Shown here: positions 1-64,000 of the stretch, piece by piece | How the letters are laid out: every line of letters starts with the position of its first letter | Numbering within the stretch: position 1 is the first letter of the stretch | From: Streptomyces sp. NBC_01478 | Lineage (GTDB): Bacteria > Actinomycetota > Actinomycetes > Streptomycetales > Streptomycetaceae | DNA: 64,000 nucleotides | Assembly: GCF_036227225.1 (NCBI RefSeq) | Contig: NZ_CP109444.1 | Coordinates: 3,515,501-3,579,500, forward strand | Direction of reading: 5' to 3' | Program-made: the position numbers and the translations under genes | Notes under the pieces: model-generated | Database searches by the model: none | Seen by the model: the letters and a program-made list of their open reading frames with translations, nothing else | Told to the model about the DNA's origin: nothing

Positions 1-636
1 CCGGACGGCAAGCTGTACGCCTACCGGGGCGACGGCTACGGCAGTCTGGACGTCTCGCAGCGCATGGCGGTCCGGCTGCCCTCCGGATCGCCCGACCCCG
101 CCGGCTTCACCCAGGTGATCCTCGGTGACTACAACCTGGACGCCCGCCCCGACCTGTTCGCCACCACCAGCGGCGGCGCCCTGTGGGCCTTCACCGGATA
201 CACGGGGGCGACGTTCTCGGCCTCCACACAGATCTCCGCCACCGCGTGGGCCGCACGGGACCTGGTGAGCATCGGCGACCACAACGCCGACGGCGAACCC
301 GACCTGCTCTGGCGCTCCGGCTCGTCCGGGACCCTGTACGTGCGCTACGGCATCGCGGACAGCGGCGGCGGCTCCACCATCGCGTCGCTCTCCACCGCGG
401 CCGGTTCCCTCACCGGCGTCGACAAGGCGTACGCCACCGGCTGGACCGAGACGGCGAAGCCGACGCTCCACTTCTACGGCACCCCGGACGTCACCGGCGA
501 CGGCATCCCCGACATCTGGGCCCTCGACAGCGACGGGAGTGTCGATGTGTACGCGGGCGGCAGCGCCTCGATCGGCAGTGCCGCGGAGGTCATCAGCGCG
601 AACACCACCTGGTTCGCGAAGCTGGCACTCGGCTGA
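1..636 (+). CDS. FG-GAP/VCBS repeat protein, C-terminal part
   Basis: The reading frame is open from base 1, so the start lies outside the window; 211 codons remain before the TGA at 634-636. The sequence is a series of beta-propeller blades with calcium-binding loops of the D-x-[DN]-x-D type, for example GDYNLDARPDL, GDHNADGEPDL and DVTGDGIPDI, each followed by a Gly-rich strand. This is the FG-GAP/VCBS propeller seen at the C terminus of many secreted Streptomyces proteins, often after an enzyme domain. No enzymatic domain is visible in this fragment, so the function of the whole protein is unknown. It converges on the flavin reductase gene with an 18-base gap. Confidence 0.85.
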   Translation, partial: PDGKLYAYRGDGYGSLDVSQRMAVRLPSGSPDPAGFTQVILGDYNLDARPDLFATTSGGALWAFTGYTGATFSASTQISATAWAARDLVSIGDHNADGEPDLLWRSGSSGTLYVRYGIADSGGGSTIASLSTAAGSLTGVDKAYATGWTETAKPTLHFYGTPDVTGDGIPDIWALDSDGSVDVYAGGSASIGSAAEVISANTTWFAKLALG

Positions 637-654
637 TCCCCACCCGGGGCGGCG

Positions 655-1161
655 TCACGCCAACGTCCTGAACCCCCGGTCGTAGTACACCATCGGAGAC
701 CCCTCCCCCAGTCGCACCCCCGTCACCCGGCCGATCAGGACCGTATGGTCCCCGGCCGGGTGTCGTGCGTGTGCGGTGCAGTCGAGTTCGGAGAGGGCGC
801 GTTCGACCGTCGGCAGGCCGGACGGGCTGAGGCACAGGCCGCCGGAGGCGAACTTGTCGGTGCCCTTGGTGGCGAAGCGCAGGGCGAGGGGGCGGTGGTC
901 GGGGGACAGCACGCTCACGGCGAAGCGGTCGCAGTGGCCGAACGACTGTGCCGAGTCGGCCGAGTTCGCCAGGCAGACCAGGACCATCGGCGGCTCCAGC
1001 GAGACCGAGCAGAAGGAACTGGCCGTGAAACCGCGGGGAGTTCCGTCCTCGCAGCACGTGGTCACGACCACGACCCCCGAGGGGAAGCGGGCCATCGCCG
1101 CCCGGAAGTCCTCGGGCTGCACCGCGGCTTCGGCTTCCAGCACTTCCTGACGCTCCGTCAT
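655..1161 (-). CDS. Flavin reductase domain protein (monooxygenase partner)
   Basis: A 168-residue protein of the flavin reductase-like (FMN-binding split barrel) family. These enzymes use NAD(P)H to reduce free FMN or FAD and pass it by diffusion to an oxygenase. Family features are seen: FRAAMARFPSGVVVVTT near the N terminus, the GFTASSFCSVSLEPPMVLVCL flavin-binding stretch and a C-terminal YYDRGFRTL. The ATG at 1161 (MTERQEV) was chosen; the frame stays open 27 codons further without a convincing start. It lies downstream of the acyl-CoA-dehydrogenase-like gene on the same strand with a 164-base gap, so the two probably form a two-component flavin monooxygenase of the ActVA-ORF5/ActVB or HsaA/HsaB kind. 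Substrate unknown. Confidence 0.85.
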   Translation of the reverse strand: MTERQEVLEAEAAVQPEDFRAAMARFPSGVVVVTTCCEDGTPRGFTASSFCSVSLEPPMVLVCLANSADSAQSFGHCDRFAVSVLSPDHRPLALRFATKGTDKFASGGLCLSPSGLPTVERALSELDCTAHARHPAGDHTVLIGRVTGVRLGEGSPMVYYDRGFRTLA

Positions 1162-1325
1162 GACGGTGCACCACCTGTTGGCCTTTGTGGGCCTTCGTGG
1201 AGGCCGCCGCGAGTTCAGCGGCCTCGATACGGCCTCGGACACGGCTCACCGATGGTGATCGAGATCGTCACCCGGCTCCAGATCGACTATGCGGTCACCG
1301 TCCCGGACCGGCAACCGGGACCGCC

Positions 1326-2501
1326 TCACCGCACGGCCCCGGCCCCCGCCCCTTCCGCGCCGGACAGCGCCCAGGCGCCGTAGGCCGCACCCGTGGTCTC
1401 GAAGGAGAGCGCGACATGGGAGGCGGCGCTGTTCACATCGCGCCAGAAGCGCTGCACCGGGTCGGACGAGGACTGTCCGGACGTGCCGCCGGCGCGGAAG
1501 ACCCGGTCGACCGCCGAGACCAGCAGTTCCACGGCCAGCGCGAGGTCCCGGGCGCCACGGACCGCCGCCTCGCCCTCCGGTGGGCACTCGGTGCCGTCGG
1601 CGACCGCCGCCGTACGCAGGATCAGGAGTTCGGCGGTGTCCACTTCCGCCGCCGAGCGGGCCAGGGAGACCTGCGTCGAGGGCTTCTCGCCCACGGACTG
1701 ACCCCGGCGGTCGACGCGTGTCCCGGCGCGCGCGATCCAGGCCCGCAGCGCGCCCCGGGCCGCGCCGACCAGCGGGGCGGCGAACGGCAGCGCGTTCACG
1801 GCGTGCATCGGGACGAGGTGGCAGCGCGCGTCCGAGGCGGGCGCCCGGCCGGCGTGGACGGCCGACCGGGGCAGCGTGCGGTGCTCGGGCACGAAGACGT
1901 CGGACAGGACCAGGGTGTCGCTGCCGGTCCCGCGCATCCCCACGGTGAACCAGCTCTCCTCGATGGCGAAGTCGGCCCGCGGCACCGCGAAGAACCGCAC
2001 CTCCGGGCGTACGTCGGGATCCACCGGGCCCTCGGCGGGTACGGCCGCGCAGGCCAGCGCCCAGTCGGCGAAGTGCACCCCGCTGATGTACTTCCACTCA
2101 CCGCTCAGCCGCCAGCCACCGGCCATCGGTTCCGCCTTGCCGGACGGCATGAGCGCGCCGGCCAGCAGGACGTCGGGTCCGTCCGCCCAGATGTCGGCCT
2201 GCCCCTCCTCGGGCAGGAACGCCCCGTACCGCCCGGCGTAGGCGGCCAGCGAGGCCGCCCAGGCCGCCGATGTGCAGCCCTCCCCCACCAGGCCGACCGC
2301 GGAGGTCACTTCGGCGAAACCACCGGCTTCGCCGCCGTGGGCCCGCGGGACGAAGTGCCGGGCGAAGCCCGCGTCCCGCACCGCCTCGACCACCTGCGGC
2401 GAGAGCCGCCGGGCGCTCTCCGCCTCGTCCGCGTACCGGGCCGCGATCTCCGCGACCCCCGGCGCCCCGGCCACGACCGTCGACTTGTCGCCTGCTGCCA
2501 T
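1326..2501 (-). CDS. Acyl-CoA dehydrogenase-fold flavin-dependent monooxygenase
   Basis: A 391-residue protein with the acyl-CoA dehydrogenase fold: an N-terminal helical domain, a middle beta domain (SGEWKYISGVHFADWALAC, then FTVGMRGTGSDTLVLSDVFVP) and a C-terminal helical bundle like that of HpaB/HsaA-type hydroxylases. Such proteins with a neighbouring flavin reductase hydroxylate aromatic or polycyclic substrates with reduced flavin and oxygen rather than dehydrogenating acyl-CoA. The ATG at 2501 (MAAGDKST) follows GGAAGTGG; a GTG at 2546 would add 15 residues but has no clear ribosome-binding site. The pairing with the reductase supports monooxygenase function; an ordinary acyl-CoA dehydrogenase is the alternative. 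Substrate unknown. Confidence 0.8.
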   Translation of the reverse strand: MAAGDKSTVVAGAPGVAEIAARYADEAESARRLSPQVVEAVRDAGFARHFVPRAHGGEAGGFAEVTSAVGLVGEGCTSAAWAASLAAYAGRYGAFLPEEGQADIWADGPDVLLAGALMPSGKAEPMAGGWRLSGEWKYISGVHFADWALACAAVPAEGPVDPDVRPEVRFFAVPRADFAIEESWFTVGMRGTGSDTLVLSDVFVPEHRTLPRSAVHAGRAPASDARCHLVPMHAVNALPFAAPLVGAARGALRAWIARAGTRVDRRGQSVGEKPSTQVSLARSAAEVDTAELLILRTAAVADGTECPPEGEAAVRGARDLALAVELLVSAVDRVFRAGGTSGQSSSDPVQRFWRDVNSAASHVALSFETTGAAYGAWALSGAEGAGAGAVR

Positions 2502-2659
2502 CCTGCCCACCACTTCCGTCGGGAACGGCGACAGTGTCCCGGTCACGGCCCGTCACGGAGCGCACCCCGGGCCGAGACCGGCCGACGGTCACCCGCCCGG
2601 CACGGAAAAGGGGGCGTCCCGGGTCCTTCCGGGGCACCCCCTCGGCCGTACGACCGCTG

Positions 2660-3127
2660 CTAGATCCGGACCTCCACCGTGCGCGCCAGCCGGTCGTGCA
2701 GTCCGCGGCCGTCGCGGTCCCAGATCAGGGCCGGGATCGCGACGCACAGCAGGGCGGTGCGCAGCAGGGTGCGCGGGAAGTCGGGGCGGCCGGTGGCGAG
2801 GGCGGCCACGCGCAGGCCGAAGAGGCGCTTGCCCGGGGTGAAGCCGACCGTGCCGACCGTGAGGGCGCTGAGGACGAAGAAGACGAGGAGGGCCCAGTTG
2901 CCGGTCGCCTGGTCGTAGCCGTCGGTGAGCAGGCCGTATGCGATCAACAGGCACAGGCCCCAGTCGACGACGAGGGCGCCGAGGCGGCGGCCGGGGCGGG
3001 CGATCGAGCCGGGGCCCTGCTCGGGCAGGCCGAGCTGCTCGCCGCGGTAGCCGAAGTCGACACCTGCTCGCTCCGCGGCCTCGCGGGGCCCGGAGAGCCA
3101 TGAGCCGATTGCATCCCTGTTGTCCAC
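2660..3127 (-). CDS. RDD family membrane protein
   Basis: A 155-residue integral membrane protein. After a soluble N-terminal part (DNRDAIGSWLSGPREAA) come three hydrophobic segments and the family motifs: RPGRRLGALVVDWG with the Arg and Asp typical of RDD proteins, GFTPGKRLFGLRV in the centre and WDRDGRGLHDRLA at the C terminus. RDD proteins are poorly understood; some act in ion or osmolyte transport. The start GTG at 3127 is preferred over the ATG at 3157 because no Shine-Dalgarno precedes either and a TACCGT -10-like hexamer sits exactly 6 bases before the GTG, suggesting a leaderless transcript. Divergent from glnA; the intergenic region carries the GlnR box. Confidence 0.82.
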   Translation of the reverse strand: MDNRDAIGSWLSGPREAAERAGVDFGYRGEQLGLPEQGPGSIARPGRRLGALVVDWGLCLLIAYGLLTDGYDQATGNWALLVFFVLSALTVGTVGFTPGKRLFGLRVAALATGRPDFPRTLLRTALLCVAIPALIWDRDGRGLHDRLARTVEVRI

Positions 3128-3133
3128 CCGTCC

Positions 3134-3139
3134 ACGGTA
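3134..3139 (-). promoter_or_regulatory. -10 hexamer, leaderless start of RDD gene
   Basis: On the minus strand TACCGT (TANNNT) ends 6 bases before the GTG at 3127, the spacing expected when transcription begins at the start codon. No clear -35 is seen. Confidence 0.4.
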
Positions 3140-3190
3140 CTGCCCCCGTTCTGCCATGCGGACAGGAGGGGCCAGACGACCCAGGACCGG

Positions 3191-3228
3191 TTAACTTGGG
3201 CGAAACAAATGGGTCACGCCAGAGAAAT
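3191..3228 (+). promoter_or_regulatory. GlnR box upstream of glnA
   Basis: Four half-sites spaced by exactly six bases: TTAAC, GAAAC, GTCAC, GAAAT. This follows the actinobacterial GlnR consensus gTnAc-n6-GaAAc repeated twice, with 18 of the 20 half-site bases fitting if n is free. It lies 98 bases before the glnA ATG. GlnR, the OmpR-like nitrogen regulator, activates glnA under nitrogen limitation in Streptomyces; that role here is inferred from the motif. Confidence 0.88.
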
Positions 3229-3325
3229 CCCCCGTCCCTAAGGTCGGGTCCAGCGTGTGCCACCGCACTGGCCGCACGAACGAACTACCACCCCGGCACG
3301 GACGGTCGGGAGTAGGAGGAGCTGG

Positions 3326-4735
3326 ATGTTCCAGAACGCCGACGAGGCCAAGAAGTTCATCGCGGACGAGGACGTCAAGTTCGTCGACGTCCGATTCTGC
3401 GATCTGCCGGGTGTGATGCAGCACTTCACGCTGCCGGCGACGGCCTTCGACCCGGACGAGGAACTCGCCTTCGACGGCTCCTCGATCCGCGGCTTCCAGG
3501 CCATCCACGAGTCCGACATGGCGCTCCGCGCCGACCTGTCGACCGCGCGCGTGGACCCCTTCCGTCGCGACAAGACGGTCAACATCAACTTCTTCATCCA
3601 CGACCCGATCACGGGCGAGCAGTACTCCCGCGACCCGCGCAACGTGGCGAAGAAGGCCGAGGCGTACCTCGCCTCCACCGGTATCGCGGACACCGCGTAC
3701 TTCGGTCCCGAGGCCGAGTTCTACGTCTTCGACAGCGTGCGCTTCGAGACCAAGGCGAACGAGGCCTTCTACCACATCGACTCCGAGGCGGGCGCCTGGA
3801 ACACCGGTGCGGTCGAGGACAACCGCGGTTACAAGGTCCGCTACAAGGGCGGCTACTTCCCGACCCCGCCGGTCGACCACTTCGCCGACCTGCGTGCGGA
3901 GATCTCCCTGGAGCTGGCCGCGTCCGGCCTCCAGGTCGAGCGCCAGCACCACGAGGTGGGCACCGCCGGCCAGGCCGAGATCAACTACAAGTTCAACACG
4001 CTGCTCGCCGCGGCCGACGACCTCCAGCTCTTCAAGTACATCGTGAAGAACGTGGCCTGGCGCAACGGCAAGACCGCGACCTTCATGCCGAAGCCGATCT
4101 TCGGTGACAACGGCTCGGGCATGCACGTCCACTCGTCGCTGTGGGCGGGCGGCTCCCCGCTCTTCTACGACGAGGCCGGCTACGCGGGTCTGTCGGACCT
4201 CGCCCGCTACTACATCGGCGGCATCCTCAAGCACGCCCCGTCGCTGCTCGCCTTCACCAACCCGACGGTGAACTCGTACCACCGCCTGGTGCCGGGCTTC
4301 GAGGCGCCGGTCAACCTGGTGTACTCGCAGCGCAACCGCTCCGCCGCGATGCGTATCCCGATCACGGGCTCCAACCCGAAGGCCAAGCGCGTCGAGTTCC
4401 GCGCGCCCGACTCCTCCGGCAACCCGTACCTCGCCTTCTCCGCGCTCCTCCTGGCGGGCCTGGACGGCATCAAGAACAAGATCGAGCCGGCCGAGCCGAT
4501 CGACAAGGACCTCTACGAGCTGGCCCCCGAGGAGCACGCGGGCGTCGCCCAGGTCCCGACCTCCCTCCCGGCCGTCCTCGACCGCCTCGAGGCCGACCAC
4601 GAGTTCCTCCTCGCGGGCGACGTCTTCACGTCCGACCTGATCGAGACGTGGATCGACTTCAAGCGCACGAACGAGATCGCGCCGCTGCAACTGCGTCCGC
4701 ACCCGCACGAGTTCGAGCTGTACTTCGACGTGTGA
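3326..4735 (+). CDS. glnA: Glutamine synthetase type I (GSI-beta)
   Basis: A 469-residue type I glutamine synthetase, the usual length, which makes glutamine from glutamate, ammonia and ATP as a cytosolic dodecamer. Visible motifs are [17 protein letters not shown] near residue 50, the glutamate/metal region around [16 protein letters not shown], the ATP-site stretch [16 protein letters not shown] and the latch-like [17 protein letters not shown]. The adenylylation loop reads [11 protein letters not shown] with the tyrosine at residue 397, so the enzyme can be switched off by GlnE, which is encoded at 48221-51220. The ATG at 3326 follows AGGAGGA. A GlnR box lies upstream and a strong terminator 16 bases downstream, so it is probably monocistronic. 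Confidence 0.98.
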
Positions 4736-4750
4736 TCGAACCGATCCTCG

Positions 4751-4785
4751 GGTGCCCCCGTCTCTCTTGAAGAGGCGGGGGCACC
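4751..4785 (+). terminator. glnA terminator hairpin
   Basis: GGTGCCCCCGTCTCT pairs with AGAGGCGGGGGCACC: a 15-bp stem with one G-T wobble and the loop CTTGA. There is no U-tract, as is common in Streptomyces. Confidence 0.85.
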
Positions 4786-4822
4786 GTCGTACGCAGACAG
4801 TTTTCCGGGAGGGGTAACGGGG

Positions 4823-5083
4823 ATGGGGCAACAACAGGACGACGAGGGGCGGGAGTTCGACATCCGGTGGGCCGACGAGGCCGAGCACAAGGAGCCCTCC
4901 GCGCGGGCCCGGATGCTGGCCGCCCGCTGGAAGGAGAACCCTCCGGGGCCGGTGCCGTTCCGGGGTGAGCCCGAGGGGGTGGGGCCGCGGCGGTCGTCCT
5001 GGGTATCGACGGTGATCGTGCTGGGGAGTGTCGTCGCGGTCATCATGCTGCTGGGGTACGTCAACTCCCGGGCGCCGCACTAG
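4823..5083 (+). CDS. Small single-pass membrane protein, conserved with glnA
   Basis: An 86-residue protein with an acidic N-terminal half (REFDIRWADEAEHKEPSARARML), a Pro-rich linker and one hydrophobic segment at about residues 60-79 (SWVSTVIVLGSVVAVIMLLG) followed by NSRAPH. The arrangement predicts an N-in single-pass membrane protein. GGGAGGGG lies 9 bases before the ATG. It is followed after two bases by the HEAT-like gene, so the two are probably co-transcribed. No function is recognised; the position downstream of glnA appears conserved in Streptomyces from memory. Confidence 0.8.
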   Translation: MGQQQDDEGREFDIRWADEAEHKEPSARARMLAARWKENPPGPVPFRGEPEGVGPRRSSWVSTVIVLGSVVAVIMLLGYVNSRAPH

Positions 5084-5085
5084 AG

Positions 5086-6417
5086 ATGGACGAGAAGGAG
5101 ATGGGCGAGAAGACCGACGTCGGGGATCCTCTGTCCTGGCTCCGGCTGGACGAGGCGCTGCGTCGGGAGTCGTATGCGCCCTCCGGCCTCGCCGAGTCCC
5201 AGCTCGCGATCGACCTGTGCCACCACGACGGCAGGGTCAGGGAGGCCGCGCTCCAACAGGCCGTCGGGCACCCGGTGTTGCTGCCGTTGATCGTCGTCCG
5301 GTGTGCCGACTGGGTGCCGCAAGTGCGGGAGCGGGCGCGGGAGTTGCTGGGCGAGGCCCTCGACGTGGAGACCGGCGTCGCGCTCGCGCCGCTGATTCTG
5401 CTCTTCGGGCGGCGAGGGCGGGGTGCGTTCGCCATCGAGTCGCTCGACGCGGTGCTGCGCCGGGCGTCCCGCGAACAGCTCGCTCCACTCCTCACCTGCG
5501 CCGACCGTGCCGTACGCCGGCATGTCCACCGGCTCGCCGTCGAGGAGGGGCTCCTCTCCCCCGCCGAACTCGCCCGCGCGGCCGCCGCCCGGGACGCCGA
5601 CACCGCCGTACAGATCCTGTGCGCGGACGCCGCCCTGGCCGCCGTGGCGAAGACGGGGGACTACGACGAGGTGCTCGAACCGCTGCTCGACGCGCGGAAT
5701 CCGCGGGCCAGGGCGGCGGGGGTCACCGCGTTGCGGGCGGCGGGACGGCCGGAGCGGGCCGAGGGGTTTCTCGCGGATCGGTCCACCGTTGTGCGGGCCT
5801 GTGCTCGGTATGTCGTACGGCAGCACGGGGGCGATCCGTTGGCGGTGTACCGGGCCTGGTGCTCCGCCGGTGATCCGGTGCCCGGGGCCGTGAGCGGGCT
5901 CGCCGAGTGTGGTGGGCGGGGTGATGCCGAGGTGTTGTGGGGGCTCGTCGGGCATCCGGCGGCCTCGGTGCGGGCTCGGGCCGTGGGTGGGCTGCGGGTG
6001 CTGGACGTCGTGGACGTACGGCGGATGCTGCCGTTGCTCGACGATCCGGCGCCCGGGGTCGTGCGGGAGGCGACGCTCGCGCTGTTGCCGTCGGCCCGCC
6101 TGGTGCCGGACGGGCCGCTCATGGAACGGCTCGCGGGTGAGTGGCCCAAGGGGTGGCCCCGGCACGTACGCGTCGGCGCGTTCCGGCTGTTGGACGAGCG
6201 GGGCGGGATCGTACGGCTGCGGGCCGCCGTGACCGTGCTCGATGATCCGGATGAGCGGTTGCGTGCCTGGGGTGCGCAGGTGGTGCAGCGGTGGCGTCCG
6301 GAGGAGGGGATGGTGCCCGGGGACCCCGAGGTGGGTGAACTGCTCGGGCGGGCGCGGCATCTGTTCGGTGAGTACGTGCTGAAGCGGCGGCTGTGGGAGG
6401 CGGGGCTCGACGGCTGA
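5086..6417 (+). CDS. HEAT-repeat-like protein of unknown function
   Basis: A 443-residue soluble protein made of repeated helical pairs. Repeated phrases such as HDGRVREAALQQAVGHP, DPAPGVVREATLALLPSA, HPAASVRARAVGGLRVLD and DPDERLRAWGAQVVQRW are HEAT-like units of about 30 residues with conserved D-x(3)-VR-x-A. HEAT solenoids bind proteins; no catalytic motif is seen. The start at 5086 follows the stop of the small membrane-protein gene by two bases; an in-frame ATG at 5101 is a possible alternative. Probably translationally coupled to the upstream gene. Function not recognised. Confidence 0.8.
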   Translation: MDEKEMGEKTDVGDPLSWLRLDEALRRESYAPSGLAESQLAIDLCHHDGRVREAALQQAVGHPVLLPLIVVRCADWVPQVRERARELLGEALDVETGVALAPLILLFGRRGRGAFAIESLDAVLRRASREQLAPLLTCADRAVRRHVHRLAVEEGLLSPAELARAAAARDADTAVQILCADAALAAVAKTGDYDEVLEPLLDARNPRARAAGVTALRAAGRPERAEGFLADRSTVVRACARYVVRQHGGDPLAVYRAWCSAGDPVPGAVSGLAECGGRGDAEVLWGLVGHPAASVRARAVGGLRVLDVVDVRRMLPLLDDPAPGVVREATLALLPSARLVPDGPLMERLAGEWPKGWPRHVRVGAFRLLDERGGIVRLRAAVTVLDDPDERLRAWGAQVVQRWRPEEGMVPGDPEVGELLGRARHLFGEYVLKRRLWEAGLDG

Positions 6418-6550
6418 CCCGCGCTCGCAGGCACTCATCGGATTCTCAGGGACCTTTTGCTCCGCCTAGGGCCGATCGGGACCGCTTCATGGGAAGGCGC
6501 GGGTGCACACTGGGCGGTGGGACGAGTGCCTGACTGCGGGGTGATGGCAG

Positions 6551-7474
6551 ATGCAGAGCCGCTTCCGGAGCGACCGGCGGTTGACCATACGTATGGGTCT
6601 GACGCTGTTCCTGCTCGGGCTGTTGTACGTGGCGTTCGTGGCCGCGCTGATCGTGTTGCTGAAGTCCTGGGTGCTGGTCGTGGTGCTGGCCGGCGGGCTG
6701 CTCGTGGCGCAGTACTGGTTCTCCGACCGGATCGCGCTCTACGCGATGCACGGGCGGATCGTGGAGCGGGAGGAGTATCCCGAGCTGCACGGTGTGATCG
6801 ACCGGCTGTGTGCCGTGGCCGACATGCCCAAGCCCGTCGTCGCCGTGTCCGACATCGACATGCCGAACGCCTTCGCCACCGGCCGGAACGCCGACCACGC
6901 CGTCGTCTGCGTGACCACCGGTCTGCTACGGCGGCTGGAGCCGGCCGAGTTGGAGGGTGTACTCGCGCACGAGTTGTCGCATGTGGCGCACAAGGACGTG
7001 GCCGTGATCACGGTGGCCTCGTTCCTCGGGGTGCTCGCGGGGCTGATGGTGCGGTTCGCCTTCTACTCGCAGATCTTCCGGGGCCGCAAGGACCAGAACA
7101 CCCTGGCCGTCTTCGCGGGGATCATGGGGATCTCGGCGGCCGTGTACGCGATCAGCTTCCTGCTGATCCGGGCGCTGTCCCGGTACCGGGAGCTCGCGGC
7201 GGACCGGGCGGCGGCGCTGCTCACCGGGAAGCCCTCGGCGCTGGCCTCCGCGCTCACCAAGGTCGACGGTGACATCGCCCGCATCCCGACCAAGGACCTG
7301 CGGACGGCCCAGGCCTTCAACGCCTTCTACTTCACGCCGGCCACCGGCGCCGAGCCCGGTATCTCGCGGTTCTTCTCGACCCACCCGAGCCTGGAGCAGC
7401 GGCTCGACCAACTGGGGCGGATCTCCGCCGAGTTGGGCGAGGCAGCGGTGCCCGGCATCGGGAAGGCGGACTGA
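6551..7474 (+). CDS. htpX: HtpX-type M48 zinc metalloprotease
   Basis: A 307-residue membrane protease of family M48B, which degrades damaged or misfolded membrane proteins. Two N-terminal membrane segments lie at about residues 15-37 and 40-56. The conserved MPNAFATGR is at 104-112, the zinc-binding HELSH at 140-144 and the third ligand region RELAADRA with Glu214 at 213-220; two more hydrophobic segments (about 155-175 and 185-206) lie between the zinc motifs. HPSLEQRLDQL near the C terminus is also typical. All key residues are present. The pspAB gene follows after 16 bases, and the pair points to an envelope-stress function. Confidence 0.93.
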   Translation: MQSRFRSDRRLTIRMGLTLFLLGLLYVAFVAALIVLLKSWVLVVVLAGGLLVAQYWFSDRIALYAMHGRIVEREEYPELHGVIDRLCAVADMPKPVVAVSDIDMPNAFATGRNADHAVVCVTTGLLRRLEPAELEGVLAHELSHVAHKDVAVITVASFLGVLAGLMVRFAFYSQIFRGRKDQNTLAVFAGIMGISAAVYAISFLLIRALSRYRELAADRAAALLTGKPSALASALTKVDGDIARIPTKDLRTAQAFNAFYFTPATGAEPGISRFFSTHPSLEQRLDQLGRISAELGEAAVPGIGKAD

Positions 7475-7490
7475 GGATGGAGAACTGAGG

Positions 7491-8075
7491 ATGGGGTTGC
7501 TGGACATCCTGCTCGGTCGTACGAAACCGGTCGCTCCCGATCTCGACCAGCTCTTCGCGCTGCCCTCGGCGGCGGTGACGCTGGAGGCGGCGGCCGGGTT
7601 CAGGGCGACCGGGCGCGGTGCGGTGTGCTTCGCCACGGTGGAGGGCGGGGCGTTCGAGCAGACACACCGAGAGGTCCAGGCCCTGCTGGACGCGGACGCG
7701 GAACGCACCGGTCCGCCGGTGGAGTTGACCCAGGATGCCTACGGCTACTCGTGGCTGGTCTCGCGCCGCTCCCCCGATCAGTTGTCGGCGCTGGTCAACG
7801 ATCTGCACGCGGTGAACAGCGCGATGGAGGTCAATGGCTTCGGGCCCCAACTGCTGTGTTCGCTGGCCGGGTTCGAGGATGACAGTGGCCGACGGCTGGC
7901 GCTGGTCTATCTGTACAAGCGCGGGACGTTCTTCCCGTTCGCGCCGCTGGCCGGTGACGGGCAGCGGCGCGACAGCTCGCTGGAACTCCAGGTCAAGTCG
8001 ATGCTCGGCAACGACCTGCGGATCGAGCAGGATCTGAGCCGGTGGTTCCCGGTGTGGGGCGCCCCCGGGTTGTGA
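7491..8075 (+). CDS. pspAB: PspA-associated protein PspAB
   Basis: A 194-residue soluble protein beginning MGLLDILLGRTKPVAP. It resembles the actinobacterial family called PspA-associated protein PspAB, which is encoded beside htpX; the molecular role is not established, but phage-shock partners act in membrane-stress sensing. No catalytic motif is evident. The ATG at 7491 has only GAGG directly before it; the preceding ACTGAGGATGGAGAACTGAGGATGG contains a short duplication, so the true initiation site may be helped by coupling to htpX, whose stop is 16 bases upstream. Converges on the gene at 8112-8417. Confidence 0.78.
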   Translation: MGLLDILLGRTKPVAPDLDQLFALPSAAVTLEAAAGFRATGRGAVCFATVEGGAFEQTHREVQALLDADAERTGPPVELTQDAYGYSWLVSRRSPDQLSALVNDLHAVNSAMEVNGFGPQLLCSLAGFEDDSGRRLALVYLYKRGTFFPFAPLAGDGQRRDSSLELQVKSMLGNDLRIEQDLSRWFPVWGAPGL

Positions 8076-8100
8076 CGAGGAGCTGGTTGTGACGAGGGGC
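8068..8100. repeat. Short direct duplication at the end of pspAB
   Basis: GGTTGTGACGAGGAGCT is followed immediately by GGTTGTGACGAGGGGC. The first copy carries the pspAB stop codon, and the GGGGCGCCCC on either side can form stems between the convergent genes. Confidence 0.6.
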
Positions 8101-8111
8101 GCCCCGGTGTC

Positions 8112-8417
8112 TCACTTGCTCTTCTCGCGCTCCTGACGGCGGGACTCGATGGGGCGCTCCCGGCGGTAGCGGCGCTCCCACTTGGCCTGCTTGTCACGGC
8201 GGTCGCGGTACGCGCGGTAGCTCGACGGGGTGGTGGTCCCCGAGGAGGAACCTCCGGTCGACGAGGAACCTCCGGAGGAGGACGAGGGCGTCGAGGAGGA
8301 GCCCCGCCCGTACTGGACGTACAGGAAGAGGACGACGACCGCGGCCAGCCACCAGATGTGGTTGCCGAAGCCGAAGAGGACCAGGACGGCGGTTCCGGAT
8401 ATGACGATGGTGCCCAT
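8112..8417 (-). CDS. Small membrane protein with Ser/Gly linker
   Basis: A 101-residue protein: a membrane segment at about residues 3-36 (VISGTAVLVLFGFGNHIWWL, then AAVVVLFLYVQYG), a Ser/Gly/Thr-rich linker, and a strongly basic C terminus (RAYRDRRDKQAKWERRYRRE). The start ATG at 8417 follows GGAGG at a good distance; the longer frame to 8585 has no ribosome-binding site. The basic tail should lie in the cytoplasm. No domain with known function was recognised. Confidence 0.75.
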   Translation of the reverse strand: MGTIVISGTAVLVLFGFGNHIWWLAAVVVLFLYVQYGRGSSSTPSSSSGGSSSTGGSSSGTTTPSSYRAYRDRRDKQAKWERRYRRERPIESRRQEREKSK

Positions 8418-8664
8418 GACGGGCCTCCGTGGGCGTGGGTGTGGTGTCCGAGCGGTGTGAACCTGTTCCCGACAGGGCGCTGGGGTGGGCGGCCGACCGT
8501 CGGTGGGTTGGGTGCGACCGAGACTAGCGCCGACTCCGCAGGGTGACGCCTGCCCTGCGCGAAACGGTGGTGACCTGCTCCGCAATGCGTCTCCAGCGTA
8601 GGGAGTCGGTCACTCGGTGTGCATCTTCTTTTTCGTGCGTGCGGTTTCCGGGAGGGGGCTCGGG

Positions 8665-10005
8665 TCAGATGCCGGGTGCCGCCGTGACCACGCCCGCCGC
8701 GGCGGCCGCGCCCAGGGCCGCGTGGTCGGCGGTCGTCTGGGTGGCGTAGGACAGGGCGAAGTCCGCCACGGCGCGTTCGAAGGTGTCGGTGCCGCCCAGG
8801 TACGCGGCGATGGCGACGCGGTCGCCGGAGCGGGCGTGGGCGCGGGCCAGGGCGGTGCCGCAGAGGCGGGCGTAGGCCGTGAGCGCCCGCGGGCTCATGC
8901 CGGCGACGTCCGCGGAGCCCTTCATGTCGCGCAACTGGCGCCAGTAGAAGGCGCGGCCCTGCGGTCCGGTCATCCAGCCGAGGAAGATGTCACTGGCCGC
9001 CTGGAGCAGGCGCTGGCCCGCTACGACACGGTGGCCGGGGTGGACGTACGGTCCGTGCGGCAGATGCTCCTCCAGTACGGACTTCCGCGCCTCCTTGATC
9101 TGGAGGAACAACGGGTCGTCCTGGTCGCGGCCGGCGAGCAGCACGATGAAGCAGCGGGTGCCCACGCTGCCGACGCCGACCACCTTGCGGGCCGCGTCGA
9201 CGAAGCGGTAGCGGTCCAGGAGGAGGCGGCGTTCCTCGGAGAGCGTGGAGCGGTAGTCGCTGAAGATCTTGCGCAGGGAGGCCATGTCGGCGGCGCCGGC
9301 CGGTTCCAGGAGGGGCGGGTCGTGGACGATACGGCGGCGGCCGTCGACGGTCTCGGTCAGTTTGCCGACGGCGTGCAGGCTGGTGCGGCGGCGGGCCCGG
9401 GTGAGGGTGGACTCGACCCGGCGGCGGTGGCGGCCGGCGCGGACCAGGGGCAGCAGGCTGTCGGCGTCGATCCGCTCGTACCAGACGGCGAGTTCGCCCT
9501 TGCGGGCCAGGTCACGGAGGGCCGTACGGTACGCGGCTGTCGCCTCCAGCGCGGCGCGGTGGGCCTCCGCGTCGCTGTGGCCGTTCTCGCGTCCGGCGAC
9601 GGCCACGCTCGCGGCGAGGCGCTTGACGTCCCACTCGAAGGGGCCAGGGAACGTCTCGTCGAAGTCGTTGAGGTCGAAGAGCAGGGCGCGTTCCGGGGAG
9701 GCGTACAGGCCGAAGTTGAGGAGGTGCGCGTCGCCGCAGAGCTGCACGGTGAGGCCGGTGTGCGACTGGGACGCCAGGTCGGCGGCCATCACGGCGGCCG
9801 AGCCGCGGAAGAACGCGAAGGGGGAGGCTGCCATGCGGCCGTACCGGATGGGGAGGAGTTCCGGGAGTCTGTCCCGGCCCTGTCGTTCCAGTACGGCGAC
9901 GGGGTCGGGGCGGTCCACGGCGGGGATCCAGCTTGCGTGGGCGGAACGGGCGACGCGTTTGCGCGCGGCGCGGCCCCGGTCCGCTCGGTCGGCCGGTGTG
10001 GTCAT
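8665..10005 (-). CDS. DUF2252 family protein
   Basis: A 446-residue protein of the DUF2252 family, which has a kinase-like or aminoglycoside-phosphotransferase-like appearance. Typical stretches are FAFFRGSAAVMAADL, QLCGDAHLLNFGLYASPER, FDLNDFDETFPGPFEWDVKRL and IKEARKSVLEEHL. The HLLNFG and DLNDFDE phrases resemble the catalytic HxxN and metal-binding D of small-molecule kinases, but no substrate is known. The ATG at 10005 (MTTPADRADRGRAARKRVA) was chosen; the frame is open to 10116 with no better start and only a weak AAGAC ribosome-binding site. Divergent from the winged-helix gene at 10197. Confidence 0.85.
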   Translation of the reverse strand: MTTPADRADRGRAARKRVARSAHASWIPAVDRPDPVAVLERQGRDRLPELLPIRYGRMAASPFAFFRGSAAVMAADLASQSHTGLTVQLCGDAHLLNFGLYASPERALLFDLNDFDETFPGPFEWDVKRLAASVAVAGRENGHSDAEAHRAALEATAAYRTALRDLARKGELAVWYERIDADSLLPLVRAGRHRRRVESTLTRARRRTSLHAVGKLTETVDGRRRIVHDPPLLEPAGAADMASLRKIFSDYRSTLSEERRLLLDRYRFVDAARKVVGVGSVGTRCFIVLLAGRDQDDPLFLQIKEARKSVLEEHLPHGPYVHPGHRVVAGQRLLQAASDIFLGWMTGPQGRAFYWRQLRDMKGSADVAGMSPRALTAYARLCGTALARAHARSGDRVAIAAYLGGTDTFERAVADFALSYATQTTADHAALGAAAAAGVVTAAPGI

Positions 10006-10196
10006 GTGCCGTGTCTTTGCATGCCGCCGCCTCCTGGTGTTCCGCGGTGTTGCTACGCAGTGAAACCGGGTGGGTGCGGGGGCTGCATTCCGGGGGCGTC
10101 GATCGGGTGAACGCATCTTGAGGCTTCGCCCGCTCGCCCACCCACCCGCCCGTTTACTGTCGGTCGAGAAGTGGACGTCTTCGAACCGAGGCGGAT

Positions 10197-11381
10197 ATGA
10201 CTCGCACCCCCCGTCACATCACCCCCACCGAACGCCGAGCCCGCCTCGCCCTCCGTCACCGCCTCGCCCCCGGCGCCCGCGCCGCGACCCCGGAGGACGT
10301 CGCCGACTCCCTCGTCGCCCTGCACGGCACGGACCCCTCGACGGTGTACCTGACCGTGGGCGCCCGGCTCGCCGAGCCCGCCCGCACCGTGCCGGAGACC
10401 GCCCGCGCCCTGTACGAGGACCGCAGCCTGCTCCGTATGCACGGCATGCGGCACACGGTGTTCGTGTTCCCCGCCGGGCTGACCGGCGTCGTACACGCCT
10501 CGACCGGACTCGTCGTCGCCGCCCGTGAACGGGCCGCCCTGCTCAAGGACATGGCGAAGGCCGGGGCGCCGGACGCGGTCTGGCTGACGGAGGTCGAGGC
10601 GTCGCTGCTGGCCGCGCTGGCCCGGCGTGGGCAGGCTACGGCGGCCGAACTCGCCCTGGACGAACCGAGGTTGAAGGAACAGTTCGTGTACGCGGCCGGG
10701 AAGAACTACGAGGGCGTCCACACCGTCTCGACCCGGCTGCTGAAGGTGCTGGGGGTGGAGGGGAAGGTGGTGCGGGGGCGGCCGCTGGGTTCGTGGACGT
10801 CGAACCAGTTCCGTTGGGCGGTGGCGCCGGAACACCTTCAACTGGACGTCCCCGAGGCCCAGTCGACGCTGCTGCACCGCTGGCTCACGGCCTGCGGCCC
10901 GGCCACCGAGGCGGATCTGAAGTGGTGGACGGGGTGGCGGGTGACGGAGGTCCGCCGGGCGCTGGCGGCGATCGGCGCGGAGGCGGTGTCCCTGGACGAG
11001 GGAGTGGGGTACGTCGCCGCGGGCGACCTCGCTCCGCCGCCCGGCCCCGCCGAGCCCTGGGCGGCCCTGTTGCCGGGACTCGATCCGACGGCGATGGGGT
11101 GGCAGGGGCGGGACTGGTACCTGGCACCGGAGTTGCGCCCCGCACTGTTCGACGGGAGCGGCAATGTGGGGCCGACGGTGTGGTGGGACGGACGGGTGGT
11201 GGGGGGTTGGGCCCAGCGCCCGGACGGTGAGATCGCGTGGCGCGTGCTGGCCCCGGAGGGCGTGGGCCGGGAGGGCGAGGCGGCGATCGGGGTGGCGGCG
11301 GAGCGGTTGCGGGGGTGGGTGGGGGTGAGCCGGGTGACGCCGCGGTTTCGGACGCCGGTGGAGCGGGAGTTGTCGGTGTAG
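10197..11381 (+). CDS. Winged-helix protein of the AlkZ/YcaQ superfamily
   Basis: A 394-residue protein of the winged-helix DNA-binding family (HTH_42) that includes the DNA glycosylases AlkZ and YcaQ, which unhook interstrand crosslinks and remove bulky alkyl adducts. Family features include RLALRHRLAP, VADSLVALHGTDPSTVYL, RLLKVLGVEGKVVRGRPLG and the C-terminal VWWDGRVVGGWAQRPDGEI. Where AlkZ carries its catalytic Gln-x-Gln, this protein has His43-Gly-Thr45 (ALHGTDP), so glycosylase activity of the AlkZ type is not assured. The ATG is preceded only by GAGGCGGAT. The DNA just downstream is repeat-rich. Substrate and role unknown. Confidence 0.8.
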   Translation: MTRTPRHITPTERRARLALRHRLAPGARAATPEDVADSLVALHGTDPSTVYLTVGARLAEPARTVPETARALYEDRSLLRMHGMRHTVFVFPAGLTGVVHASTGLVVAARERAALLKDMAKAGAPDAVWLTEVEASLLAALARRGQATAAELALDEPRLKEQFVYAAGKNYEGVHTVSTRLLKVLGVEGKVVRGRPLGSWTSNQFRWAVAPEHLQLDVPEAQSTLLHRWLTACGPATEADLKWWTGWRVTEVRRALAAIGAEAVSLDEGVGYVAAGDLAPPPGPAEPWAALLPGLDPTAMGWQGRDWYLAPELRPALFDGSGNVGPTVWWDGRVVGGWAQRPDGEIAWRVLAPEGVGREGEAAIGVAAERLRGWVGVSRVTPRFRTPVERELSV

Positions 11382-11389
11382 GGGGTGTT

Positions 11390-11815
11390 TGTTGGGGGTG
11401 TGGGGGAGGTTGTTGGTGGGGGTGTTGCCGGGCAGGAAAGGTCGTTGGGCGGGGGTGCCGGGCAAGAGAGGGCATTGGGTGGAGGAGGGCGCCGGGCAAG
11501 AGGAGTTATTGGGCGGGGGCATGTTGCCGACGCAGGAGAAGTTATTCGGCGGGGGCGTTCAGCCGCGTAGAGGTGTTGTTCGGGGCGGGGGTGCTGATCG
11601 GCCGCGTAGAGGTGCGGTTCGGGGCAGGGGTACTGATCAGCCGGGTAAAGGTGCGGTTCGGGGCAGAGATACCGTTCGGCGCCGGTCCGCACCATCAAGC
11701 CGGTCCGGCGCTCCTGTCAACGCAGACCGCCACCATCCAGCCCGTCCGGCGCCCTTCCAGCACAGGCCGGCACCATCCACAGCCCGTCCGGCACCTCTTC
11801 AACACAGGCCGACAA
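11390..11815. repeat. Degenerate tandem-repeat tract in a 563-base gene-free gap
   Basis: The gap 11382-11944 holds no gene I can support. From about 11570 to 11680 there are three copies of a 39-base unit (GCCGCGTAGAGGTG... then TTCGGGGCxGGGGTxCTGATC), and upstream of it looser repeats of about 32-36 bases around GCCGGGCAAGAG and TTGGGCGGGGG. From 11690 to 11815 a different motif, AGCCCGTCCGGC followed by CACAGGCCG, recurs. The 39-base period is a multiple of three, so both strands give repetitive peptides, but none has a credible start or codon bias. It looks like decayed, amplified intergenic DNA. Confidence 0.65.
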
Positions 11816-11819
11816 AACT

Positions 11820-11893
11820 CAGCCCGTCCGACGTTTGAGGACGAGGCCCGTTCAGGGCCGAAGCGGGGGTCTGGGGGCGCAGCCACCAGGGAC
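11820..11893 (+). repeat. Streptomyces dispersed intergenic repeat (CCGTCCGACGTTTGAGGACGAGG type)
   Basis: CAGCCCGTCCGACGTTTGAG, then GACGAGGCCC, CGAAGCGGGGGTCTGGGGGC and GCAGCCACCAGGGA. I recognise this as a sequence found many times between genes in Streptomyces genomes. Its inner parts (GGCCCGTTCAGGGCC; CTGGGGGCGCAGCCACCAGG) can fold into stems, and it lies between the ends of two convergent genes, consistent with a transcription-ending role. Confidence 0.6.
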
Positions 11894-11944
11894 CTCAGCG
11901 CCAACGCCGGGCGCCGCACAAACACACGGCACCCGGCGCCACCC

Positions 11945-12265
11945 TCAGCGCGAGTACCGCATCAACGCCCGCACCATGTGACACGTCGTGTCCGACGGCA
12001 CATGCACACCGATCAGTTCCGCCGTGCTGCGGATCGTCTCGTTGCGGGCCTGGTTCGGGACGTACACCCCCGAGTCGAGCAGGGCGATCGCGAGCCGCAT
12101 CGCCTTGAGGCGGCGGTTGTGCGTGACGTACCAGTCCCGCGGGCGTCCGGCCGGCAGCGGGCGCTTCTCCACGGGCACGTAGGGCAGGTCGAGTTGGACG
12201 GAACGCTTCGCGGTGGACTGGGTCGGCAACGGCTTCGGCTTCAGTGCGGCAGCGGGCACGGACAT
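11945..12265 (-). CDS. Conserved actinobacterial hypothetical protein
   Basis: A 106-residue basic protein (SVQLDLPYVPVEKRPLP, RDWYVTHNRRLKAMRLAIALLDSGVYVP, TAELIGVHVPSDTTCHMVRALMRYSR). No signal peptide or membrane segment is seen. The ATG at 12265 has AGGAGG immediately before it, too close for a normal ribosome-binding site, so initiation may be unusual or the true start may differ; the frame is open to 12475. The predicted mixed alpha/beta composition and Arg/His content could fit nucleic-acid binding, but I recognise no family. Confidence 0.65.
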   Translation of the reverse strand: MSVPAAALKPKPLPTQSTAKRSVQLDLPYVPVEKRPLPAGRPRDWYVTHNRRLKAMRLAIALLDSGVYVPNQARNETIRSTAELIGVHVPSDTTCHMVRALMRYSR

Positions 12266-12465
12266 CCTCCTGTCGCGGTCAGGGCGCCGTCCGGACCACC
12301 CGGCGACACCCTCGAACACTGCTTCTATTCTACCGCCCGCCACTGACAAATGCCCTGGCCAGAACGGCTGTTGAGGGTGCTGTGACCCAGGTGGAAAACG
12401 AGTTTTCGCCCCCGCGAGGACCCCTCGGCAGCAAGCAGGACTCACACCAGGACCCCCAACTCCCC

Positions 12466-12481
12466 TGTGACGCACGTCACT
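12466..12481 (+). promoter_or_regulatory. Candidate Crp-binding site
   Basis: TGTGACGCACGTCACT matches the Crp consensus TGTGA-N6-TCACA at every position but the last. It is 86 bases upstream of the secreted RlpA-like gene. Streptomyces Crp acts in germination and development; control of this gene is inferred. Confidence 0.45.
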
Positions 12482-12566
12482 TATGTGGCCACTGTGTCCG
12501 CTGAGTTACATCGTTCGGTATCCCGTACATAGCGACGTACGCTCCCCCACCCCACAGGAGTCGCGC

Positions 12567-13244
12567 ATGTCGCGCAGGAGAACTGCCGGTACGAAGAAGA
12601 AGGTCGCGCTGCTGGTCGCCGCCGCCGCGGTCGCCGGAGGCGGCGCCTTCGCCCTGGCGACCACGTCGAACGCGTCGCAGTCGACGGGGCAGAACGCCAA
12701 GACGCTGTCCGCCCCGAACTCGACGGTCTGCCAGGGACTCGCGACCGCGCTCGGCAACAACCAGAGCTTCATCGCCGGCCAGAAGGCCAGTCCCGACGCC
12801 CAGTCGGCGGCGCGGATCGCCAACCGCGAGGCGGTCATCGCGCAGATCAAGGTGCAGCAGAAGGCGTCCGGTTGTGCGGTTGGGGAGTCGGCTCAGGACT
12901 CCCAGACCACGCAGCCGGCGCAGTCGGCACCCGCGGCCACGGCCACCTCGAAGGCGACCCCTCCGGCGGCCAACACCGGCGGCGGAGCCGCCGCCGGCAG
13001 CCAGGTCTGCAACGGCTCGACCGTCACACTCTCCGGCGAGGCCGGTGCGCCCGCCGCGTCCAGCAACCAGTTCCCGGCCGGTACGACGCTGAAGGTCACC
13101 AACCTGGACAACAACAAGTCCACGACGGTGAAGGTGACTTCGGTCTCCGGAAGCTGCGTCCTGCTGAACAACGCGGCCTTCGAACAGGTCCGTGAGCCCG
13201 GCAAGTTCTTGATCCGCCGTGCCCTGATCCAGAAGGTGGGGTGA
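12567..13244 (+). CDS. Secreted protein with C-terminal RlpA-like double-psi barrel
   Basis: A 225-residue exported protein. A signal peptide spans about residues 1-37 (basic RRRTAGTKKK, then VALLVAAAAVAGGGAFALA, cleavage near SNA-SQ). Residues 45-102 form a helical region ending with VQQKASGC that resembles the N-terminal region of the DUF1996 protein at 19902. After an Ala/Thr/Pro linker (103-145) the C terminus (QVCNGSTVTLSGEAGA, FPAGTTLKVTNLDNNKSTTV, SVSGSCVLLNNAAFEQV) looks like the RlpA double-psi beta-barrel, but the usual Asp of NDRGPF is not seen, so lytic transglycosylase activity is doubtful. ACAGGAG lies 6 bases before the ATG at 12567. Confidence 0.78.
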   Translation: MSRRRTAGTKKKVALLVAAAAVAGGGAFALATTSNASQSTGQNAKTLSAPNSTVCQGLATALGNNQSFIAGQKASPDAQSAARIANREAVIAQIKVQQKASGCAVGESAQDSQTTQPAQSAPAATATSKATPPAANTGGGAAAGSQVCNGSTVTLSGEAGAPAASSNQFPAGTTLKVTNLDNNKSTTVKVTSVSGSCVLLNNAAFEQVREPGKFLIRRALIQKVG

Positions 13245-13314
13245 CGCCCTGGGTCCGAGAGAACAGGTGAGGTGACGGCCCTGTCGCTCGGGCCGCCACC
13301 AGGTGCGTGTCACA

Positions 13315-13348
13315 GGTCCCGCTGCTTCCGGCCAGAAGCAGCGGGACC
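13315..13348 (+). terminator. Terminator hairpin
   Basis: GGTCCCGCTGCTTC and GAAGCAGCGGGACC form a perfect 14-bp stem with a 6-base loop, 71 bases after the secreted protein gene. Confidence 0.8.
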
Positions 13349-13359
13349 GACGCGTTCAC

Positions 13360-13528
13360 GCCCCGGGCCGACCCGTCGCGGCCGACCCGCCCCAGCCGAC
13401 CCGCCGCAGCCAACCCCATCGCATACGAGTCGTCAGGGTCATGACCACTGCCGTCCGTCTGCACCTGCGAACGGCTCTTCCTGGTGTGGCGTGCGCGGGC
13501 CACGTGAATCGCGCCACAGCACCACCAG
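13360..13528. other. Gene-free part of the glnII upstream region
   Basis: Between the terminator and the GlnR box. It begins with four loose copies of GCCGACCCG at 13368-13415. A 38-codon frame (13441-13557) has neither a ribosome-binding site nor resemblance to known peptides and was not accepted. Confidence 0.5.
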
Positions 13529-13566
13529 GTAACACGGGGTTCACACTTGAGCAATGATCGGGAAAT
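13529..13566 (+). promoter_or_regulatory. GlnR box upstream of glnII
   Basis: Four half-sites at exact six-base spacing: GTAAC, TTCAC, GCAAT, GAAAT. The first and last fit the GlnR consensus (gTnAc, GaAAc) well and the middle two partly. A TTGACA follows at 13573. The site ends 102 bases before the glnII start, similar to the glnA arrangement. Confidence 0.75.
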
Positions 13567-13668
13567 CGCCTGTTGACAGGCTGCCGGGCATGAATCGCGG
13601 CGTCCCAGTGCCGCTGCGCCGCAGCACCGCAAGTGCGACTGAGAGACCCACCCCGAAGGATGTGGCCC

Positions 13669-14697
13669 GTGACGTTCAAGGCTGAGTACATCTGGATCGA
13701 CGGCACCCAGCCGACGGCCAAGCTCCGTTCGAAGACGAAGATACTCGCCGACGACGCCAAGGGTGCCGAGCTCCCGATCTGGGGCTTCGACGGGTCGTCC
13801 ACGAACCAGGCCGAGGGGCACTCCTCGGACCGCGTGCTCAAGCCGGTCGCCAGCTTCCCGGACCCGATCCGCGGCGGCGACGACATCCTCGTCATGTGCG
13901 AGGTCCTTGAGATCGACATGACGCCGCACGAGTCCAACACGCGTGCCGCGCTCGTCGAGGTCTCCGAGAAGTACGCCGCGCAGGAGCCGATCTTCGGCAT
14001 CGAGCAGGAGTACACCTTCTTCGACGGCGCCCGTCCGCTCGGCTTCCCCGAGGGCGGCTTCCCGGCCCCCCAGGGCGGCTACTACTGCGGCGTCGGCGCC
14101 GACGAGATCTTCGGCCGCGAGATCGTCGAGGCCCACCTGGAGAACTGCCTCAAGGCCGGTCTCGCGATCTCCGGCATCAACGCCGAGGTCATGCCCGGCC
14201 AGTGGGAGTTCCAGGTCGGCCCGGTCTCCCCGCTGGAGGTCTCCGACCACCTGTGGATCGCCCGCTGGCTGCTCTACCGCACCGCCGAGGACTTCGGCAT
14301 CTCCGCGACCCTCGACCCCAAGCCGGTCAAGGGCGACTGGAACGGCGCGGGCGCGCACACCAACTTCTCCACCAAGGCGATGCGCGAGGGCTACGACGCG
14401 ATCATCACCGCGTGCGAGTCCCTCGGCGAGGGCTCCAAGCCCCTCGACCACGTCAAGCACTACGGCGCCGGCATCGACGACCGCCTCACCGGCCTGCACG
14501 AGACCGCCCCGTGGAACGAGTACTCCTACGGCGTCTCCAATCGCGGCGCCTCGGTCCGTATCCCGTGGCAGGTCGAGAAGGACGGCAAGGGCTACATCGA
14601 GGACCGCCGCCCGAACGCCAACGTCGACCCGTACCTGGTGACGCGCCTCATCGTCGACACGTGCTGCTCCGCCCTGGAGAAGGCCGGCCAGGTCTGA
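13669..14697 (+). CDS. glnII: Glutamine synthetase type II (eukaryote-like)
   Basis: A 342-residue GSII, the heat-labile eukaryotic-type enzyme found in Streptomyces, Frankia and rhizobia; like GlnA it makes glutamine but is not adenylylated. Motifs include WGFDGSSTNQAEGHSSDR, FGIEQEYTFFDG, GGYYCGVGADEIFGREIVE, INAEVMPGQWEFQVGP, KGDWNGAGAHTNFSTKAMR and NRGASVRIPW. The GTG at 13669 (V-T-F-K-A-E-Y-I-W) is preceded by GAAGGA at 8 bases and matches the start I recall for the S. coelicolor protein. A GlnR box lies upstream and a strong hairpin 16 bases downstream, so it is a single-gene unit. Confidence 0.97.
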   Translation: MTFKAEYIWIDGTQPTAKLRSKTKILADDAKGAELPIWGFDGSSTNQAEGHSSDRVLKPVASFPDPIRGGDDILVMCEVLEIDMTPHESNTRAALVEVSEKYAAQEPIFGIEQEYTFFDGARPLGFPEGGFPAPQGGYYCGVGADEIFGREIVEAHLENCLKAGLAISGINAEVMPGQWEFQVGPVSPLEVSDHLWIARWLLYRTAEDFGISATLDPKPVKGDWNGAGAHTNFSTKAMREGYDAIITACESLGEGSKPLDHVKHYGAGIDDRLTGLHETAPWNEYSYGVSNRGASVRIPWQVEKDGKGYIEDRRPNANVDPYLVTRLIVDTCCSALEKAGQV

Positions 14698-14713
14698 TCC
14701 ACCCCCGCTTGTA

Positions 14714-14750
14714 CGAGGAGGCGTCCACCGTCGTGGTGGGCGCCTCCTCG
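14714..14750 (+). terminator. glnII terminator hairpin
   Basis: CGAGGAGGCGTCCACC pairs with GGTGGGCGCCTCCTCG, 16 bp with one wobble, loop GTCGT. Confidence 0.85.
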
Positions 14751-14782
14751 CGTTGTCAGTGGCGCGTGCCATGGTGGGGGAC

Positions 14783-15721
14783 ATGGAGATCGACGGGGGT
14801 CTCGACATCAAGGTCGAGACGGAGAACAGGCAGACGCACACGCGCATTTCGGCGCTACGACTGCGGGAGCTGGTGGCGCGGATCGGGGGCACCGGCGACC
14901 GTTTCCTGATCGTGCAGCGGATACCGGACCTCCCGGACGTGTTCGCGCAGGTGTGGCACGAGGAGGGCGGGGACTTCCGGCTGGAACACCGGCTGAGCGC
15001 GGACGAGTTCTACGGCACGAACCTGGACGGCGCGGACCGCGTGGCGGATCTCCTGACCGGCTGGGCGCGGCAGGCCGATGCGGACGCGGACGCCGGCTGG
15101 GACGCGGGCGTCGACTGGGAGCCGGTGGACCTGGGGCCCCGGGAGGAGGTGCCCGAACTGCCGGACGAGGTGCGGGAGAAGGTCGAGGAGCGGGTCCGGG
15201 TCCGGCTGCGCTGTGGCTACGACGACCGGAGGATGTTGACCGAGATCGCCGAGGAATGGCTGGTCACCGGTGACGAGCGGCCGGTGTCGCGTGCGCAGGC
15301 CTCGCGACTGGTGGACCGGTTGTGGCTGGAGCGGGTGGCCGAGCAGGCGGACTGGGAAGAGGTGACGGACCCGGAGCGACTGGCGGAGGTCTTCGAGCTC
15401 CTCGACGCGAGCGGCATCACCGCCCGGGAGAACTTCACCTGCTGCCGCACCTGCGGTACCGCCGAGATAGGCGGCGAACGCGGCGAGGGAGCGCGCGGCT
15501 TCGTCTACTTCCATGAGCAGTGCACGGAAAGCGCCGCCGCAGGCCGCGGACTCATGCTGCTGTACGGCGGGTTCGACGGCTCGGCCGAGACCACCGCGAC
15601 CGTCGGGCACGAGGTGCTGGCGGCGCTCCGCGGCGCCGGGCTGTCCGCCGACTGGGACGGCGATCCGGACAAGGCGATCGACGTCAAACCGCTGACCTGG
15701 CACAAACGACTGGTGGGATGA
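14783..15721 (+). CDS. DUF6891-like protein with Cys cluster
   Basis: A 312-residue soluble acidic protein. The N-terminal half (ISALRLRELVARIGG, LIVQRIPDLPDVFAQVW) looks like a small alpha/beta domain seen in Streptomyces hypothetical proteins; the middle is helical and acidic; the C-terminal part holds FTCCRTCGTAEIGGE, then GFVYFHEQCTES and GLMLLYGGFDGS, which resembles the DUF6891 domain. The CC-x2-C plus a later H-x2-C could bind a metal. GGGGG lies just upstream of the ATG at 14783; ATGs at 14753 and 14771 are possible earlier starts. Function unknown. Confidence 0.72.
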   Translation: MEIDGGLDIKVETENRQTHTRISALRLRELVARIGGTGDRFLIVQRIPDLPDVFAQVWHEEGGDFRLEHRLSADEFYGTNLDGADRVADLLTGWARQADADADAGWDAGVDWEPVDLGPREEVPELPDEVREKVEERVRVRLRCGYDDRRMLTEIAEEWLVTGDERPVSRAQASRLVDRLWLERVAEQADWEEVTDPERLAEVFELLDASGITARENFTCCRTCGTAEIGGERGEGARGFVYFHEQCTESAAAGRGLMLLYGGFDGSAETTATVGHEVLAALRGAGLSADWDGDPDKAIDVKPLTWHKRLVG

Positions 15722-15809
15722 GGGGTCGGCCGTCAATTTCCCGCCAAGGGGGCGTCCAAGCTGTGAGAGGAGGGTCCTGTTGCGGGCGTGTGTCTGCTTC
15801 AATGGGCTC

Positions 15810-15932
15810 ATGGGCAACTACCAGAAGTGCGGAGCGACGGGTCGCCGTGACCTGGAGCCCTTCTGGCCTTCCCGTCAGCACCATGACTTCGACCGGGTGT
15901 GTTGTCGCGCGATGAACGCGCCGGCCCTCTAA
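15810..15932 (+). CDS. Possible 40-residue leader peptide
   Basis: ATG at 15810 to TAA at 15932 encodes MGNYQKCGATGRRDLEPFWP followed by SRQHHDFDRVCCRAMNAPAL. The end of the peptide (R-x-HxD-x2-RV-x-C) resembles the short Arg/His/Cys leader peptides annotated upstream of sulfur and other metabolic genes in actinobacteria. It lies 83 bases before a winged-helix regulator, and an inverted repeat around GGCCTTTGGCC sits between them. No good ribosome-binding site is seen, and a second frame (15802-15915) competes. Attenuation by cysteine supply is an inference. Confidence 0.4.
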   Translation: MGNYQKCGATGRRDLEPFWPSRQHHDFDRVCCRAMNAPAL

Positions 15933-16015
15933 AGCCGTAACATCCTCGGCCTTTGGCCTGCGCGACTCGACGTACGTCCCTCGACGAACCTCTCGCGCGA
16001 AAGAGCTGACCTCTC

Positions 16016-16585
16016 ATGGCGATCATCCGTTCCCTCCCCGCTCTTCCCTCCGCTCCGCTCGACACCCCCGTTCCGAACGCGCCGCGGCATCATCTGCGCG
16101 CCGTGGACCGGGACGAGGTGATCGACGTCGCGGAGTTCCTGCCGCCGGGTGCCACCTGGCTGCCCGCGCCCCCGCACACACTGCCCACGCTGCCGGGGCA
16201 GCCGCCGATGGTCGGGTACCTCGTCCTCATCCCGGCCGACAGCCCGCACCTCACCCGGACCCACCCGGTCACACCCCTGGCCGACGAGGCCGAACCGCTC
16301 GTCCGCATCGACACCGTGCAGCGCACCGCCCAGCTCAACGGCGCGGAACTCGACCTGACGTACCTGGAGTTCGAGCTGCTCGCCCATCTCGTCGCGCACC
16401 CCAACCGGGTGCACACCCGCGACCAGTTGGTCACCACGGTGTGGGGCTACGGGCATGTGGGCGACGGCCGTACCGTCGACGTCCACATCGCCCGACTGCG
16501 CCGCAAGCTGGGCGTCGAGCACCGCAAGGCGATCCAGACGGTACGGCGGGTCGGGTACAAGTACACGCCGCCGACCGCGCGTTGA
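16016..16585 (+). CDS. Winged-helix transcriptional regulator (OmpR/PhoB-type DNA-binding domain, no receiver)
   Basis: A 189-residue protein. The N-terminal 90 residues are Pro-rich with no receiver domain (no phosphorylatable Asp pocket). Residues 95-186 form a PhoB-type winged helix: IDTVQRTAQLNGAELDLTYLE, FELLAHLVAHPNRVHTRDQL, VWGYGHVGDGRTVDVHIARL, RRKLGVEHRKAIQTVRRVGY. It should bind DNA but cannot be controlled by phosphorylation in the usual way. Only a weak AAAGAG precedes the ATG. A possible leader peptide lies upstream and a stem-loop immediately downstream. Target genes unknown. Confidence 0.85.
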   Translation: MAIIRSLPALPSAPLDTPVPNAPRHHLRAVDRDEVIDVAEFLPPGATWLPAPPHTLPTLPGQPPMVGYLVLIPADSPHLTRTHPVTPLADEAEPLVRIDTVQRTAQLNGAELDLTYLEFELLAHLVAHPNRVHTRDQLVTTVWGYGHVGDGRTVDVHIARLRRKLGVEHRKAIQTVRRVGYKYTPPTAR

Positions 16586-16587
16586 CC

Positions 16588-16612
16588 ATCAGCCGGCAAA
16601 TGGCTGGTTGAT
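16588..16612 (+). terminator. Stem-loop after the winged-helix regulator
   Basis: ATCAGCCGGC can pair with GCTGGTTGAT (10 bp, two wobbles) around a 5-base loop, starting two bases after the stop codon. It is weaker than the other terminators here. Confidence 0.45.
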
Positions 16613-16671
16613 CGTCTGCTGACGGCAGATCGACGTTCCGTTCCGCGGGCCGCGCGGGCAGAGTCCTCGGT

Positions 16672-17673
16672 ATGAGACTTCTGGTGCTGGGTGGTACGGA
16701 GTTCGCGGGACGGGCCGTCGTGGAGGCGGCCCTCGGGCGTGGCTGGGAGGTGACCGTCCTCAACCGGGGCCGGCTCGAACCTCCGGCCGGGGTACGGGCG
16801 TTGCGGGGTGATCGCACCGCGCCCGGTGGGCTCGCCGCGCTGGCCTCGGGCGAGTGGGACGCCGTGATCGACACCTGGTCGGCGGCGCCGCGCGCGGTCC
16901 ACGACGCGGCGCGGCTGCTCGCCGACCGGGTGGGCCGGTATGTGTACGTGTCGAGTTGCTCGGTGTACGCGTGGGCGCCGCCGCCCGGGTACACCGAGGA
17001 CGCGGCCCTCGTCGAGGGGGCGGAGCCCGATGCCGACAAGACCGACTACGTGCGTGACAAGCGGGGCGGGGAGCTGGCGGCGCTCGGCGCGTTCGGGGCG
17101 GAGCGGTCCGTTTTCGCTCGGGCCGGGTTGATCCTCGGGCCGTACGAGAACATCGGGCGGTTGCCGTGGTGGCTCTCTCGGGTCGCTCGTGGGGGGCCGG
17201 TGCTGGCGCCGGGGCCGCGGGGGCTTGCTCTTCAGTACATCGACGTGCGGGACCTAGCGGGGTGGCTGCTCGGGTCTGTGGAGCGGGAGTTGAGCGGGGC
17301 GTACAACCTGATCTCCGCGCAGGGGCACGCGACGATGGGGGCGTTCCTGGACGCGTGTGTGGCGGTGACCGGTGGGGTGGCCGAGTTGCGGTGGACCTCG
17401 CCGGATGTCGTGCTCGGGGCGGGGATCGAGCCGTGGACGCAGTTGCCGGTGTGGGTGCCGCCCGGTAGTGACGGGTACGACGCGTTGTATCAGGCGGATG
17501 TGTCTCGGGCGTTGGCTACTGGGCTGAGCTGCCGTTCTGTCGAGGAGACGGTGGCCGACACGTGGGAGTGGCTGAGGAGCATCGGGGGGTCTGCGCCGGA
17601 GCGGGCCGGGCGGCCGGCGGTGGGGCTTGACCCTGCGTTGGAAGCGAAGGTGCTTGGGGTTCCGTTGGATTAG
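16672..17673 (+). CDS. NAD-dependent epimerase/dehydratase family protein
   Basis: A 333-residue extended short-chain-dehydrogenase-like protein. The Rossmann motif is LLVLGGTEFAGRAVVEAAL, a variant of GxxGxxG; a strand-4 motif VYVSSCSVYAW and a Tyr-x3-Lys-like TDYVRDKRGGEL follow, then LQYIDVRDLAGWLL. The second half has conserved SPDVVLGAGIEPWTQLPVWVP and TLSxxSVEETVADTWEW-like sequence typical of this Streptomyces reductase group. The usual YxxxK appears as YVRDK, which keeps Tyr and Lys. Substrate unknown. Its 3' flank carries dispersed repeat copy A. Confidence 0.85.
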   Translation: MRLLVLGGTEFAGRAVVEAALGRGWEVTVLNRGRLEPPAGVRALRGDRTAPGGLAALASGEWDAVIDTWSAAPRAVHDAARLLADRVGRYVYVSSCSVYAWAPPPGYTEDAALVEGAEPDADKTDYVRDKRGGELAALGAFGAERSVFARAGLILGPYENIGRLPWWLSRVARGGPVLAPGPRGLALQYIDVRDLAGWLLGSVERELSGAYNLISAQGHATMGAFLDACVAVTGGVAELRWTSPDVVLGAGIEPWTQLPVWVPPGSDGYDALYQADVSRALATGLSCRSVEETVADTWEWLRSIGGSAPERAGRPAVGLDPALEAKVLGVPLD

Positions 17674-17680
17674 CGATTTG

Positions 17681-17737
17681 TTCGACTGCGGGTGCGTGGG
17701 GGCTGGGCGCGCAGTTCCCCGCGCCCCTAAAGACGGG
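17681..17737 (+). repeat. Dispersed intergenic repeat, copy A
   Basis: TTCGACTGCGGGTGCGTGGG GGCTGGGCGCGCAGTTCCCC GCGCCCCTAAAGACGGG: a common Streptomyces intergenic sequence. The core GGGGCTGG ... CCCCGCGCCCCT is shared with copies B (40251-40333) and C (48128-48200). It follows the epimerase gene and can fold around GGGCGCG/CGCGCCC. Confidence 0.75.
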
Positions 17738-17810
17738 TGGGGATAGCGACACCCCCTTCATGGTGGGCGGGCCCCGTGACCTGGGCGGGCTGTTCCGTGA
17801 GACTGGGCGT

Positions 17811-19079
17811 ATGGACACGAACAGCGAGAGTGGGCGGGCCCGTGAGGTTCTCACCGCAGGCCTGCGTGCCCTCGCCCTCGCCTTGATCTCCCTCGGCGGG
17901 TCGCTCGCCCTCTTCGTCCTCACGATCCTGTCCCTCGTGGCCATCCCCCTGGGGCTCGGCCTGATCACCACCCCTTGGGTCTTGGGGGGCGTACGAGCGC
18001 ACGCGAACCTGCGGCGGCTGCTCGGCGCGCAGTGGTGCGAGGTGCGTATTCCGGTGGCGTACCGGGCCGTCCCGGCCGGTGCGCGCCCGTGGACCCGGGC
18101 CTTCCGCATGCTCGGTGATCCCGCCACCTGGCGGGATCTTCGGTGGCTGCCGGTCGACATGACCGCCGGGTTCGTCACCGCGCTGGTGCCTGCCGCCCTG
18201 GTGTTCTATCCGCTGGAGGGGTTCGCCCTGGCCTTCGGGTTGTGGCGGGTGTTCACGGACGGGACATATGTCGGGTGGTGGTACGGGTTCGTGCCGGTGG
18301 GTGGGCAGGGCAGTGCGTTGCTAGCCGGTCTGCTGGGCGTCGCGATCCTCGTCGCCGCGTACTTCCTCACCCCTCGGCTCCTGCGCGTCCACTTTCTGCT
18401 GACCCGTTCCCTGCTCGCCCCGGGGCAGGGTGAACTCGCCGAGCGGGTAAGGGTGTTGACCGAGACACGGCGGGACGCCGTGGACGGGTCGGCCGCCGAA
18501 CTGCGGCGGATCGAGCGCGACCTGCACGACGGTGCGCAGGCCCGGCTGGTGGCGATGGGGATGGATCTCGGGACGATCGAGGCGCTCGTCGAGAAGAATC
18601 CGGCGAAGGCCAAGGAGCTGCTGGCCCGGGCCCGGCAGTCCTCCGCCGAGGCGCTGGGCGAGCTGCGGGATCTCGTGCGCGGTATTCATCCTCCGGTGCT
18701 GGCGGAGCGTGGACTCGCGGACGCGGTGCGGGCGTTGGCGTTGCGGATGCCGGTGGCCACCGAGGTGAGCGCGGATCTCGGGGGCGGGCGCGCGGACGCG
18801 CCGGTCGAGTCGGCTGCCTACTTCGCGGTGAGCGAGGTGCTCACCAATGCCGTCAAGCACTCCGGTGGCGACCGGATCTGGGTCGATCTGCGGCACGGGG
18901 AGGGGGTGCTGCGGATCTCCGTCACCGACAACGGTGGGGGTGGTGCCGTGGCCGGCGCGGGGTCGGGGCTCGCCGGGATCGAGCGGCGACTGGGTACATT
19001 CGACGGCGTCCTGGCCGTCAGCAGCCCCGCGGGCGGTCCCACCATGGTCACCATGGAGATTCCGTGCGCGTTGTCCTAG
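17811..19079 (+). CDS. Sensor histidine kinase (DesK/NarL-type)
   Basis: A 422-residue membrane kinase. Hydrophobic segments lie at about residues 20-60 (two) and 117-187 (two to three), with RLLGAQWCEVRIPVAYRAVP between them as in the Streptomyces sensor-domain family. The HisKA_3 dimerisation box ELRRIERDLHDGAQARL holds the phosphorylated His at residue 239. ATP-binding motifs follow: SEVLTNAVKHSG (N box), VTDNGGGG (G1) and GSGLAGIERRLGTFDG (G2). The start ATG at 17811 (MDTNSESGR) is preferred to 17760. It overlaps the response-regulator gene by 16 bases, so the pair is translationally coupled. The signal is unknown. Confidence 0.92.
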   Translation: MDTNSESGRAREVLTAGLRALALALISLGGSLALFVLTILSLVAIPLGLGLITTPWVLGGVRAHANLRRLLGAQWCEVRIPVAYRAVPAGARPWTRAFRMLGDPATWRDLRWLPVDMTAGFVTALVPAALVFYPLEGFALAFGLWRVFTDGTYVGWWYGFVPVGGQGSALLAGLLGVAILVAAYFLTPRLLRVHFLLTRSLLAPGQGELAERVRVLTETRRDAVDGSAAELRRIERDLHDGAQARLVAMGMDLGTIEALVEKNPAKAKELLARARQSSAEALGELRDLVRGIHPPVLAERGLADAVRALALRMPVATEVSADLGGGRADAPVESAAYFAVSEVLTNAVKHSGGDRIWVDLRHGEGVLRISVTDNGGGGAVAGAGSGLAGIERRLGTFDGVLAVSSPAGGPTMVTMEIPCALS

Positions 19080-19717
19080 CCGAAGACCTGTTCCTGCTGC
19101 GTGACGGGCTGGTGCGGCTGTTGGAGGCCTACGACTTCGAGATCGCCGCCGCCGTGGAGAGCGGGCCCGAACTCACCAAGGCGCTGGCCGAGTTGGCGCC
19201 CGATGTCGCCGTGGTCGATGTGCGGCTGCCGCCCACGCACACCGATGAGGGCTTGCAGTGCGCGCTGCGGGCGCGGCGGGAGCGGCCGGGGCTGCCGGTG
19301 CTCGTGCTGTCGCAGCACGTGGAGCAGTTGTACGCGCGGGAGTTGCTCGCCGACGGGACCGGTGGGGTGGGCTATCTGCTGAAGGACCGGGTGTTCGACG
19401 CGGAGCAGTTCGTGGACGCCGTACGGCGGGTGGCGGGCGGTGGGACGGTGATGGATCCGCAGGTCATTCAGCAGTTGCTGGCGCGGCGGGCGGCCGACGA
19501 CCGGCCGCTGGGGCGGTTGACGCCTCGGGAGATCGAGGTGCTGGAGCTGATGGCGCAAGGTCGGTCGAACGCGGCGATCGCGGGGCAACTCGTCGTCACG
19601 GAACGGGCGATCGGGAAGCACACGTCCAATATTTTCGCCAAACTGGGACTGGAAGTCTCCGACGATGACAATCGCCGCGTGCTGGCGGTATTGGCCTATT
19701 TGGACCAGGGACGCTGA
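19064..19717 (+). CDS. NarL/LuxR-type response regulator
   Basis: A 217-residue response regulator. The receiver domain (1-125) has the acidic pocket AED at 6-8, the phosphorylated Asp52 in VVDVRLPPTHTDEG and the conserved Lys in GYLLKDRVFD. The LuxR-type helix-turn-helix (about 148-210) reads RLTPREIEVLELMAQGRSNA then IAGQLVVTERAIGKHTSNIF. The GTG at 19064 lies inside the kinase gene. The last 60 bases are noticeably less GC-rich than the rest. It should be phosphorylated by the kinase upstream; the secreted DUF1996 gene 185 bases downstream is a candidate target, by position only. Confidence 0.93.
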   Translation: MRVVLAEDLFLLRDGLVRLLEAYDFEIAAAVESGPELTKALAELAPDVAVVDVRLPPTHTDEGLQCALRARRERPGLPVLVLSQHVEQLYARELLADGTGGVGYLLKDRVFDAEQFVDAVRRVAGGGTVMDPQVIQQLLARRAADDRPLGRLTPREIEVLELMAQGRSNAAIAGQLVVTERAIGKHTSNIFAKLGLEVSDDDNRRVLAVLAYLDQGR

Positions 19718-19839
19718 GTACTAGCTGTGAGTCGATCACAACTGCTGGTGTTTAAAGGGCAGTTGGGAGGGGACTTACCCAAGAATCTCTCATCAGTTTC
19801 TGAGACGGCTGAACACTCCCGGGACCCCCTGCGTATCAA

Positions 19840-19870
19840 AGGGCGCCGCTTCACTCCTGTCGGGCGCCCT
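19840..19870 (+). other. Stem-loop in the leader of the DUF1996 gene
   Basis: AGGGCGCC and GGCGCCCT form a perfect 8-bp stem with a 15-base loop, 32 bases before the ATG at 19902. It could be a terminator for the two-component pair or an mRNA leader structure. Confidence 0.5.
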
Positions 19871-19901
19871 CGCTGCCCCGCAAGGAAGTCAGAGGAGTTC
19901 C

Positions 19902-21452
19902 ATGGGACGCAATGATCGTAAACGCCGTACGCCGATGGCCACCAAGGCCATTGCTGCCTCGGCTGCCCTAGCCATCGGGGGGGCCGGGCTGATCTGGGCG
20001 CAGATGAATGCTTCGGCGCATGAGTCCAGCTCATCGGGCCAGAACCAGACGAAGGCCGCCGCGGCGACAGTCGCGACGATCGCCTGCCCGGACGTCGGCC
20101 AGCAGCTGACGAACGTGCCGCAGAAGGCTCGTCAGGGTGTCGCCACCGAGCTGGCGAACCTGGACAAGCAGATCACCGAGGCCTACGCCCGGCTCGCCTC
20201 GACGCGTCAGGCGCAGACCAACGACGCGAGCTTCGTGCAGAACGCGATCGTCGGCCCCCTCAAGGAGAAGCGGGCCGCGACGATCGACCGCATCCGCATC
20301 GACATCCAGCGGGTGGGCGGCACCGTCAACGCGACTGCGCTGGCGCAGCTCGCCGCCTGTACGACGCAGAACGCCACCAACACCACCACGGCGGGTCAAG
20401 GCGGCGGTAAGAACAACGGCGGGGGCAACAACAACGGCGGCCAGAACAACGGCGGTCAGAACAACGGCAACACCGCCGCGCCGAGCGCGAGTGCCTCCGC
20501 GCCGGCCGCCAACAACGGTGGCCAGGCCGGCAACGGCCCGGCGGCAGCGGACTTCGTGGACATCACGAAGGTGGCGAACAACGTACTGGCGAAGCCGCAG
20601 AACAGCGGCCAGGCTTCGACCGGTTCGTTCACCACCAAGTGCGGCGTGAACGCCAACAAGAACCACAACACCGACAACGTCATCGTGGCGCCCGGCGTGA
20701 CCAACGGCGCGCACCACGAGCACGACTACGTCGGCAACCAGAAGGTCAACGCGTTCTCCACGAACGACTCGCTACTGGCCGCCCCCTCCAGTTGCCAGAA
20801 CCAGAGTGACCTGTCGTCGTACTACTGGCCGGTCGTGCGTGTGCAGGACGGCTCGCAGGAGTTCGACGCCAACGCGGACGGCGGTGGCAAGGAAGGCAAC
20901 GTCGGCAAGATCCTGACCGCGCAGTCGGCGCAGATCAAGTACGTCGGCTCGCCGGCCAGCAAGGTCGTCGCGATGCCGCAGTTCCTGCGCATCATCACCG
21001 GTGACGCCAAGACCCTCACCAACGGTCTGGCCAACGCCAACGCGCACTGGAGCTGCACCGGCTTCGAGGACAAGGTCCAGCTCACCGAGCAGTACCCGAT
21101 CTGCCCGCAGGGCAGCAACGTGGTGCGTACGTTCGCCTTCCAGAGCTGCTGGGACGGTGTGAACGCCGACAGCGCCAACCACCGTACGCACGTGGCCTTC
21201 GCGGACCCGGCGAGCGGCGTCTGCGGGAACGGCTTCAAGGCCATCCCGCAGCTGACGATGCGCCTGGTCTACAAGATCACGCCCCCCACCCTCCAGGCGG
21301 ACGGCACCGTGAAGAACGCCTACGCGGTGGACGGATTCCCGGAGCAGTTGCACAAGCCGTCGACCGATCACGACGACTTCATCAGCGTCACCAAGAACAA
21401 CCTGGCGGCGAAGATCGCCAACTGCGTCAACACCGGCAAGAAGTGCCAGTGA
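19902..21452 (+). CDS. Secreted DUF1996 protein
   Basis: A 516-residue exported protein. The signal region is residues 1-40 ([38 protein letters not shown]). Residues 58-150 are helical and coiled-coil-like ([40 protein letters not shown]) ending in LAACT, followed by an Asn/Gly linker (about 165-190) and an Ala/Ser linker. From about residue 205 comes the DUF1996 domain: [89 protein letters not shown]. The domain is shared with fungal and actinobacterial secreted proteins of unknown activity. AGGAG precedes the ATG. Confidence 0.85.
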
Positions 21453-21480
21453 GCGCGGTTAGCCGGTAGGACCCGGTAGC

Positions 21481-21520
21481 ACGAAAGCGGGCGGTGGGTT
21501 CTCCCACCGCCCGCTTTCGT
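21481..21520. terminator. Bidirectional terminator, perfect 18-bp stem
   Basis: ACGAAAGCGGGCGGTGGG and CCCACCGCCCGCTTTCGT form a perfect stem with loop TTCT, between the convergent DUF1996 and lipoprotein genes. Confidence 0.92.
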
Positions 21521-21579
21521 GTGTGTCCTGGCCTAACCGGTGTCGACCCCTTGAGGGGTGTGAACCGGTGACAGCCTTT

Positions 21580-21981
21580 TCAGCTCGTGTGCTTCGAGTG
21601 GTCGGTGCCGATCTCCTCGGAGCCGCCGAGCGTGGTCTGCAGCTTCTTGACGATCTTGTCGGTGCCCACGGCGACCCACTTGCGGCCGACGAGATAGAAA
21701 CCGCCGTAGTCCTTGGCGTCGTTGATCCACTCGCGCTGACCGCGGTCGGTGGCGAAGGTCACGAGGACGAACTTGCCGTAGCTCATCTTGCAGATGGCCT
21801 GGCGGAGTTCGTCGGCGTCGGTCTGGATGTCGGGCGTGCACTTCACCTTGGCCGCCAGGCTCTCCAGGCTGCCACTGGCCTCCGTCGGAACGGTCGCGGC
21901 CTTGGTGTCGGCACCGCAGCCCGCCAGCGCCAGCGCCGCCGTGGCGCCGGCCACCGCGAGCATCGGTCGGGTCAACCTCAT
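21580..21981 (-). CDS. Small secreted lipoprotein
   Basis: A 133-residue protein with a lipoprotein signal: MRLTRPMLAVAGATAALALA then GC, so lipidation at Cys22. The mature part (KVKCTPDIQTDADELRQAIC, YGKFVLVTFATDRGQREWIN, YGGFYLVGRKWVAVGTDKIV) has two Cys that could form a disulfide and looks like a small alpha/beta domain. GGAGGAAC precedes the ATG at 21981. No function recognised. Confidence 0.82.
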   Translation of the reverse strand: MRLTRPMLAVAGATAALALAGCGADTKAATVPTEASGSLESLAAKVKCTPDIQTDADELRQAICKMSYGKFVLVTFATDRGQREWINDAKDYGGFYLVGRKWVAVGTDKIVKKLQTTLGGSEEIGTDHSKHTS

Positions 21982-22120
21982 CTGTCGTTCCTCCGGTCGT
22001 CCGGTCAGCAGCATGCCGCAGTCGGCCCCGGCGAGGGGCCTTCTCCTTCGATACGGCCCCAAGATGCCCCGCGCTCAATTCCATCGCCCTCGGCTGTACG
22101 CGTGTGCGAAGGTGACGCCC

Positions 22121-22621
22121 GTGAACCAAGACTGGGAAGACCGTACGACCGCCGCCTGGGCGACCTTCGACGAATACCCGGAGGAGCGTGCCGCCGAGTT
22201 CCGGGCCGTGATCGACGCGCTCGTCGCCGAACTCCCGGACGGCAGCCCGCTGGGGCCCTTCGAGCGGGCCTGCGCCTGGGACTCGACCGGGCACTCGGAC
22301 AGGGCCGTTCCGCTGTACCGGGAAGCGCTGGCACTCGGGCTGCACGGCTACAAGGGCCGTCGCGCGAAGATCCAACTCTCCAGCTCGCTGCGGAACATCG
22401 GGCAGGCGGAGGAGGGCGTCAAACTGCTCACGCCCGAACTCGACGGCCCCTCGGACGAGTTGGACGACGCGGTCCGCGCGTGCCTCGCATTGTGTCTGTC
22501 CAGTCTCGGCCGCGACCGCGAGGGCCTGTCCCTCGTGCTGGGCGCCCTCGCGCCCCATCTGCCGCGCTACCAGCGGTCGATGGCGAACTACGCGCGGGCG
22601 CTGGTCGAGCCCGAAGCCTGA
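22121..22621 (+). CDS. Tetratricopeptide-repeat protein
   Basis: A 166-residue soluble helical protein. Residues 40-155 hold three to four TPR-like units, for example AVPLYREALALGLHGYKGRR, QLSSSLRNIGQAEEGVKLLT and ACLALCLSSLGRDREGLSLV. It belongs to the small TPR family found in many actinobacteria and is expected to bind other proteins. The GTG at 22121 follows GAAGGTGA; the open frame extends to 21788 but the upstream part overlaps the lipoprotein gene on the other strand. Confidence 0.82.
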   Translation: MNQDWEDRTTAAWATFDEYPEERAAEFRAVIDALVAELPDGSPLGPFERACAWDSTGHSDRAVPLYREALALGLHGYKGRRAKIQLSSSLRNIGQAEEGVKLLTPELDGPSDELDDAVRACLALCLSSLGRDREGLSLVLGALAPHLPRYQRSMANYARALVEPEA

Positions 22622-22670
22622 GTCGCCCGGGCGGCGGTGACCAACTCACCATTCGCTCGTTTTGCTGAAC

Positions 22671-24590
22671 GTGCAGTCACAGGATGTCGCCAAGCGCCCC
22701 GCAGCTTCACCCACCGACCCGGTCGTCGATGTCGAACAGGCCGAGGCCGCGCTCGTCGAGCACTATCCACGGCTCGTCCGGCTCGCCTATCTGGTGCTCC
22801 CCCCGAGCCTCGGCCGCAACCGGCGCGTCCTGACCGCGCATGCCCTCACCCAGCGCGCCCTGCCCAGGGGCCGCGCGTCGGCGTCCGTGATCCCGGCCCA
22901 GTCGACCGGCCGCGACGGCGACCTGGGCTACGCCTTCGTCCGCCTCCAGGTCGTGCGTACGGCGCTGGAGGCCGGCCTGCCCCTGTCGTTCCGGGCGTGG
23001 CCCAAGCGCTCCCAACTCCCGCCGCTGCTCCCCCAGGTGTGGGGTCTGCGGCTCTTCCCGCGCTCGGGCGGCGCCGACGAACTCGCCCTGGACCAGCGGC
23101 TGTCGGCGCTGTCCGGCCCAGCGCGTGCGGTGTACGTGCTGCGCGGTCTGGAGCAACTGCCCGACGGCGACGTACGCAGGGTGCTCGCGGCGGCCGGAGT
23201 CGACGAGGTGGACGCGGCGCTGCGCGAGGCCGACGAGACGCCCGCGCAGTACGAACTCCTCAACTCCCCCGAGTTCGAACCCTGTTCGCTGCACGCCCGG
23301 CCCACCGACCTGATGCGCCGCCGCCAGCACGGCAAGGCGGCGCTCGCCGCCGCGGCGGCCGTCGCCGTGTGCGGGGCGCTGCTCGTGCTGCCCGGCGGCG
23401 GCTGGGGCCCGGACGGCGCCGCCGCGCCCGCGTACGCGCAGAACCCGGCAGCCCAAGCCGCCCTGAACCCGGCCAAGTTGACGAGGATCGCGCCCACCGC
23501 GTGGAAGTCCGCCACGCGCCAGGACTTCTCCGTCTGGCCCGCCCGCGGCGACCTCACGAACGACACCGCGCTGCTGCGCCGCGCCCTCGCCGTCTGGGCC
23601 CGCCCCGGCGAGTCCGTCCAGGTCTCGGCGACCCCCGGCACCCCCTCCGGCGGCCCGGCCGGACCACCCCAACTCCTGTACGCGGGAACGGTCGACAACG
23701 CGCGCGTGGTGATCCTCTACGACGGTCTGCGCATCGCGCGCTACGCCGAGCCGAAGGACGGCACCAAGGGGGCCGCGCTGGACTTCGCGCGGGTCGACGG
23801 GGCGACCGGGGCCGAGGCGGACGCGGTGGTCCTGGACCGCGCCGACGGCAACGTCCGTTATCTGACGGCCCCTTGGGTGAAGAAAGCGGCCGAGCGCGAT
23901 CTGCAGAAGCCGAACGCCGGCGCACTGCCCATGACCCTCACCGACGGGATCACCTCACCGCTGGCCAGCCCCGCCCAGGCGACCGGCGCGTGCACGTCGT
24001 GGAACGTGCTCCAACTGACCGACGACACCGGCACCCGGCTGCTGAGCGACCTCGGCGAACTGGTCCCGGCGCACCTCACCACCGGACGGCCCGGCGCGGC
24101 CCACGAGGTGTCCGGCACCCGGACGCAGCACGCGTGGGCGCCGTTCGCCTGCTCCCTCGGCGCCATGCGTTCCCTGGGCGTTCGGTCCGTGAACGCCTGG
24201 CAGTACGCCCAGCAGCCGCTGCCCGACGCGAGCGGTACGGCGGAGTGGGTGTGCACGCGGGCCGAGACCTGGCAGGGCGGCGGTGAGCGGGTGCTGGCGC
24301 AGTTCCGCACGCCGGGCGGGACCTACGGCGCGGTCGCCGCGAAGGCGCAGGGCGTGGCGGCGTGCGGGGCGCGTGACCCGCATGTGCTGGCCGGCGTGCT
24401 GTGGAAGTCGGCGGCGGGCACCTGGTATCTGCTGGCCGCGGGCGGCAAGGGCACCGAGGCGGTCACGGCGACGGGCGGCGTGACCGGCTCGGCGCGCGGC
24501 GGCCTGCTGACCGTGCGGACCAAGCAGGGCGTCCAGGCCGAGCTGAAGGGCACGCTGGACGACGGCAGGACGATCACCGGGCTCCGCTAG
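22671..24590 (+). CDS. Sigma-factor-like N-terminal domain fused to a membrane-anchored extracytoplasmic domain
   Basis: A 639-residue protein. Residues 24-65 (AEAALVEHYPRLVRLAYLVL) resemble region 2.1 of ECF sigma factors, but the acidic region 2.2 is replaced by HALTQRALPRGRAS. Residues 141-187 (DQRLSALSGPARAVYVLRGL, EQLPDGDVRRVLAAAGVDEV) resemble region 4, with a weak recognition helix. A membrane segment at about 222-241 (KAALAAAAAVAVCGALLVLP) follows, and some 390 residues would be outside the cell. The degenerate domain probably does not direct transcription; it may bind core polymerase or an anti-sigma factor. The GTG at 22671 was chosen over the TTG at 22662; no ribosome-binding site is evident. 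Confidence 0.72.
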   Translation: MQSQDVAKRPAASPTDPVVDVEQAEAALVEHYPRLVRLAYLVLPPSLGRNRRVLTAHALTQRALPRGRASASVIPAQSTGRDGDLGYAFVRLQVVRTALEAGLPLSFRAWPKRSQLPPLLPQVWGLRLFPRSGGADELALDQRLSALSGPARAVYVLRGLEQLPDGDVRRVLAAAGVDEVDAALREADETPAQYELLNSPEFEPCSLHARPTDLMRRRQHGKAALAAAAAVAVCGALLVLPGGGWGPDGAAAPAYAQNPAAQAALNPAKLTRIAPTAWKSATRQDFSVWPARGDLTNDTALLRRALAVWARPGESVQVSATPGTPSGGPAGPPQLLYAGTVDNARVVILYDGLRIARYAEPKDGTKGAALDFARVDGATGAEADAVVLDRADGNVRYLTAPWVKKAAERDLQKPNAGALPMTLTDGITSPLASPAQATGACTSWNVLQLTDDTGTRLLSDLGELVPAHLTTGRPGAAHEVSGTRTQHAWAPFACSLGAMRSLGVRSVNAWQYAQQPLPDASGTAEWVCTRAETWQGGGERVLAQFRTPGGTYGAVAAKAQGVAACGARDPHVLAGVLWKSAAGTWYLLAAGGKGTEAVTATGGVTGSARGGLLTVRTKQGVQAELKGTLDDGRTITGLR

Positions 24591-24662
24591 CCGCCACCGA
24601 CGTAGCTGACACTGACGTCAACAAGTCCCCGCACAAGGGTTCCCCACGGACTTACCCGTCAG

Positions 24663-24668
24663 TACATT
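24663..24668 (+). promoter_or_regulatory. -10 hexamer, leaderless start of the diiron enzyme gene
   Basis: TACATT ends exactly 6 bases before the ATG at 24675 and no Shine-Dalgarno is present, which fits a leaderless transcript. Confidence 0.5.
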
Positions 24669-24674
24669 GACGCC

Positions 24675-25541
24675 ATGTCCAATAGCCCGCTCAAGGCCCG
24701 CAAGGTGTCCTTCTCCTGGGAGGGCACCCCGCTGCACTGGGTGCCCGGCGATCCGTTCACCACGCACACGATCAACGTGCTGCATCTGCTGCTGCCCGCC
24801 GGTGAGCGGTGGTTCGTGCACGTCTACAAGCAGGTGCTGCCCCTCATCCGGGACGAGCGGCTGCGCGCGGACGTGATCGGGTTCATCGGCCAGGAGGCGA
24901 TGCACTCCCAGGCCCACGACGAAGTCCTGCCGCACCTGAAGGAGTTGGGCCTCGACCCGACCCCGTACACCGCGCAGGTCGACTGGTTCTTCGAGAAACT
25001 GCTCGGCGACCGCACGCTGCCGCCGGGCCGGGCCCGGAAGTGGTGGCTGCTGGAGCGGGTCGCGATCATCGCGGCGATCGAGCACTACACCGCGTTCCTC
25101 GGCGACTGGGTGCTGAACGCCGAGGAGTTGGACCGGCGCGGGGCCGACCCCACCATGCTGGACCTGCTGCGCTGGCATGGCGCCGAAGAGGTCGAGCACC
25201 GGTCCGTCGCCTTCGACCTCTTCACGCACGTGGACGGCAGCTACCGGCGCCGCGCCCGCACCTGGGCGACCGCGTTCGCCGCCCTGATGTTCCTGTGGCA
25301 GCGCGGATCCCGCTTCTTCATGGCGAACGACCCGACCCTCGTCGACGCCCACGCGAGCTTCAAGGACTTCTACGTCGCCGGAAAGCGCGGCACCCTCCCC
25401 GCCACCGGGGACATGCTCAGGTCCATACCCCGCTATCTGAGCCGCGCCTACCACCCCTCGCAGGAGGGCAGCACCGAACAGGCCGTCGCCTATCTGGCGT
25501 CCTCGCCCGCGGCGACCGCCGCCGAGAAGAGGGCGGAGTAG
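24675..25541 (+). CDS. Ferritin-like diiron protein (PF10118, annotated as metal-dependent hydrolase)
   Basis: A 288-residue protein of the family usually named predicted metal-dependent hydrolase. The sequence shows the ligand pattern of a ferritin-like diiron site: Glu44 (GERWF), Glu74-x2-His77 (GQEAMHSQAH), Glu136 (AAIEHYTAF) and Glu172-x2-His175 (HGAEEVEHRSVAFD). This E, ExxH, E, ExxH arrangement is that of diiron-carboxylate oxygenases such as AurF, ribonucleotide reductase and desaturases. The stop codon overlaps by one base the start of a flavin/[2Fe-2S] reductase gene, so an oxygenase fed by that reductase is more likely than a hydrolase. Leaderless start predicted. Substrate unknown. 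Confidence 0.85.
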   Translation: MSNSPLKARKVSFSWEGTPLHWVPGDPFTTHTINVLHLLLPAGERWFVHVYKQVLPLIRDERLRADVIGFIGQEAMHSQAHDEVLPHLKELGLDPTPYTAQVDWFFEKLLGDRTLPPGRARKWWLLERVAIIAAIEHYTAFLGDWVLNAEELDRRGADPTMLDLLRWHGAEEVEHRSVAFDLFTHVDGSYRRRARTWATAFAALMFLWQRGSRFFMANDPTLVDAHASFKDFYVAGKRGTLPATGDMLRSIPRYLSRAYHPSQEGSTEQAVAYLASSPAATAAEKRAE

Positions 25542-26566
25542 TGCCGAAGCCGCTCACCGTCGCCGTCCTGGCCGGCGCCGCGCTGCTGACCCGCCGTGCG
25601 CTACGGCGCCGGGTGCGGGCCTCGCCGCTGTGGCCGCTGCCCGCGCTGGACCCGCCGATCTCCGGCCGGCCCCGCACCCGGGCACTGAGGCTGCGGGTCG
25701 CCGCGCGGGAGACGGTCGCCGACGGCGTCGTACAACTGCGGCTGGAAGGAAGGGACTTGCCGCGCTGGGAGCCCGGGGCGCATATCGATCTGGTGCTGCC
25801 CTCGGGGCTGGTGCGGCAGTACTCGCTGTGCGGGGACCCGGCGGACAGCTCGTCGTACACGGTCGCGACGCGGCTGGTCGAGGACGGGCGGGGCGGGTCG
25901 CGCGAGGTGCACGAACAGGTGCGGGTGGGCGCGGAGTTGGAGGTGCGGGGGCCGCGGAACCGGTTCCCGCTCGTCGCGGCGCCCGCGTATCTCTTCGTGG
26001 CCGGCGGGATCGGGATCACACCGGTGCTGCCGATGCTGCGAGCACTGCCCGCGAACGCCAACTGGCGGCTGCTGTACGCCGGTCGGACCCGGGAGTCGCT
26101 GCCGTTCCTGGCGGAGATCGAGGACCTCGGTGCGGGCCGGGTGACCGTCGTGGCCGGACTGCCCGATCTGGACGGGGAGTTGGCGGAGATGCCGGAGGGA
26201 GCCGTCGTCTACTGCTGCGGGCCGGAGGGGCTGATGGCGGCCGTCGCGGAACGCTTCCCGGACGTACGCAGCGAACGCTTCGCGCCCCGGGCGGCCTCGG
26301 GAGGCGAGGCCTTCGAGGTCGAACTCCGGCGCAGCGGACGGACGTTGACCGTGCCCGCCGACTCCACCGTGCTCGCCGCCGTCCGCGCGGAGCTGCCGAA
26401 CACCCTCTACTCCTGCGAACAGGGATTCTGCGGGACCTGCCAACAGCGGGTGCTGGAAGGGGAGGTGGAGCATCGGGACGAGTTGCTGACCGACGCCGAG
26501 CGGGCCGGCTCGATGCTGATCTGCGTGTCCCGGGCCCGAAGTGAGCGTCTGGTGTTGGATCTGTGA
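25541..26566 (+). CDS. Ferredoxin-type flavin reductase (VanB/phthalate dioxygenase reductase family)
   Basis: A 341-residue oxidoreductase that should carry electrons from NAD(P)H through flavin and an iron-sulfur cluster to an oxygenase. The domains in order are an N-terminal extension with a weak hydrophobic stretch (1-20), a flavin-binding barrel with RQYSLCG at 92-98, a nucleotide-binding domain with FVAGGIGITPVLPML at 152-166 and YCCGPEGLM at 224-232, and a C-terminal plant-type [2Fe-2S] domain with Cys292, Cys297, Cys300 and Cys328. The GTG start overlaps the last base of the diiron gene stop (TAGTG), a sign of strict coupling. Confidence 0.92.
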   Translation: MPKPLTVAVLAGAALLTRRALRRRVRASPLWPLPALDPPISGRPRTRALRLRVAARETVADGVVQLRLEGRDLPRWEPGAHIDLVLPSGLVRQYSLCGDPADSSSYTVATRLVEDGRGGSREVHEQVRVGAELEVRGPRNRFPLVAAPAYLFVAGGIGITPVLPMLRALPANANWRLLYAGRTRESLPFLAEIEDLGAGRVTVVAGLPDLDGELAEMPEGAVVYCCGPEGLMAAVAERFPDVRSERFAPRAASGGEAFEVELRRSGRTLTVPADSTVLAAVRAELPNTLYSCEQGFCGTCQQRVLEGEVEHRDELLTDAERAGSMLICVSRARSERLVLDL

Positions 26567-26601
26567 TGGGGTGATGTGAACAACCCTGGTCGGTCCGGTC
26601 C

Positions 26602-26616
26602 GTTCGGGGCCCGAAC
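26602..26616. promoter_or_regulatory. Palindromic operator candidate for the TetR regulator
   Basis: GTTCGGGGCCCGAAC has perfect 7-base arms around one central base. It lies 7 bases upstream of the predicted -10 of the tetR gene, where a bound repressor would block transcription. Autoregulation is inferred. Confidence 0.55.
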
Positions 26617-26623
26617 AGATCGG

Positions 26624-26629
26624 TAAGGT
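26624..26629 (+). promoter_or_regulatory. -10 hexamer, leaderless start of tetR gene
   Basis: TAAGGT ends 6 bases before the ATG at 26636, and no Shine-Dalgarno is seen. Confidence 0.5.
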
Positions 26630-26635
26630 GTTCGC

Positions 26636-27325
26636 ATGAGTACCGGGGTTCGCCGCAGGATGGGAGTCGAGGAACGGCGACAGCAGTTGATCGGCGTCGC
26701 TCTCGACCTGTTCAGCCATCGCTCGCCCGACGAGGTCTCCATCGACGAGATAGCCGCGGCCGCAGGCATTTCCCGGCCGCTGGTCTACCACTACTTTCCC
26801 GGCAAACTCAGCCTGTACGAGGCCGCGTTGCAGCGCGCCTCGGACGATCTCGCCGGGCGGTTCGTGGTCGCCGAGGAGGGCTCGCTGGGTGGCCGGCTGC
26901 TGCGCGTGATGGGCCGGTTCTTCGACTTCGTGGACGACCACGGACCCGGTTTCGCGGCTCTGATGCGCGGCGGTCCGGCGGTCGGCTCGTCCACCACCAA
27001 CGCGCTCGTCGACGGGGTGCGGCATGCCGCGTACCTTCAGATCCTCTCCCACATGAAGGTCGAACAGCCGCCCGCCCGGCTGGAGTTGATGATCCGGTCC
27101 TGGATCTCGCTGGTCGAGTCGACGGCCCTGATCTGGCTGGACGGCCGGCGCATCCCGCGCGCCGAACTGGAACGCCAACTCGTCCACGACTTCGGGGCGT
27201 TGGCGGCGGTGAGCGCGGCGTACGACGAGGAACTGGCCACGCTGCTGCGCGAGTCACTCCGGAACGAGCCGGGCGACGGGCCGTTCACCGACCTCGTCGT
27301 CCGACTCGTCGCACTGGCGTCGTAG
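26636..27325 (+). CDS. TetR-family transcriptional regulator
   Basis: A 229-residue regulator. The N-terminal DNA-binding domain (about 10-60) reads RRQQLIGVALDLFSHRSPDE, VSIDEIAAAAGISRPLVYHY and FPGKLSLYEAAL, a classic TetR helix-turn-helix. The remainder is a helical ligand-binding and dimerisation domain that I cannot assign to a ligand. It lies 69 bases downstream of the diiron/reductase pair on the same strand, and a perfect palindrome sits in that gap, so it probably represses itself; control of the upstream pair would need a second site, which I do not see. Confidence 0.92.
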   Translation: MSTGVRRRMGVEERRQQLIGVALDLFSHRSPDEVSIDEIAAAAGISRPLVYHYFPGKLSLYEAALQRASDDLAGRFVVAEEGSLGGRLLRVMGRFFDFVDDHGPGFAALMRGGPAVGSSTTNALVDGVRHAAYLQILSHMKVEQPPARLELMIRSWISLVESTALIWLDGRRIPRAELERQLVHDFGALAAVSAAYDEELATLLRESLRNEPGDGPFTDLVVRLVALAS

Positions 27326-27336
27326 CCTCCCGGAGA

Positions 27337-27372
27337 AGACCTACCGCAAGACCTACCGCAGGACCTACCGCT
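27337..27372. repeat. Three tandem 12-base repeats at the 3' end of the tautomerase gene
   Basis: AGACCTACCGCA, AGACCTACCGCA, GGACCTACCGCT. The last copy covers the TAG stop codon of the minus-strand tautomerase gene, and each copy repeats a CGGTAG on that strand. Confidence 0.85.
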
Positions 27373-27721
27373 CGAACTTCCGGTAGGACGCGTCGAGTTC
27401 GCGCACCTCGGCGGAGGCGTGCAGCACGGAACCGTCCTCGTCGATGTACTCGCGGAGGAGGTCCAGCACCCGCTCGGTCAGCTTGGCCTTGGTCTCCTCG
27501 GTGCGCCCGGCGAGCAGCCCGAGGGTGACATGGACGACGGTGTGGCCCAGCTCGTCGAGACCCTCGTACCCGAAGGCCGTGTACTCGCTCGGGCGGAACT
27601 GGGTCTTGCACGCCTCCGGCTTCGCCGCGGCGATCGAGACGACCGCCTCGTGCAGCGCACGGGCGAAGCCGTCCTGGTCGAAGGAGATCGTGTGGGAGTG
27701 GTCGACGGTGATCTGCGGCAT
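27365..27721 (-). CDS. Tautomerase-superfamily protein (5-carboxymethyl-2-hydroxymuconate isomerase-like)
   Basis: A 118-residue protein beginning Met-Pro-Gln-Ile-Thr-Val, so removal of Met would expose the N-terminal Pro that is the catalytic base of this superfamily. VDHSHTISFDQDGFARALHE, FGYEGLDELGHTVVHVTLGL and LAGRTEETKAKLTERVLDLL are like the CHMI group, which isomerises 5-carboxymethyl-2-hydroxymuconate in homoprotocatechuate breakdown. No other pathway genes are nearby, so the actual substrate is uncertain. Only a poor GAGTCTTCCC-type leader precedes the ATG at 27721; it is 15 bases downstream of the SpoIIE phosphatase gene stop and may be co-transcribed with it. Confidence 0.8.
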   Translation of the reverse strand: MPQITVDHSHTISFDQDGFARALHEAVVSIAAAKPEACKTQFRPSEYTAFGYEGLDELGHTVVHVTLGLLAGRTEETKAKLTERVLDLLREYIDEDGSVLHASAEVRELDASYRKFER

Positions 27722-27736
27722 GGGAAGACTCCTGTT

Positions 27737-29383
27737 CTAAGCCAACAACTCGCTGCTCACCCTAGGACCTATCCGCAACGCCAGCATCGCGATGTCGTCG
27801 TCCCGGTCGACGCCGAAGCAGTCGAGGAGGGTGTCGCAGAGGGCGTCCAGGCCTGGCAGTGCACCGGAGGAGGCCGCGCGGAGTTGTTCCATGGACACCG
27901 AGATGTCCGTACCGCGGGTCTCGATGAGGCCGTCGGTGATCATGAGGAGCCGGTCGGTGGGTTCGAGGAACAGCTCGGTGGGCGGCGGATGGGACAGGCC
28001 CACGCCGAGCAGCGGGCCGGCCGCCTTGGCGTAGTCCGCGCTGCCGTTGTCCCGGACGATCAGCGGCGGGATGTGCCCCGAGTTGGAGATGAGGGTGCGC
28101 CCGGTGTCCGGGTCGACCAGGGCCAGACAGACGGTGGCCGTGGTCTCCGGGTGGTAATGCTGGAGCATCCGGTCCAGCCGCTCGGCGAGGACGCTGGGGT
28201 CGCTCTCGTCGACGCAGTAGGCGCGCAGCGCGTGCCGTATCTCCACCATGACGGTGGCCGCCTCCAGCGAGTGCCCGACCACGTCGCCGACGGCGAACAG
28301 CACTCCCTTGGCGGTCTTCAGGACGGCGTAGAAGTCGCCGCCGATCTCGGTGTCCTGGGACGCGGGCACGTACCGCACCACGACGTCGACGCCCGGGAGG
28401 TCGGGCAGCTTGTCCGGCTTGGGCAGGAAGCTGCGCTGGAGGGTGAGGGCGACATGCCGCTCGACCTGGTACATGAGGAGGGGCTCGGCGGCGAGCGCGG
28501 TCGCCTGGGCGAGTTGCGCGAGCAGCGCCCCGGCCTCGGGACCCACCCGGCGCAGTCCGCGCGTGGGGGCGGCGAGGCAGACCGGGGCCCGGCCCTCCTG
28601 GGTGAGGACCAGCGCGAGGCGGGCATCGTGTTCCACGCCGGGCCGGAAGTAGCCGGTGGGCCACAGCGGCGTGGGCACCGTGGTGATCTGCACCCCGGAC
28701 TGCCCCAGGGAGAGCCGCCGCAGCAGCCGGGACACGGCCCGGTCGGCGCCCGGGTCCGGCAGCGCGACCGAGGTGCGCTCCCGGGGCAGGCCGCGGTAGA
28801 GCTGGTCGTCCCGGTCGAGGACGAACACGGCGGCGGGGGTGTTGGTGAGCCGTGCGGTGCCGTCGGCGGCGACCTCGACGAGTTCCTGGAGGGAGCGTGC
28901 GGCCTGGATGGTGACGATCATCTCGGACAGCAGGGTCAGCCGCCGTACCAGCGCCCGGTCGTCGGCCCGCAGCCGGGCCGCGCGGACCGCGGCCCGGACC
29001 GCCGCCTCGATCTCCTCGGGCTCCGCGGGCACGGTCAGATAGGCCTCGTCGCCCGCGTCGAGCGCCGGGCAGCGGTCGCTCGGGGGGACGGCGAGCGCCG
29101 AGACGTGCACGACGGGCAGGCCCGCCATGCGCGGCCGCTCCTTGAGCATCCGGCACAGTTCGAACCCGCTCATGTCCGGCAGGTTCACGTCGATCAGGGC
29201 CACGTCGGGCAGGTTCCCCTTGCGCAGCCGCACGTCGAGTTCGGTGAGCGCCTCTTCGCCGCTGCCGACCGCGAGGACCCGATGGCCGGCGCGGCTCAGC
29301 ACAGTCTCGAACGCGAACCGGCTCGCGGGCTCGTCGTCCACGACCAGCACGGTCGCATGCGTCAGTTTGCCGTTGGCGTCCAT
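27737..29383 (-). CDS. Receiver-GAF-SpoIIE protein phosphatase
   Basis: A 548-residue signalling protein. A receiver domain (10-135) has the acidic pair VVDDEPAS and phosphorylated Asp65 in VALIDVNLPDMSGFELC. A GAF-like domain covers roughly 145-300 (LTLLSEMIVTIQAARSLQEL, AAVFVLDRDDQLYRGLP). The C-terminal SpoIIE/PP2C domain (about 315-545) holds LQRSFLPKPDKLPDLPGVDV, DTEIGGDFYAV, FAVGDVVGHSLEAA, LISNSGHIPPLIV, LLMITDGLIETR and DDDIAMLALRI, with all the metal-binding aspartates visible. Such proteins dephosphorylate anti-anti-sigma factors to control stress sigma factors. No sigma or anti-sigma partner lies next to it. Confidence 0.93.
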   Translation of the reverse strand: MDANGKLTHATVLVVDDEPASRFAFETVLSRAGHRVLAVGSGEEALTELDVRLRKGNLPDVALIDVNLPDMSGFELCRMLKERPRMAGLPVVHVSALAVPPSDRCPALDAGDEAYLTVPAEPEEIEAAVRAAVRAARLRADDRALVRRLTLLSEMIVTIQAARSLQELVEVAADGTARLTNTPAAVFVLDRDDQLYRGLPRERTSVALPDPGADRAVSRLLRRLSLGQSGVQITTVPTPLWPTGYFRPGVEHDARLALVLTQEGRAPVCLAAPTRGLRRVGPEAGALLAQLAQATALAAEPLLMYQVERHVALTLQRSFLPKPDKLPDLPGVDVVVRYVPASQDTEIGGDFYAVLKTAKGVLFAVGDVVGHSLEAATVMVEIRHALRAYCVDESDPSVLAERLDRMLQHYHPETTATVCLALVDPDTGRTLISNSGHIPPLIVRDNGSADYAKAAGPLLGVGLSHPPPTELFLEPTDRLLMITDGLIETRGTDISVSMEQLRAASSGALPGLDALCDTLLDCFGVDRDDDIAMLALRIGPRVSSELLA

Positions 29384-29459
29384 TTGTCAGACCTGGCCCT
29401 TTGACACACCGGTGGGGCAGGCCGGTGTCCGCAGCCTGCCCCCCTACGGTAATGCGCTT

Positions 29460-32400
29460 TCAGGGTGTCCGGGTGAATACCGCGACAGTACGTGCGGGAA
29501 CGGCGAAGGTACCCGTCCCCTTCGCGTACGAGGCCGCCTTGACGGTGGCGTCGGCGCCCGCCGCCTGCACCGGGTGCAGCCGGTAACCAGTACCGGCCAG
29601 CGAGCCCACCCGCTGCTCCTGCGTGCTCGGCGTCGCGTTGAACACGACCACGAGATCACCGAGCTCCATGGTGATCACCCCGGGCGTCTCGTCCGCCCCG
29701 GACAGCGGGAACGACAGCTTCGCCTGCACCTGCCCGGCCGTGCCGAGCGAGAAGACGGGTTCCGTCGTACGGATCCTCAGCAGATCCTGATACGCGGCCG
29801 AGGTGCCCTCGATCTGCCCGCAGCCGACCTCGACCGACGTCAACAGGCCCTTCGCGTACGGCCACTTGGACGCGTTGTCAGCCGCCATCGGCAGCCCCTG
29901 CCCGAAGCCGTTGCCGTCCGCGCAGTTCCAGTGGATCGCGTTGAACCAGTCGCCGCTGTCGAAGGAGTTGCGGTCCAGGGACTTGGAGCGCAGCAGGTCG
30001 GTACCGGCCTGCGAGAGGGACGGACCCTGCGAGAGAGTCGCCGTGGCCATCGCGAGGACCTGCATCCGCGCCCGGTCGGCGGCGCTCGTCCCGGCGGGCA
30101 ACTTGTACGTCAGCGCGTCGAACAGCGACTCGTTGTCGTGCGCGTCGACGTAGGCGAGGGCGTCGCCGGGCGTGTCCGCGTATCCGGCGGGCGCGCCGTT
30201 GTAGTCGATCTCGGCGCCGGTGACGTCCTTCCCGTCGGTGTCGGTGAAGCGGTAGGCGGCGAGGTTGCCGCTCAGGCCGACCTTGATGAGGTCCTGGTAG
30301 TGCAGGAGGCGGGCCTTCTGCTCGGCCGAAGTGCCGTTCGCCGTAGAGGAGTTGGGGTCGGTGTACAGGCCGGACGCGAAGCCCTGGACACCGGGGTCCG
30401 CGTCGAAGGGGCTGCCGCCGCGTACGGCGTCACGGGCCCGGTCGGAGAAGGTGGCGATGCCCGTGCCGGCCATGTTCTGCTGCGTGGCCTGCACGAAACG
30501 GGCGTCGTCGGCGACCTCGCCGAAGTTCCAGCCCTCGCCGTACATGATGATCTTCTTGCCGTCGGCCCCGTCCTTCGCGAGGGTCAGCGCGTCCAACGCC
30601 TTGCGTACGGCGAGGATGTTGGCCTTCGGCTGGTGCCCCATGAGGTCGAAGCGGAAGCCGTCGACCTTGTACTCCTTGGCCCAGGTGACCACCGAGTCGA
30701 CGACGAGTTTGCCCATCATGGCGTTCTCGGTGGCCGTGTTGGCGCAGCAGGTGGAGGTGGCCACGCTGCCGTCGGCCAGCAGCCGCTGGTAGTAGCCGGG
30801 CACGATCTTGTCGAGGACCGAGTAGTCCGCCTGTCCGCTGGCCGCCGTGTGGTTGTAGACCACGTCCATGACGACCCGAAGCCCGTCCTCGTTCAGCGAC
30901 TTGACCATCTTGCGGAACTCGACGGTACGGCCGGTGCCGTCCGGATCGGTCGCGTACGAACCCTCGGGAACCGTGAAGTGGTAAGGGTCGTAACCCCAGT
31001 TGTAGGCGTCCTTCGCGGCGACGGCCGCCACGCACTCCTGCTGCTTCTCCGAGTCGGCGGCGTAGGAGGCGAGGTCGCAGTCGGTGGTGGACTGCTCGGT
31101 CTTCTTCTCGGGGATGGTGGCGATGTCGAAGGCGGGCAGCAGATGCACGTACGACGTCCCCGACTTCGCCAACTCCCGCAGATGCCGGGAGCCGTCGCTG
31201 TTCTTGTCCGTGAAGGCGAGGTAGGTCCCCTGGTCCTTCGCGGGGACCGTCTTGTCGGCGACGGAGAAGTCCCGGATGTGCAGCTCCTGGATCTCGGCGT
31301 CCTTCAGCGGCACCGCCTTGGGCTTCTTGAGGCTCGACCAGCCGCTCGGGGCAAGGGACTTGGCGTCGAGGTCGACGACCAGGCTCTGCTTCGAGTCGGT
31401 GGTGAGAGCGACCGAGTAGGGGTCGGTGACCTCGTTGGTGACGAGCTTCTGGACGGTCGGCGCCCACACCTTCACGACGTACCGGTAGGGCTTGTCCGTC
31501 CAGGAGGCCGGACCGGTGACGGACCAGACGCCGGTGGTGGCGTCACGGCTCATCTTCTTGAGCGAGCCGTCCAGGTCGAGGGACACGTTCTGCGCGGTCG
31601 GGGCCCAAACGGCCAGCGTGGGGCGGCCGTTGTGGAAGGTCGGACCCAGGTCGGCCTTGGTCGCGGCGCCGTACACATCGTCGAGCACGCCGGCGATCTG
31701 CACGCCGGTCGCGGCCAACACGGCGCCGTTGACGGCCCGTTGGGAGGCGACGAGCTGACCGGTCAGGGCCTCCTTGACGCGGGCGCGGTCACGCGGATCG
31801 ACGGACCAGGCCGTGTAGTCCTTCAGGTAGGGGAACTTGGCCTTCTGCGCGTCGGTGAGCGTGGTCCTCGACAGTCGCAGCCAGCGCTCGTCGTCGCTCG
31901 TCAGCGTGCCGTCCTTCACGGCGATCGAACCGTCGTGGGAGTACAGGAGTTGGGTGGAGGCGGCGGCGTCGGAGCCGTTCCAGGCGACCGTGTTCCGGTC
32001 GATCCAGACCGCCTTGGAGGTGCTCAGGTCGAGCGCCGCCGCACTCCCCGCGGGCTGTGGCAGGAGGTACTTCTCCTGGCCGTTCAGCAGCCACACCTCG
32101 TAGCCGTTGGACTTGAGGTCGAGCGACTGGTCGGCGGAGAGGTCCTTCTCGTCTCCCTTGTGGAGGATGTAACTGAGGCTGGTGGCACCGGAGTCGAGCG
32201 GCACCTCGAAGACGGCGCCGTAGGCGTCGGTCTTCACCGGCTGGAGCGGGCTCGACCAGTCCGTGGGGCTCGCGGCACCCGTCCAGACGTGCAGCCCCCA
32301 GCCGGTGTAGTCGCCGTCGGCACGGTGGTAGTGGACGACGGCCTTGGTGGTGTCCTGCGCCGGGTAGGACGGGCGTTCCGTCTGTACGGCCTCCTTGCCC

Positions 32401-34865
32401 TGCTCGATCCACACCTCACCGGTCTTGGTGACATCGATCGAACGGTCGGCGGCGACATCCTTGTTGCCGTCCTTGTCGATCACCAGGAAGCTGACGTTCG
32501 AGGCGCCCGGCTTCAACTTGACGTAGGCGAAGGCCCCGTAGGCATCCCGCCCGATGAACGGGTGACTGGCCGGCCAGGTCGTGGCCTCGCCGTCGGCGAG
32601 GTCGCCCCAGGCGTACAGGCCCCAGTTGTCGTAGTCGCCGTCGGTGCGCTTGTAGTGGACGATCGCGTAGTCGCGGGAGGAGGCTGTGGGGATCTCCTCG
32701 GCCGGCGGGGTGCCGGAGGCGGAGGCGGCTGTCGCGCTCGCCGTGCGCCCGCCGGAATCGACCACAACTGCCTTGTACCGCAGGGCGGTTCCGGGCGCCA
32801 CATCCTTGCCGATGGTCTGCGTGACCTTGTACGGGGCGTGGTCGGCGGAACCCAGCGTCCGCCACGTGCCGTTGCCGGTCTGGGCGGCGAAGACGACCCG
32901 GTTGAGCTGGCCGCCGGTGACGTCGGCGCTCAGTTCGACGGTGCCGGTGGCTCCCGCGTCCGGGGCCTTGAGGGTGATGGTGGGCTTGGTGACGGGCTTG
33001 GCAAGGGTGCCGTTCGCCTTGAGGACGATGGCGGAACCGGCCGGGACGGTGACGGTGACCTTGTTGTCGGCGCCGCTCGTCGCGGTGACCGAAGTCCCGT
33101 AGATCCCCCGGTACTTCATGTCCGGCGAACCGGTCGCGAAGGTCACGGTCTTGGCGGTGTCGGCGTTGTTGAGGGCGACGACGTACTCGGCGGCGCCACT
33201 GGTCCGCGTGAAGGCGTAGACACCGGCGCCGTCGGCCGCGTAGCGCTCGGTCTGCACTCCGTCGGTCAGTGCCGGGTTGTCCTCGCGCAGCTTGGAGAGG
33301 GCGGCAATCTCCTTGTACAGCGGGGCAGTTGGGTCGTAGGCGTCACTGGCCGCCGTGCGATCGGTGCCGATCTCGTCGTCGTCGAGATAGTCGGCGACCT
33401 TCGAGGCGAACATCGTCTGGCGGGCGTCCTTGTCGCCGCCGGAGCCGGTGAAGCCCTGTTCGTCGCCGTAGTAGACGACGGGGTTGCCGCGGCTGAGGAA
33501 CATCAGCTCGTTGGCGAGCCTGTCCTTGGCGAGGAGTTGGGCGTCGGTGGCCTTCGGGTTGTCCTGGTCGAGGAAGTAGCCGATGCGGCCCATGTCGTGG
33601 TTGCCGAGGAAGGTGACCTGCTCGTACGCGTTCGCCTTGTCGGTCGTGTACTTGTAGTCGTCGCCGAAGACACTCGCCAACTTCTGCGCGCTGCCGCCCT
33701 GGGAGGCGTAGGAGCGGGCCGCGTCCTGGAAGGGGAAGTCGAGCGTGGCGTCCAGCCGGCCCTGGGTGACGTACGGCGAAGTGACGGACGTGTCGGCGGA
33801 GTAGACCTCACCGAACATGAAGAAGTTCCTACGGCCGTGCGCGGCGGCGTACTTGTCGAGGGCTGTCGCCCACTGGGTCCAGAAGTCCATGTCGACGTGC
33901 TTGACGGTGTCGATGCGGAAGCCGTCGACGTCGAAGTCGCGCACCCACTTCTCGTAGATCTTCTCCATGCCGCTGACGACCTCGGGGCGTTCGGTCCACA
34001 GGTCGTCGAGACCGGAGAAGTCGCCGTAGGTGGCGTTCTCGCCGACGTAGGTCGACTTGCCCCGATTGTGGTACATCGTTGGGTCGTTGAGCCAGGACGG
34101 GACCTTGGCGTCCGTCTTGTCGGCGGGGACGGTCGGGGTCTTCGGGAAGGAGGAGGTGGAGACGGAGGGGAAGGCGTGGGAGCCGTCCGCGTAGTCGGCG
34201 TCGTCGAAGGGCCGGCCGTCCTTGGTGAGGTAGGGGAAGGCGCCCTTGGAGAGGTAGTCGTAGGACTTGCCCTCGTAGTCGACGACGTCGGCGGTGTGGT
34301 TGGTGATGACGTCGAAAAAGACCTTCATGCCCTTGGCGTGGGCCTTGGAGATGAGGGTCGCGAGATCCTTGTTGGTGCCGAAGTGCGGGTCGACCTGGGT
34401 GAAGTCCGTTATCCAGTAACCGTGGTAGCCGGCGGAGGCGTCGCTCCCCGTCCCCTGCACGGGCTGGTTCTTGAAGATCGGGGCCATCCAGATGGCGGTG
34501 GTGCCAAGGCCCTTGATGTAGTCGAGCTTCTTTGCCAGGCCCTTGAGGTCGCCACCCTGATAGAAGCCCTTGTCGGTGGGGTCGTAGCCGGTGCTGAGGC
34601 GTGAACCGGTCAGCCCGCCCTGGTCGTTGGCGGTGTCGCCGTTGGCGAACCGGTCCGGCATCACGAAGTAGAACTGCTCGCGGGTGTCGTCGTGCCGCGC
34701 GGGCGTGGCGGCCAGTCGCGCGTCGGACGGGGGTGCGGGCGGGATCGCGGCGTGGGCGGCGAGGGGTTGGACGAACGCCGCGAGGAGTGCGGCGACGAGG
34801 ACGCCCGTGGCCCTTCTCCGTCGCTCGGTGCGGCGCGTGCGGGGCGCCGGCCATCTCGGTATCAC
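29460..34865 (-). CDS. Secreted bifunctional alpha-amylase/pullulanase (amylopullulanase)
   Basis: A 1801-residue secreted enzyme that breaks alpha-1,4 and alpha-1,6 bonds of starch and pullulan. After a signal peptide (about 1-43, ending AAHAA) comes a first GH13 amylase unit at about 55-480 with GFRIDTVKHVD (nucleophile near 317), MFGEVYS and FLGNHDMGR. Two CBM41-like modules follow at about 735-830 (VHYKRTDGDYDNWGLYAWG) and 845-940 (VHYHRADGDYTGWGLHVW). Then come pullulanase N2 and CBM48-type domains and a second GH13 with DGFRFDLMGH (near 1405), IMYGEGWNFG and VDAHDNESLFD. The GTG at 34865 follows AAGGAG. Both catalytic units look intact. A MalR-type motif lies upstream. Confidence 0.95.
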   Translation of the reverse strand: MIPRWPAPRTRRTERRRRATGVLVAALLAAFVQPLAAHAAIPPAPPSDARLAATPARHDDTREQFYFVMPDRFANGDTANDQGGLTGSRLSTGYDPTDKGFYQGGDLKGLAKKLDYIKGLGTTAIWMAPIFKNQPVQGTGSDASAGYHGYWITDFTQVDPHFGTNKDLATLISKAHAKGMKVFFDVITNHTADVVDYEGKSYDYLSKGAFPYLTKDGRPFDDADYADGSHAFPSVSTSSFPKTPTVPADKTDAKVPSWLNDPTMYHNRGKSTYVGENATYGDFSGLDDLWTERPEVVSGMEKIYEKWVRDFDVDGFRIDTVKHVDMDFWTQWATALDKYAAAHGRRNFFMFGEVYSADTSVTSPYVTQGRLDATLDFPFQDAARSYASQGGSAQKLASVFGDDYKYTTDKANAYEQVTFLGNHDMGRIGYFLDQDNPKATDAQLLAKDRLANELMFLSRGNPVVYYGDEQGFTGSGGDKDARQTMFASKVADYLDDDEIGTDRTAASDAYDPTAPLYKEIAALSKLREDNPALTDGVQTERYAADGAGVYAFTRTSGAAEYVVALNNADTAKTVTFATGSPDMKYRGIYGTSVTATSGADNKVTVTVPAGSAIVLKANGTLAKPVTKPTITLKAPDAGATGTVELSADVTGGQLNRVVFAAQTGNGTWRTLGSADHAPYKVTQTIGKDVAPGTALRYKAVVVDSGGRTASATAASASGTPPAEEIPTASSRDYAIVHYKRTDGDYDNWGLYAWGDLADGEATTWPASHPFIGRDAYGAFAYVKLKPGASNVSFLVIDKDGNKDVAADRSIDVTKTGEVWIEQGKEAVQTERPSYPAQDTTKAVVHYHRADGDYTGWGLHVWTGAASPTDWSSPLQPVKTDAYGAVFEVPLDSGATSLSYILHKGDEKDLSADQSLDLKSNGYEVWLLNGQEKYLLPQPAGSAAALDLSTSKAVWIDRNTVAWNGSDAAASTQLLYSHDGSIAVKDGTLTSDDERWLRLSRTTLTDAQKAKFPYLKDYTAWSVDPRDRARVKEALTGQLVASQRAVNGAVLAATGVQIAGVLDDVYGAATKADLGPTFHNGRPTLAVWAPTAQNVSLDLDGSLKKMSRDATTGVWSVTGPASWTDKPYRYVVKVWAPTVQKLVTNEVTDPYSVALTTDSKQSLVVDLDAKSLAPSGWSSLKKPKAVPLKDAEIQELHIRDFSVADKTVPAKDQGTYLAFTDKNSDGSRHLRELAKSGTSYVHLLPAFDIATIPEKKTEQSTTDCDLASYAADSEKQQECVAAVAAKDAYNWGYDPYHFTVPEGSYATDPDGTGRTVEFRKMVKSLNEDGLRVVMDVVYNHTAASGQADYSVLDKIVPGYYQRLLADGSVATSTCCANTATENAMMGKLVVDSVVTWAKEYKVDGFRFDLMGHQPKANILAVRKALDALTLAKDGADGKKIIMYGEGWNFGEVADDARFVQATQQNMAGTGIATFSDRARDAVRGGSPFDADPGVQGFASGLYTDPNSSTANGTSAEQKARLLHYQDLIKVGLSGNLAAYRFTDTDGKDVTGAEIDYNGAPAGYADTPGDALAYVDAHDNESLFDALTYKLPAGTSAADRARMQVLAMATATLSQGPSLSQAGTDLLRSKSLDRNSFDSGDWFNAIHWNCADGNGFGQGLPMAADNASKWPYAKGLLTSVEVGCGQIEGTSAAYQDLLRIRTTEPVFSLGTAGQVQAKLSFPLSGADETPGVITMELGDLVVVFNATPSTQEQRVGSLAGTGYRLHPVQAAGADATVKAASYAKGTGTFAVPARTVAVFTRTP

Positions 34866-34930
34866 AGGCGTGAACTCCTTGCGATTACGGCTCAGTTCGG
34901 GTCCGACCCCGGCGAGACCGTATCGCCGAC

Positions 34931-34949
34931 GCAAGGGTTGCAGCAAGAG
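34931..34949 (-). promoter_or_regulatory. Candidate MalR operator of the amylopullulanase gene
   Basis: On the minus strand CTCTTGCTGCAACCCTTGC contains the 10-mer CTTGCTGCAA, identical to the one between malE and malR at 43811. It is 66 bases upstream of the GTG. Confidence 0.5.
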
Positions 34950-35004
34950 TCCTGAAAGGGGGAGAAAGAACTTTCATCGGCACTCTTGGCGGTCGCCCCG
35001 CGGA

Positions 35005-35021
35005 AAGGGTGCAGCACCCTT
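35005..35021. promoter_or_regulatory. Perfect 17-base palindrome in the 342-base gene-free gap 34866-35207
   Basis: AAGGGTGCAGCACCCTT has perfect 8-base arms. The gap otherwise holds the MalR-like site and a TTGACGTAGATACGG stretch; no gene is supported. The palindrome may be an operator for the amylopullulanase gene, 140 bases away, or a short stem. Confidence 0.4.
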
Positions 35022-35207
35022 GGCTGTTCCCTACCGGAACGGTCTGGAACCGATCACTCCGAGAGCCCTCCTACAGCCGTACCTGTTGCACATCGCGGAA
35101 CACGGACCCGGGCCATCCACCCTTGCCGACGAGTAGCCGGCTGTGCGGGAGGGTCTGCGCACCCGGGCCGAGGCAAAAGCCACCCAGTTGACGTAGATAC
35201 GGATGCC

Positions 35208-36044
35208 TCAGCGAAAGAGGCCGACGTTCTCCGCAACCCACTCCTCAAACGACCTGGCCGGGGACCCCGTGACCCGTGGAACCGTGTCACGTACCGCCAG
35301 CAGTTCCTCATTGACGTCTCCGCCCGTGACATCGAGCACCGCGTCCGCGGCCTCGGCGCCGAAGACCGCGGCCATCTGGGCGTGAGCCTGCTGGCGGCTG
35401 ATCTCCGCGAAGGGCACCTCCCGCCCGAGTGCTGTCGCGATGGCCTCGACCTGCTGCCGGGGAGTCACCGGTCGCGGACCGGTCAGGGCGTACGTCCGAC
35501 CCTGGTGCCCTGGCTCGGTCAGTGCCGCTCGTGCCACCGATGCGATGTCCGCGGGGTGGATCGTGGGCAGACCGGTGTCCGCGTACGGCGCGCGGACCGG
35601 CTGGCCGGCGCGGATCGGTGCCGCCCACATCGTGGCGTTCGAGGCGAACTGGGTCGGCCGCAGGATCGTCCAGGCCATGCCGCTGTCCTTGAGGAGCCGT
35701 TCGACCGCCAGGTTCTCGGCGGCGGCGCCCAGGTGCGGGTGGGTCTGTGCCGTGATGGACGACACCAGCACCACGTGCTCCACACCCGCCAGTCGGGCGG
35801 CCGTGAGGATGTCGGCATCCGGGCCGAGACGCGAGACGAGGAACAGCGAACTCGCCCCGTCCAGAGCGGACTTCAGCGACTCCGGCTCCTCGAAGTCGCC
35901 CTCGACGGCCTCTACTCCTTCGGGAAACTCGGCCGCCCGTGCCGCATCGCGGGTGAAGCCTCGCAGCGGCCCCGCACCGCATCCGTGCAACTCCCTCAGC
36001 AGGGCGCTTCCTATGTTTCCGGTGGCGCCTGTCACGAGGATCAT
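35208..36044 (-). CDS. NAD(P)H-binding NmrA/QOR2-like protein, probable SoxR target
   Basis: A 278-residue protein of the atypical short-chain dehydrogenase (NmrA/NAD(P)H-quinone-reductase-like) family. The dinucleotide motif is ILVTGATGNIGSALLRELHG at residue 2; HVVLVSSITA and ILRPTQFASN follow, and the active-site YxxxK is absent, as in NmrA-like proteins. AGGAGAACGCGCTC precedes the ATG. The promoter has a 19-base spacer and a SoxR-like dyad. From memory, one S. coelicolor SoxR target is annotated as an NAD-dependent epimerase/dehydratase, the same broad family. Response to redox-active compounds is inferred. Confidence 0.87.
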   Translation of the reverse strand: MILVTGATGNIGSALLRELHGCGAGPLRGFTRDAARAAEFPEGVEAVEGDFEEPESLKSALDGASSLFLVSRLGPDADILTAARLAGVEHVVLVSSITAQTHPHLGAAAENLAVERLLKDSGMAWTILRPTQFASNATMWAAPIRAGQPVRAPYADTGLPTIHPADIASVARAALTEPGHQGRTYALTGPRPVTPRQQVEAIATALGREVPFAEISRQQAHAQMAAVFGAEAADAVLDVTGGDVNEELLAVRDTVPRVTGSPARSFEEWVAENVGLFR

Positions 36045-36082
36045 GAGCGCGTTCTCCTGCCGTCGGTGATCAACTCGACGAC

Positions 36083-36113
36083 ACGCTAGAAGCTCAATCG
36101 CGCTTCAGGTCAA
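36083..36113 (-). promoter_or_regulatory. SoxR-like (MerR-type) promoter with 19-base spacer
   Basis: On the minus strand TTGACC and TAGCGT are separated by 19 bases, the elongated spacing of MerR-family promoters. The spacer dyad ACCTGAAG-CGCG-ATTGAGCT matches the SoxR dyad ACCTCAAG-N4-CTTGAGGT at 13 of 16 arm positions. Transcription would begin near 36076, about 30 bases before the ATG at 36044. Confidence 0.7.
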
Positions 36114-36282
36114 GGCGAGTCCGGGCCCTCGCCGCACGCCCTGCGAACTCCCGCGAACTCCCGCCGGCTTCCGCGAACAAAACCGCCGTACCGCGCATCG
36201 GACCTTGTGTACGGCACCAGAGAACGGCGCGGGGCGCACGCAGCGGCCCGCACCGCGGAGCAGGAGTGGGAGCACCAACACC

Positions 36283-36909
36283 GTGAACGAAGACCTGAAC
36301 ACCACCGGTCGGAACGGCACCCCCGACCAGCCCGGCAACGCCAGGCCCCGGCACCGCGCCGACCGACGCTTCGGGCGTACGGTGGTCGGTCTGGCCGCCG
36401 TCGCCGGGCTGGGCCTCGCGGCCTGGGCGAGCACCGCCAACGCCGCGACCTCCACCACCACGAGCACCGCGAAGGCCACGCCGACCTGCTCCGCCGCCGC
36501 ACTCAAGGCCACGTTCGGCCGCCAGCTCGCGGGCGGAATGAACCACCAGGGCGTCGTCGTCACCCTGCGCAACCTCAGCGGCAAGACCTGCGCGCTGCGC
36601 GGCTACCCGGGCCTGGGGCTGGAGAACTCCGCCCACAAGAAGCTCACGACCCACACCACCTGGGGCAACACCTGGTACGCGCACAACCCCGGCAAGAAGA
36701 CCCTCACCCTCAAGGACGGCCAGAGCGCCGAGGCCGTCATCGCCTGGACCCACGCCAACACCGGTACATCGGGCGCGGTCCACGCCTCTTTCCTGGAGAT
36801 CACCCCGCCCGGCTCCACCCAGCACAAGACGCTGGCCTTCCCCCAGTGGGTCGACCACGGCGACCTCTCCGTGACCGCGCTGGCAAGGCACATCACCGTC
36901 ACCTCCTGA
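36283..36909 (+). CDS. Secreted DUF4232 protein
   Basis: A 208-residue exported protein. A long basic N terminus precedes the signal core at about 31-48 (VVGLAAVAGLGLAAWA), cleavage near ANA-AT. The mature part has a Thr/Ser linker and one DUF4232 domain (TCSAAALKATFGRQLAGG, VTLRNLSGKTCALRGYPGLG, LTLKDGQSAEAVIAWTH, HASFLEITPPGS, VTALARHITV), a beta-sandwich common in actinobacterial secreted proteins and of unknown role. The GTG at 36283 is preceded by CAGGAGTGGGAG. Divergent from the SoxR-type promoter. Confidence 0.85.
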   Translation: MNEDLNTTGRNGTPDQPGNARPRHRADRRFGRTVVGLAAVAGLGLAAWASTANAATSTTTSTAKATPTCSAAALKATFGRQLAGGMNHQGVVVTLRNLSGKTCALRGYPGLGLENSAHKKLTTHTTWGNTWYAHNPGKKTLTLKDGQSAEAVIAWTHANTGTSGAVHASFLEITPPGSTQHKTLAFPQWVDHGDLSVTALARHITVTS

Positions 36910-36922
36910 TCCCCCACGGGCC

Positions 36923-36960
36923 GGACGGCGGCGGCGTGCCCCCTCGCGCCGCCGCCGTCC
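36923..36960. terminator. Bidirectional terminator
   Basis: GGACGGCGGCGGCG and CGCCGCCGCCGTCC form a perfect 14-bp stem with a 10-base loop between convergent DUF4232 and alpha-amylase genes. Confidence 0.88.
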
Positions 36961-36971
36961 AACACCGTGGA

Positions 36972-38348
36972 TCAGCAGGACGTCTTGCCCGCGTAGATCG
37001 CCAGTGCCGTGTTGGAGCCCAGGGTGGCCGTGAACTGCCCGCTGGAGTTCACCGTCACCGTCGTGTTGTTCTGGACGTTGCAGTACGTGCCCGCGGCCAG
37101 CGACGTCTGGTACGTCTGGGTCAGCGAGTACGACTCGTGATTGATCGCCACGTAGCCCTTGCTGCCGCGGCCGAAGGCGATCGCGTCGTTGCCGTCGTCC
37201 CACCAGTTGGTGAGGGACTGGCCGCTCGTGGTGTTGCGGAAGGCGACCATGGCCTTGATCTCCGGCCAGGCGTGCTGGCACTTCCAGCCGTCCTGCCAAC
37301 AGGCCGTCACCGAGCCGCCGTTGGGCGGGCCGGCGTCCGTGTCGGACCATTCGTAGCCGGAGTTGATGTCGGGGGCGCCGTAGGGATAGGCGAGCATGAA
37401 GACGTTGGCCAGGGTGTAGTTGGCGCCGTCCTTGTAGTTCAACGTCGAGCCGTTGCGCTCGGTGTCGTGGTTGTCGACGAAGACTCCCGCCACCGAGCTG
37501 CTCATGTAGCCCCAGCCCTCGCCGTAGTTCTTCAGGTAGGCGAGGTTCTCGTTGTTGAAGACCCGCTTGAGGTCGTAGGCGTAGCGGAACTCCTGGACGT
37601 CGCCGTTGCCGGTGTACTCGGTGGGCTGGACGGCCTCGCCGGAGCCGTAGATGACCTCCTGCTTCCAGTACACGGAGGGGTTGCTCAGGCGGGACTTGAT
37701 GTTCGCGAGGTCGGTCGCCGGTATGTGCTTGGCCGCGTCGATGCGGAAGCCGTCGGCGCCGTAGCCGAGGAGGGTGTTCATGTAGCCGGCGATGGTGGAC
37801 CTGACGTACTCCTCGCCCGTGTCCAGGTCGGCCAGGCCGACCAGTTCGCAGTTCTGGACGTTGGCGCGGTTCGTGTAGTCGCTGATCGTGGACGTGCAGT
37901 CGTCCATGTCGTACGAGGAGTACAGGCCGGGGTAGTTGTACTTCGTGTACGACGAACCACCCGTGCCGGTGCCGCTGCCCGCCGACATGTGGTTGACGAC
38001 CGTGTCGACGACGACCTTCACGCCCGCCGCGTGGCAGGTGCTGATCATGTTCTGGAAGGCCGTCGCGTCGCCGAGCCGGCCCGCGATCTTGTAACTCACC
38101 GGCTGGTACGACGTCCACCACTGCGAGCCCTGTATGTGCTCGGCGGGCGGGGAGACCTGGACGTAGCCGTAACCGGCCGGGCCGAGGGTGTTGGTGCACT
38201 CCTTGGCGACCGAGGCGAAGTTCCACTCGAAGAGGACGGCGGTGACGTCCTTGGTGCCGGGTGGGGAGGCATGTGCGGTGCCGGGCACCAGGAGGGCCGT
38301 CGCGGCGGCGAGGGCGAAGGCTCCTGCAAGCGATCTGCTGTTGGCCAT
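36972..38348 (-). CDS. aml: Secreted alpha-amylase (GH13, animal-type)
   Basis: A 458-residue extracellular enzyme that cuts internal alpha-1,4 bonds of starch. The signal peptide is about residues 1-27 (cleavage after TAHA). Motifs in order are [23 protein letters not shown] with the nucleophile near residue 203, [15 protein letters not shown] with the acid Glu near 231, and [12 protein letters not shown] with Asp near 293, followed by a C-terminal beta domain ending AIYAGKTSC. This is the animal-like subfamily usual in Streptomyces; no starch-binding module is present. AAGGAAC precedes the ATG, and a MalR-like motif is about 30 bases upstream. Confidence 0.95.
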
Positions 38349-38374
38349 GTGAAGTTCCTTCTCCGTTGAAGGTT

Positions 38375-38404
38375 CTTGCTGAAACTCTCTGGAAATCTTG
38401 CGGT
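38375..38404. promoter_or_regulatory. Candidate MalR operator of alpha-amylase gene
   Basis: CTTGCTGAAACTCTCTGGAA ATCTTGCGG: CTTGCTGAAA differs from the malE-malR motif CTTGCTGCAA at one base, and a second CTTGC follows. It lies 27 bases from the amylase ATG. Confidence 0.5.
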
Positions 38405-38419
38405 CGCCCAGATGTTAAA

Positions 38420-38447
38420 GGCCCGCCGCCCAAAAGGGCAGCGGGCC
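38420..38447 (-). terminator. Terminator of the alpha-glucosidase gene
   Basis: GGCCCGCCGCCC and GGGCAGCGGGCC form a 12-bp stem with one mismatch and an AAAA loop (TTTT on the transcribed strand), followed by TTTAAC. It starts 22 bases after the stop codon. Confidence 0.85.
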
Positions 38448-38468
38448 GTGTGAAGTTGATGAAAGAAC

Positions 38469-40148
38469 TTACGGGGTGGTGGTCCACCACACCGTCGTGT
38501 CGGCGGGCAGCTTCGCCTCGCCGGCCGTCTCGGTCACCTCACCGCTGGCGAGCAGGAGACGACCGTACGCCTTCGTCGTCACGGACTCCCCGCTCGTGTT
38601 GGCCACGCACACGAACTCCCCACGCCGGAAGGCGAGTACGCCCTCGGGCGCCCGCAGCCACTCCACCGAGTCGCCCGCGCCGAGGTCGACTTGGGCGCGG
38701 CGGGCGGCGAGCGCGGCCCGGTACAGCTCCAGCGTGGAGCCGGCCGCCCCGGTCTGCGCCTCGATGCTCAACTCGCCCCAGCCGTCCGGCTGCGGCAGCC
38801 AACTGCCCCCGCTTCCGAAGCCGTACGACGATCCCTCGCGCGTCCACGGGATCGGCACCCGGCACCCGTCGCGGAAGCCGTCCTGGCCCGCGCCCCGGAA
38901 GTAGGCGGGGTCCTGGCGGACTTCGTCCGGGAGGTCGACGACGTCGGGCAGGCCGAGTTCCTCGCCCTGGTAGATGTACGCCGAGCCGGGCAGCGCCAGC
39001 ATCAGCAGCGAGGCGGCGCGGGCCCGGCGCAGGCCCAGCTCCCGGTCGCCCGCCGTGCGGATCTGGGTGCCGAGGCCGGGCGGGTTGGCGAAGCGGGTGG
39101 CGTGCCGGGTGACGTCGTGGTTGGAGAGGACCCAGGTGGCGGGGGCGCCGACCGGGCGCATGGCCTCCAGGGTGCGGTCGATGACCGTACGGAGTTCCGC
39201 CGCGTCCCAATCCGTCGACAGGTACTGGAAGTTGAAGGCCTGGTGGAGTTCGTCCGGGCGGACGTAGTTCGCGGTGCGCTCGACGGTCGGCGTCCACGCC
39301 TCGGCGACGAAGATGCGCTCGCCCGCGTACTCGTCGAGGACCGTGCGCCACTGGCGGTACACGTCGTGCACGCCGTCCTGGTCGAAGAACGGCATGACAT
39401 CGTTGCCCAGCAGCTTGAGTTGGTCGTGCGAGCCGAGGTCGGGCAGGCCCTCCGCCTTCACCAGGCCGTGGGCCACGTCGATGCGGAAACCGTCGACCCC
39501 GATGTCCAGCCAGAAGCGCAGGATCGAGCGGAACTCGTCGCCGACCGCGGGGTGTTCCCAGTTGAAGTCGGGCTGCTCCGGCGCGAAGAGGTGCAGGTAC
39601 CACTCCCCGAGCGAGCCGTCCGGTTCGGTGACCCGTGTCCAGGCCGGGCCGCCGAAGATGGACTCCCAGTCGTTGGGCGGGAGTTCGCCGTGCTCGCCCT
39701 TGCCGGGGCGGAAGTGGTAGCGCTCCCGCAGCGGTGAGCCGGGGCCTTCCCGCAACGCCCTCTTGAACCACTCGTGTTGGTCCGAGGAGTGGTTGGGGAC
39801 CAGGTCGACGATGATGCGCAGACCGAGTCCGTGGGCGTCGCGGATCAGCGCGTCGGCGTCGAGCAGGTTCCCGAACATCGGGTCCACGGCACGGTAGTCG
39901 GCGACGTCGTAGCCGGCGTCCGCCTGCGGGGAGGCGTAGAACGGGCTGAGCCAGACGGCGTCGATACCGAGGTCGCGCAGGTACGGGAGTCGGGCGCGGA
40001 CGCCCTCCAGGTCGCCCATGCCGTCGCCGTTGCTGTCGGCGAAACTGCGGGGGTAGACCTGGTAGATCACCGCGTCTCTCCACCAGTCGCCGCGCTTGGC
40101 TTTGGCGGGGTTCGGTGCCGGGGCGATGGCCGAGTGCTGCTGGGTCAT
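38469..40148 (-). CDS. aglA: Intracellular alpha-glucosidase (GH13)
   Basis: A 559-residue GH13 enzyme without a signal peptide, expected to release glucose from imported maltose and maltodextrins. Motifs are WWRDAVIYQVYPRSFADSNG, LGLRIIVDLVPNHSS, GVDGFRIDVAHGLVK (nucleophile), FVAEAWTPT (acid Glu) and WVLSNHDVTRHATR, with IYQGEELGLPDV later, all of the oligo-1,6-glucosidase/alpha-glucosidase type. The ATG at 40148 follows AAGGACGCC; the frame is open to 40298 without a better start. It is downstream of malG and separated from it by a hairpin and dispersed repeat copy B, so it may receive reduced read-through from malEFG. The symbol follows the S. coelicolor mal cluster, from memory. Confidence 0.93.
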   Translation of the reverse strand: MTQQHSAIAPAPNPAKAKRGDWWRDAVIYQVYPRSFADSNGDGMGDLEGVRARLPYLRDLGIDAVWLSPFYASPQADAGYDVADYRAVDPMFGNLLDADALIRDAHGLGLRIIVDLVPNHSSDQHEWFKRALREGPGSPLRERYHFRPGKGEHGELPPNDWESIFGGPAWTRVTEPDGSLGEWYLHLFAPEQPDFNWEHPAVGDEFRSILRFWLDIGVDGFRIDVAHGLVKAEGLPDLGSHDQLKLLGNDVMPFFDQDGVHDVYRQWRTVLDEYAGERIFVAEAWTPTVERTANYVRPDELHQAFNFQYLSTDWDAAELRTVIDRTLEAMRPVGAPATWVLSNHDVTRHATRFANPPGLGTQIRTAGDRELGLRRARAASLLMLALPGSAYIYQGEELGLPDVVDLPDEVRQDPAYFRGAGQDGFRDGCRVPIPWTREGSSYGFGSGGSWLPQPDGWGELSIEAQTGAAGSTLELYRAALAARRAQVDLGAGDSVEWLRAPEGVLAFRRGEFVCVANTSGESVTTKAYGRLLLASGEVTETAGEAKLPADTTVWWTTTP

Positions 40149-40194
40149 GGCGTCCTTGGTACGTAACGGGGTTCTGGTCATGGGGAGTTGGTGA

Positions 40195-40244
40195 CGAGGC
40201 GGCCGTGAAGTCAGCGGGGTCGGATGGACGTCACGGCCGCCTCG
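40195..40244. terminator. Hairpin between malG and the alpha-glucosidase gene
   Basis: CGAGGCGGCCGTGA and TCACGGCCGCCTCG form a perfect 14-bp stem with a 22-base loop. It may end or attenuate the malEFG transcript. Confidence 0.65.
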
Positions 40245-40250
40245 AGTTTT

Positions 40251-40333
40251 GGGTGCGGCTGAGTGGGGGCTGGGCGTGCCCACGCGGCGGAGCCGCACAT
40301 CGACACAGCCCCGCGCCCCTTTACAGGGGCGCT
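40251..40333 (+). repeat. Dispersed intergenic repeat, copy B
   Basis: GGGTGCGGCTGAGTGGGGGC TGGGCGTGCCCACGCGGCGG AGCCGCACATCGACACAGCC CCGCGCCCCTTTACAGGGGC GCT. The inner half matches copy C in inverted orientation (GGCGGAGCCGCA... CACAGCCCCGCGCCCCT). Its end, GCGCCCCT-TTAC-AGGGGCGC, is a perfect hairpin just after malG. Confidence 0.8.
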
Positions 40334-40349
40334 GTTCGAACCGGCGTTT

Positions 40350-41222
40350 TTAGCCCTTGGTTCCGCCTGCCGTCAGGCCGGTCACCAAGTTCTTCTGCAC
40401 GAGATAGAAGAACGCGGCCACCGGTATCGCGATCAACACAGCCGTCGCGGCCATCAGGTTGCGTTGCGCGTCGTGCTCGCTCACGAACGTCTGGAGTCCG
40501 ACCGCGAACGTGTACTTCGTGTCGGACAGCATGAACGTGGAGGCGAACGCGACCTCGCCGAAAGCCGTGAGGAAGCTGTAGAACGCGGCGACCGCCAGGC
40601 CCGGCTTGGCGAGCGGCAGGATCAGTCGCAGGAACGTGCCGAAGGGGTTCAGCCCGTCGACGCGTCCGGCCTCGTCGATCTCGAACGGGATGGTGTCGAA
40701 GTAACCCTTGAGCAGCCAGGCGCAGTAGGGCACCGCAGTGGAGCAGTAGACGAGGATGAGACCAAGGTAGCTGTCGATGAGCTGCAGGTCCGCCAGAATC
40801 TGGTACATCGGCACGATGAGTACCGCTATCGGGAACATCTGGGTGACCAGCAGCACCCACATGAACTTCCGGTAGCCGGGGAAGCGCATCCGCGAGACGG
40901 CGTAGCCGGTGCTGGCGGCGATCGTCACGCCGATGACCGTGGTGCCGAGCGAGACGATCAGCGAACTCTTCAACCAGTCGAAGAACCCGGTGTGCTGGAG
41001 CACGAACGAGTAGTTGTCGAACGTCATCTTCTTCCAGATGCCGGCCGGGTGGAGATAGCCGTCCGAGTCCGGGCCCAGCGAGAGGAAGACCAGCCAGGCG
41101 ATCGGGAAGAGGGCGATCAGGCTCGCGACGATCAGGAAGCCGTGCGAGGCGAGGGCGCCGGAGCGGCTCAACTCGCCCCGGCGGCGCGTCCGTTGGGGCG
41201 GGGTGTCGGTCGTGCTGCTCAT
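40350..41222 (-). CDS. malG: Maltose/maltodextrin ABC transporter permease MalG
   Basis: A 290-residue permease with six predicted membrane segments (first at about 25-48, HGFLIVASLIALFPIAWLVF) and the EAA loop that contacts the ATPase, DEAGRVDGLNPFGTFLRLIL. MFPIAVLIVPMYQIL and the C-terminal LVTGLTAGGTKG are typical of MalG. With MalF it forms the channel of the maltose importer; no ATPase gene is in the window, and in Streptomyces the shared MsiK serves. CAGGAG precedes the ATG at 41222, 13 bases after malF. The transcript probably ends within the repeat and hairpin that follow. Confidence 0.95.
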   Translation of the reverse strand: MSSTTDTPPQRTRRRGELSRSGALASHGFLIVASLIALFPIAWLVFLSLGPDSDGYLHPAGIWKKMTFDNYSFVLQHTGFFDWLKSSLIVSLGTTVIGVTIAASTGYAVSRMRFPGYRKFMWVLLVTQMFPIAVLIVPMYQILADLQLIDSYLGLILVYCSTAVPYCAWLLKGYFDTIPFEIDEAGRVDGLNPFGTFLRLILPLAKPGLAVAAFYSFLTAFGEVAFASTFMLSDTKYTFAVGLQTFVSEHDAQRNLMAATAVLIAIPVAAFFYLVQKNLVTGLTAGGTKG

Positions 41223-41235
41223 GGGGGCTCCTGTC

Positions 41236-42240
41236 TCAGATCGCGAGCTGTTGGTCATTGCGGTTCAGCCAGCGGCGGTAGAAGGAGGTGAAGACGATCA
41301 GGATGGCCAGCAGCAGGATGCCGTAGGCGGCCGACTGGGCGAATTCGCGCGGCTGTTGGCCGAAGCCGAGGTAGTACGACCAGGTGACGAGGATCGAGGC
41401 GTCGGGGGCCGTGTTGCCGAACAGCAGGAAGATGACGGCGAACTGGTTGAACGTCCAGATGACGCCGAGGAGTACGACGGTGGAGCTGACCGACCTCAGG
41501 CCCGGCAGGGTGACGTAGCGGAAGCGCTGCCAGGGGCTCGCGCCGTCCATCTCGGCGGCCTCGTACAGCGAGGCGTCGATGGACTGCAGCCCGCCGAGCA
41601 TCGAGACCATCATGAAGGGCACACCGCACCAGGTGTTGACCATGATCGCGGCGGTCCGCTGCCAGAACGTGCTCTCCAGCCAGTCGGGTTGGGGCAGGTG
41701 CAGGGTGTGCAGCGCGGTGTTGATGATGCCGCCGTCGGCGAGCATGAAGCGCCAGCCGAACACGGTGACGAAGGTGGGGACGGCCCACGGCAGGATCAGG
41801 ATGAGCCGGTACAGGGTGCGTCCGCGCAGCTTCAGGTTGAGCAGCAGGGCGAGGGCGAGGCCGATCGTGTAGTGCAGGGTGACGCAGACCGCAGTCCAGA
41901 CGATCGTCCATATGAAGTGCGACCAGAAGCGGTCGTACGACGTCGGGCCGAACAGGATGTCCTTGTAGTTGTCGAGCCCGATGAACTTGTAGGTGGCGTC
42001 GATGTGGTTGACGCCGATCGTGCGCGCGGTGTTGAGGCTGTTGGCGTCCGTGAGCGTCAAGTACAGGCCGTACACCAGGGGATACAGCACGAGGACGCCG
42101 AGCACGACGACCACGGGGATGATCATCGCGTAGGCGTACCAGTGCTTCTGGTAGGCGTACTTGAGGCGCCTGGCCGGCCCGGGGCGGGGTGCGCGGTCAC
42201 CGTGGCGCTTGCCGGTCGCGCGGTCGATGGCGACTGTCAT
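41236..42240 (-). CDS. malF: Maltose/maltodextrin ABC transporter permease MalF
   Basis: A 334-residue permease with six membrane segments (first at about 35-62, YAYAMIIPVVVVLGVLVLYP) and the EAA motif YEAAEMDGASPWQRFRYVTL. NTWCGVPFMMVSMLGGLQSI and LGFGQQPREFAQSAAYG support the maltose/maltodextrin subfamily. AGAAGGTG lies about 12 bases before the ATG at 42240. A strong compound hairpin in the 160-base gap to malE probably sets its expression below that of the binding protein. Confidence 0.95.
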   Translation of the reverse strand: MTVAIDRATGKRHGDRAPRPGPARRLKYAYQKHWYAYAMIIPVVVVLGVLVLYPLVYGLYLTLTDANSLNTARTIGVNHIDATYKFIGLDNYKDILFGPTSYDRFWSHFIWTIVWTAVCVTLHYTIGLALALLLNLKLRGRTLYRLILILPWAVPTFVTVFGWRFMLADGGIINTALHTLHLPQPDWLESTFWQRTAAIMVNTWCGVPFMMVSMLGGLQSIDASLYEAAEMDGASPWQRFRYVTLPGLRSVSSTVVLLGVIWTFNQFAVIFLLFGNTAPDASILVTWSYYLGFGQQPREFAQSAAYGILLLAILIVFTSFYRRWLNRNDQQLAI

Positions 42241-42308
42241 GGTTCGTTCGACACCTTCTGAAAGTTCAAGCGGGTACGGCAGTTCAGGGCTGCGGCGGCT
42301 CAGGCCGA

Positions 42309-42393
42309 TGGCCGTCGGATCCGTCCCCCGGGTTTTCACATGGGGGTCCCCCCGCTCGAGCGAAGCCGAGAGTGGGGGAGGATCCGACGGCCA
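42309..42393 (-). repeat. Compound inverted-repeat element between malE and malF
   Basis: Outer arms TGGCCGTCGGATCC (42309-42322) and GGATCCGACGGCCA (42380-42393) are a perfect 14-bp inverted repeat. They enclose the common Streptomyces intergenic sequence CATGGGGGTCCCCCCGCTCG AGCGAAGCCGAGAGTGGGGGAG, itself able to fold. The element starts 8 bases after the malE stop. It should stabilise the malE mRNA end and limit read-through into malFG. Confidence 0.85.
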
Positions 42394-42400
42394 CTCGGGG

Positions 42401-43675
42401 CTACTTGCTGAAGTCCGGGACCAGCTTGGCGATCGCCAACTCGGCGTTGCTCAGGCCCTTGTCGAGGGACTCCTTGCCACCGGCGACCTTGGGCAGCTCG
42501 GTGTCCAGCGGACCCCACAGTGAGCTGTACTCGGCGAGCTCCGGGCGCGGCTGCGCGGCGCCGAGGACGCCCTGGTAGCCGGCGATGCCCGGGTCGGCCT
42601 TGACGGCGGCGGTGTAGGCGTCGTCACGGGTCGGCAGCGTCGAGTTCTTCAGCGCGATCGTCGACTGGGAGGCGGCGGAGGTCATGAAGTTGAGGAACTT
42701 CAGGGCCGCCTTCTGGTGCGCGGCGTCCGAGCCGGCGTAGACCGAGAGGTTGTGACCGCCGGTCGGGGCGCCGGACTTGCCGGTGGAGCCGGCCGGGATC
42801 TGCGCGATGCCGAGGTTGGACTTGTCCGTGAAGGCCGAGCCCTTGTAGAAGTTCGTGATCTCCCACGGGCCCTGGATGATCGCGGCGACCTTGCCGGTGA
42901 CGAACGCGTCCTGGATGTGGGCGTAGGCGTCGGCGGTGGTGTCGGCCTTGTGCAGACCGGCGCCGGAGAAGAGGCTCAGCCAGGTGCCGTAGGCCTTCTT
43001 CGCGGCGGCGGAGTCCACGGTGATCTTCTTCGCGGAGGCGTCGACGGTGTCGGTGCCCTCGCCGTAGAGGAAGGTCTGCGCGTAGTAGGCCTGGGTGGAG
43101 CCCCAGTAGCCGTCGACCTTCGCCTTGGACTTGACCTTCGCGGCGTCGGCCTTCAACTCGTCCCAGGTGGTGGGCGCCTGGGTGATGCCCGCCTTCGCGA
43201 AGAGCGCCTTGTTGTAGACGAGGGCGAGGGTGTCGGTGACCAGCGGCACGCCGTACGTCTTGCCGTCGTACTGGGCCTGCGTGATCAGGTTCGACTTGAA
43301 CTTGGCCTGGTCCGCGAGGGCTTCGGTGCCGTCGAGCGGCAGGAAGTAGCCCTTCTTCGCGAAGGCGGGGGTCCAGCCGACCTCCGAACGCAGCACGTCC
43401 GGGGCGCCCTTGGAGCCGGCGGCGGTGTCGAACTTGTTCTGCGCCTGGTCGAAGGGCACGTTGACGTACTTGACCTTGATGTTCTTGTTGGCCGCCTCGA
43501 ACTTGGCGACCAGGGCCTTGTACGTGGGTGCCTCATTGGTGGCGTTCGAGGTGTCCCACCAGGTGATGGTGACCGGCCCGTCCGACTTGCCGCTGTCACT
43601 GTCACTGCCGCCGCAGGCCGTCGCCGCGAGGGCGAGGGACGCCACCAGCGCGGTGGCCGCTATGCCACGCCGCAT
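42401..43675 (-). CDS. malE: Maltose-binding lipoprotein MalE
   Basis: A 424-residue extracellular solute-binding protein of family 1. The lipoprotein signal is MRRGIAATALVASLALAATA then C, so lipidation at Cys21. The mature protein shows VTITWWDTSNATNEAPTYKA, GAPDVLRSEVGWTPAFAKKG, YGVPLVTDTLALVYNKALF, QGPWEITNFYKGS and GGHNLSVYAGS, all typical of maltodextrin-binding proteins. It captures maltose and maltodextrins made by the secreted amylases and delivers them to MalFG. AAGGAG precedes the ATG. Divergent from malR across a 314-base region with operators. Confidence 0.95.
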   Translation of the reverse strand: MRRGIAATALVASLALAATACGGSDSDSGKSDGPVTITWWDTSNATNEAPTYKALVAKFEAANKNIKVKYVNVPFDQAQNKFDTAAGSKGAPDVLRSEVGWTPAFAKKGYFLPLDGTEALADQAKFKSNLITQAQYDGKTYGVPLVTDTLALVYNKALFAKAGITQAPTTWDELKADAAKVKSKAKVDGYWGSTQAYYAQTFLYGEGTDTVDASAKKITVDSAAAKKAYGTWLSLFSGAGLHKADTTADAYAHIQDAFVTGKVAAIIQGPWEITNFYKGSAFTDKSNLGIAQIPAGSTGKSGAPTGGHNLSVYAGSDAAHQKAALKFLNFMTSAASQSTIALKNSTLPTRDDAYTAAVKADPGIAGYQGVLGAAQPRPELAEYSSLWGPLDTELPKVAGGKESLDKGLSNAELAIAKLVPDFSK

Positions 43676-43810
43676 GAGTTCTCCTTGAGGGTGAAAGCCC
43701 GTGAGGTGCAGGGCAGCGGTCCCGTCCGCCGCCCTGTCGACTTGCCGACTGCGCCGTTGCGTCCGCCGGGCGTCGCCGAACGTAACAGCGATGCAAGCGC
43801 GGCGAAAGTC

Positions 43811-43831
43811 CTTGCTGCAAAAAACTGCAAG
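43811..43831. promoter_or_regulatory. Candidate MalR operator, malE side
   Basis: CTTGCTGCAAAAAACTGCAAG, an inverted repeat of CTTGC[AT]G arms, 136 bases upstream of malE. The 314-base malE-malR gap has no gene; this and the site at 43915 are its main features, with a further GATGCAAG at 43791. Confidence 0.65.
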
Positions 43832-43914
43832 ACGGACCGAGAGTTACCCGCCCGTGACCTCACCTCGACCCCCGCGAAACCCTTGGCTGGTGCGGCTGAG
43901 CGGGCAAGGGGACA

Positions 43915-43941
43915 CTTGTGCAAGACTCTGCAAGCTCTTGC
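43915..43941. promoter_or_regulatory. Candidate MalR operator, malR side
   Basis: CTTGTGCAAGACTCTGCAAG CTCTTGC contains GCAAGA and TCTTGC as perfect 6-base arms with a 10-base spacer and repeats the CTTGC/GCAAG core. It lies 49 bases upstream of malR and could serve autoregulation. Confidence 0.6.
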
Positions 43942-43989
43942 CGCACGCCGTACGCCGACCAGAAGCCGGCCAGAAGACGAGGGATCGCG

Positions 43990-45072
43990 ATGACGCAGCA
44001 ACCCGCAGCGCGCCGACGGCCGGTACAGTCCACTCCCGTGACCACACGGCTTGCCGACATCGCCGCCCAGGCGGGGGTGAGCGAAGCGACCGTCAGCCGC
44101 GTCCTCAACGGCAAGCCTGGCGTCGCCGCCACCACCCGTCAGTCCGTCCTCGCCGCGCTCGACGTGCTCGGCTACGAACGTCCGGTACGGCTGCGGCAGC
44201 GCAGCGAGGGCCTGGTGGGCCTGATAACACCGGAGTTGGAGAACCCGATATTCCCCGCCCTGGCACAGGTCATCGGCCAGGCGCTGACCCGGCAGGGCTA
44301 CACCCCGGTGCTCGCCACCCAGACCCCGGGCGGGTCGACGGAGGACGAGCTGACCGAGATGCTGGTCGACCGCGGGGTCGCCGGCATCATCTTCGTCTCC
44401 GGACTGCACGCGGACACCTCCGCCGACATGCAGCGCTACGAGCAACTCCGGGCGCAGGGCGTGCCGTTCGTGCTCGTGGACGGCTTCTCGCCCAAGGTGC
44501 AGGCGCCGTTCATCTCCCCCGACGACCGTGCGGCGATGACCCTCGCCGTCACCCACCTCGTCTCGCTCGGCCACACCCGCATCGGACTGGCCCTGGGCCC
44601 CAAGCGCTTCGTCCCCGTACAACGCAAGATCGAGGGCTTCGTCCGCGCGATGCAGGACCAACTGGCCCTGACCGCCGAGGATGTGGAGACCCGGCTCGTC
44701 CAGCACTCGCTGTACACGCTGGAGGGCGGCCAGGCGGCTACCGCCGCGCTGATCGAGCGCGACTGCACGGCGATCGTGTGCGCGAGCGACATGATGGCGC
44801 TCGGCGCGATACGGGCGGCCCGGCAGCGGGGCCTGGAGGTCCCCCGGGACGTCTCGGTGGTGGGCTTCGACGACTCCCCGCTGATCGCGTTCACCGACCC
44901 GCCCCTGACGACGATCCGCAAGCCGGTGCCGGCGATGGGACAGGCCGCGGTACGGACGTTGCTGGAGGAGATCGGCGGGACGCCCGCGCCGCACAGTGAG
45001 TTCGTGTTCATGCCGGAGCTGGTGGTGCGCGGTTCGACGGCGTCGGCGCCCGGGGACCGCAAGCGCCCCTGA
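43990..45072 (+). CDS. malR: LacI-family maltose repressor MalR
   Basis: A LacI/GalR-type repressor, 360 residues from this ATG. The helix-turn-helix reads TRLADIAAQAGVSEATVSRV LNGKPGVA, followed by the hinge VLGYERPVRLRQRSEGLVGL and the periplasmic-binding-protein-like core (ITPELENPIFPALAQVIGQA, IIFVSGLHADTS, VCASDMMALGAIRAARQRG, VVGFDDSPLIAFTDPPLTT). GAGGGA precedes the ATG at 43990; a GTG at 44038 would give a 344-residue protein and matches the S. coelicolor start as I recall it, so the first 16 residues are uncertain. It should repress malEFG and the amylase genes and be released by maltose or maltotriose. Confidence 0.94.
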   Translation: MTQQPAARRRPVQSTPVTTRLADIAAQAGVSEATVSRVLNGKPGVAATTRQSVLAALDVLGYERPVRLRQRSEGLVGLITPELENPIFPALAQVIGQALTRQGYTPVLATQTPGGSTEDELTEMLVDRGVAGIIFVSGLHADTSADMQRYEQLRAQGVPFVLVDGFSPKVQAPFISPDDRAAMTLAVTHLVSLGHTRIGLALGPKRFVPVQRKIEGFVRAMQDQLALTAEDVETRLVQHSLYTLEGGQAATAALIERDCTAIVCASDMMALGAIRAARQRGLEVPRDVSVVGFDDSPLIAFTDPPLTTIRKPVPAMGQAAVRTLLEEIGGTPAPHSEFVFMPELVVRGSTASAPGDRKRP

Positions 45073-45235
45073 CTCACCCCGACTCATCCCCGAATCGTCC
45101 CCAAGGGGGAGGAAACGCGGCCGTGTCCCGTGCGCTGGTAGTAGTACGGGGACTCTTCTCGTCGTAGAACATGCGCGCCGGACCCGACCAAGGGATGATC
45201 GGTCGCGGAAGCCTTTTCTGGCAGACTTTGTGTCT

Positions 45236-46096
45236 ATGGGTGAGACCACCGTGACGACATTGGAAGGCCGTGAAGAAGCCGTTCCGAGCCCCGTCGCGGA
45301 CGCCGCGGGGCAGGGCTTTCTGCGCCGGTTGCGGACTCCGCGCCGGCCCCGGCTGTGGTTCGAGATCCTGCTGATCGCGGTGAGTTACTGGACGTACTCA
45401 CAGATCCGCAACGCGGTGCCGGAACAGAAGTCCGCGGCACTGCGCAACGCCGACTGGATCTGGCGCCTCGAGAACCACCTCGGCATCGCCGTCGAGCAGT
45501 CGGTCAACCACGCCGTGAACTCGGTGACTTGGCTGATCGTCGGCATGAACTACTACTACGCCACCCTGCACTTCGTGGTCACGCTGGGTGTCCTCGTGTG
45601 GCTCTTCCGCAGTCATCCGGGCAGATACGCGGCGACCCGCCTGGTCCTCTTCGCAACGACGGCCGTGGCCCTGGTCGGCTACTACTTCTTCCCGCTGGCC
45701 CCGCCCCGCCTCATGACCGGCGGCCACTTCGTCGACACGGTCATGGTCCACCAGACCTGGGGCTCGATGGCCTCCGGCGACCTGAAACACGTGTCGAACC
45801 AGTACGCCGCGATGCCGTCCATGCACATCGGCTGGTCCCTGTGGTGCGGCCTGACGATCTTCGCCCTGGCGAAACTCCCCTGGGTCCGCGTCCTGGGCCT
45901 CCTCTACCCGGCGGTGACCCTCATGGTCATCGTCTCCACCGCCAACCACTTCTGGCTCGACGCGGTGGGCGGCATGCTCTGCCTGGCCTTCGGCTTCACG
46001 GTCTCCCGCCTCTGGTACGGCGCGTTCCCGTACGCCCTGCCGCGCGCGGTGGCGGTACGGCAAGCGGGCGGGTCCCTCCTCCCCACCAAGGCCTGA
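45236..46096 (+). CDS. PAP2-superfamily membrane phosphatase/transferase
   Basis: A 286-residue membrane protein with about six hydrophobic segments. Active-site motifs are AAMPSMHIGWSLW (PSxH) and STANHFWLDAVGG (the HxxxD part), with FPLAPPRLM upstream; the KX6RP first motif is not evident. This pattern fits the PAP2_3 (inositolphosphotransferase/Aur1-like) branch, which acts on lipid phosphates at the membrane. No Shine-Dalgarno precedes the ATG at 45236. Its stop is only 7 bases before the inverted-repeat element. Confidence 0.88.
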   Translation: MGETTVTTLEGREEAVPSPVADAAGQGFLRRLRTPRRPRLWFEILLIAVSYWTYSQIRNAVPEQKSAALRNADWIWRLENHLGIAVEQSVNHAVNSVTWLIVGMNYYYATLHFVVTLGVLVWLFRSHPGRYAATRLVLFATTAVALVGYYFFPLAPPRLMTGGHFVDTVMVHQTWGSMASGDLKHVSNQYAAMPSMHIGWSLWCGLTIFALAKLPWVRVLGLLYPAVTLMVIVSTANHFWLDAVGGMLCLAFGFTVSRLWYGAFPYALPRAVAVRQAGGSLLPTKA

Positions 46097-46102
46097 GGGG
46101 CT

Positions 46103-46290
46103 GGGACCTGTCCGGCGGATCATGCCGCAGACGCGGGGTCTGGCACGCCCACCGGCGGCGTTGTCGTCGGTCGCCGACGGCTCCGCGTCGCCTCCCTCCT
46201 CCGCCTTGCAGTTGGACGCACCAGACCCCGCCCACCGGCGCCAATCAGGCACTGTCCCTTTCCTGCGACCTGATCCGCCGGACAGGGTCC
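46103..46290. mobile_element. MITE-like element with terminal inverted repeats
   Basis: Ends GGACCTGTCCGGCGGATCA (46104-46122) and TGATCCGCCGGACAGGGTCC (46271-46290) are inverted copies that differ by one inserted C. The 188-base element has no open frame of its own, so it would need a transposase from elsewhere. It fills the space between the PAP2 and LysR genes, and its right end supplies the last base of the LysR stop codon. I see no clear target duplication. Confidence 0.7.
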
Positions 46291-47189
46291 TAGTCGACGG
46301 TCGCCGCGTCCCGCAGCGCCCGCAGGAACGCCCGCAGGGCAAGCTGGGGCGGCGCCGTCTCGCGGACGGCCGCGTGGATGGTCCGCACCGGCTCCGGGTC
46401 CCGTACGACCCGTACAACCACGTCCGGGTGACGGCTGCCGAGCCCCAGCCGGGGAATCAGGGTCACCCCGAGGCCGGCCGCGACGAAACCCTGAGCCGTC
46501 ACGTAGTCCTCGCTCTGGACCGCGAACCTCGGCCGGAACCCCGCCGCCTCGCACGCGCCGAGCTGGGCGTCGAGACACGGCCCCGGCCACTCACTGCCGA
46601 CCCAGGACTCTCCCGCCAGCTCCCCCAGCTCCACACTCCGCCGCGCGGCCAGCCGGTGCCCCTTGGGCAGCACGGCGAGATACGGGTCTTCGAGCAGCTT
46701 CACCAGCCGTACGCCCTCCATGCCCGCGGACGCCCCGGCCGCCCCGACCACGAGCGCGACATCCGCCCGCCCCTCCTTCACCTCGGGCAGTGGATCCGCG
46801 GGGTCGGTCAGCTTCAAGTCGAGCTGGACTCCGGGGTGTTCGGCGCGGAGCCGGGCCACGGCCGGGGCGACCAGGGCAGCCCCGGCAGTCGCGAAGTAGC
46901 GGACCGCGAGCCGTCCCGTGCGGCCGGCCACCAGGTCCGCCAGCGCCGTCTCCGCCTCGGCGACCTGCCCGGCGATCGCGTCCGCGTACCCGGTGAGCAG
47001 CAGCCCGGCCGCCGTGGGCCGCACCCCGCGCCCGACCCGCTCCAGGAGCGCGGTGCCGGCCTCCTTCTCCAGCGCCCCGACCTGCTGGCTGACGGCGGAC
47101 GGGGTGTATCCGAGCCGGGCCGCCGCCGCGGTCACCGACCCGCTGCCCACCACGGCCCGCAGGACCTGCATGCGTCGCACATCAAGCAT
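46290..47189 (-). CDS. LysR-family transcriptional regulator
   Basis: A 299-residue regulator. The N-terminal winged helix (MLDVRRMQVLRAVVGSGSVT, AAAARLGYTPSAVSQQVGAL) is followed by the two-lobed effector domain (RTGRLAVRYFATAGAALVAP, EGRADVALVV, VLPKGHRLAARRSVELGEL, VTAQGFVAAGLGVTLIPRLG). The ATG at 47189 lacks a Shine-Dalgarno but has TAACCT 7 bases before it, suggesting a leaderless transcript. It is divergent from the EamA exporter gene at 47262, a common arrangement in which the regulator controls its neighbour. The 3' end abuts the MITE-like element. Confidence 0.92.
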   Translation of the reverse strand: MLDVRRMQVLRAVVGSGSVTAAAARLGYTPSAVSQQVGALEKEAGTALLERVGRGVRPTAAGLLLTGYADAIAGQVAEAETALADLVAGRTGRLAVRYFATAGAALVAPAVARLRAEHPGVQLDLKLTDPADPLPEVKEGRADVALVVGAAGASAGMEGVRLVKLLEDPYLAVLPKGHRLAARRSVELGELAGESWVGSEWPGPCLDAQLGACEAAGFRPRFAVQSEDYVTAQGFVAAGLGVTLIPRLGLGSRHPDVVVRVVRDPEPVRTIHAAVRETAPPQLALRAFLRALRDAATVD

Positions 47190-47196
47190 GTAGCTG

Positions 47197-47213
47197 AGGT
47201 TAACAGTGACTGT
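47197..47213 (-). promoter_or_regulatory. Leaderless -10 and palindrome of the lysR gene
   Basis: TAACCT (minus strand, 47202-47197) is 7 bases before the ATG. Directly next to it ACAGTGACTGT (47203-47213) is a perfect 5-base-arm palindrome and a possible LysR-binding site for the divergent promoters. Confidence 0.45.
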
Positions 47214-47261
47214 AGAACCTTTCGCTTGTCCTGAAAGGTCCGGCTGTCCGACCGTGGACCC

Positions 47262-48155
47262 ATGCAGCCCGCCTCGACACTCCGCATGGCCGTGCTCGCC
47301 CTCCTGTGGGGTTCGGGCTTCCTCTGGATCAAACTCGCCCTGAACCACGGCCTCTCCCCCGCGCAGATCACGATCACCCGCTGCGCCCTGGGCACGCTGG
47401 TGCTACTGGCCCTGGCTCGCACGGCCGGCCAGCGCCTGCCGCGCGACCGCACGACCTGGGGCCGACTCACGGTGGCCGCCCTGTTCTGCAACGCCGTCCC
47501 GTTCGCCCTGTTCAGCGTGGGCGAGCAGACCGTCGACTCCGGCGTCGCGGGCGTCCTGAACGCCACAACTCCCTTGTGGTCTTTGCTGATCGGCGTCACG
47601 CTCGGCACCGACCGCGGCCTCGGCCGAGCCCGCCTGACCGGACTCCTCCTGGGCTTCGCGGGCACGGTCCTGATCTTCGCCCCCTGGCACCGCTCGGGCC
47701 TGCTCAGTTGGGGCGCCCTGGCCCTGCTGGGCGCCGCCGTGAGCTACGCCGTGGCCTTCGCCTACATGGCCCGCAAACTCACCGCGGGCCAGGCCCCGTT
47801 GGCGATGTCGGCGGCCCAACTGATGGCGGCGACGGCCTGGACGACCCTCGCCCTCCCCGCCGCCGGCCCCGTACACGCCGACCTCACGGCCCTCCTGGCG
47901 GTGACCGCCCTCGGCGTCCTGGGCACAGGCGTGACCTTCTACCTCAACTACCGTCTGATCGCCGACGAGGGCGCAACGAGCGCGGCAACGGTCGGATATC
48001 TACTGCCAGTTGTGTCGGTAACGCTGGGCGCGGTGCTGCTGGACGAGAAGGTGGGGCTGCGGGTGCTGGCGGGCATGGCGGTGGTCCTGGCGGGCGTGGC
48101 CCTTACAAGACACCGCCCAGTGAAGGCTTTTGCTTTCAGGGGCGCGGGGCTGTGA
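47262..48155 (+). CDS. EamA/DMT-family exporter
   Basis: A 297-residue protein with ten predicted membrane segments arranged as two EamA repeats: MAVLALLWGSGFLWIKLALN, RCALGTLVLLAL, SGVAGVLNATTPLWSLLIG, then SWGALALLGAAVSYAVAFAY, AATVGYLLPVVSVTLGAVLL. Such transporters export amino acids or other metabolites. The last codons (AFAFRGAGL then TGA) lie inside dispersed repeat copy C, so the repeat has replaced or extended the original C terminus. Divergent lysR probably controls it. Confidence 0.9.
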   Translation: MQPASTLRMAVLALLWGSGFLWIKLALNHGLSPAQITITRCALGTLVLLALARTAGQRLPRDRTTWGRLTVAALFCNAVPFALFSVGEQTVDSGVAGVLNATTPLWSLLIGVTLGTDRGLGRARLTGLLLGFAGTVLIFAPWHRSGLLSWGALALLGAAVSYAVAFAYMARKLTAGQAPLAMSAAQLMAATAWTTLALPAAGPVHADLTALLAVTALGVLGTGVTFYLNYRLIADEGATSAATVGYLLPVVSVTLGAVLLDEKVGLRVLAGMAVVLAGVALTRHRPVKAFAFRGAGL

Positions 48156-48200
48156 CATTTGCGGCTCCGCCGCGCGGGCGCGACCAGCCCCCACCGGCGG
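48128..48200 (-). repeat. Dispersed intergenic repeat, copy C
   Basis: On the minus strand CCGGTGGGGGCTGGTCGCGC CCGCGCGGCGGAGCCGCAAA TGTCACAGCCCCGCGCCCCT GAAAGCAAAAG, closely matching copy B. It lies between the convergent EamA and glnE genes and provides the EamA stop codon. Confidence 0.82.
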
Positions 48201-48220
48201 TCAGCCAACGAACAACCCAC

Positions 48221-51220
48221 CTAGGCCCCGTAGAACAACACGTCCACCACACCCCGAGCCCGACGAGTAGTACGCCGATAGTCATCAAGCATGTCCCCCA
48301 CATGCCCAGGCCCGTACCCCAAGTACCTTCCCACCGCGGCAAGTTCACGCGGATCAGACGGGAACGTATCGCCGGCCCGCCCCCGCACAAGCATCACCGC
48401 GTTACGAACCCGCGTGGCCAACACCCAAGCCTCGTCCAGTACCAAAGCGTCCTCGGCCGAAATGAGCTCAGCCGCACACGCCGCAGCAAGCCCCGCCCGA
48501 GTACGCGTCGTACGCAACCCCGGCTCCGCCCACCCGTGCTGCAACTGCATGAGCTGCACGGTCCACTCGACGTCGGAGAGCCCCCCACGCCCCAGCTTGG
48601 TGTGCAGGGTCGGGTCCGCGCCACGAGGCAACCGCTCCGACTCCATCCGAGCCTTCAACCGCCGAATCTCCCGTACGGCGTCATCCCCGAGCCCTTCCGC
48701 CGGGTACCGCAAAGGATCGATCAGCTCAATGAACCGCCGCCCCAACTCCTCGTCCCCGGCGACGGGTTCGGCCCGCAACAACGCCTGCGACTCCCAAACC
48801 AGCGACCACCGGCGGTAGTACGCCTCGTAGGAGTTCAACGACCGTACGAGCGGCCCCGACTTGCCCTCCGGACGGAGATCCGCATCGATCAGCAGCGGCG
48901 GGTCCGAGCTGGCGACCTGGAGCAGTCGGCGCATCTCGGAGACGACCTTGTTGGCGGCCTCGGAGGCCTCGCGCTCGGGCACGCCCTCGCGGGGTTCGTG
49001 CACGAACAGGACGTCCGCGTCGGAGCCGTAGCCCAGTTCGTGGCCGCCGAAGCGGCCCATGCCGATGACGGCGAAGCGGGTGGGGAGGGTGTCGCCCCAG
49101 CCCTCTCGGACCACCGCGCGCAGCGTGCCGGCGAGGGTTGCGGCGGTGAGGTCGGAGACGGCGCCGCCGACCCGGTCGACGAGGGCGCCCTGGTCGGCCT
49201 CGACGGGCTGGGTCTCGGTGCCGTAGGAGCCGACGATGTCGAAGGCGGCCGTACGGAAGAGTTCGCGGCGGCGGACGCCGCGGGCGAAGGTGACGGCCTG
49301 GACGGCGTCGTCGGCGCGGCCGACCGCGGCCAGTATCTCCTGGTCCAGGTGGGCGCGTTCGCGGGGTTCGAGGCCGCTGCCGCCGTCGCCGTCGCCGAGG
49401 AGGGCGACCGCTTCAGGGGCGCGCATGAGGAGGTCGGGGGCGAGGCGGCCGGCGGACAGCACGCGGGCGAGGTTCTCGGCGGCGGCGCCCTCGTCCCTCA
49501 ACAGCCGCAGGTACCAAGGGGTCTTGCCGAGCGCGTCGGAGACCTTGCGGAAGTTGAGGAGGCCCGCGTCCGGGTCGGCGGAGTCCGCGAACCAGCCCAA
49601 CAGGACGGGCAGCAGGGTGCGTTGGATGGCGGCCTTGCGGGTGACGCCGGAGGCGAGGGCCTCCAGGTGGCGCAGGGCGGCGGCCGGGTCCTGGTAGCCG
49701 AGCGCGACCAGGCGTTCGCGGGCCGCCTTGGGGCTCAGCCTGGTCTCGCCCGGGGCGAGTTGGGCGACCGCGTCGAGCAGCGGACGGTAGAAGAGCTTCT
49801 CGTGCAGGCGTCGCACGACGGTCGCGTGGCGCTTCCACTCGCGGTTCAACTCGGCCACGGGGTCGGTGCGCAGGCCCATCGAGCGGCCGAGGCGGCGCTG
49901 GTCGGCCTCCTCGACGGGGACCAGGTGGGTGCGGCGCAACCGGTAGAGCTGGATGCGGTGTTCCATCGTGCGCAGGAAGCGGTAGGCGTCGTCGAGGCGG
50001 GCGGCGTCCTCGCGGCCGACGTAGCCGCCGGCGGCGAGGGCCTCCAGCGCGACGAGCGTGGTGCCGCTGCGCAGCGAGGTGTCGGCGCGGCCGTGCACCA
50101 ACTGGAGGAGCTGGACGGCGAATTCGACATCGCGCAGGCCGCCGGGGGCGAGCTTCAGTTCGCGGTCGATCTCGGCGACGGGGATGTTCTCGACGACACG
50201 GCGGCGCATCTTCTGCACGTCGGTGACGAAGTTCTCGCGCTCGGCCGCCTGCCACACGAGGGGTTCGAGGGCGGCGACGTACTCCTCGCCGAGCGCGAGG
50301 TCGCCGGCCACCGGGCGGGCCTTGAGCAGGGCCTGGAACTCCCATGTCTTCGCCCAGCGTTGGTAGTAGGCGAGGTGGCTGGCGAGGGTGCGGACCAGGG
50401 GCCCGTTGCGGCCCTCGGGGCGCAGGTTGGCGTCGACGGGCCAGATGGAGCCCTCGACGGTGGTCTCGGAGCAGACCCGCATCATGTGCGCGGCGAGCTT
50501 GGTGGCGGCGCGGACCGCCTTGCCCTCGTCGGCGCCCTCGACGGCCTCGCCGACGAAGATCACGTCGACGTCGGAGATGTAATTCAGCTCGTGGCCGCCG
50601 CACTTGCCCATCGCGATCACCGCGAGCCGGCACAGCGCGGCGTCGTCGGGCGCGGCGGCGCTCGCGATGGCGAGGGCTGCGCGCAGGGTGGCGGTGGCGA
50701 GGTCGGCGAGTTCGGCGGCGGTCTGGGCGAGGTCGGTGGTGCCGCACACGTCACGGGCGGCGATGGACAGCAGGCAGCGGCGGTAGGCGACACGGAGGGC
50801 GACGGGATCGGTGGCCTCCGCCAGCCCGCGCTCGAACTCCTCCACCCCGGGGTGGAGGTCGCGCGGCTCGTACATGACGAGGGCGTGCCAGTCGCGCGGG
50901 TGCCGGGCGAGGTGGTCCCCCAGGGCGGAGGAGGCACCGAGCACGCCGAGCAGCCGGTCCCGTAGGGGTTTCGCCGCGATCAGCGTGTCCGTCAGCTCAC
51001 GCCGGGCGGTGGGCTCGGGCTGCGCCTCCAGGAGCCGTACGAGACCCTGGAGGGCCAGGTCGGGGTCGGCGGTGGCGCCGAGGGCCTCCAGCAGGACCGG
51101 GTCGTTCCTTATCGGCGCCAGCTCCGCGCTCTCCAGGAGCCGCTCGGCGGCGGAGGGATCGGTGAAGCCGTGCCGCAGCAGTCGCGTGAAGGTGCTGCTC
51201 CTGCGCCCCGGCGCCGTCAT
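48221..51220 (-). CDS. glnE: Glutamine synthetase adenylyltransferase/adenylyl-removing enzyme
   Basis: A 999-residue bifunctional enzyme that adds AMP to, and removes it from, Tyr397 of GlnA in response to nitrogen state. Two nucleotidyltransferase domains are visible: AMGKCGGHELNYISDVDVIF near residues 203-222 (deadenylylation half) and GMGRFGGHELGYGSDADVLF near 715-735 (adenylylation half), each followed by a matching DANLRPEGRNGPLVRTL or DADLRPEGKSGPLVRSL. ELKLAPGGLRDVEFAVQLLQ and TKLGRGGLSDVEWTVQLMQL are also duplicated. The ATG at 51220 follows GGGAGG; a 15-base tandem repeat lies just upstream. Its substrate GlnA is encoded 44 kb away in this window. Confidence 0.97.
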   Translation of the reverse strand: MTAPGRRSSTFTRLLRHGFTDPSAAERLLESAELAPIRNDPVLLEALGATADPDLALQGLVRLLEAQPEPTARRELTDTLIAAKPLRDRLLGVLGASSALGDHLARHPRDWHALVMYEPRDLHPGVEEFERGLAEATDPVALRVAYRRCLLSIAARDVCGTTDLAQTAAELADLATATLRAALAIASAAAPDDAALCRLAVIAMGKCGGHELNYISDVDVIFVGEAVEGADEGKAVRAATKLAAHMMRVCSETTVEGSIWPVDANLRPEGRNGPLVRTLASHLAYYQRWAKTWEFQALLKARPVAGDLALGEEYVAALEPLVWQAAERENFVTDVQKMRRRVVENIPVAEIDRELKLAPGGLRDVEFAVQLLQLVHGRADTSLRSGTTLVALEALAAGGYVGREDAARLDDAYRFLRTMEHRIQLYRLRRTHLVPVEEADQRRLGRSMGLRTDPVAELNREWKRHATVVRRLHEKLFYRPLLDAVAQLAPGETRLSPKAARERLVALGYQDPAAALRHLEALASGVTRKAAIQRTLLPVLLGWFADSADPDAGLLNFRKVSDALGKTPWYLRLLRDEGAAAENLARVLSAGRLAPDLLMRAPEAVALLGDGDGGSGLEPRERAHLDQEILAAVGRADDAVQAVTFARGVRRRELFRTAAFDIVGSYGTETQPVEADQGALVDRVGGAVSDLTAATLAGTLRAVVREGWGDTLPTRFAVIGMGRFGGHELGYGSDADVLFVHEPREGVPEREASEAANKVVSEMRRLLQVASSDPPLLIDADLRPEGKSGPLVRSLNSYEAYYRRWSLVWESQALLRAEPVAGDEELGRRFIELIDPLRYPAEGLGDDAVREIRRLKARMESERLPRGADPTLHTKLGRGGLSDVEWTVQLMQLQHGWAEPGLRTTRTRAGLAAACAAELISAEDALVLDEAWVLATRVRNAVMLVRGRAGDTFPSDPRELAAVGRYLGYGPGHVGDMLDDYRRTTRRARGVVDVLFYGA

Positions 51221-51234
51221 CCTCGGCCTCCCTC

Positions 51235-51309
51235 GGATCAAGGTCGTGCGGATCTGGGTCGTTCGGATCCAGATCATTCGGATCTACGTCGTTCCGATCT
51301 AGATCGTGA
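51235..51309. repeat. Five tandem 15-base repeats upstream of glnE
   Basis: GGATCAAGGTCGTGC, GGATCTGGGTCGTTC, GGATCCAGATCATTC, GGATCTACGTCGTTC, CGATCTAGATCGTGA. The core is GATC-n4-TC. It begins 15 bases before the glnE start, where the promoter and leader should be. On the minus strand a short in-frame stretch reads IRTT-repeats, but a stop codon interrupts the full array, so it is not coding throughout. Confidence 0.88.
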
Positions 51310-51421
51310 CGTCCCGAGCCTAACCGCAGGTGCGGGCGGGGGCGCCGGGGCGTGCGGCGATGAGTTCGGGCGGGGTACGGGGTCTCCCGTAGGGGACGAC
51401 CGACGACTCAGGGAGAAGCCG

Positions 51422-51934
51422 ATGACCTACAAGGAACCGCGTACCCGTCTCGACCCCCGCTACAGCGACCCGGCGGCCACCGCGACCGACTGGGCCACGG
51501 CCCAGGCGCGGCTCGACGAGGCCGAGCTGTTCTGGATCTCGACGGTACGGCCGGACGGGCGGCCGCATGTGACGCCCCTGCCGGCGGTGTGGGCGGACGG
51601 GGCGCTGCACTTCTGCACCGGCCCCGAGGAGCGCAAGGCGCTCAACCTCGCCGGCAATCCGCACGTCGTGCTGACGACCGGCACGAACACCGTCGACACG
51701 GGGTACGACCTGGTCGTCGAGGGTGCGGCGGTGCGGGTCGTGGACGAGGACCGGCTGCGGGAGCTGGCCGCCGCGTGGGAGGCGAAGTACGGCAGTTTCT
51801 GGCACTTCGACGTGCGGGACGGGGCCTTCCATCACGGTTCCGGGCACGCCTTTGTGTTCGCTGTGGCGCCCCGCACGGTTTTCGGCTTCGGTAAGGGGGA
51901 GCCGTTCAGCCAGACGCGGTGGCGGTTCGAGTGA
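51422..51934 (+). CDS. Pyridoxamine 5'-phosphate oxidase-family protein (F420/FMN split barrel)
   Basis: A 170-residue protein of the FMN/F420-binding split-barrel family: AELFWISTVRPDGRPHVTPL, PAVWADGALHFCTGPEERKA, NPHVVLTTGTNT, LVVEGAAVRVVDEDRLRELA and GFGKGEPFSQTRWRF at the end. In actinobacteria this group mostly contains small F420- or flavin-dependent oxidoreductases rather than true PdxH. GGGAGAAG precedes the ATG at 51422. The VOC gene starts 24 bases downstream, so the two are probably co-transcribed. Substrate unknown. Confidence 0.87.
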   Translation: MTYKEPRTRLDPRYSDPAATATDWATAQARLDEAELFWISTVRPDGRPHVTPLPAVWADGALHFCTGPEERKALNLAGNPHVVLTTGTNTVDTGYDLVVEGAAVRVVDEDRLRELAAAWEAKYGSFWHFDVRDGAFHHGSGHAFVFAVAPRTVFGFGKGEPFSQTRWRFE

Positions 51935-51958
51935 CACGCCTGACAAAGGAGTCAAGCC

Positions 51959-52399
51959 ATGGACATGACCCTCGAAGTGATCCTGCTGCCCGTCTCGGAC
52001 GTGGACCGGGCCAAGGCGTTCTACCAGGACAAGGTCGGCTTCCATGTCGATCTCGACGGTGAGGTGATGGAGGGCGTGCGGATCGTGCAGCTCACGCCGC
52101 CGGGGTCCGGGTGTTCCATCGCCCTCGTGGACGGGTTGCAGGTGCCCACCGGTACCCCGCAGCCCGGGACGTACCACGGCATGCAGTTGTGCGTGCAGGA
52201 CGCGAAGGCGGCCTACGACGAGCTGACCGCGCGCGGGCTCGAGGTCAGTGAGCCGGTGCAGTTCGCGCCGCAGGACGGGGCGACGTTCATGTACTTCAAG
52301 GACCCGGACGGCAACGGCTGGGCGATCCAGGAGTACCGGAAGCGGGCGACCGAGCCGCTGCACCAGGTGCTGGCTCAACTGGCGGGGCCGCAGCAGTAG
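51959..52399 (+). CDS. VOC-family (glyoxalase-like) protein
   Basis: A 146-residue protein of the vicinal-oxygen-chelate fold: LEVILLPVSDVDRAKAFYQD, GFHVDLDGEVMEGVRIVQLT, then YHGMQLCVQDAKAAYDELTA and FMYFKDPDGNGWAIQEY. The DPDGNxW-x-hQE end supplies a metal-binding Glu; the first metal ligand position is less clear. Such proteins are dioxygenases, isomerases or resistance proteins; no specific function can be given. AAAGGAG precedes the ATG, and the upstream split-barrel gene is 24 bases away. Confidence 0.88.
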   Translation: MDMTLEVILLPVSDVDRAKAFYQDKVGFHVDLDGEVMEGVRIVQLTPPGSGCSIALVDGLQVPTGTPQPGTYHGMQLCVQDAKAAYDELTARGLEVSEPVQFAPQDGATFMYFKDPDGNGWAIQEYRKRATEPLHQVLAQLAGPQQ

Positions 52400-52528
52400 T
52401 TCGCCACCGACAGCAGTTCACCACTTCTTCATCCATCGGGTTGGGAGCGGTGGGATGCGGGCATTTTGGCGTGTGCATGCTCTGTCCGCACCGTCACCCC
52501 CGTCCTCCCCCCCCACCCGGAGGTTGAA

Positions 52529-53473
52529 GTGTCCGGCAGTTCTGGCAATTCCGGCAGTTCTGGCAGTTCTGGCAGTTCCGTTGGTTCCGTTGGTTCCGCG
52601 TACCGCCGCAGCCGCGCCGTCGTGGCGTCCGCGCTCGCCTTCTCGGCAGCCGCCGTCGGGGTCTGGACCGGCTTCGGCACCGTCTCGGCCGCGCACGCCG
52701 CGACCGTGGTGCCGACCCCGGACCACGTCGTCGTGGTGGTGATGGAGAACCACGCCTACAGCCAGGTCATCGGCTCCTCCAGTGCCCCCTACATCAACTC
52801 GCTCGCGACCGGCGGCGCCGCCCTCACCCAGTCGTACGGGATCACCCACCCGAGCCAGCCGAACTACTTCGCCCTGTTCTCCGGCTCCACCCAGGGCATC
52901 ACCAGCGACAGTTGCTACACGGCCGGCTTCTCCTCGGCCGCGAACCTCGCCTCCGAGGTGACCGCCGCGGGTGGCAGTTGGGCGAGCTACAACGAGACGC
53001 TGCCGAGCCAGGGTTCGACGACGTGCAGCAGCGGCACCTACGCGCGTAAGCACAACCCGTGGTTCGGCTTCTCGAACGTCGCGACGTCCACGGCGAAGAC
53101 GTTCACGCAGTTCCCGACGGACTACACGGCCCTCCCCGACCTCTCCTTCGTCACCCCCAACCTGTGCAGCGACATGCACGACTGCTCGGTGGCGACCGGT
53201 GACACCTGGCTGAAGAACAACCTCGGCGCGTACGCCACGTGGGCCAAGACCCACAACAGCCTGCTCGTCGTCACCTTCGACGAGGACAACCTGCTCAGCG
53301 GCAACCGCATCCCGACGGTCTTCTACGGCCAGCCGGTGAAGGCCGGTTCGACGTCCTCGACCACGTACAACCACTACAACCTGCTGCGGACCCTGGAGGA
53401 CTCCCAGGGCCTGACCACCCACGCGGGCAACGCGGCCTCGGCCGCCGACATCACCGGCATCTGGGCGTCCTGA
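52529..53473 (+). CDS. Secreted phosphoesterase (acid phosphatase/phospholipase C-like)
   Basis: A 314-residue exported protein of the phosphoesterase family. It starts with an unusual Ser/Gly tract (residues 2-23, SGSSGNSGSSGSSGSS and VGSVGS) encoded by 9-base repeats GGCAGTTCT, then RRSRAVVASALAFSAAAVGV and a cleavage region near SAAHAAT. The catalytic domain shows VVVVVMENHAYSQVIGSSSA, GGAALTQSYGITHPSQPNYF, LFSG, SFVTPNLCSDMHDCS and LLVVTFDEDN, matching alkaline-phosphatase-fold metal sites. GGAGG precedes the GTG at 52529. The MFS gene starts two bases after its stop. Confidence 0.87.
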   Translation: MSGSSGNSGSSGSSGSSVGSVGSAYRRSRAVVASALAFSAAAVGVWTGFGTVSAAHAATVVPTPDHVVVVVMENHAYSQVIGSSSAPYINSLATGGAALTQSYGITHPSQPNYFALFSGSTQGITSDSCYTAGFSSAANLASEVTAAGGSWASYNETLPSQGSTTCSSGTYARKHNPWFGFSNVATSTAKTFTQFPTDYTALPDLSFVTPNLCSDMHDCSVATGDTWLKNNLGAYATWAKTHNSLLVVTFDEDNLLSGNRIPTVFYGQPVKAGSTSSTTYNHYNLLRTLEDSQGLTTHAGNAASAADITGIWAS

Positions 53474-53474
53474 G

Positions 53475-54797
53475 ATGTACGTGGCGGACAGCCGCGCCAA
53501 CGCCGGAAGCACCACCGCGAGTACTACGGGTACTCCGGCGCGGGTGTCCGCCGTGGTCGCCCCCACGGTCTTCGCCCTCGGCGCGGTCAGCCTGATCACC
53601 GACGTGTCGTCCGAGATGGTGACCGCGGTCCTCCCGCTGTACCTGGTGACGGGCCTGGGCCTCTCCCCACTGGGCTTCGGTCTCCTGGACGGCATCTACA
53701 ACGGCTTCTCGGCCCTAGTCCGCCTGGTCGGCGGTCACCTCGCCGACCGGGGCGGCGGCCGGCACAAGTGGGTAGCGGGCGTGGGCTACGCCGTCTCGGC
53801 GGCCTGCAAGCCTCTCCTCCTGCTCGCCCACACCCTCACTCCCATCGGTCTGATCCTCGCCGCCGACCGCACGGGCAAGGGCCTGCGCACGGCACCGCGC
53901 GACGCGCTGATCTCCCTCTCCTCCACCCCGGAGAACCGGGGTCGTGCCTTCGGGGTACACCGCGCGATGGACACGGCGGGCGCGCTGCTCGGCCCGCTGG
54001 TGGCGTTCCTGATCCTCCGGGCGACGGTGGACGGCTACGACGCGGTGTTCACGGTGAGCTTCTGCGTGGCGGTGGTCGGCGTCCTGGTGCTGGTGCTGTT
54101 CGTGCCGGGATCGTCGTCAACTGCCGCGCCCCGCACGGAGAAAGCCGTACGGGAGAGGGTCGTAGGGGAAAGGGCCGTAGGGGAGAAGGCTGTACGCCCC
54201 ACCCTCCGCGCCGCCTTCGCCCTCCTCGCCCGCCGCGACCTGCGCCGTATCACCGTCTGCGCACTCCTCCTCGGCCTCGCGACGGTCAGCGACTCCTTCG
54301 TCTACCTGCTGCTGCAACGGCGCCTCGGCGTCCCCGACCGCTGGTTCGCGCTGCTGCCGCTGGGCACGGCGGCGGCGTTCCTGCTGCTGGCCGTACCACT
54401 GGGCCGGCTCGCGGACCGTGTCGGCCGCTGGCAGGTGTTCCTGGCGGGCCACGGAGCCCTCCTCACGGCGTACGCCCTCCTACTCACCTCCTGGCACGGC
54501 ACGGCCCTCCCCTACGCCGTCCTCCTCCTGCACGGCGCCTTCTACGCGGCGACCGACGGCGTGCTGATGGCGGCGGCCTCGGACAGCGTGCCGGAGGAAC
54601 TGCGGTCGTCGGGGCTGGCGTTGGTGCAGACGGGCCAGGCGGCGGCGCGGTTCGTGTGCTCGCTGGGCTTCGGTGCGGCGTGGACGCTGTGGGGCGACCG
54701 TACGGCGCTCATGGCGTCGGCGGTGGCGCTGGCGGGCTGCGCGGCGTTCGCCCTGACGCTCCGCCCCGGCCGATCAGTCCCGGAGCCCGTCTCATGA
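53475..54797 (+). CDS. MFS transporter
   Basis: A 440-residue major-facilitator protein with about 12 membrane segments. The loop 2-3 signature is GHLADRGGGRHKW and the mirror LGRLADRVGRW; SLITDVSSEMVTAVLPLYLV at the start and FRVPDRTGKGLRTAPRDALI-like sequence (ADRTGKGLRTAPRDALISL) are typical of a subgroup annotated as drug or sugar efflux proteins. The central cytoplasmic loop contains four five-residue repeats (EKAVR, ERVVG, ERAVG, EKAVR). The start follows the phosphoesterase stop by one base, and the next gene overlaps its stop by ATGA, so all three are coupled. Substrate unknown. Confidence 0.9.
   Translation: MYVADSRANAGSTTASTTGTPARVSAVVAPTVFALGAVSLITDVSSEMVTAVLPLYLVTGLGLSPLGFGLLDGIYNGFSALVRLVGGHLADRGGGRHKWVAGVGYAVSAACKPLLLLAHTLTPIGLILAADRTGKGLRTAPRDALISLSSTPENRGRAFGVHRAMDTAGALLGPLVAFLILRATVDGYDAVFTVSFCVAVVGVLVLVLFVPGSSSTAAPRTEKAVRERVVGERAVGEKAVRPTLRAAFALLARRDLRRITVCALLLGLATVSDSFVYLLLQRRLGVPDRWFALLPLGTAAAFLLLAVPLGRLADRVGRWQVFLAGHGALLTAYALLLTSWHGTALPYAVLLLHGAFYAATDGVLMAAASDSVPEELRSSGLALVQTGQAAARFVCSLGFGAAWTLWGDRTALMASAVALAGCAAFALTLRPGRSVPEPVS
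54136..54195. repeat. Four tandem 15-base repeats inside the MFS gene
   Basis: CGGAGAAAGCCGTAC, GGGAGAGGGTCGTAG, GGGAAAGGGCCGTAG, GGGAGAAGGCTGTAC. They encode E[KR][AV]V[RG] repeats in the loop between the two halves of the transporter, where length can vary without harm. Confidence 0.85.
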
Positions 54798-55813
54798 CCC
54801 TGCGCAGCCGCATCCTGGTCCTCCTCGCCGCCGTGGCCGTACTCGCCGCAGTGGCCACGGCCTCGGTCCTGCACGCGTCCGCCCGGTCCGAGCGGCGGAA
54901 CGAGACCCAGCCCGGCGGCCCGAAGATCACGGCGGGCCGGATCACCCTGACCGACCCCGACCGCATGGTGTTCCGCAACATGGCATGGGGCCCACACCGC
55001 GACGAACTCACCACGGTCCCGGCGTCGAACCCCGCCGGCCCCCGCATCGCCTCGGGCCTCAAGTGCCTGCGCTTTTACGCGAGTTCGGGCACCGGAGTCT
55101 GCCTCCAGGCGGTCCACGGCACGGTCACGGACACCTACCGCGCGCTGATCCTCGACGCCCACCTCAAGGAGACGGCCCGCTACGACGTCCCCGGCATCCC
55201 CTCCCGCGCCCGGGTCTCCCCCACGGGCCACTTCGCCGCGTGGACGGCATTCGTCGGCGGCGACTCCTACGCCGGCACGAACTTCTCGACGCGAGCGGCG
55301 ATCGTCGACACCAGGACGGGCCATCTGATCCCGTCCCTGGAGTCCTTCCGCATCCTCAAGGACGGACACATCTACCACGCGGCCGACGTCAACTTCTGGG
55401 GCGTGACCTTCGCGGCGGACGACCGCACGTTCTACGCGACGCTGGCGACGAAGGGCAGCACATATCTGGTGCGGGGCGACCTGCACACCCGCACGGTCAC
55501 CACGATCCACACCAACGTCGAATGCCCGTCCCTGTCCCCCGACGGCACGAGGATCGCCTTCAAGAAACGCGTGAAGGGCCTCCCGAAGGACGCCCCGTGG
55601 CATCTGTACGTACTCGACCTCCGCACGATGCGCGAAACCCCGCTGGCGGAGTCGAGAAGCGTGGACGACCAGGCGGTGTGGAGGGACGACCACACGGTCG
55701 TCTACGCGATGCCCGGGGACTATGGGGCGGACCTGTACAGCGTCCCTGCGAACGGCACGGGAAAGCCGCGGCGCATCAGCACCGCGGCGGTGTCTCCCGC
55801 GTACGTCGACTAG
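54794..55813 (+). CDS. Secreted TolB-like beta-propeller protein
   Basis: A 339-residue protein with an N-terminal signal anchor (RSRILVLLAAVAVLAAVATA SVLHA). The rest reads as WD40/TolB-like blades: RARVSPTGHFAAWTAF, DVNFWGVTFAADDRTFYATL, ECPSLSPDGTRIAFKKR, WHLYVLDLRTMRETPLAES, DDQAVWRDDHTVVYAMPGD and ADLYSVPANGTGKPRRIS. The SPDGTRIAF-type phrases are the signature of PD40 repeats. It probably binds proteins or glycans at the cell surface. The ATG overlaps the MFS stop (ATGA). Converges on the glnA-like gene with a terminator between. Confidence 0.87.
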   Translation: MTLRSRILVLLAAVAVLAAVATASVLHASARSERRNETQPGGPKITAGRITLTDPDRMVFRNMAWGPHRDELTTVPASNPAGPRIASGLKCLRFYASSGTGVCLQAVHGTVTDTYRALILDAHLKETARYDVPGIPSRARVSPTGHFAAWTAFVGGDSYAGTNFSTRAAIVDTRTGHLIPSLESFRILKDGHIYHAADVNFWGVTFAADDRTFYATLATKGSTYLVRGDLHTRTVTTIHTNVECPSLSPDGTRIAFKKRVKGLPKDAPWHLYVLDLRTMRETPLAESRSVDDQAVWRDDHTVVYAMPGDYGADLYSVPANGTGKPRRISTAAVSPAYVD

Positions 55814-55814
55814 G

Positions 55815-55836
55815 GCGCGCCCCGGAAGGGGCGCGC
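55815..55836. terminator. Bidirectional terminator with GGAA tetraloop
   Basis: GCGCGCCCC-GGAA-GGGGCGCGC: a perfect 9-bp stem with a GNRA-type loop between the convergent propeller and glutamine-synthetase-like genes. Confidence 0.88.
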
Positions 55837-55840
55837 AGCG

Positions 55841-57202
55841 CTACAGCACCGGCAAGTTCTTCCGAAGCTCGAACGCCGTCACCTCGGAGCGGTACTCCTC
55901 CCACTCCTGCCGCTTGTTGCGCAGGAAGAAGTCGAAGACGTGCTCGCCCAGCGTCTCGGCGACCAGGTCGCTCCGCTCCATCAGGGTCAGGGCCTCGCCC
56001 AGGTTCTGGGGCAGGGGCTCGATGCCCATCGCGCGGCGTTCCGCGTCGGAGAGGGCCCAGACGTCGTCCTCGGCGCCCGGGGGGAGTTCGTAGCCCTCTT
56101 CGATGCCCTTGAGGCCGGAGGCGAGGAGGAGGGCGTAGGCCAGGTACGGGTTCGCGCCCGAGTCCAGGGATCGGACCTCGACCCGTGCCGAACCCGTCTT
56201 GCCGGGCTTGTACATCGGGACGCGGACCAGGGCCGAGCGGTTGTTGTGGCCCCAGCAGATGTACGAGGGGGCCTCGCCGCCGGCGCCGGCCGTGCGCTCG
56301 GAGCCGCCCCAGATGCGCTTGTAGGAGTTGACCCACTGGTTGGTGATCGCGGAGATCTCCCCCGCGTGCTTCAGCAGGCCCGCGATGAAGGAGCGGCCGA
56401 CCTTGGAGAGCTGGTACTCCGAGCCCGACTCGTAGAACGCGTTCCGGTCGCCCTCGAAGAGGGAGAGGTGCGTGTGCATGCCGCTGCCCGGGTGTTCCGA
56501 GAACGGCTTCGGCATGAACGTCGCCTGCACGCCCTGCTCCAGCGCGACCTGCTTCATGACCAGGCGGAAGGTCATGATGTTGTCCGCCGTGGAGAGCGCG
56601 TCGGCGTAGCGGAGGTCGATCTCCTGCTGGCCCGGTGCGCCCTCGTGGTGGGAGAACTCCACCGAGATGCCCATCGACTCCAGCATGGTGATCGCCTGGC
56701 GGCGGAAGTCCATGCCCACGTTCTGCGGGGTGTGGTCGAAGTAGCCGGAGTTGTCGGCGGGCGTCGGGCGCGAGCCGTCCAGGGGGCGGTCCTTCAGGAG
56801 GAAGAACTCGATCTCCGGGTGGGTGTAGAAGGTGAAACCCAGGTCGGAGGTCTTGGCGAGGGCGCGCTTGAGCACGTACCGCGGGTCCGCGAAGGACGGG
56901 GAGCCGTCCGGCATGAGGATGTCGCAGAACATGCGGGCCGTGCCGGGTGCCTCCGCGCGCCACGGCAGGACCTGGAAGGTGGAGGGGTCCGGCTTGGCGA
57001 TCATGTCGGACTCGTAGACCCGGGCGAAGCCCTCGATCGCGGAGCCGTCGAAGCCGATGCCCTCGTCGAAGGCCTGTTCCAGCTCGGCGGGGGCCACGGC
57101 GACGGACTTGAGGAAGCCCAGCACGTCCGTGAACCACAGCCGTACGAACCGGATGTCGCGCTCCTCCAGTGTCCGGAGCACGAACTCCTGCTGCTTGTCC
57201 AT
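55841..57202 (-). CDS. glnA2: Glutamine synthetase-like enzyme (GlnA2-type, probable gamma-glutamylpolyamine synthetase)
   Basis: A 453-residue GSI-like protein. IGFDGSAIEGFARVYESDMI, EFSHHEGAPGQQEIDLRYAD, KPFSEHPGSGMHTHLSLFEG and NPYLAYALLLASGLKGIEEG show the GSI fold and ATP site. The adenylylation loop reads AEDDVWALSDAERR, with no tyrosine at the Tyr397 position, so GlnE should not control it. From memory, the S. coelicolor orthologue (SCO2241) acts on polyamines rather than ammonia; that role is transferred by homology. The ATG at 57202 (MDKQQEF) follows GGGAAGCGGAAG; 57217 is an alternative. No GlnR box was found upstream. Confidence 0.93.
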   Translation of the reverse strand: MDKQQEFVLRTLEERDIRFVRLWFTDVLGFLKSVAVAPAELEQAFDEGIGFDGSAIEGFARVYESDMIAKPDPSTFQVLPWRAEAPGTARMFCDILMPDGSPSFADPRYVLKRALAKTSDLGFTFYTHPEIEFFLLKDRPLDGSRPTPADNSGYFDHTPQNVGMDFRRQAITMLESMGISVEFSHHEGAPGQQEIDLRYADALSTADNIMTFRLVMKQVALEQGVQATFMPKPFSEHPGSGMHTHLSLFEGDRNAFYESGSEYQLSKVGRSFIAGLLKHAGEISAITNQWVNSYKRIWGGSERTAGAGGEAPSYICWGHNNRSALVRVPMYKPGKTGSARVEVRSLDSGANPYLAYALLLASGLKGIEEGYELPPGAEDDVWALSDAERRAMGIEPLPQNLGEALTLMERSDLVAETLGEHVFDFFLRNKRQEWEEYRSEVTAFELRKNLPVL

Positions 57203-57544
57203 CTTCCGCTTCCCCATCCTTGCTGGTCAGGCCGCCTGTCCTCGTACCGCAGGAGGCGGTCGGGCACCTGAGCATCCCACCACAACACCATTTCGTGCGC
57301 GTTGCCGACCATGATCGGCAGGCCGACCTCGGGCTGAACGCCTCGCGTACGGCAGGTGTCCTGCGCTGTTGCCCGGCTTCTGACCATCTTGCCTGCTCGA
57401 ACCGACATTCGTCATACCTGGTCCGGGGGTGAATCCGGCGTTCTCCCCGCTTTGCTGTGGGCGCCCTACGAGAACCCGTTCCTCCCCACTACGATCGGCA
57501 ACGCCCGACCTTCCTGTCCCTTCCCCCAAAAGGACACATACCTC
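57203..57544. other. Gene-free 342-base divergent intergenic region
   Basis: Between the glnA2-type gene and the DUF3105 gene. It holds a TACGAT (57490-57495) that could be a -10 for the DUF3105 gene, with transcription starting about 45 bases before its ATG, and a small GCAGG-TGT-CCTGC inverted repeat at 57352-57364. No GlnR-type site and no small gene could be supported. Confidence 0.5.
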
Positions 57545-58213
57545 ATGGGTTCCGCCAAGAACACCGGTTCCGCGGCGCGCAAGGCGCGCATCGAGGAGAT
57601 GCGGCGCGCCGAGCAGTCCCGCGAGCGGCGCGGCCGGATCGTGAAGATCGCGGCGAGCGCGGTGGTCGTCGCCGGTCTCGTCGTCGGCGGGGTCGCCGTC
57701 GTGCACGCGCAGTCCGGCAAGAAGGACAGCTCCGCGAGCGACTCCAAGGGCGGCGGTTCGGGGCACTTCGTCGCCGGCGCGGACGGTGTGAACACCTGGA
57801 AGGGGACGCTGGGCCGCACCCATGTCACCGGCACGCTGAACTACCCGATGCACCCGCCGGTGGGCGGCAACCACAACCCGGTCTGGCTGAACTGCAACGG
57901 GAACGTCTACACCAAGGCCGTCAAGGACGAGAACGCGGTGCACGCGCTGGAGCACGGCGCGGTCTGGGTGACGTACAACAAGAAGGCCTCGGCGGCCGAC
58001 GTCAAGGCGCTGGCGGACAAGGTGAAGACGACGCCGTACTCGCTGATGAGTCCGTACGACAGCCAGAAGGACCCGATCATGCTGTCGGCGTGGGGGCACC
58101 AGCGGACCGTGAAGAGCGCGAGCGACCCGGCCGTCAACACGTTCTTCGAGAAGTTCGTGCAGGGCAGCCAGACTCCCGAGCCGGGTGCCTCGTGCACCGG
58201 CGGGACGATGTGA
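57545..58213 (+). CDS. Membrane-anchored DUF3105 protein
   Basis: A 222-residue protein. A basic helical N terminus (ARKARIEEMRRAEQSRERRG) leads to one membrane segment at about 36-56 (IAASAVVVAGLVVGGVAVV). The extracytoplasmic part is the DUF3105 domain: LNYPMHPPVGGNHNPVWLNC, ENAVHALEHGAVWVTY, MSPYDSQKDPIMLSAWGHQR and FFEKFVQG. The conserved His and Cys residues (GGNHN, LNCNG, ALEHG) could bind a metal, possibly copper, but activity is unknown. AAAGGAC precedes the ATG. The DUF305 gene begins two bases after its stop, and the two are probably functionally linked. Confidence 0.88.
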   Translation: MGSAKNTGSAARKARIEEMRRAEQSRERRGRIVKIAASAVVVAGLVVGGVAVVHAQSGKKDSSASDSKGGGSGHFVAGADGVNTWKGTLGRTHVTGTLNYPMHPPVGGNHNPVWLNCNGNVYTKAVKDENAVHALEHGAVWVTYNKKASAADVKALADKVKTTPYSLMSPYDSQKDPIMLSAWGHQRTVKSASDPAVNTFFEKFVQGSQTPEPGASCTGGTM

Positions 58214-58214
58214 C

Positions 58215-58853
58215 GTGAGGGCGTACGTCGGGTGGGTCGCGGGTGCCGCGGCCGCCGTACTGGTCGCGGGCGGCGCGATCACCTACGCGGTCGCCGAGGA
58301 CGGCGGCGGCAGCGGTTCGAGCAACTCCCGTACTCCTGCGGCCGATTCGGCGGACGCCGGGTTCGCGCGGGACATGGCGGTCCATCATCAGCAGGCCGTC
58401 GAGATGTCGTACATCGTCCGGGACCGTACGAAGAACGTGGAAGTACGGCGCCTTGCATACGACATCGCGCAGACGCAGGCCAACCAACGGGGCATGCTGC
58501 TGGGCTGGTTGGACCTGTGGGGGCTGCCGAAGGTGTCCGCGGACCCGCCGATGACCTGGATGGGCATGGGCGACATGGCGTCCGGCAAGGACGGCTCGCT
58601 GATGCCCGGGATGGCGACCAACTCCGAGCTGACGAAGCTGAATTCACTGAGCGGCAAGCCCGCCGAGGTGTTCTTCCTGCAGCTCATGACGGACCATCAC
58701 AAGGGCGGTATCCACATGGCCGAGGGGTGTGTGGACAAGTGCCGGGTGGGGGTGGAGAAGCGACTGGCGCAGGGAATGGTCGACGCGCAGCAGTCGGAGA
58801 TCCAGTTGATGGCCGACATGCTCAAGGAGCGTGGCGCAAAAGCGCGTTCGTAA
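58215..58853 (+). CDS. Exported DUF305 protein
   Basis: A 212-residue protein with an N-terminal signal anchor (YVGWVAGAAAAVLVAGGAIT). The DUF305 domain is a ferritin-like four-helix fold with repeated His/Met motifs: FARDMAVHHQQAVEMSYIV, WMGMGDMASGKDGSLMPGMA and LMTDHHKGGIHMAEGC. The paired HHQQAVEM and HHKGGIHM segments are the family signature and suggest copper or other metal binding. The GTG at 58215 is one base after the DUF3105 stop codon, so translation is coupled. Confidence 0.9.
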   Translation: MRAYVGWVAGAAAAVLVAGGAITYAVAEDGGGSGSSNSRTPAADSADAGFARDMAVHHQQAVEMSYIVRDRTKNVEVRRLAYDIAQTQANQRGMLLGWLDLWGLPKVSADPPMTWMGMGDMASGKDGSLMPGMATNSELTKLNSLSGKPAEVFFLQLMTDHHKGGIHMAEGCVDKCRVGVEKRLAQGMVDAQQSEIQLMADMLKERGAKARS

Positions 58854-59079
58854 AGCATCCCCGGTCGTTCGTTACACGCCCGTAAGGAAAAAAGCCACCA
58901 AATCGCCCTGGGTGACGGTTCCTTGGGCTTCTCTTGACTTTCGCGTTCCCCTTGCATGAACGGTTCGTCGAAAGAGTGGCCCCCACGTGTGATCCATCCC
59001 GGACCCTCCCGCCGCGGGTTCCGTACGGATCGACGACGACCAACCACTCCATGCGTCGAACCGCATAGCAGGGGGTTTT

Positions 59080-61032
59080 ATGAGATCCAATCGCGCCACC
59101 ATGCGCGCCGGCGTGAGCATGGCAGCGACACTGCCCATGATCGCCGGTGCACTGGCGCTCGGCATACCCGCGGCGCACGCCGCGGACAGCCCGGGCCGGG
59201 ACACGCTCGCGGGCACCAAGCCCGCGTGGGCGACGGCCAAGGCGGACAAGGGAGCGACCTCCGACAGCTCCCAGGTCTCCGCCCGGGTCTACCTCGCCGG
59301 CCGGAACGCGTCCGGCCTCGCGGCGTACGCCAAGTCCGTCTCGGACCCGAGTTCGGCCCTGTACGGCAAGTACCTGAGCGCCGCTCAGGTGCAGCAGCGC
59401 TTCGGCGCCACGACGGCCCAGGTGACCGCCGTCAAGTCCTGGCTGAAGTCCGCCGGGCTGAAGGTCACCGGCACCACGCAGCACTACGTCACGGTCTCCG
59501 GTGACGTGGCCGCGGTCGAGAAGGCGTTCAGCACCTCGCTGCACAACTACTCGAAGGGCTCGAAGACCTACCGCGCCCCGTCGAAGACCGCCTCCGCGCC
59601 GGACAGCCTCAACGGTGCCGTCCTGACCGTGACCGGTCTGGACAACGCCCCGCACAAGGCGAACCACGACGACGCGCTGCCGGGTCCGACCGCGGTGTTC
59701 AAGAACTCGGGGCCGTTCTCCTCGTACTACGGCTCCAACACCGCGACCACGCTGCCGTCGGCGTACGGCAAGAAGATCCCGTACGCCGTCCAGGGTTACA
59801 CCGGCAAGCAGTTGCGGGCGGCCTACGGCGCCGGCAAGTACACGGGCAAGGGCGTGCGCGTCGCCATCACCGACGCCTACGCCTCGCCGACGATCGCCTT
59901 CGACGCGGCCACCTACGCGAAGAACCACGGCGACAAGAAGTACAGCACCAGCCAGCTCAAGCAGGTGCTCCCCTCGGACTACACGCAGACCGAGGCCTGT
60001 GACGCGTCCGGCTGGTACGGCGAGGAGACCCTCGACGTCGAGGCCGTGCACGCGGTGGCGCCGGACGCGAACATCACGTACGTGGGTGCCGCGTCCTGCT
60101 TCGACGACGATCTGCTCGACTCGCTCAGCAAGGTCGTCGACAACCACCTGGCCGACATCGTCTCCAACTCGTGGGGCGACATCGAGGCCAACCAGACCCC
60201 GGACCTCGCGGCCGCCTACGACCAGGTGTTCCAGCTCGGCGCGGTCGAGGGCATCGGCTTCTACTTCTCCTCCGGTGACAACGGCGACGAGGTCGCCAAC
60301 ACCGGTACGAAGCAGGTCGACACCCCGGCCAACTCGGCGTGGGTGACGGCGGTCGGCGGTACCTCGCTGGCGGTCGGCAAGGGCGACAAGTACCTGTGGG
60401 AGACCGGCTGGGGCACCGAGAAGGCCGCGCTGTCGGCCGACGGCAAGAGCTGGACCAGCTTCCCCGGCGCCTTCACCTCGGGCGCGGGCGGCGGCACCAG
60501 CAAGACCGTGGCCGAGCCCTTCTACCAGAAGGGTGTCGTCCCGAACGCGCTCGCCACGGCCAACAGCGCCACCGGCAACCGCGTCGTTCCGGACATCTCG
60601 GCGATCGCCGACCCGAACACCGGTTTCAAGGTCGGCCAGACGCAGACCTTCCCGGACGGGTCCGTGCAGTACAGCGAGTACCGGATCGGCGGCACCTCGC
60701 TCGCCTCCCCGGTGATCGCGGCGGTCCAGGCCCTGGCCCAGGAGGCGCGCGGCGGCAAGGCGATCGGTTTCGCCAACCCGTCGATCTACGCCAAGTACGG
60801 CTCGAAGGCCTACCACGACGTGACCGACAACCCGACGGGCTCCGGCCTGGCGGTGGCGCGCGTGGACTTCGCCAACACCGTCGACGCCACCGACGGCCTG
60901 CTGACCTCGGTCCGCAGCCTCGGCAAGGACAGCTCGCTGTCCGCGGTGAAGGGCTACGACGACGTGACCGGCGTGGGCACGCCCGCGGACGGCTACGTCC
61001 AGTCGTTCGTCCGCTCGCAGGGTCACCGCTGA
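59080..61032 (+). CDS. Secreted S53 family serine-carboxyl protease (sedolisin)
   Basis: A 650-residue secreted protease, typically active at low pH. A signal peptide (about 1-35, ending PAAHAAD) and a pro-kumamolisin activation domain (about 60-195, with ALYGKYLSAAQVQQRFG and FSTSLHNY) precede the catalytic domain. The catalytic residues appear as Glu315 and Asp319 in GEETLDVE, the oxyanion Asp400 in SSGDNGDE and the nucleophile Ser540 in GGTSLASPV. DVTDNPTGSG and DDVTGVGTP near the end match the calcium site. GGGGG precedes the ATG at 59080. Strong hairpin downstream. Confidence 0.95.
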   Translation: MRSNRATMRAGVSMAATLPMIAGALALGIPAAHAADSPGRDTLAGTKPAWATAKADKGATSDSSQVSARVYLAGRNASGLAAYAKSVSDPSSALYGKYLSAAQVQQRFGATTAQVTAVKSWLKSAGLKVTGTTQHYVTVSGDVAAVEKAFSTSLHNYSKGSKTYRAPSKTASAPDSLNGAVLTVTGLDNAPHKANHDDALPGPTAVFKNSGPFSSYYGSNTATTLPSAYGKKIPYAVQGYTGKQLRAAYGAGKYTGKGVRVAITDAYASPTIAFDAATYAKNHGDKKYSTSQLKQVLPSDYTQTEACDASGWYGEETLDVEAVHAVAPDANITYVGAASCFDDDLLDSLSKVVDNHLADIVSNSWGDIEANQTPDLAAAYDQVFQLGAVEGIGFYFSSGDNGDEVANTGTKQVDTPANSAWVTAVGGTSLAVGKGDKYLWETGWGTEKAALSADGKSWTSFPGAFTSGAGGGTSKTVAEPFYQKGVVPNALATANSATGNRVVPDISAIADPNTGFKVGQTQTFPDGSVQYSEYRIGGTSLASPVIAAVQALAQEARGGKAIGFANPSIYAKYGSKAYHDVTDNPTGSGLAVARVDFANTVDATDGLLTSVRSLGKDSSLSAVKGYDDVTGVGTPADGYVQSFVRSQGHR

Positions 61033-61067
61033 CCCGTAAGCGGTAAGCGGTAACGAGTCACCTGTCG

Positions 61068-61108
61068 ATGGGGTGGCGTGGGGTGCACCACACCTCGCGC
61101 CACCCCAT
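61068..61108 (+). terminator. Protease gene terminator
   Basis: ATGGGGTGGCGTGGGGTG and CACCTCGCGCCACCCCAT form an 18-bp stem with two imperfect positions and a 5-base loop. Confidence 0.88.
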
Positions 61109-61135
61109 TGCGTCGCCCTGACGATTACGGGCGAT

Positions 61136-61141
61136 TACAGT
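61136..61141 (+). promoter_or_regulatory. -10 hexamer, leaderless start of nadE
   Basis: TACAGT ends 7 bases before the GTG at 61149, and no Shine-Dalgarno is present. The upstream terminator ends 27 bases before it, leaving just room for a promoter. Confidence 0.5.
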
Positions 61142-61148
61142 GGACCCC

Positions 61149-63185
61149 GTGCCTCCACTGAACTTCTGGTCGATCTATCAGCACGGCTTCGCCCGCGTCG
61201 CCGCCTGCACGGGCCACACCGTGATCGCGGACCCGCACGCCAACGCCGAAGCCGTCCTGCGCCACGCCCGCCGGTGCTCCGAGGAGGGCGTCGCGGTCGC
61301 CGTCTTCGCGGAGATGGGCCTGTGCGGCTACTCCATCGAGGACCTGATCCTCCAGGACGTACTCCTGGACCAGGTCGAGGAGGCGCTCCAGGAGGTGGTG
61401 ACCGGCTCGGCAGACCTGCTGCCGGTCCTGGTCGTCGGCGCCCCGCTGCGCCACCGCAACCGGATCTACAACTGCGCGGTCCTGGTGCACCGGGGCCGCG
61501 TCCTGGGCGTCGTACCGAAGTCGTATCCCCCGAACTACCGCGAGTTCTACGAACGCCGCCAGATCGCCGACGGCGCCGACGAGCGCGGCGGTTCGATCCA
61601 ACTGGGCGGCGAGAGTGTGCCGTTCGGGGTGGACCTGCTGTTCGCGGCGCAGGACGTACCGTCCCTCGTGCTGCACGCGGAGATCTGCGAGGACATGTGG
61701 GTGCCGGTGCCGCCGAGCGCCGAGGCCGCCCTGGCGGGTGCGACGGTGCTCGTCAACCTCTCCGGCAGCCCGATCACGGTCGGCCGCGCCGAGGACCGCA
61801 AACTGCTGTGCCGCTCGGCGTCCGCGCGCTGCCTCGCCGCGTACGTCTACGCGGCGGCCGGTCTCGGCGAGTCGACGACGGACCTGTCCTGGGACGGCCA
61901 GGCGATGGTCTACGAGAACGGTGTGCTGCTGGCCGAGACGGACCGCTTCCCGCTGGGCGACGAGTACGCGGTGGCGGACGTCGACCTCGACCTGCTGCGG
62001 CAGGAACGGCAGCGGATGGGCACGTTCGACGACAACCGGCGGACGCATCGGGCACGGACGGCCGACTTCCGCACGGTTTCCTTCGAACTGGCCCCGCCGC
62101 TCACGGACTTGGGACTCCGCCGGCGTCTGGAGCGCTTCCCGTTCGTACCGGCCGACGCGGAGCGGCTCGCGCAGGACTGCTACGAGGCGTACAACATCCA
62201 GGTCGAGGGCCTTCAGCAGCGGCTCGCGGCGATCGGCGGCCCCAAGGTCGTCATCGGGGTCTCCGGCGGCCTCGACTCCACGCACGCGCTGATCGTCGCC
62301 GCGCGCGCGATGGACCGCGCGGGGCGTCCGCGCAGCGACATCCTGGCCTGGACGCTGCCCGGTTTCGCGACCAGCGACCACACCAAGGACAACGCGCACG
62401 CGCTGATGCGGGCGATCGGCGTGACCGCGGCGGAGCTGGACATCACGCCGACCGCGCGCCTGATGCTGAAGGAGATGGGCCACCCCTTCGCCTCCGGCGA
62501 GCCGGTCTACGACATCACCTTCGAGAACGTCCAGGCGGGCCTGCGCACGGACTACCTGTTCCGCCTCGCCAACCAGCGCAACGGCATCGTGCTCGGCACG
62601 GGTGACCTTTCCGAGCTGGCGCTGGGCTGGTCCACGTACGGCGTCGGCGACCAGATGAGCCACTACAACGTCAACTCCGGCGTACCGAAGACCCTGATCC
62701 AGCACCTCATCCGCTGGGTGGTCAGCAGCGACCAGTTCGACGAGGAGACCGGCAAGATCCTCACCGCGATCCTCGACACGGAGATCAGCCCGGAGCTGGT
62801 ACCGGGCGAGGAGATGCAGTCCACGGAGTCGAAGATCGGCCCGTACGCGCTGCACGACTTCACGCTGTTCCATGTGCTGCGGTACGGGTTCCGGCCGTCG
62901 AAGATCGCGTTCCTGGCGTGGCACGCGTGGCACGAGGCGGGGGGCGGGGCCTGGCCTCCCGGCTTCCCGGAGGAGAAGCGGGTGGCGTACGACCTGCCCG
63001 AGATCCGGCGGTGGCTGGAGGTGTTCTGCCGGCGCTTCTTCGGGTTCGCGCAGTTCAAGCGGTCGGCGATGCCGAACGGGCCGAAGGTTTCGGCGGGCGG
63101 GTCGTTGTCGCCTCGGGGGGACTGGCGGGCGCCGTCCGACGGGTCGGCCACGGCTTGGCTGCGGGATCTGGAGCGGTTCGACTAG
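61149..63185 (+). CDS. nadE: Glutamine-dependent NAD synthetase
   Basis: A 678-residue enzyme that makes NAD from deamido-NAD using glutamine nitrogen. The N-terminal nitrilase-fold amidase (about 1-310) has the catalytic triad Glu55 (FAEMGLCGY), Lys124 ([13 protein letters not shown]) and Cys180 (EICEDMWVP). The C-terminal synthetase (about 340-678) has the ATP loop GVSGGLDST at 370-378 and [20 protein letters not shown] later. This is the long mycobacterial-type NadE that channels ammonia between domains. GTG 61149 ([14 protein letters not shown]) is chosen over GTG 61140 because of the leaderless promoter. Confidence 0.95.
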
Positions 63186-63196
63186 GGGGCGAAGCC

Positions 63197-63445
63197 GTGG
63201 CTCAGGGAGACGCGGTGGTCAGGGCCCTGCTGACGGCGATGGCGACCTTGGAGGACCTCGTCGAGGTGGGGCATGACTCGCATGTGGCGTTGAGCACCCT
63301 GGAGGACATCGCCCATGAGCTGGGCGGGATGGATTCGGGTGAGCGACGGCGGTTCGGGGAGGCGCTGGAGCGCGTCGCCGGGGAGGAGCCGGGGCGGGCG
63401 GCTTGGGTCCGGGGCGTTCCGGATGCGCTGGGCCTTGAGCGTTGA
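63197..63445 (+). CDS. Small conserved hypothetical protein
   Basis: An 82-residue acidic helical protein (AVVRALLTAMATLEDLVEVG, LSTLEDIAHELGGMDSGERR). It starts with GTG 12 bases after the nadE stop and is probably co-transcribed with it. Codon bias fits the surrounding coding DNA. No domain was recognised. Confidence 0.62.
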   Translation: MAQGDAVVRALLTAMATLEDLVEVGHDSHVALSTLEDIAHELGGMDSGERRRFGEALERVAGEEPGRAAWVRGVPDALGLER

Positions 63446-63481
63446 GGCTCGGGGGCTGACGGACGGGGTGTCCGCCGCATC

Positions 63482-63515
63482 CGGTCGGCCAAGAGGTCAA
63501 CCTCTCAACCGACCG
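63482..63515. terminator. Two-tier bidirectional hairpin
   Basis: Outer arms CGGTCGG and CCGACCG and inner arms AGAGGT and ACCTCT form a stem with a small internal loop, between the convergent small hypothetical and MFS genes. Confidence 0.8.
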
Positions 63516-63540
63516 AGACCCGTGGGTGGGTGGGCGAGAA

Positions 63541-64000
63541 TCAGTGGTGCAGCGCCGGGGACTGGTCGGGGACGTGAGCTGCTACCAAGCGCTCGCGGCC
63601 GCTTCCCGAGACACCTCGGCGCCGGTCCACGCTCCATGCCGTGGCGGCAACTCCCAATCCCAGTACCGCCAACACCGCTCCGGCCAGCGCAGGCGACGTA
63701 GCGCCGAAGCCTGCCGCCAGCGCCAGGCCGCCGATCCAAGCGCCGCCGGCGTTCGCCAAGTTGAACGCTGCCTGGTTCGCGGAAGAGGCCAGGGACGGGC
63801 CTGCCGCCGCCTTCTCCATCACCATCAACTGGAGCGGGGAGCCCGTCACGAACGCCGCCACGCCCAGGAGGACGACCGACAGGGCCGCGCTCCACTCCGT
63901 GGTCATCAGGAGCGGGAACAGGGCCAGGACCGCGCCCAGGGACACCAGGCCGCCGAACAGCGTGCCCCGCAGGGAGTGGTCCGCCAGGCGGCCGCCCACC
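63541..64000 (-). CDS. MFS transporter, C-terminal part
   Basis: The gene runs off the right edge of the window; 152 codons of its C-terminal half are present. RLADHSLRGTLFGGLVSLGA followed by hydrophobic segments (VLALFPLLM, AALSVVLLGVAAFVTG, WIGGLALAAGFGATSPALAG, AVLAVLGLGVAATAWS) fits the second half of an MFS drug-efflux protein of the DHA1/AraJ type, as does ANQAAFNLANAGGAWIGGLA, a phrase typical of that group. The C-terminal tail is soluble and Arg-rich. Substrate unknown. Confidence 0.85.
   Translation of the reverse strand, partial: VGGRLADHSLRGTLFGGLVSLGAVLALFPLLMTTEWSAALSVVLLGVAAFVTGSPLQLMVMEKAAAGPSLASSANQAAFNLANAGGAWIGGLALAAGFGATSPALAGAVLAVLGLGVAATAWSVDRRRGVSGSGRERLVAAHVPDQSPALHH

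Follow-up and report, generated by a model that had tools for sequence, protein, structure and literature searches.

A probable SoxR-type promoter in front of an NmrA-like gene in Streptomyces sp. NBC_01478 and its conservation among orthologues

Introduction

SoxR and other MerR-family regulators activate transcription by distorting an over-long promoter spacer; the ideal SoxR dyad reads ACCTCAAG-N4-CTTGAGGT, and the cysteines of SoxR are spaced as CX2CXCX5C. The SoxR regulon of Streptomyces coelicolor, as described in the excerpted text of PMC4146615, consists of six genes, including those for redox enzymes, an antibiotic monooxygenase and an ABC transporter, and the same excerpt notes transketolase as a SoxR target for S. 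avermitilis. The soxbox-driven gene SCO1178 (ecaC) is labelled an NAD-dependent epimerase/dehydratase in that excerpt and in other papers. A second related system is the RsrR-NmrA pair of S. venezuelae, in which an NmrA-type gene is under the control of a redox-sensing [2Fe-2S] regulator; RsrR, however, belongs to the Rrf2 family, recognizes an 11-3-11 repeat and represses its gene rather than activating it in the MerR manner (PMC5015018, in excerpt).

The window, that is, the whole 64,000-nucleotide stretch analysed here, contains a 31-bp element which, judging from sequence comparisons, is most probably a SoxR operator-promoter driving an NmrA-like gene. This gene would add a class to the SoxR regulon of Streptomyces, and its product would probably be an NAD(P)H-dependent reductase. 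The locus shares with the S. coelicolor regulon the box type, the target classes and the presence of SoxR, whereas an NmrA-like gene is not among the six genes given in the excerpt of PMC4146615, the arms of the present box are weaker and asymmetric, and the leader in this class is mostly about 37-42 nt long. No published NmrA-like SoxR target was found in the open-licence literature. The original prediction, which used a SoxR-type promoter to assign an NmrA/QOR2-like protein to the SoxR regulon, is well supported by comparative evidence, but the precedent that it cited and its starch-degradation context fail.

The predicted soxbox and its mode of action

Table 1. Features at and around the putative SoxR-type promoter (window coordinates).
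Feature	Position	Strand	Basis or remark
-35 element TTGACC	36108..36113	-	sequence; TTGA kept in 65/65 boxed orthologue upstreams
Left dyad arm ACCTGAAG	36103..36110	-	overlaps -35
Right dyad arm ATTGAGCT	36091..36098	-	TTGAG: 56 to 65 of 65 boxes per position
-10 element TAGCGT	36083..36088	-	19 nt past -35
SoxR-type promoter/operator (soxbox), putative, 31 bp	36083..36113	-	
AGGAG, likely ribosome-binding site	36054..36058	-	letters read; role inferred
NmrA-like/extended-SDR NAD(P)H-binding protein, 278 aa	35208..36044	-	ORF, Pfam, fold
DUF4232 protein, divergent neighbour	36283..36909	+	ORF and Pfam; start codon inferred
Pullulanase/amylase-type ORF, 1828 codons	29460-34946		

Read directly, the minus strand from 36113 to 36083 is TTGACCTGAAGCGCGATTGAGCTTCTAGCGT, and the promoter letters, the 19-base spacing and the agreement with the ideal dyad at 13 of 16 arm positions that had been predicted were all borne out (Table 1). 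The dyad, ACCTGAAG-CGCG-ATTGAGCT with an N4 centre, is centred in the 19-bp spacer, which is the architecture of a soxbox. The ATG at 36044 lies 38 nt downstream of the -10 element, and AGGAG falls within those 38 bases. A scan of 34800-37000 for sigma-70-type promoters gave none, having taken only 16-18-bp spacers and being blind to 19-bp promoters, and a terminator scan of the same region also gave none.

In the mechanism that we propose, SoxR oxidation and spacer correction are taken from established knowledge of SoxR, while we infer SoxR binding, induction, substrate and catalysis. The 19-bp spacer would be too long for RNA polymerase by itself; a redox-active metabolite would oxidise [2Fe-2S] SoxR, and the oxidised protein on the dyad would distort the spacer, correct its geometry and allow the NmrA-like gene to be transcribed, the first base lying shortly (a few bases) past 36083. 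The induced enzyme might then reduce the SoxR-oxidising compound or a relative of it.

Resemblance to the operators of other SoxR targets

The consensus TTGACCTSAASNNNNNTTSAGSTNNNANNNT, which had been relaxed partly to fit the site at 36083-36113, matched 9 times at up to 3 mismatches when both strands of the 12.1-Mb genome were scanned; the reversed-pattern control gave 0 matches. Five of the other matches, with 0 or 1 mismatch, stand before genes for an FMN reductase, a zinc-type quinone reductase, a transketolase N-terminal protein, an antibiotic biosynthesis monooxygenase and an ABC transporter. The remaining ones are the own box of a MerR gene (2 mismatches), a box before an ORF resembling an aldo/keto reductase (3) and the ABC box on the reverse strand (3). 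The ABC and aldo/keto names are readings of the sequence, and the five genes were assigned to the target classes of the S. coelicolor regulon, together with the transketolase of S. avermitilis, according to protein type and without recourse to SCO orthology.

A scan with a SoxR matrix had been suggested as a check of the prediction. The weight matrix was built from 107 boxes of five other target classes with the present site left out; 102 of them came from other genomes, where they had been picked with a strict pattern (up to 1 mismatch), and 5 from the own genome. The site scored 33.6 bits and was the sole position of the window above 0 bits, while the maximum in a first-order Markov control covering one strand of 12 Mb was 8.9 bits, with none reaching 10. 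The score is therefore far above random and slightly below the weakest training box (34.4 bits). With the same matrix, the boxes of 65 orthologues span 25.7 to 48.0 bits, methyltransferase-class boxes 34.1-35.6 bits, and the own box of the unrelated MerR gene in the own genome reaches 30.5 bits. The box at 36083-36113 is a degenerate version and a weak member of the set; with 2 mismatches, it is unlisted by the stricter genus-wide pattern, which allows at most 1.

Conservation across orthologues

The dyad, on whose conservation in orthologous regions the prediction had been staked, is kept: the box was present at up to 3 mismatches in 82 of the 85 distinct upstream regions of orthologues with at least 60% identity, a count made after duplicate upstreams and those too short had been removed. 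In a first contig scan yielding 45 loci, 38 (L056-L093) aligned over at least 273 residues at 63-85% identity, and 37 of these 38 had the box at up to 3 mismatches, the exception being L076. The other orthologue without a box is L098, in which similarity begins only at residue 23; an orthologue from another genus (L292) has a box with 4 mismatches at 39 nt. Mean column information rises from 0.26 bits over the preceding 45 nt to 1.49 in the box and falls to 0.63 over the 36 nt that follow. The 65 tallied boxes all agree at positions 1-4 (TTGA), 10 (A), 17 (T), 26 (T) and 31 (T); position 9 is A in 63, 18 is T in 56, 19 is G in 64 and 27 is A in 64. At position 8, 40 boxes have G and 24 have C, and positions 16 and 22 are variable. 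As far as sequence comparison can tell, the box is real and conserved and no chance occurrence.

A constitutive promoter or a chance dyad served by no regulator is accordingly a very improbable explanation. It draws on the comparative nature of all the support for SoxR control, but the 19-bp spacer and the dyad are kept together in those 82 upstream regions next to a poorly conserved preceding stretch, and random sequence never approached the score of the site.

The box was absent from 6 of 6 distinct upstreams of homologues below 50% identity and from 7 of 7 own-genome homologues checked (the best five being 38-44% identical), with best matches of 8-11 mismatches in the latter. The NmrA-like gene was matched in 57 of 295 Streptomyces genomes at 1e-60, about a fifth of those sampled, two of the 57 matches being only 48% identical. 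Most boxes of the class precede a leader of about 37-42 nt. As a separate observation, the ATG lies only about 7 nt past the -10 element in L040, L042 and L044, and also in L069, L080 and L082, which suggests leaderless transcripts.

The candidate regulator

A single SoxR in the own genome passes the curated cut-off (240 bits), with CIGCGCLSLATC close to its C terminus providing the [2Fe-2S] cysteines. Since the box type is common to known SoxR-target classes and SoxR is encoded, SoxR is the best candidate regulator. Of the 74 genomes searched, 73 have SoxR, and every one of the 39 that carry the NmrA-like gene is among these 73; because SoxR is nearly universal in the genus sample, this co-occurrence is weak evidence. 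The 5.5-Mb genome G008 had no SoxR at 1e-30 and a single box. In G037, which does encode SoxR, the pattern allowing up to 1 mismatch found no box; together with the degenerate form of the present box and the three exceptional orthologues, this counts against SoxR control.

Control by another MerR-family regulator instead of SoxR is improbable, if less so than the absence of any regulator. The own genome has 33 MerR-domain matches, one such gene (L045/L006) is preceded by its own 19-bp-spacer box TTGACCTGGAGCGCGCTCCAGGTTCTACGGT, the left half-site at 36103..36110 is one base off both the SoxR type and the L045/L006 MerR type, and a non-HspR MerR gene occurs near two orthologue loci (L283 and L287). 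On the other hand, the L045/L006 box has G, C and C at positions 9, 18 and 19, where most orthologue boxes have A, T and G, and this MerR type occurs in 2 of 39 NmrA-positive genomes, compared with SoxR in 39 of 39. In addition, a MerR profile, which recovered 38 of 38 own MerR loci as a control, found no MerR-domain ORF in 92 of 97 orthologue loci, the others having three hspR genes and two unlike MerR genes seen once each. SoxR hence stays the preferred regulator.

HspR itself was considered and rejected: its gene lies upstream in L069, L080 and L082, but in only these 3 of 97 loci, and it is 92-95% identical to the own-genome homologue; the HspR name and the dnaK setting are a reading of the sequence. 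Apart from this question, the MerR gene at L045 (G000:C1:2630948-2630978) stands behind a perfect 19-bp-spacer dyad, CCTGGAG-CGCG-CTCCAGG, and a search of 54 other genomes detected a homologue in 1. The MerR-family ORFs by the NmrA orthologues at L283 (2562-3257, minus) and L287 (3334-3831, plus) are of different types. A search for MerR-type boxes near MerR genes found none at soxR itself.

Relation to EcaC (SCO1178)

The prediction had cited, as a precedent, a SoxR target annotated as an NAD-dependent epimerase/dehydratase, which would make the NmrA-like gene the orthologue of ecaC and hence a listed target. Apart from that label, which SCO1178 carries in print, the evidence runs the other way. 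The qPCR primers for SCO1178, published in PMC5826349 (in the excerpted text), encode KVRQVY and TKQEDG, and among 392 genomes of the genus the exact primer pair is present in 2 (L280 and L281, with the primer site at locus base 1501). There it falls inside a 143-aa NTF2-like ORF (Pfam DUF4440) that has a soxbox with 1 mismatch. This protein shares 66-85% identity with each of the 6 members of a separate boxed class, one of which (L133) matches TIGR02246 (SgcJ/EcaC), and shows no significant similarity to the NmrA-like protein; moreover, neither of the two primer-matched, S. coelicolor-like genomes has an NmrA-like gene at 1e-60. The convergent ORF in L281 reads as a GntR-type regulator, like the description of SCO1177; L280 gave no clear sign of such an ORF.

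With the primers sitting in the NTF2-like gene, the orthology was rejected, and we regard it as barely credible. SCO1178/EcaC appears from its primers to be an NTF2-like protein of the SgcJ/EcaC family that has been mislabelled in papers, so the cited precedent falls away; EcaC is soxbox-driven like the NmrA-like gene and goes by the epimerase/dehydratase label in papers, but differs in protein family, in size and in the lack of a significant match. As SCO1178 appears to be NTF2-like, the NmrA-like gene would form a separate, further regulon class. The EcaC label would thereby be corrected, and the best-studied antibiotic-sensing regulon of Streptomyces would gain a conserved gene class, one that work on S. 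coelicolor would miss should the gene be absent there, a situation to which the two primer-matched genomes point.

The NmrA-like protein

The 278-aa product matches Pfam NAD_binding_10 (84.5 bits) and NmrA (PF05368; 57.9 bits against a cut-off of 27), and its predicted model has a SimC7-like fold with full-length similarity, the closest proteins being SimC7 and doxorubicin-bound SwaQ2. The protein shares the extended-SDR fold and 40-44% identity with the angucyclinone ketoreductase SimC7 (PDB 5L3Z) and with SwaQ2 (PDB 8R2J, with NADP+ and doxorubicin), for which no paper was found in the open-licence literature. The active-site Ser and Asn of SimC7 are conserved, but the cofactor-positioning His of the I/LxxxH motif is replaced by Asn: N111 is present in 230 of 234 sequences, and residue 107 is Pro in 148 and Ala in 73 of the 234. 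Escherichia coli QOR2 (YtfG) and triphenylmethane reductase resemble it in fold and in a presumed NADPH-dependent reduction of conjugated substrates, whereas identity is 22-27% and LxxxH is kept in them, according to the excerpt of PMC5039031.

The protein probably belongs with SimC7, SwaQ2 and QOR2, as a SoxR-induced, NAD(P)H-dependent reductase whose substrates would be quinone-like, redox-active aromatic metabolites. A non-enzymatic role, in regulation or in sensing NAD(P)+/NAD(P)H, comparable to that of fungal NmrA or the NmrA-type protein of S. venezuelae, is rather unlikely, even with the Pfam NmrA match, the Asn in place of the cofactor-positioning His and the precedent of the S. venezuelae nmrA gene under RsrR (PMC5015018, in excerpt) in its favour. 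Control by SoxR would tie this regulator to a protein for which the closest relatives of solved structure either reduce an angucyclinone or bind an anthracycline drug; if the reductase reading is true, compounds that oxidise SoxR would induce an enzyme modifying them, and SoxR-induced modification of redox-active antibiotics is an idea testable with one purified enzyme. More tentatively, and somewhat short of an even chance in our estimate, the genes might form a class of SoxR-inducible aromatic-polyketide/quinone reductases without the SimC7 His (Asn111 in its place, the invariant His102, a close neighbour in the sequence, being a candidate substitute), carried as a mobile box-plus-gene unit that enters changing sites and unlisted in the regulon of the model species.

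Genomic neighbourhood

The NmrA unit sits between the DUF4232 gene and the pullulanase gene (Table 1), and seems to have been inserted there. None of the starch-related neighbours (pullulanase, DUF4232, amylase, glucosidase) was matched at 1e-25 in 104 orthologue-bearing loci with flanks of 0 to 5 kb, and of 29 amylase loci from other genomes, taken with 1.5-kb flanks, none held the NmrA gene; on these two results, the proposed link to a starch-degradation cluster was rejected. In 18 of the 29 other-genome loci, the pullulanase gene lies at most 1.5 kb past the amylase gene, and L319 has the order amylase-DUF4232-pullulanase with no NmrA match. As the gene is absent within 1.5 kb of those 29 amylase loci, its starch setting looks accidental.

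Other genes with soxbox-type promoters in the genus

The strict pattern (up to 1 mismatch) had matches in 40 of 41 genomes of the genus, and the reversed control had none. Among the matches listed outside the own genome, 143 of 145 sites, from 34 genomes, were classified; the two left unclassified are an NmrA site also present as L124 and a duplicate contig. Among these 143 listed matches, the classes are quinone reductase (26), ABC (25), FMN reductase (20), transketolase (19), monooxygenase (12), MarR-like (10), NTF2/EcaC (6), methyltransferase (5) and NmrA (4), with four pairs and 8 singletons. The MarR/winged-helix-like class, which accounts for those 10 of the 143 listed matches (e.g., L144, L156 and L164), consists of regulator genes with soxbox-type promoters in other Streptomyces, and its family matches are weak. 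As well, a UbiE-like methyltransferase class (L188, L197, L218, L238 and L244) has the right arm CTTGAAG, and its boxes may be those of SoxR or of another MerR regulator.
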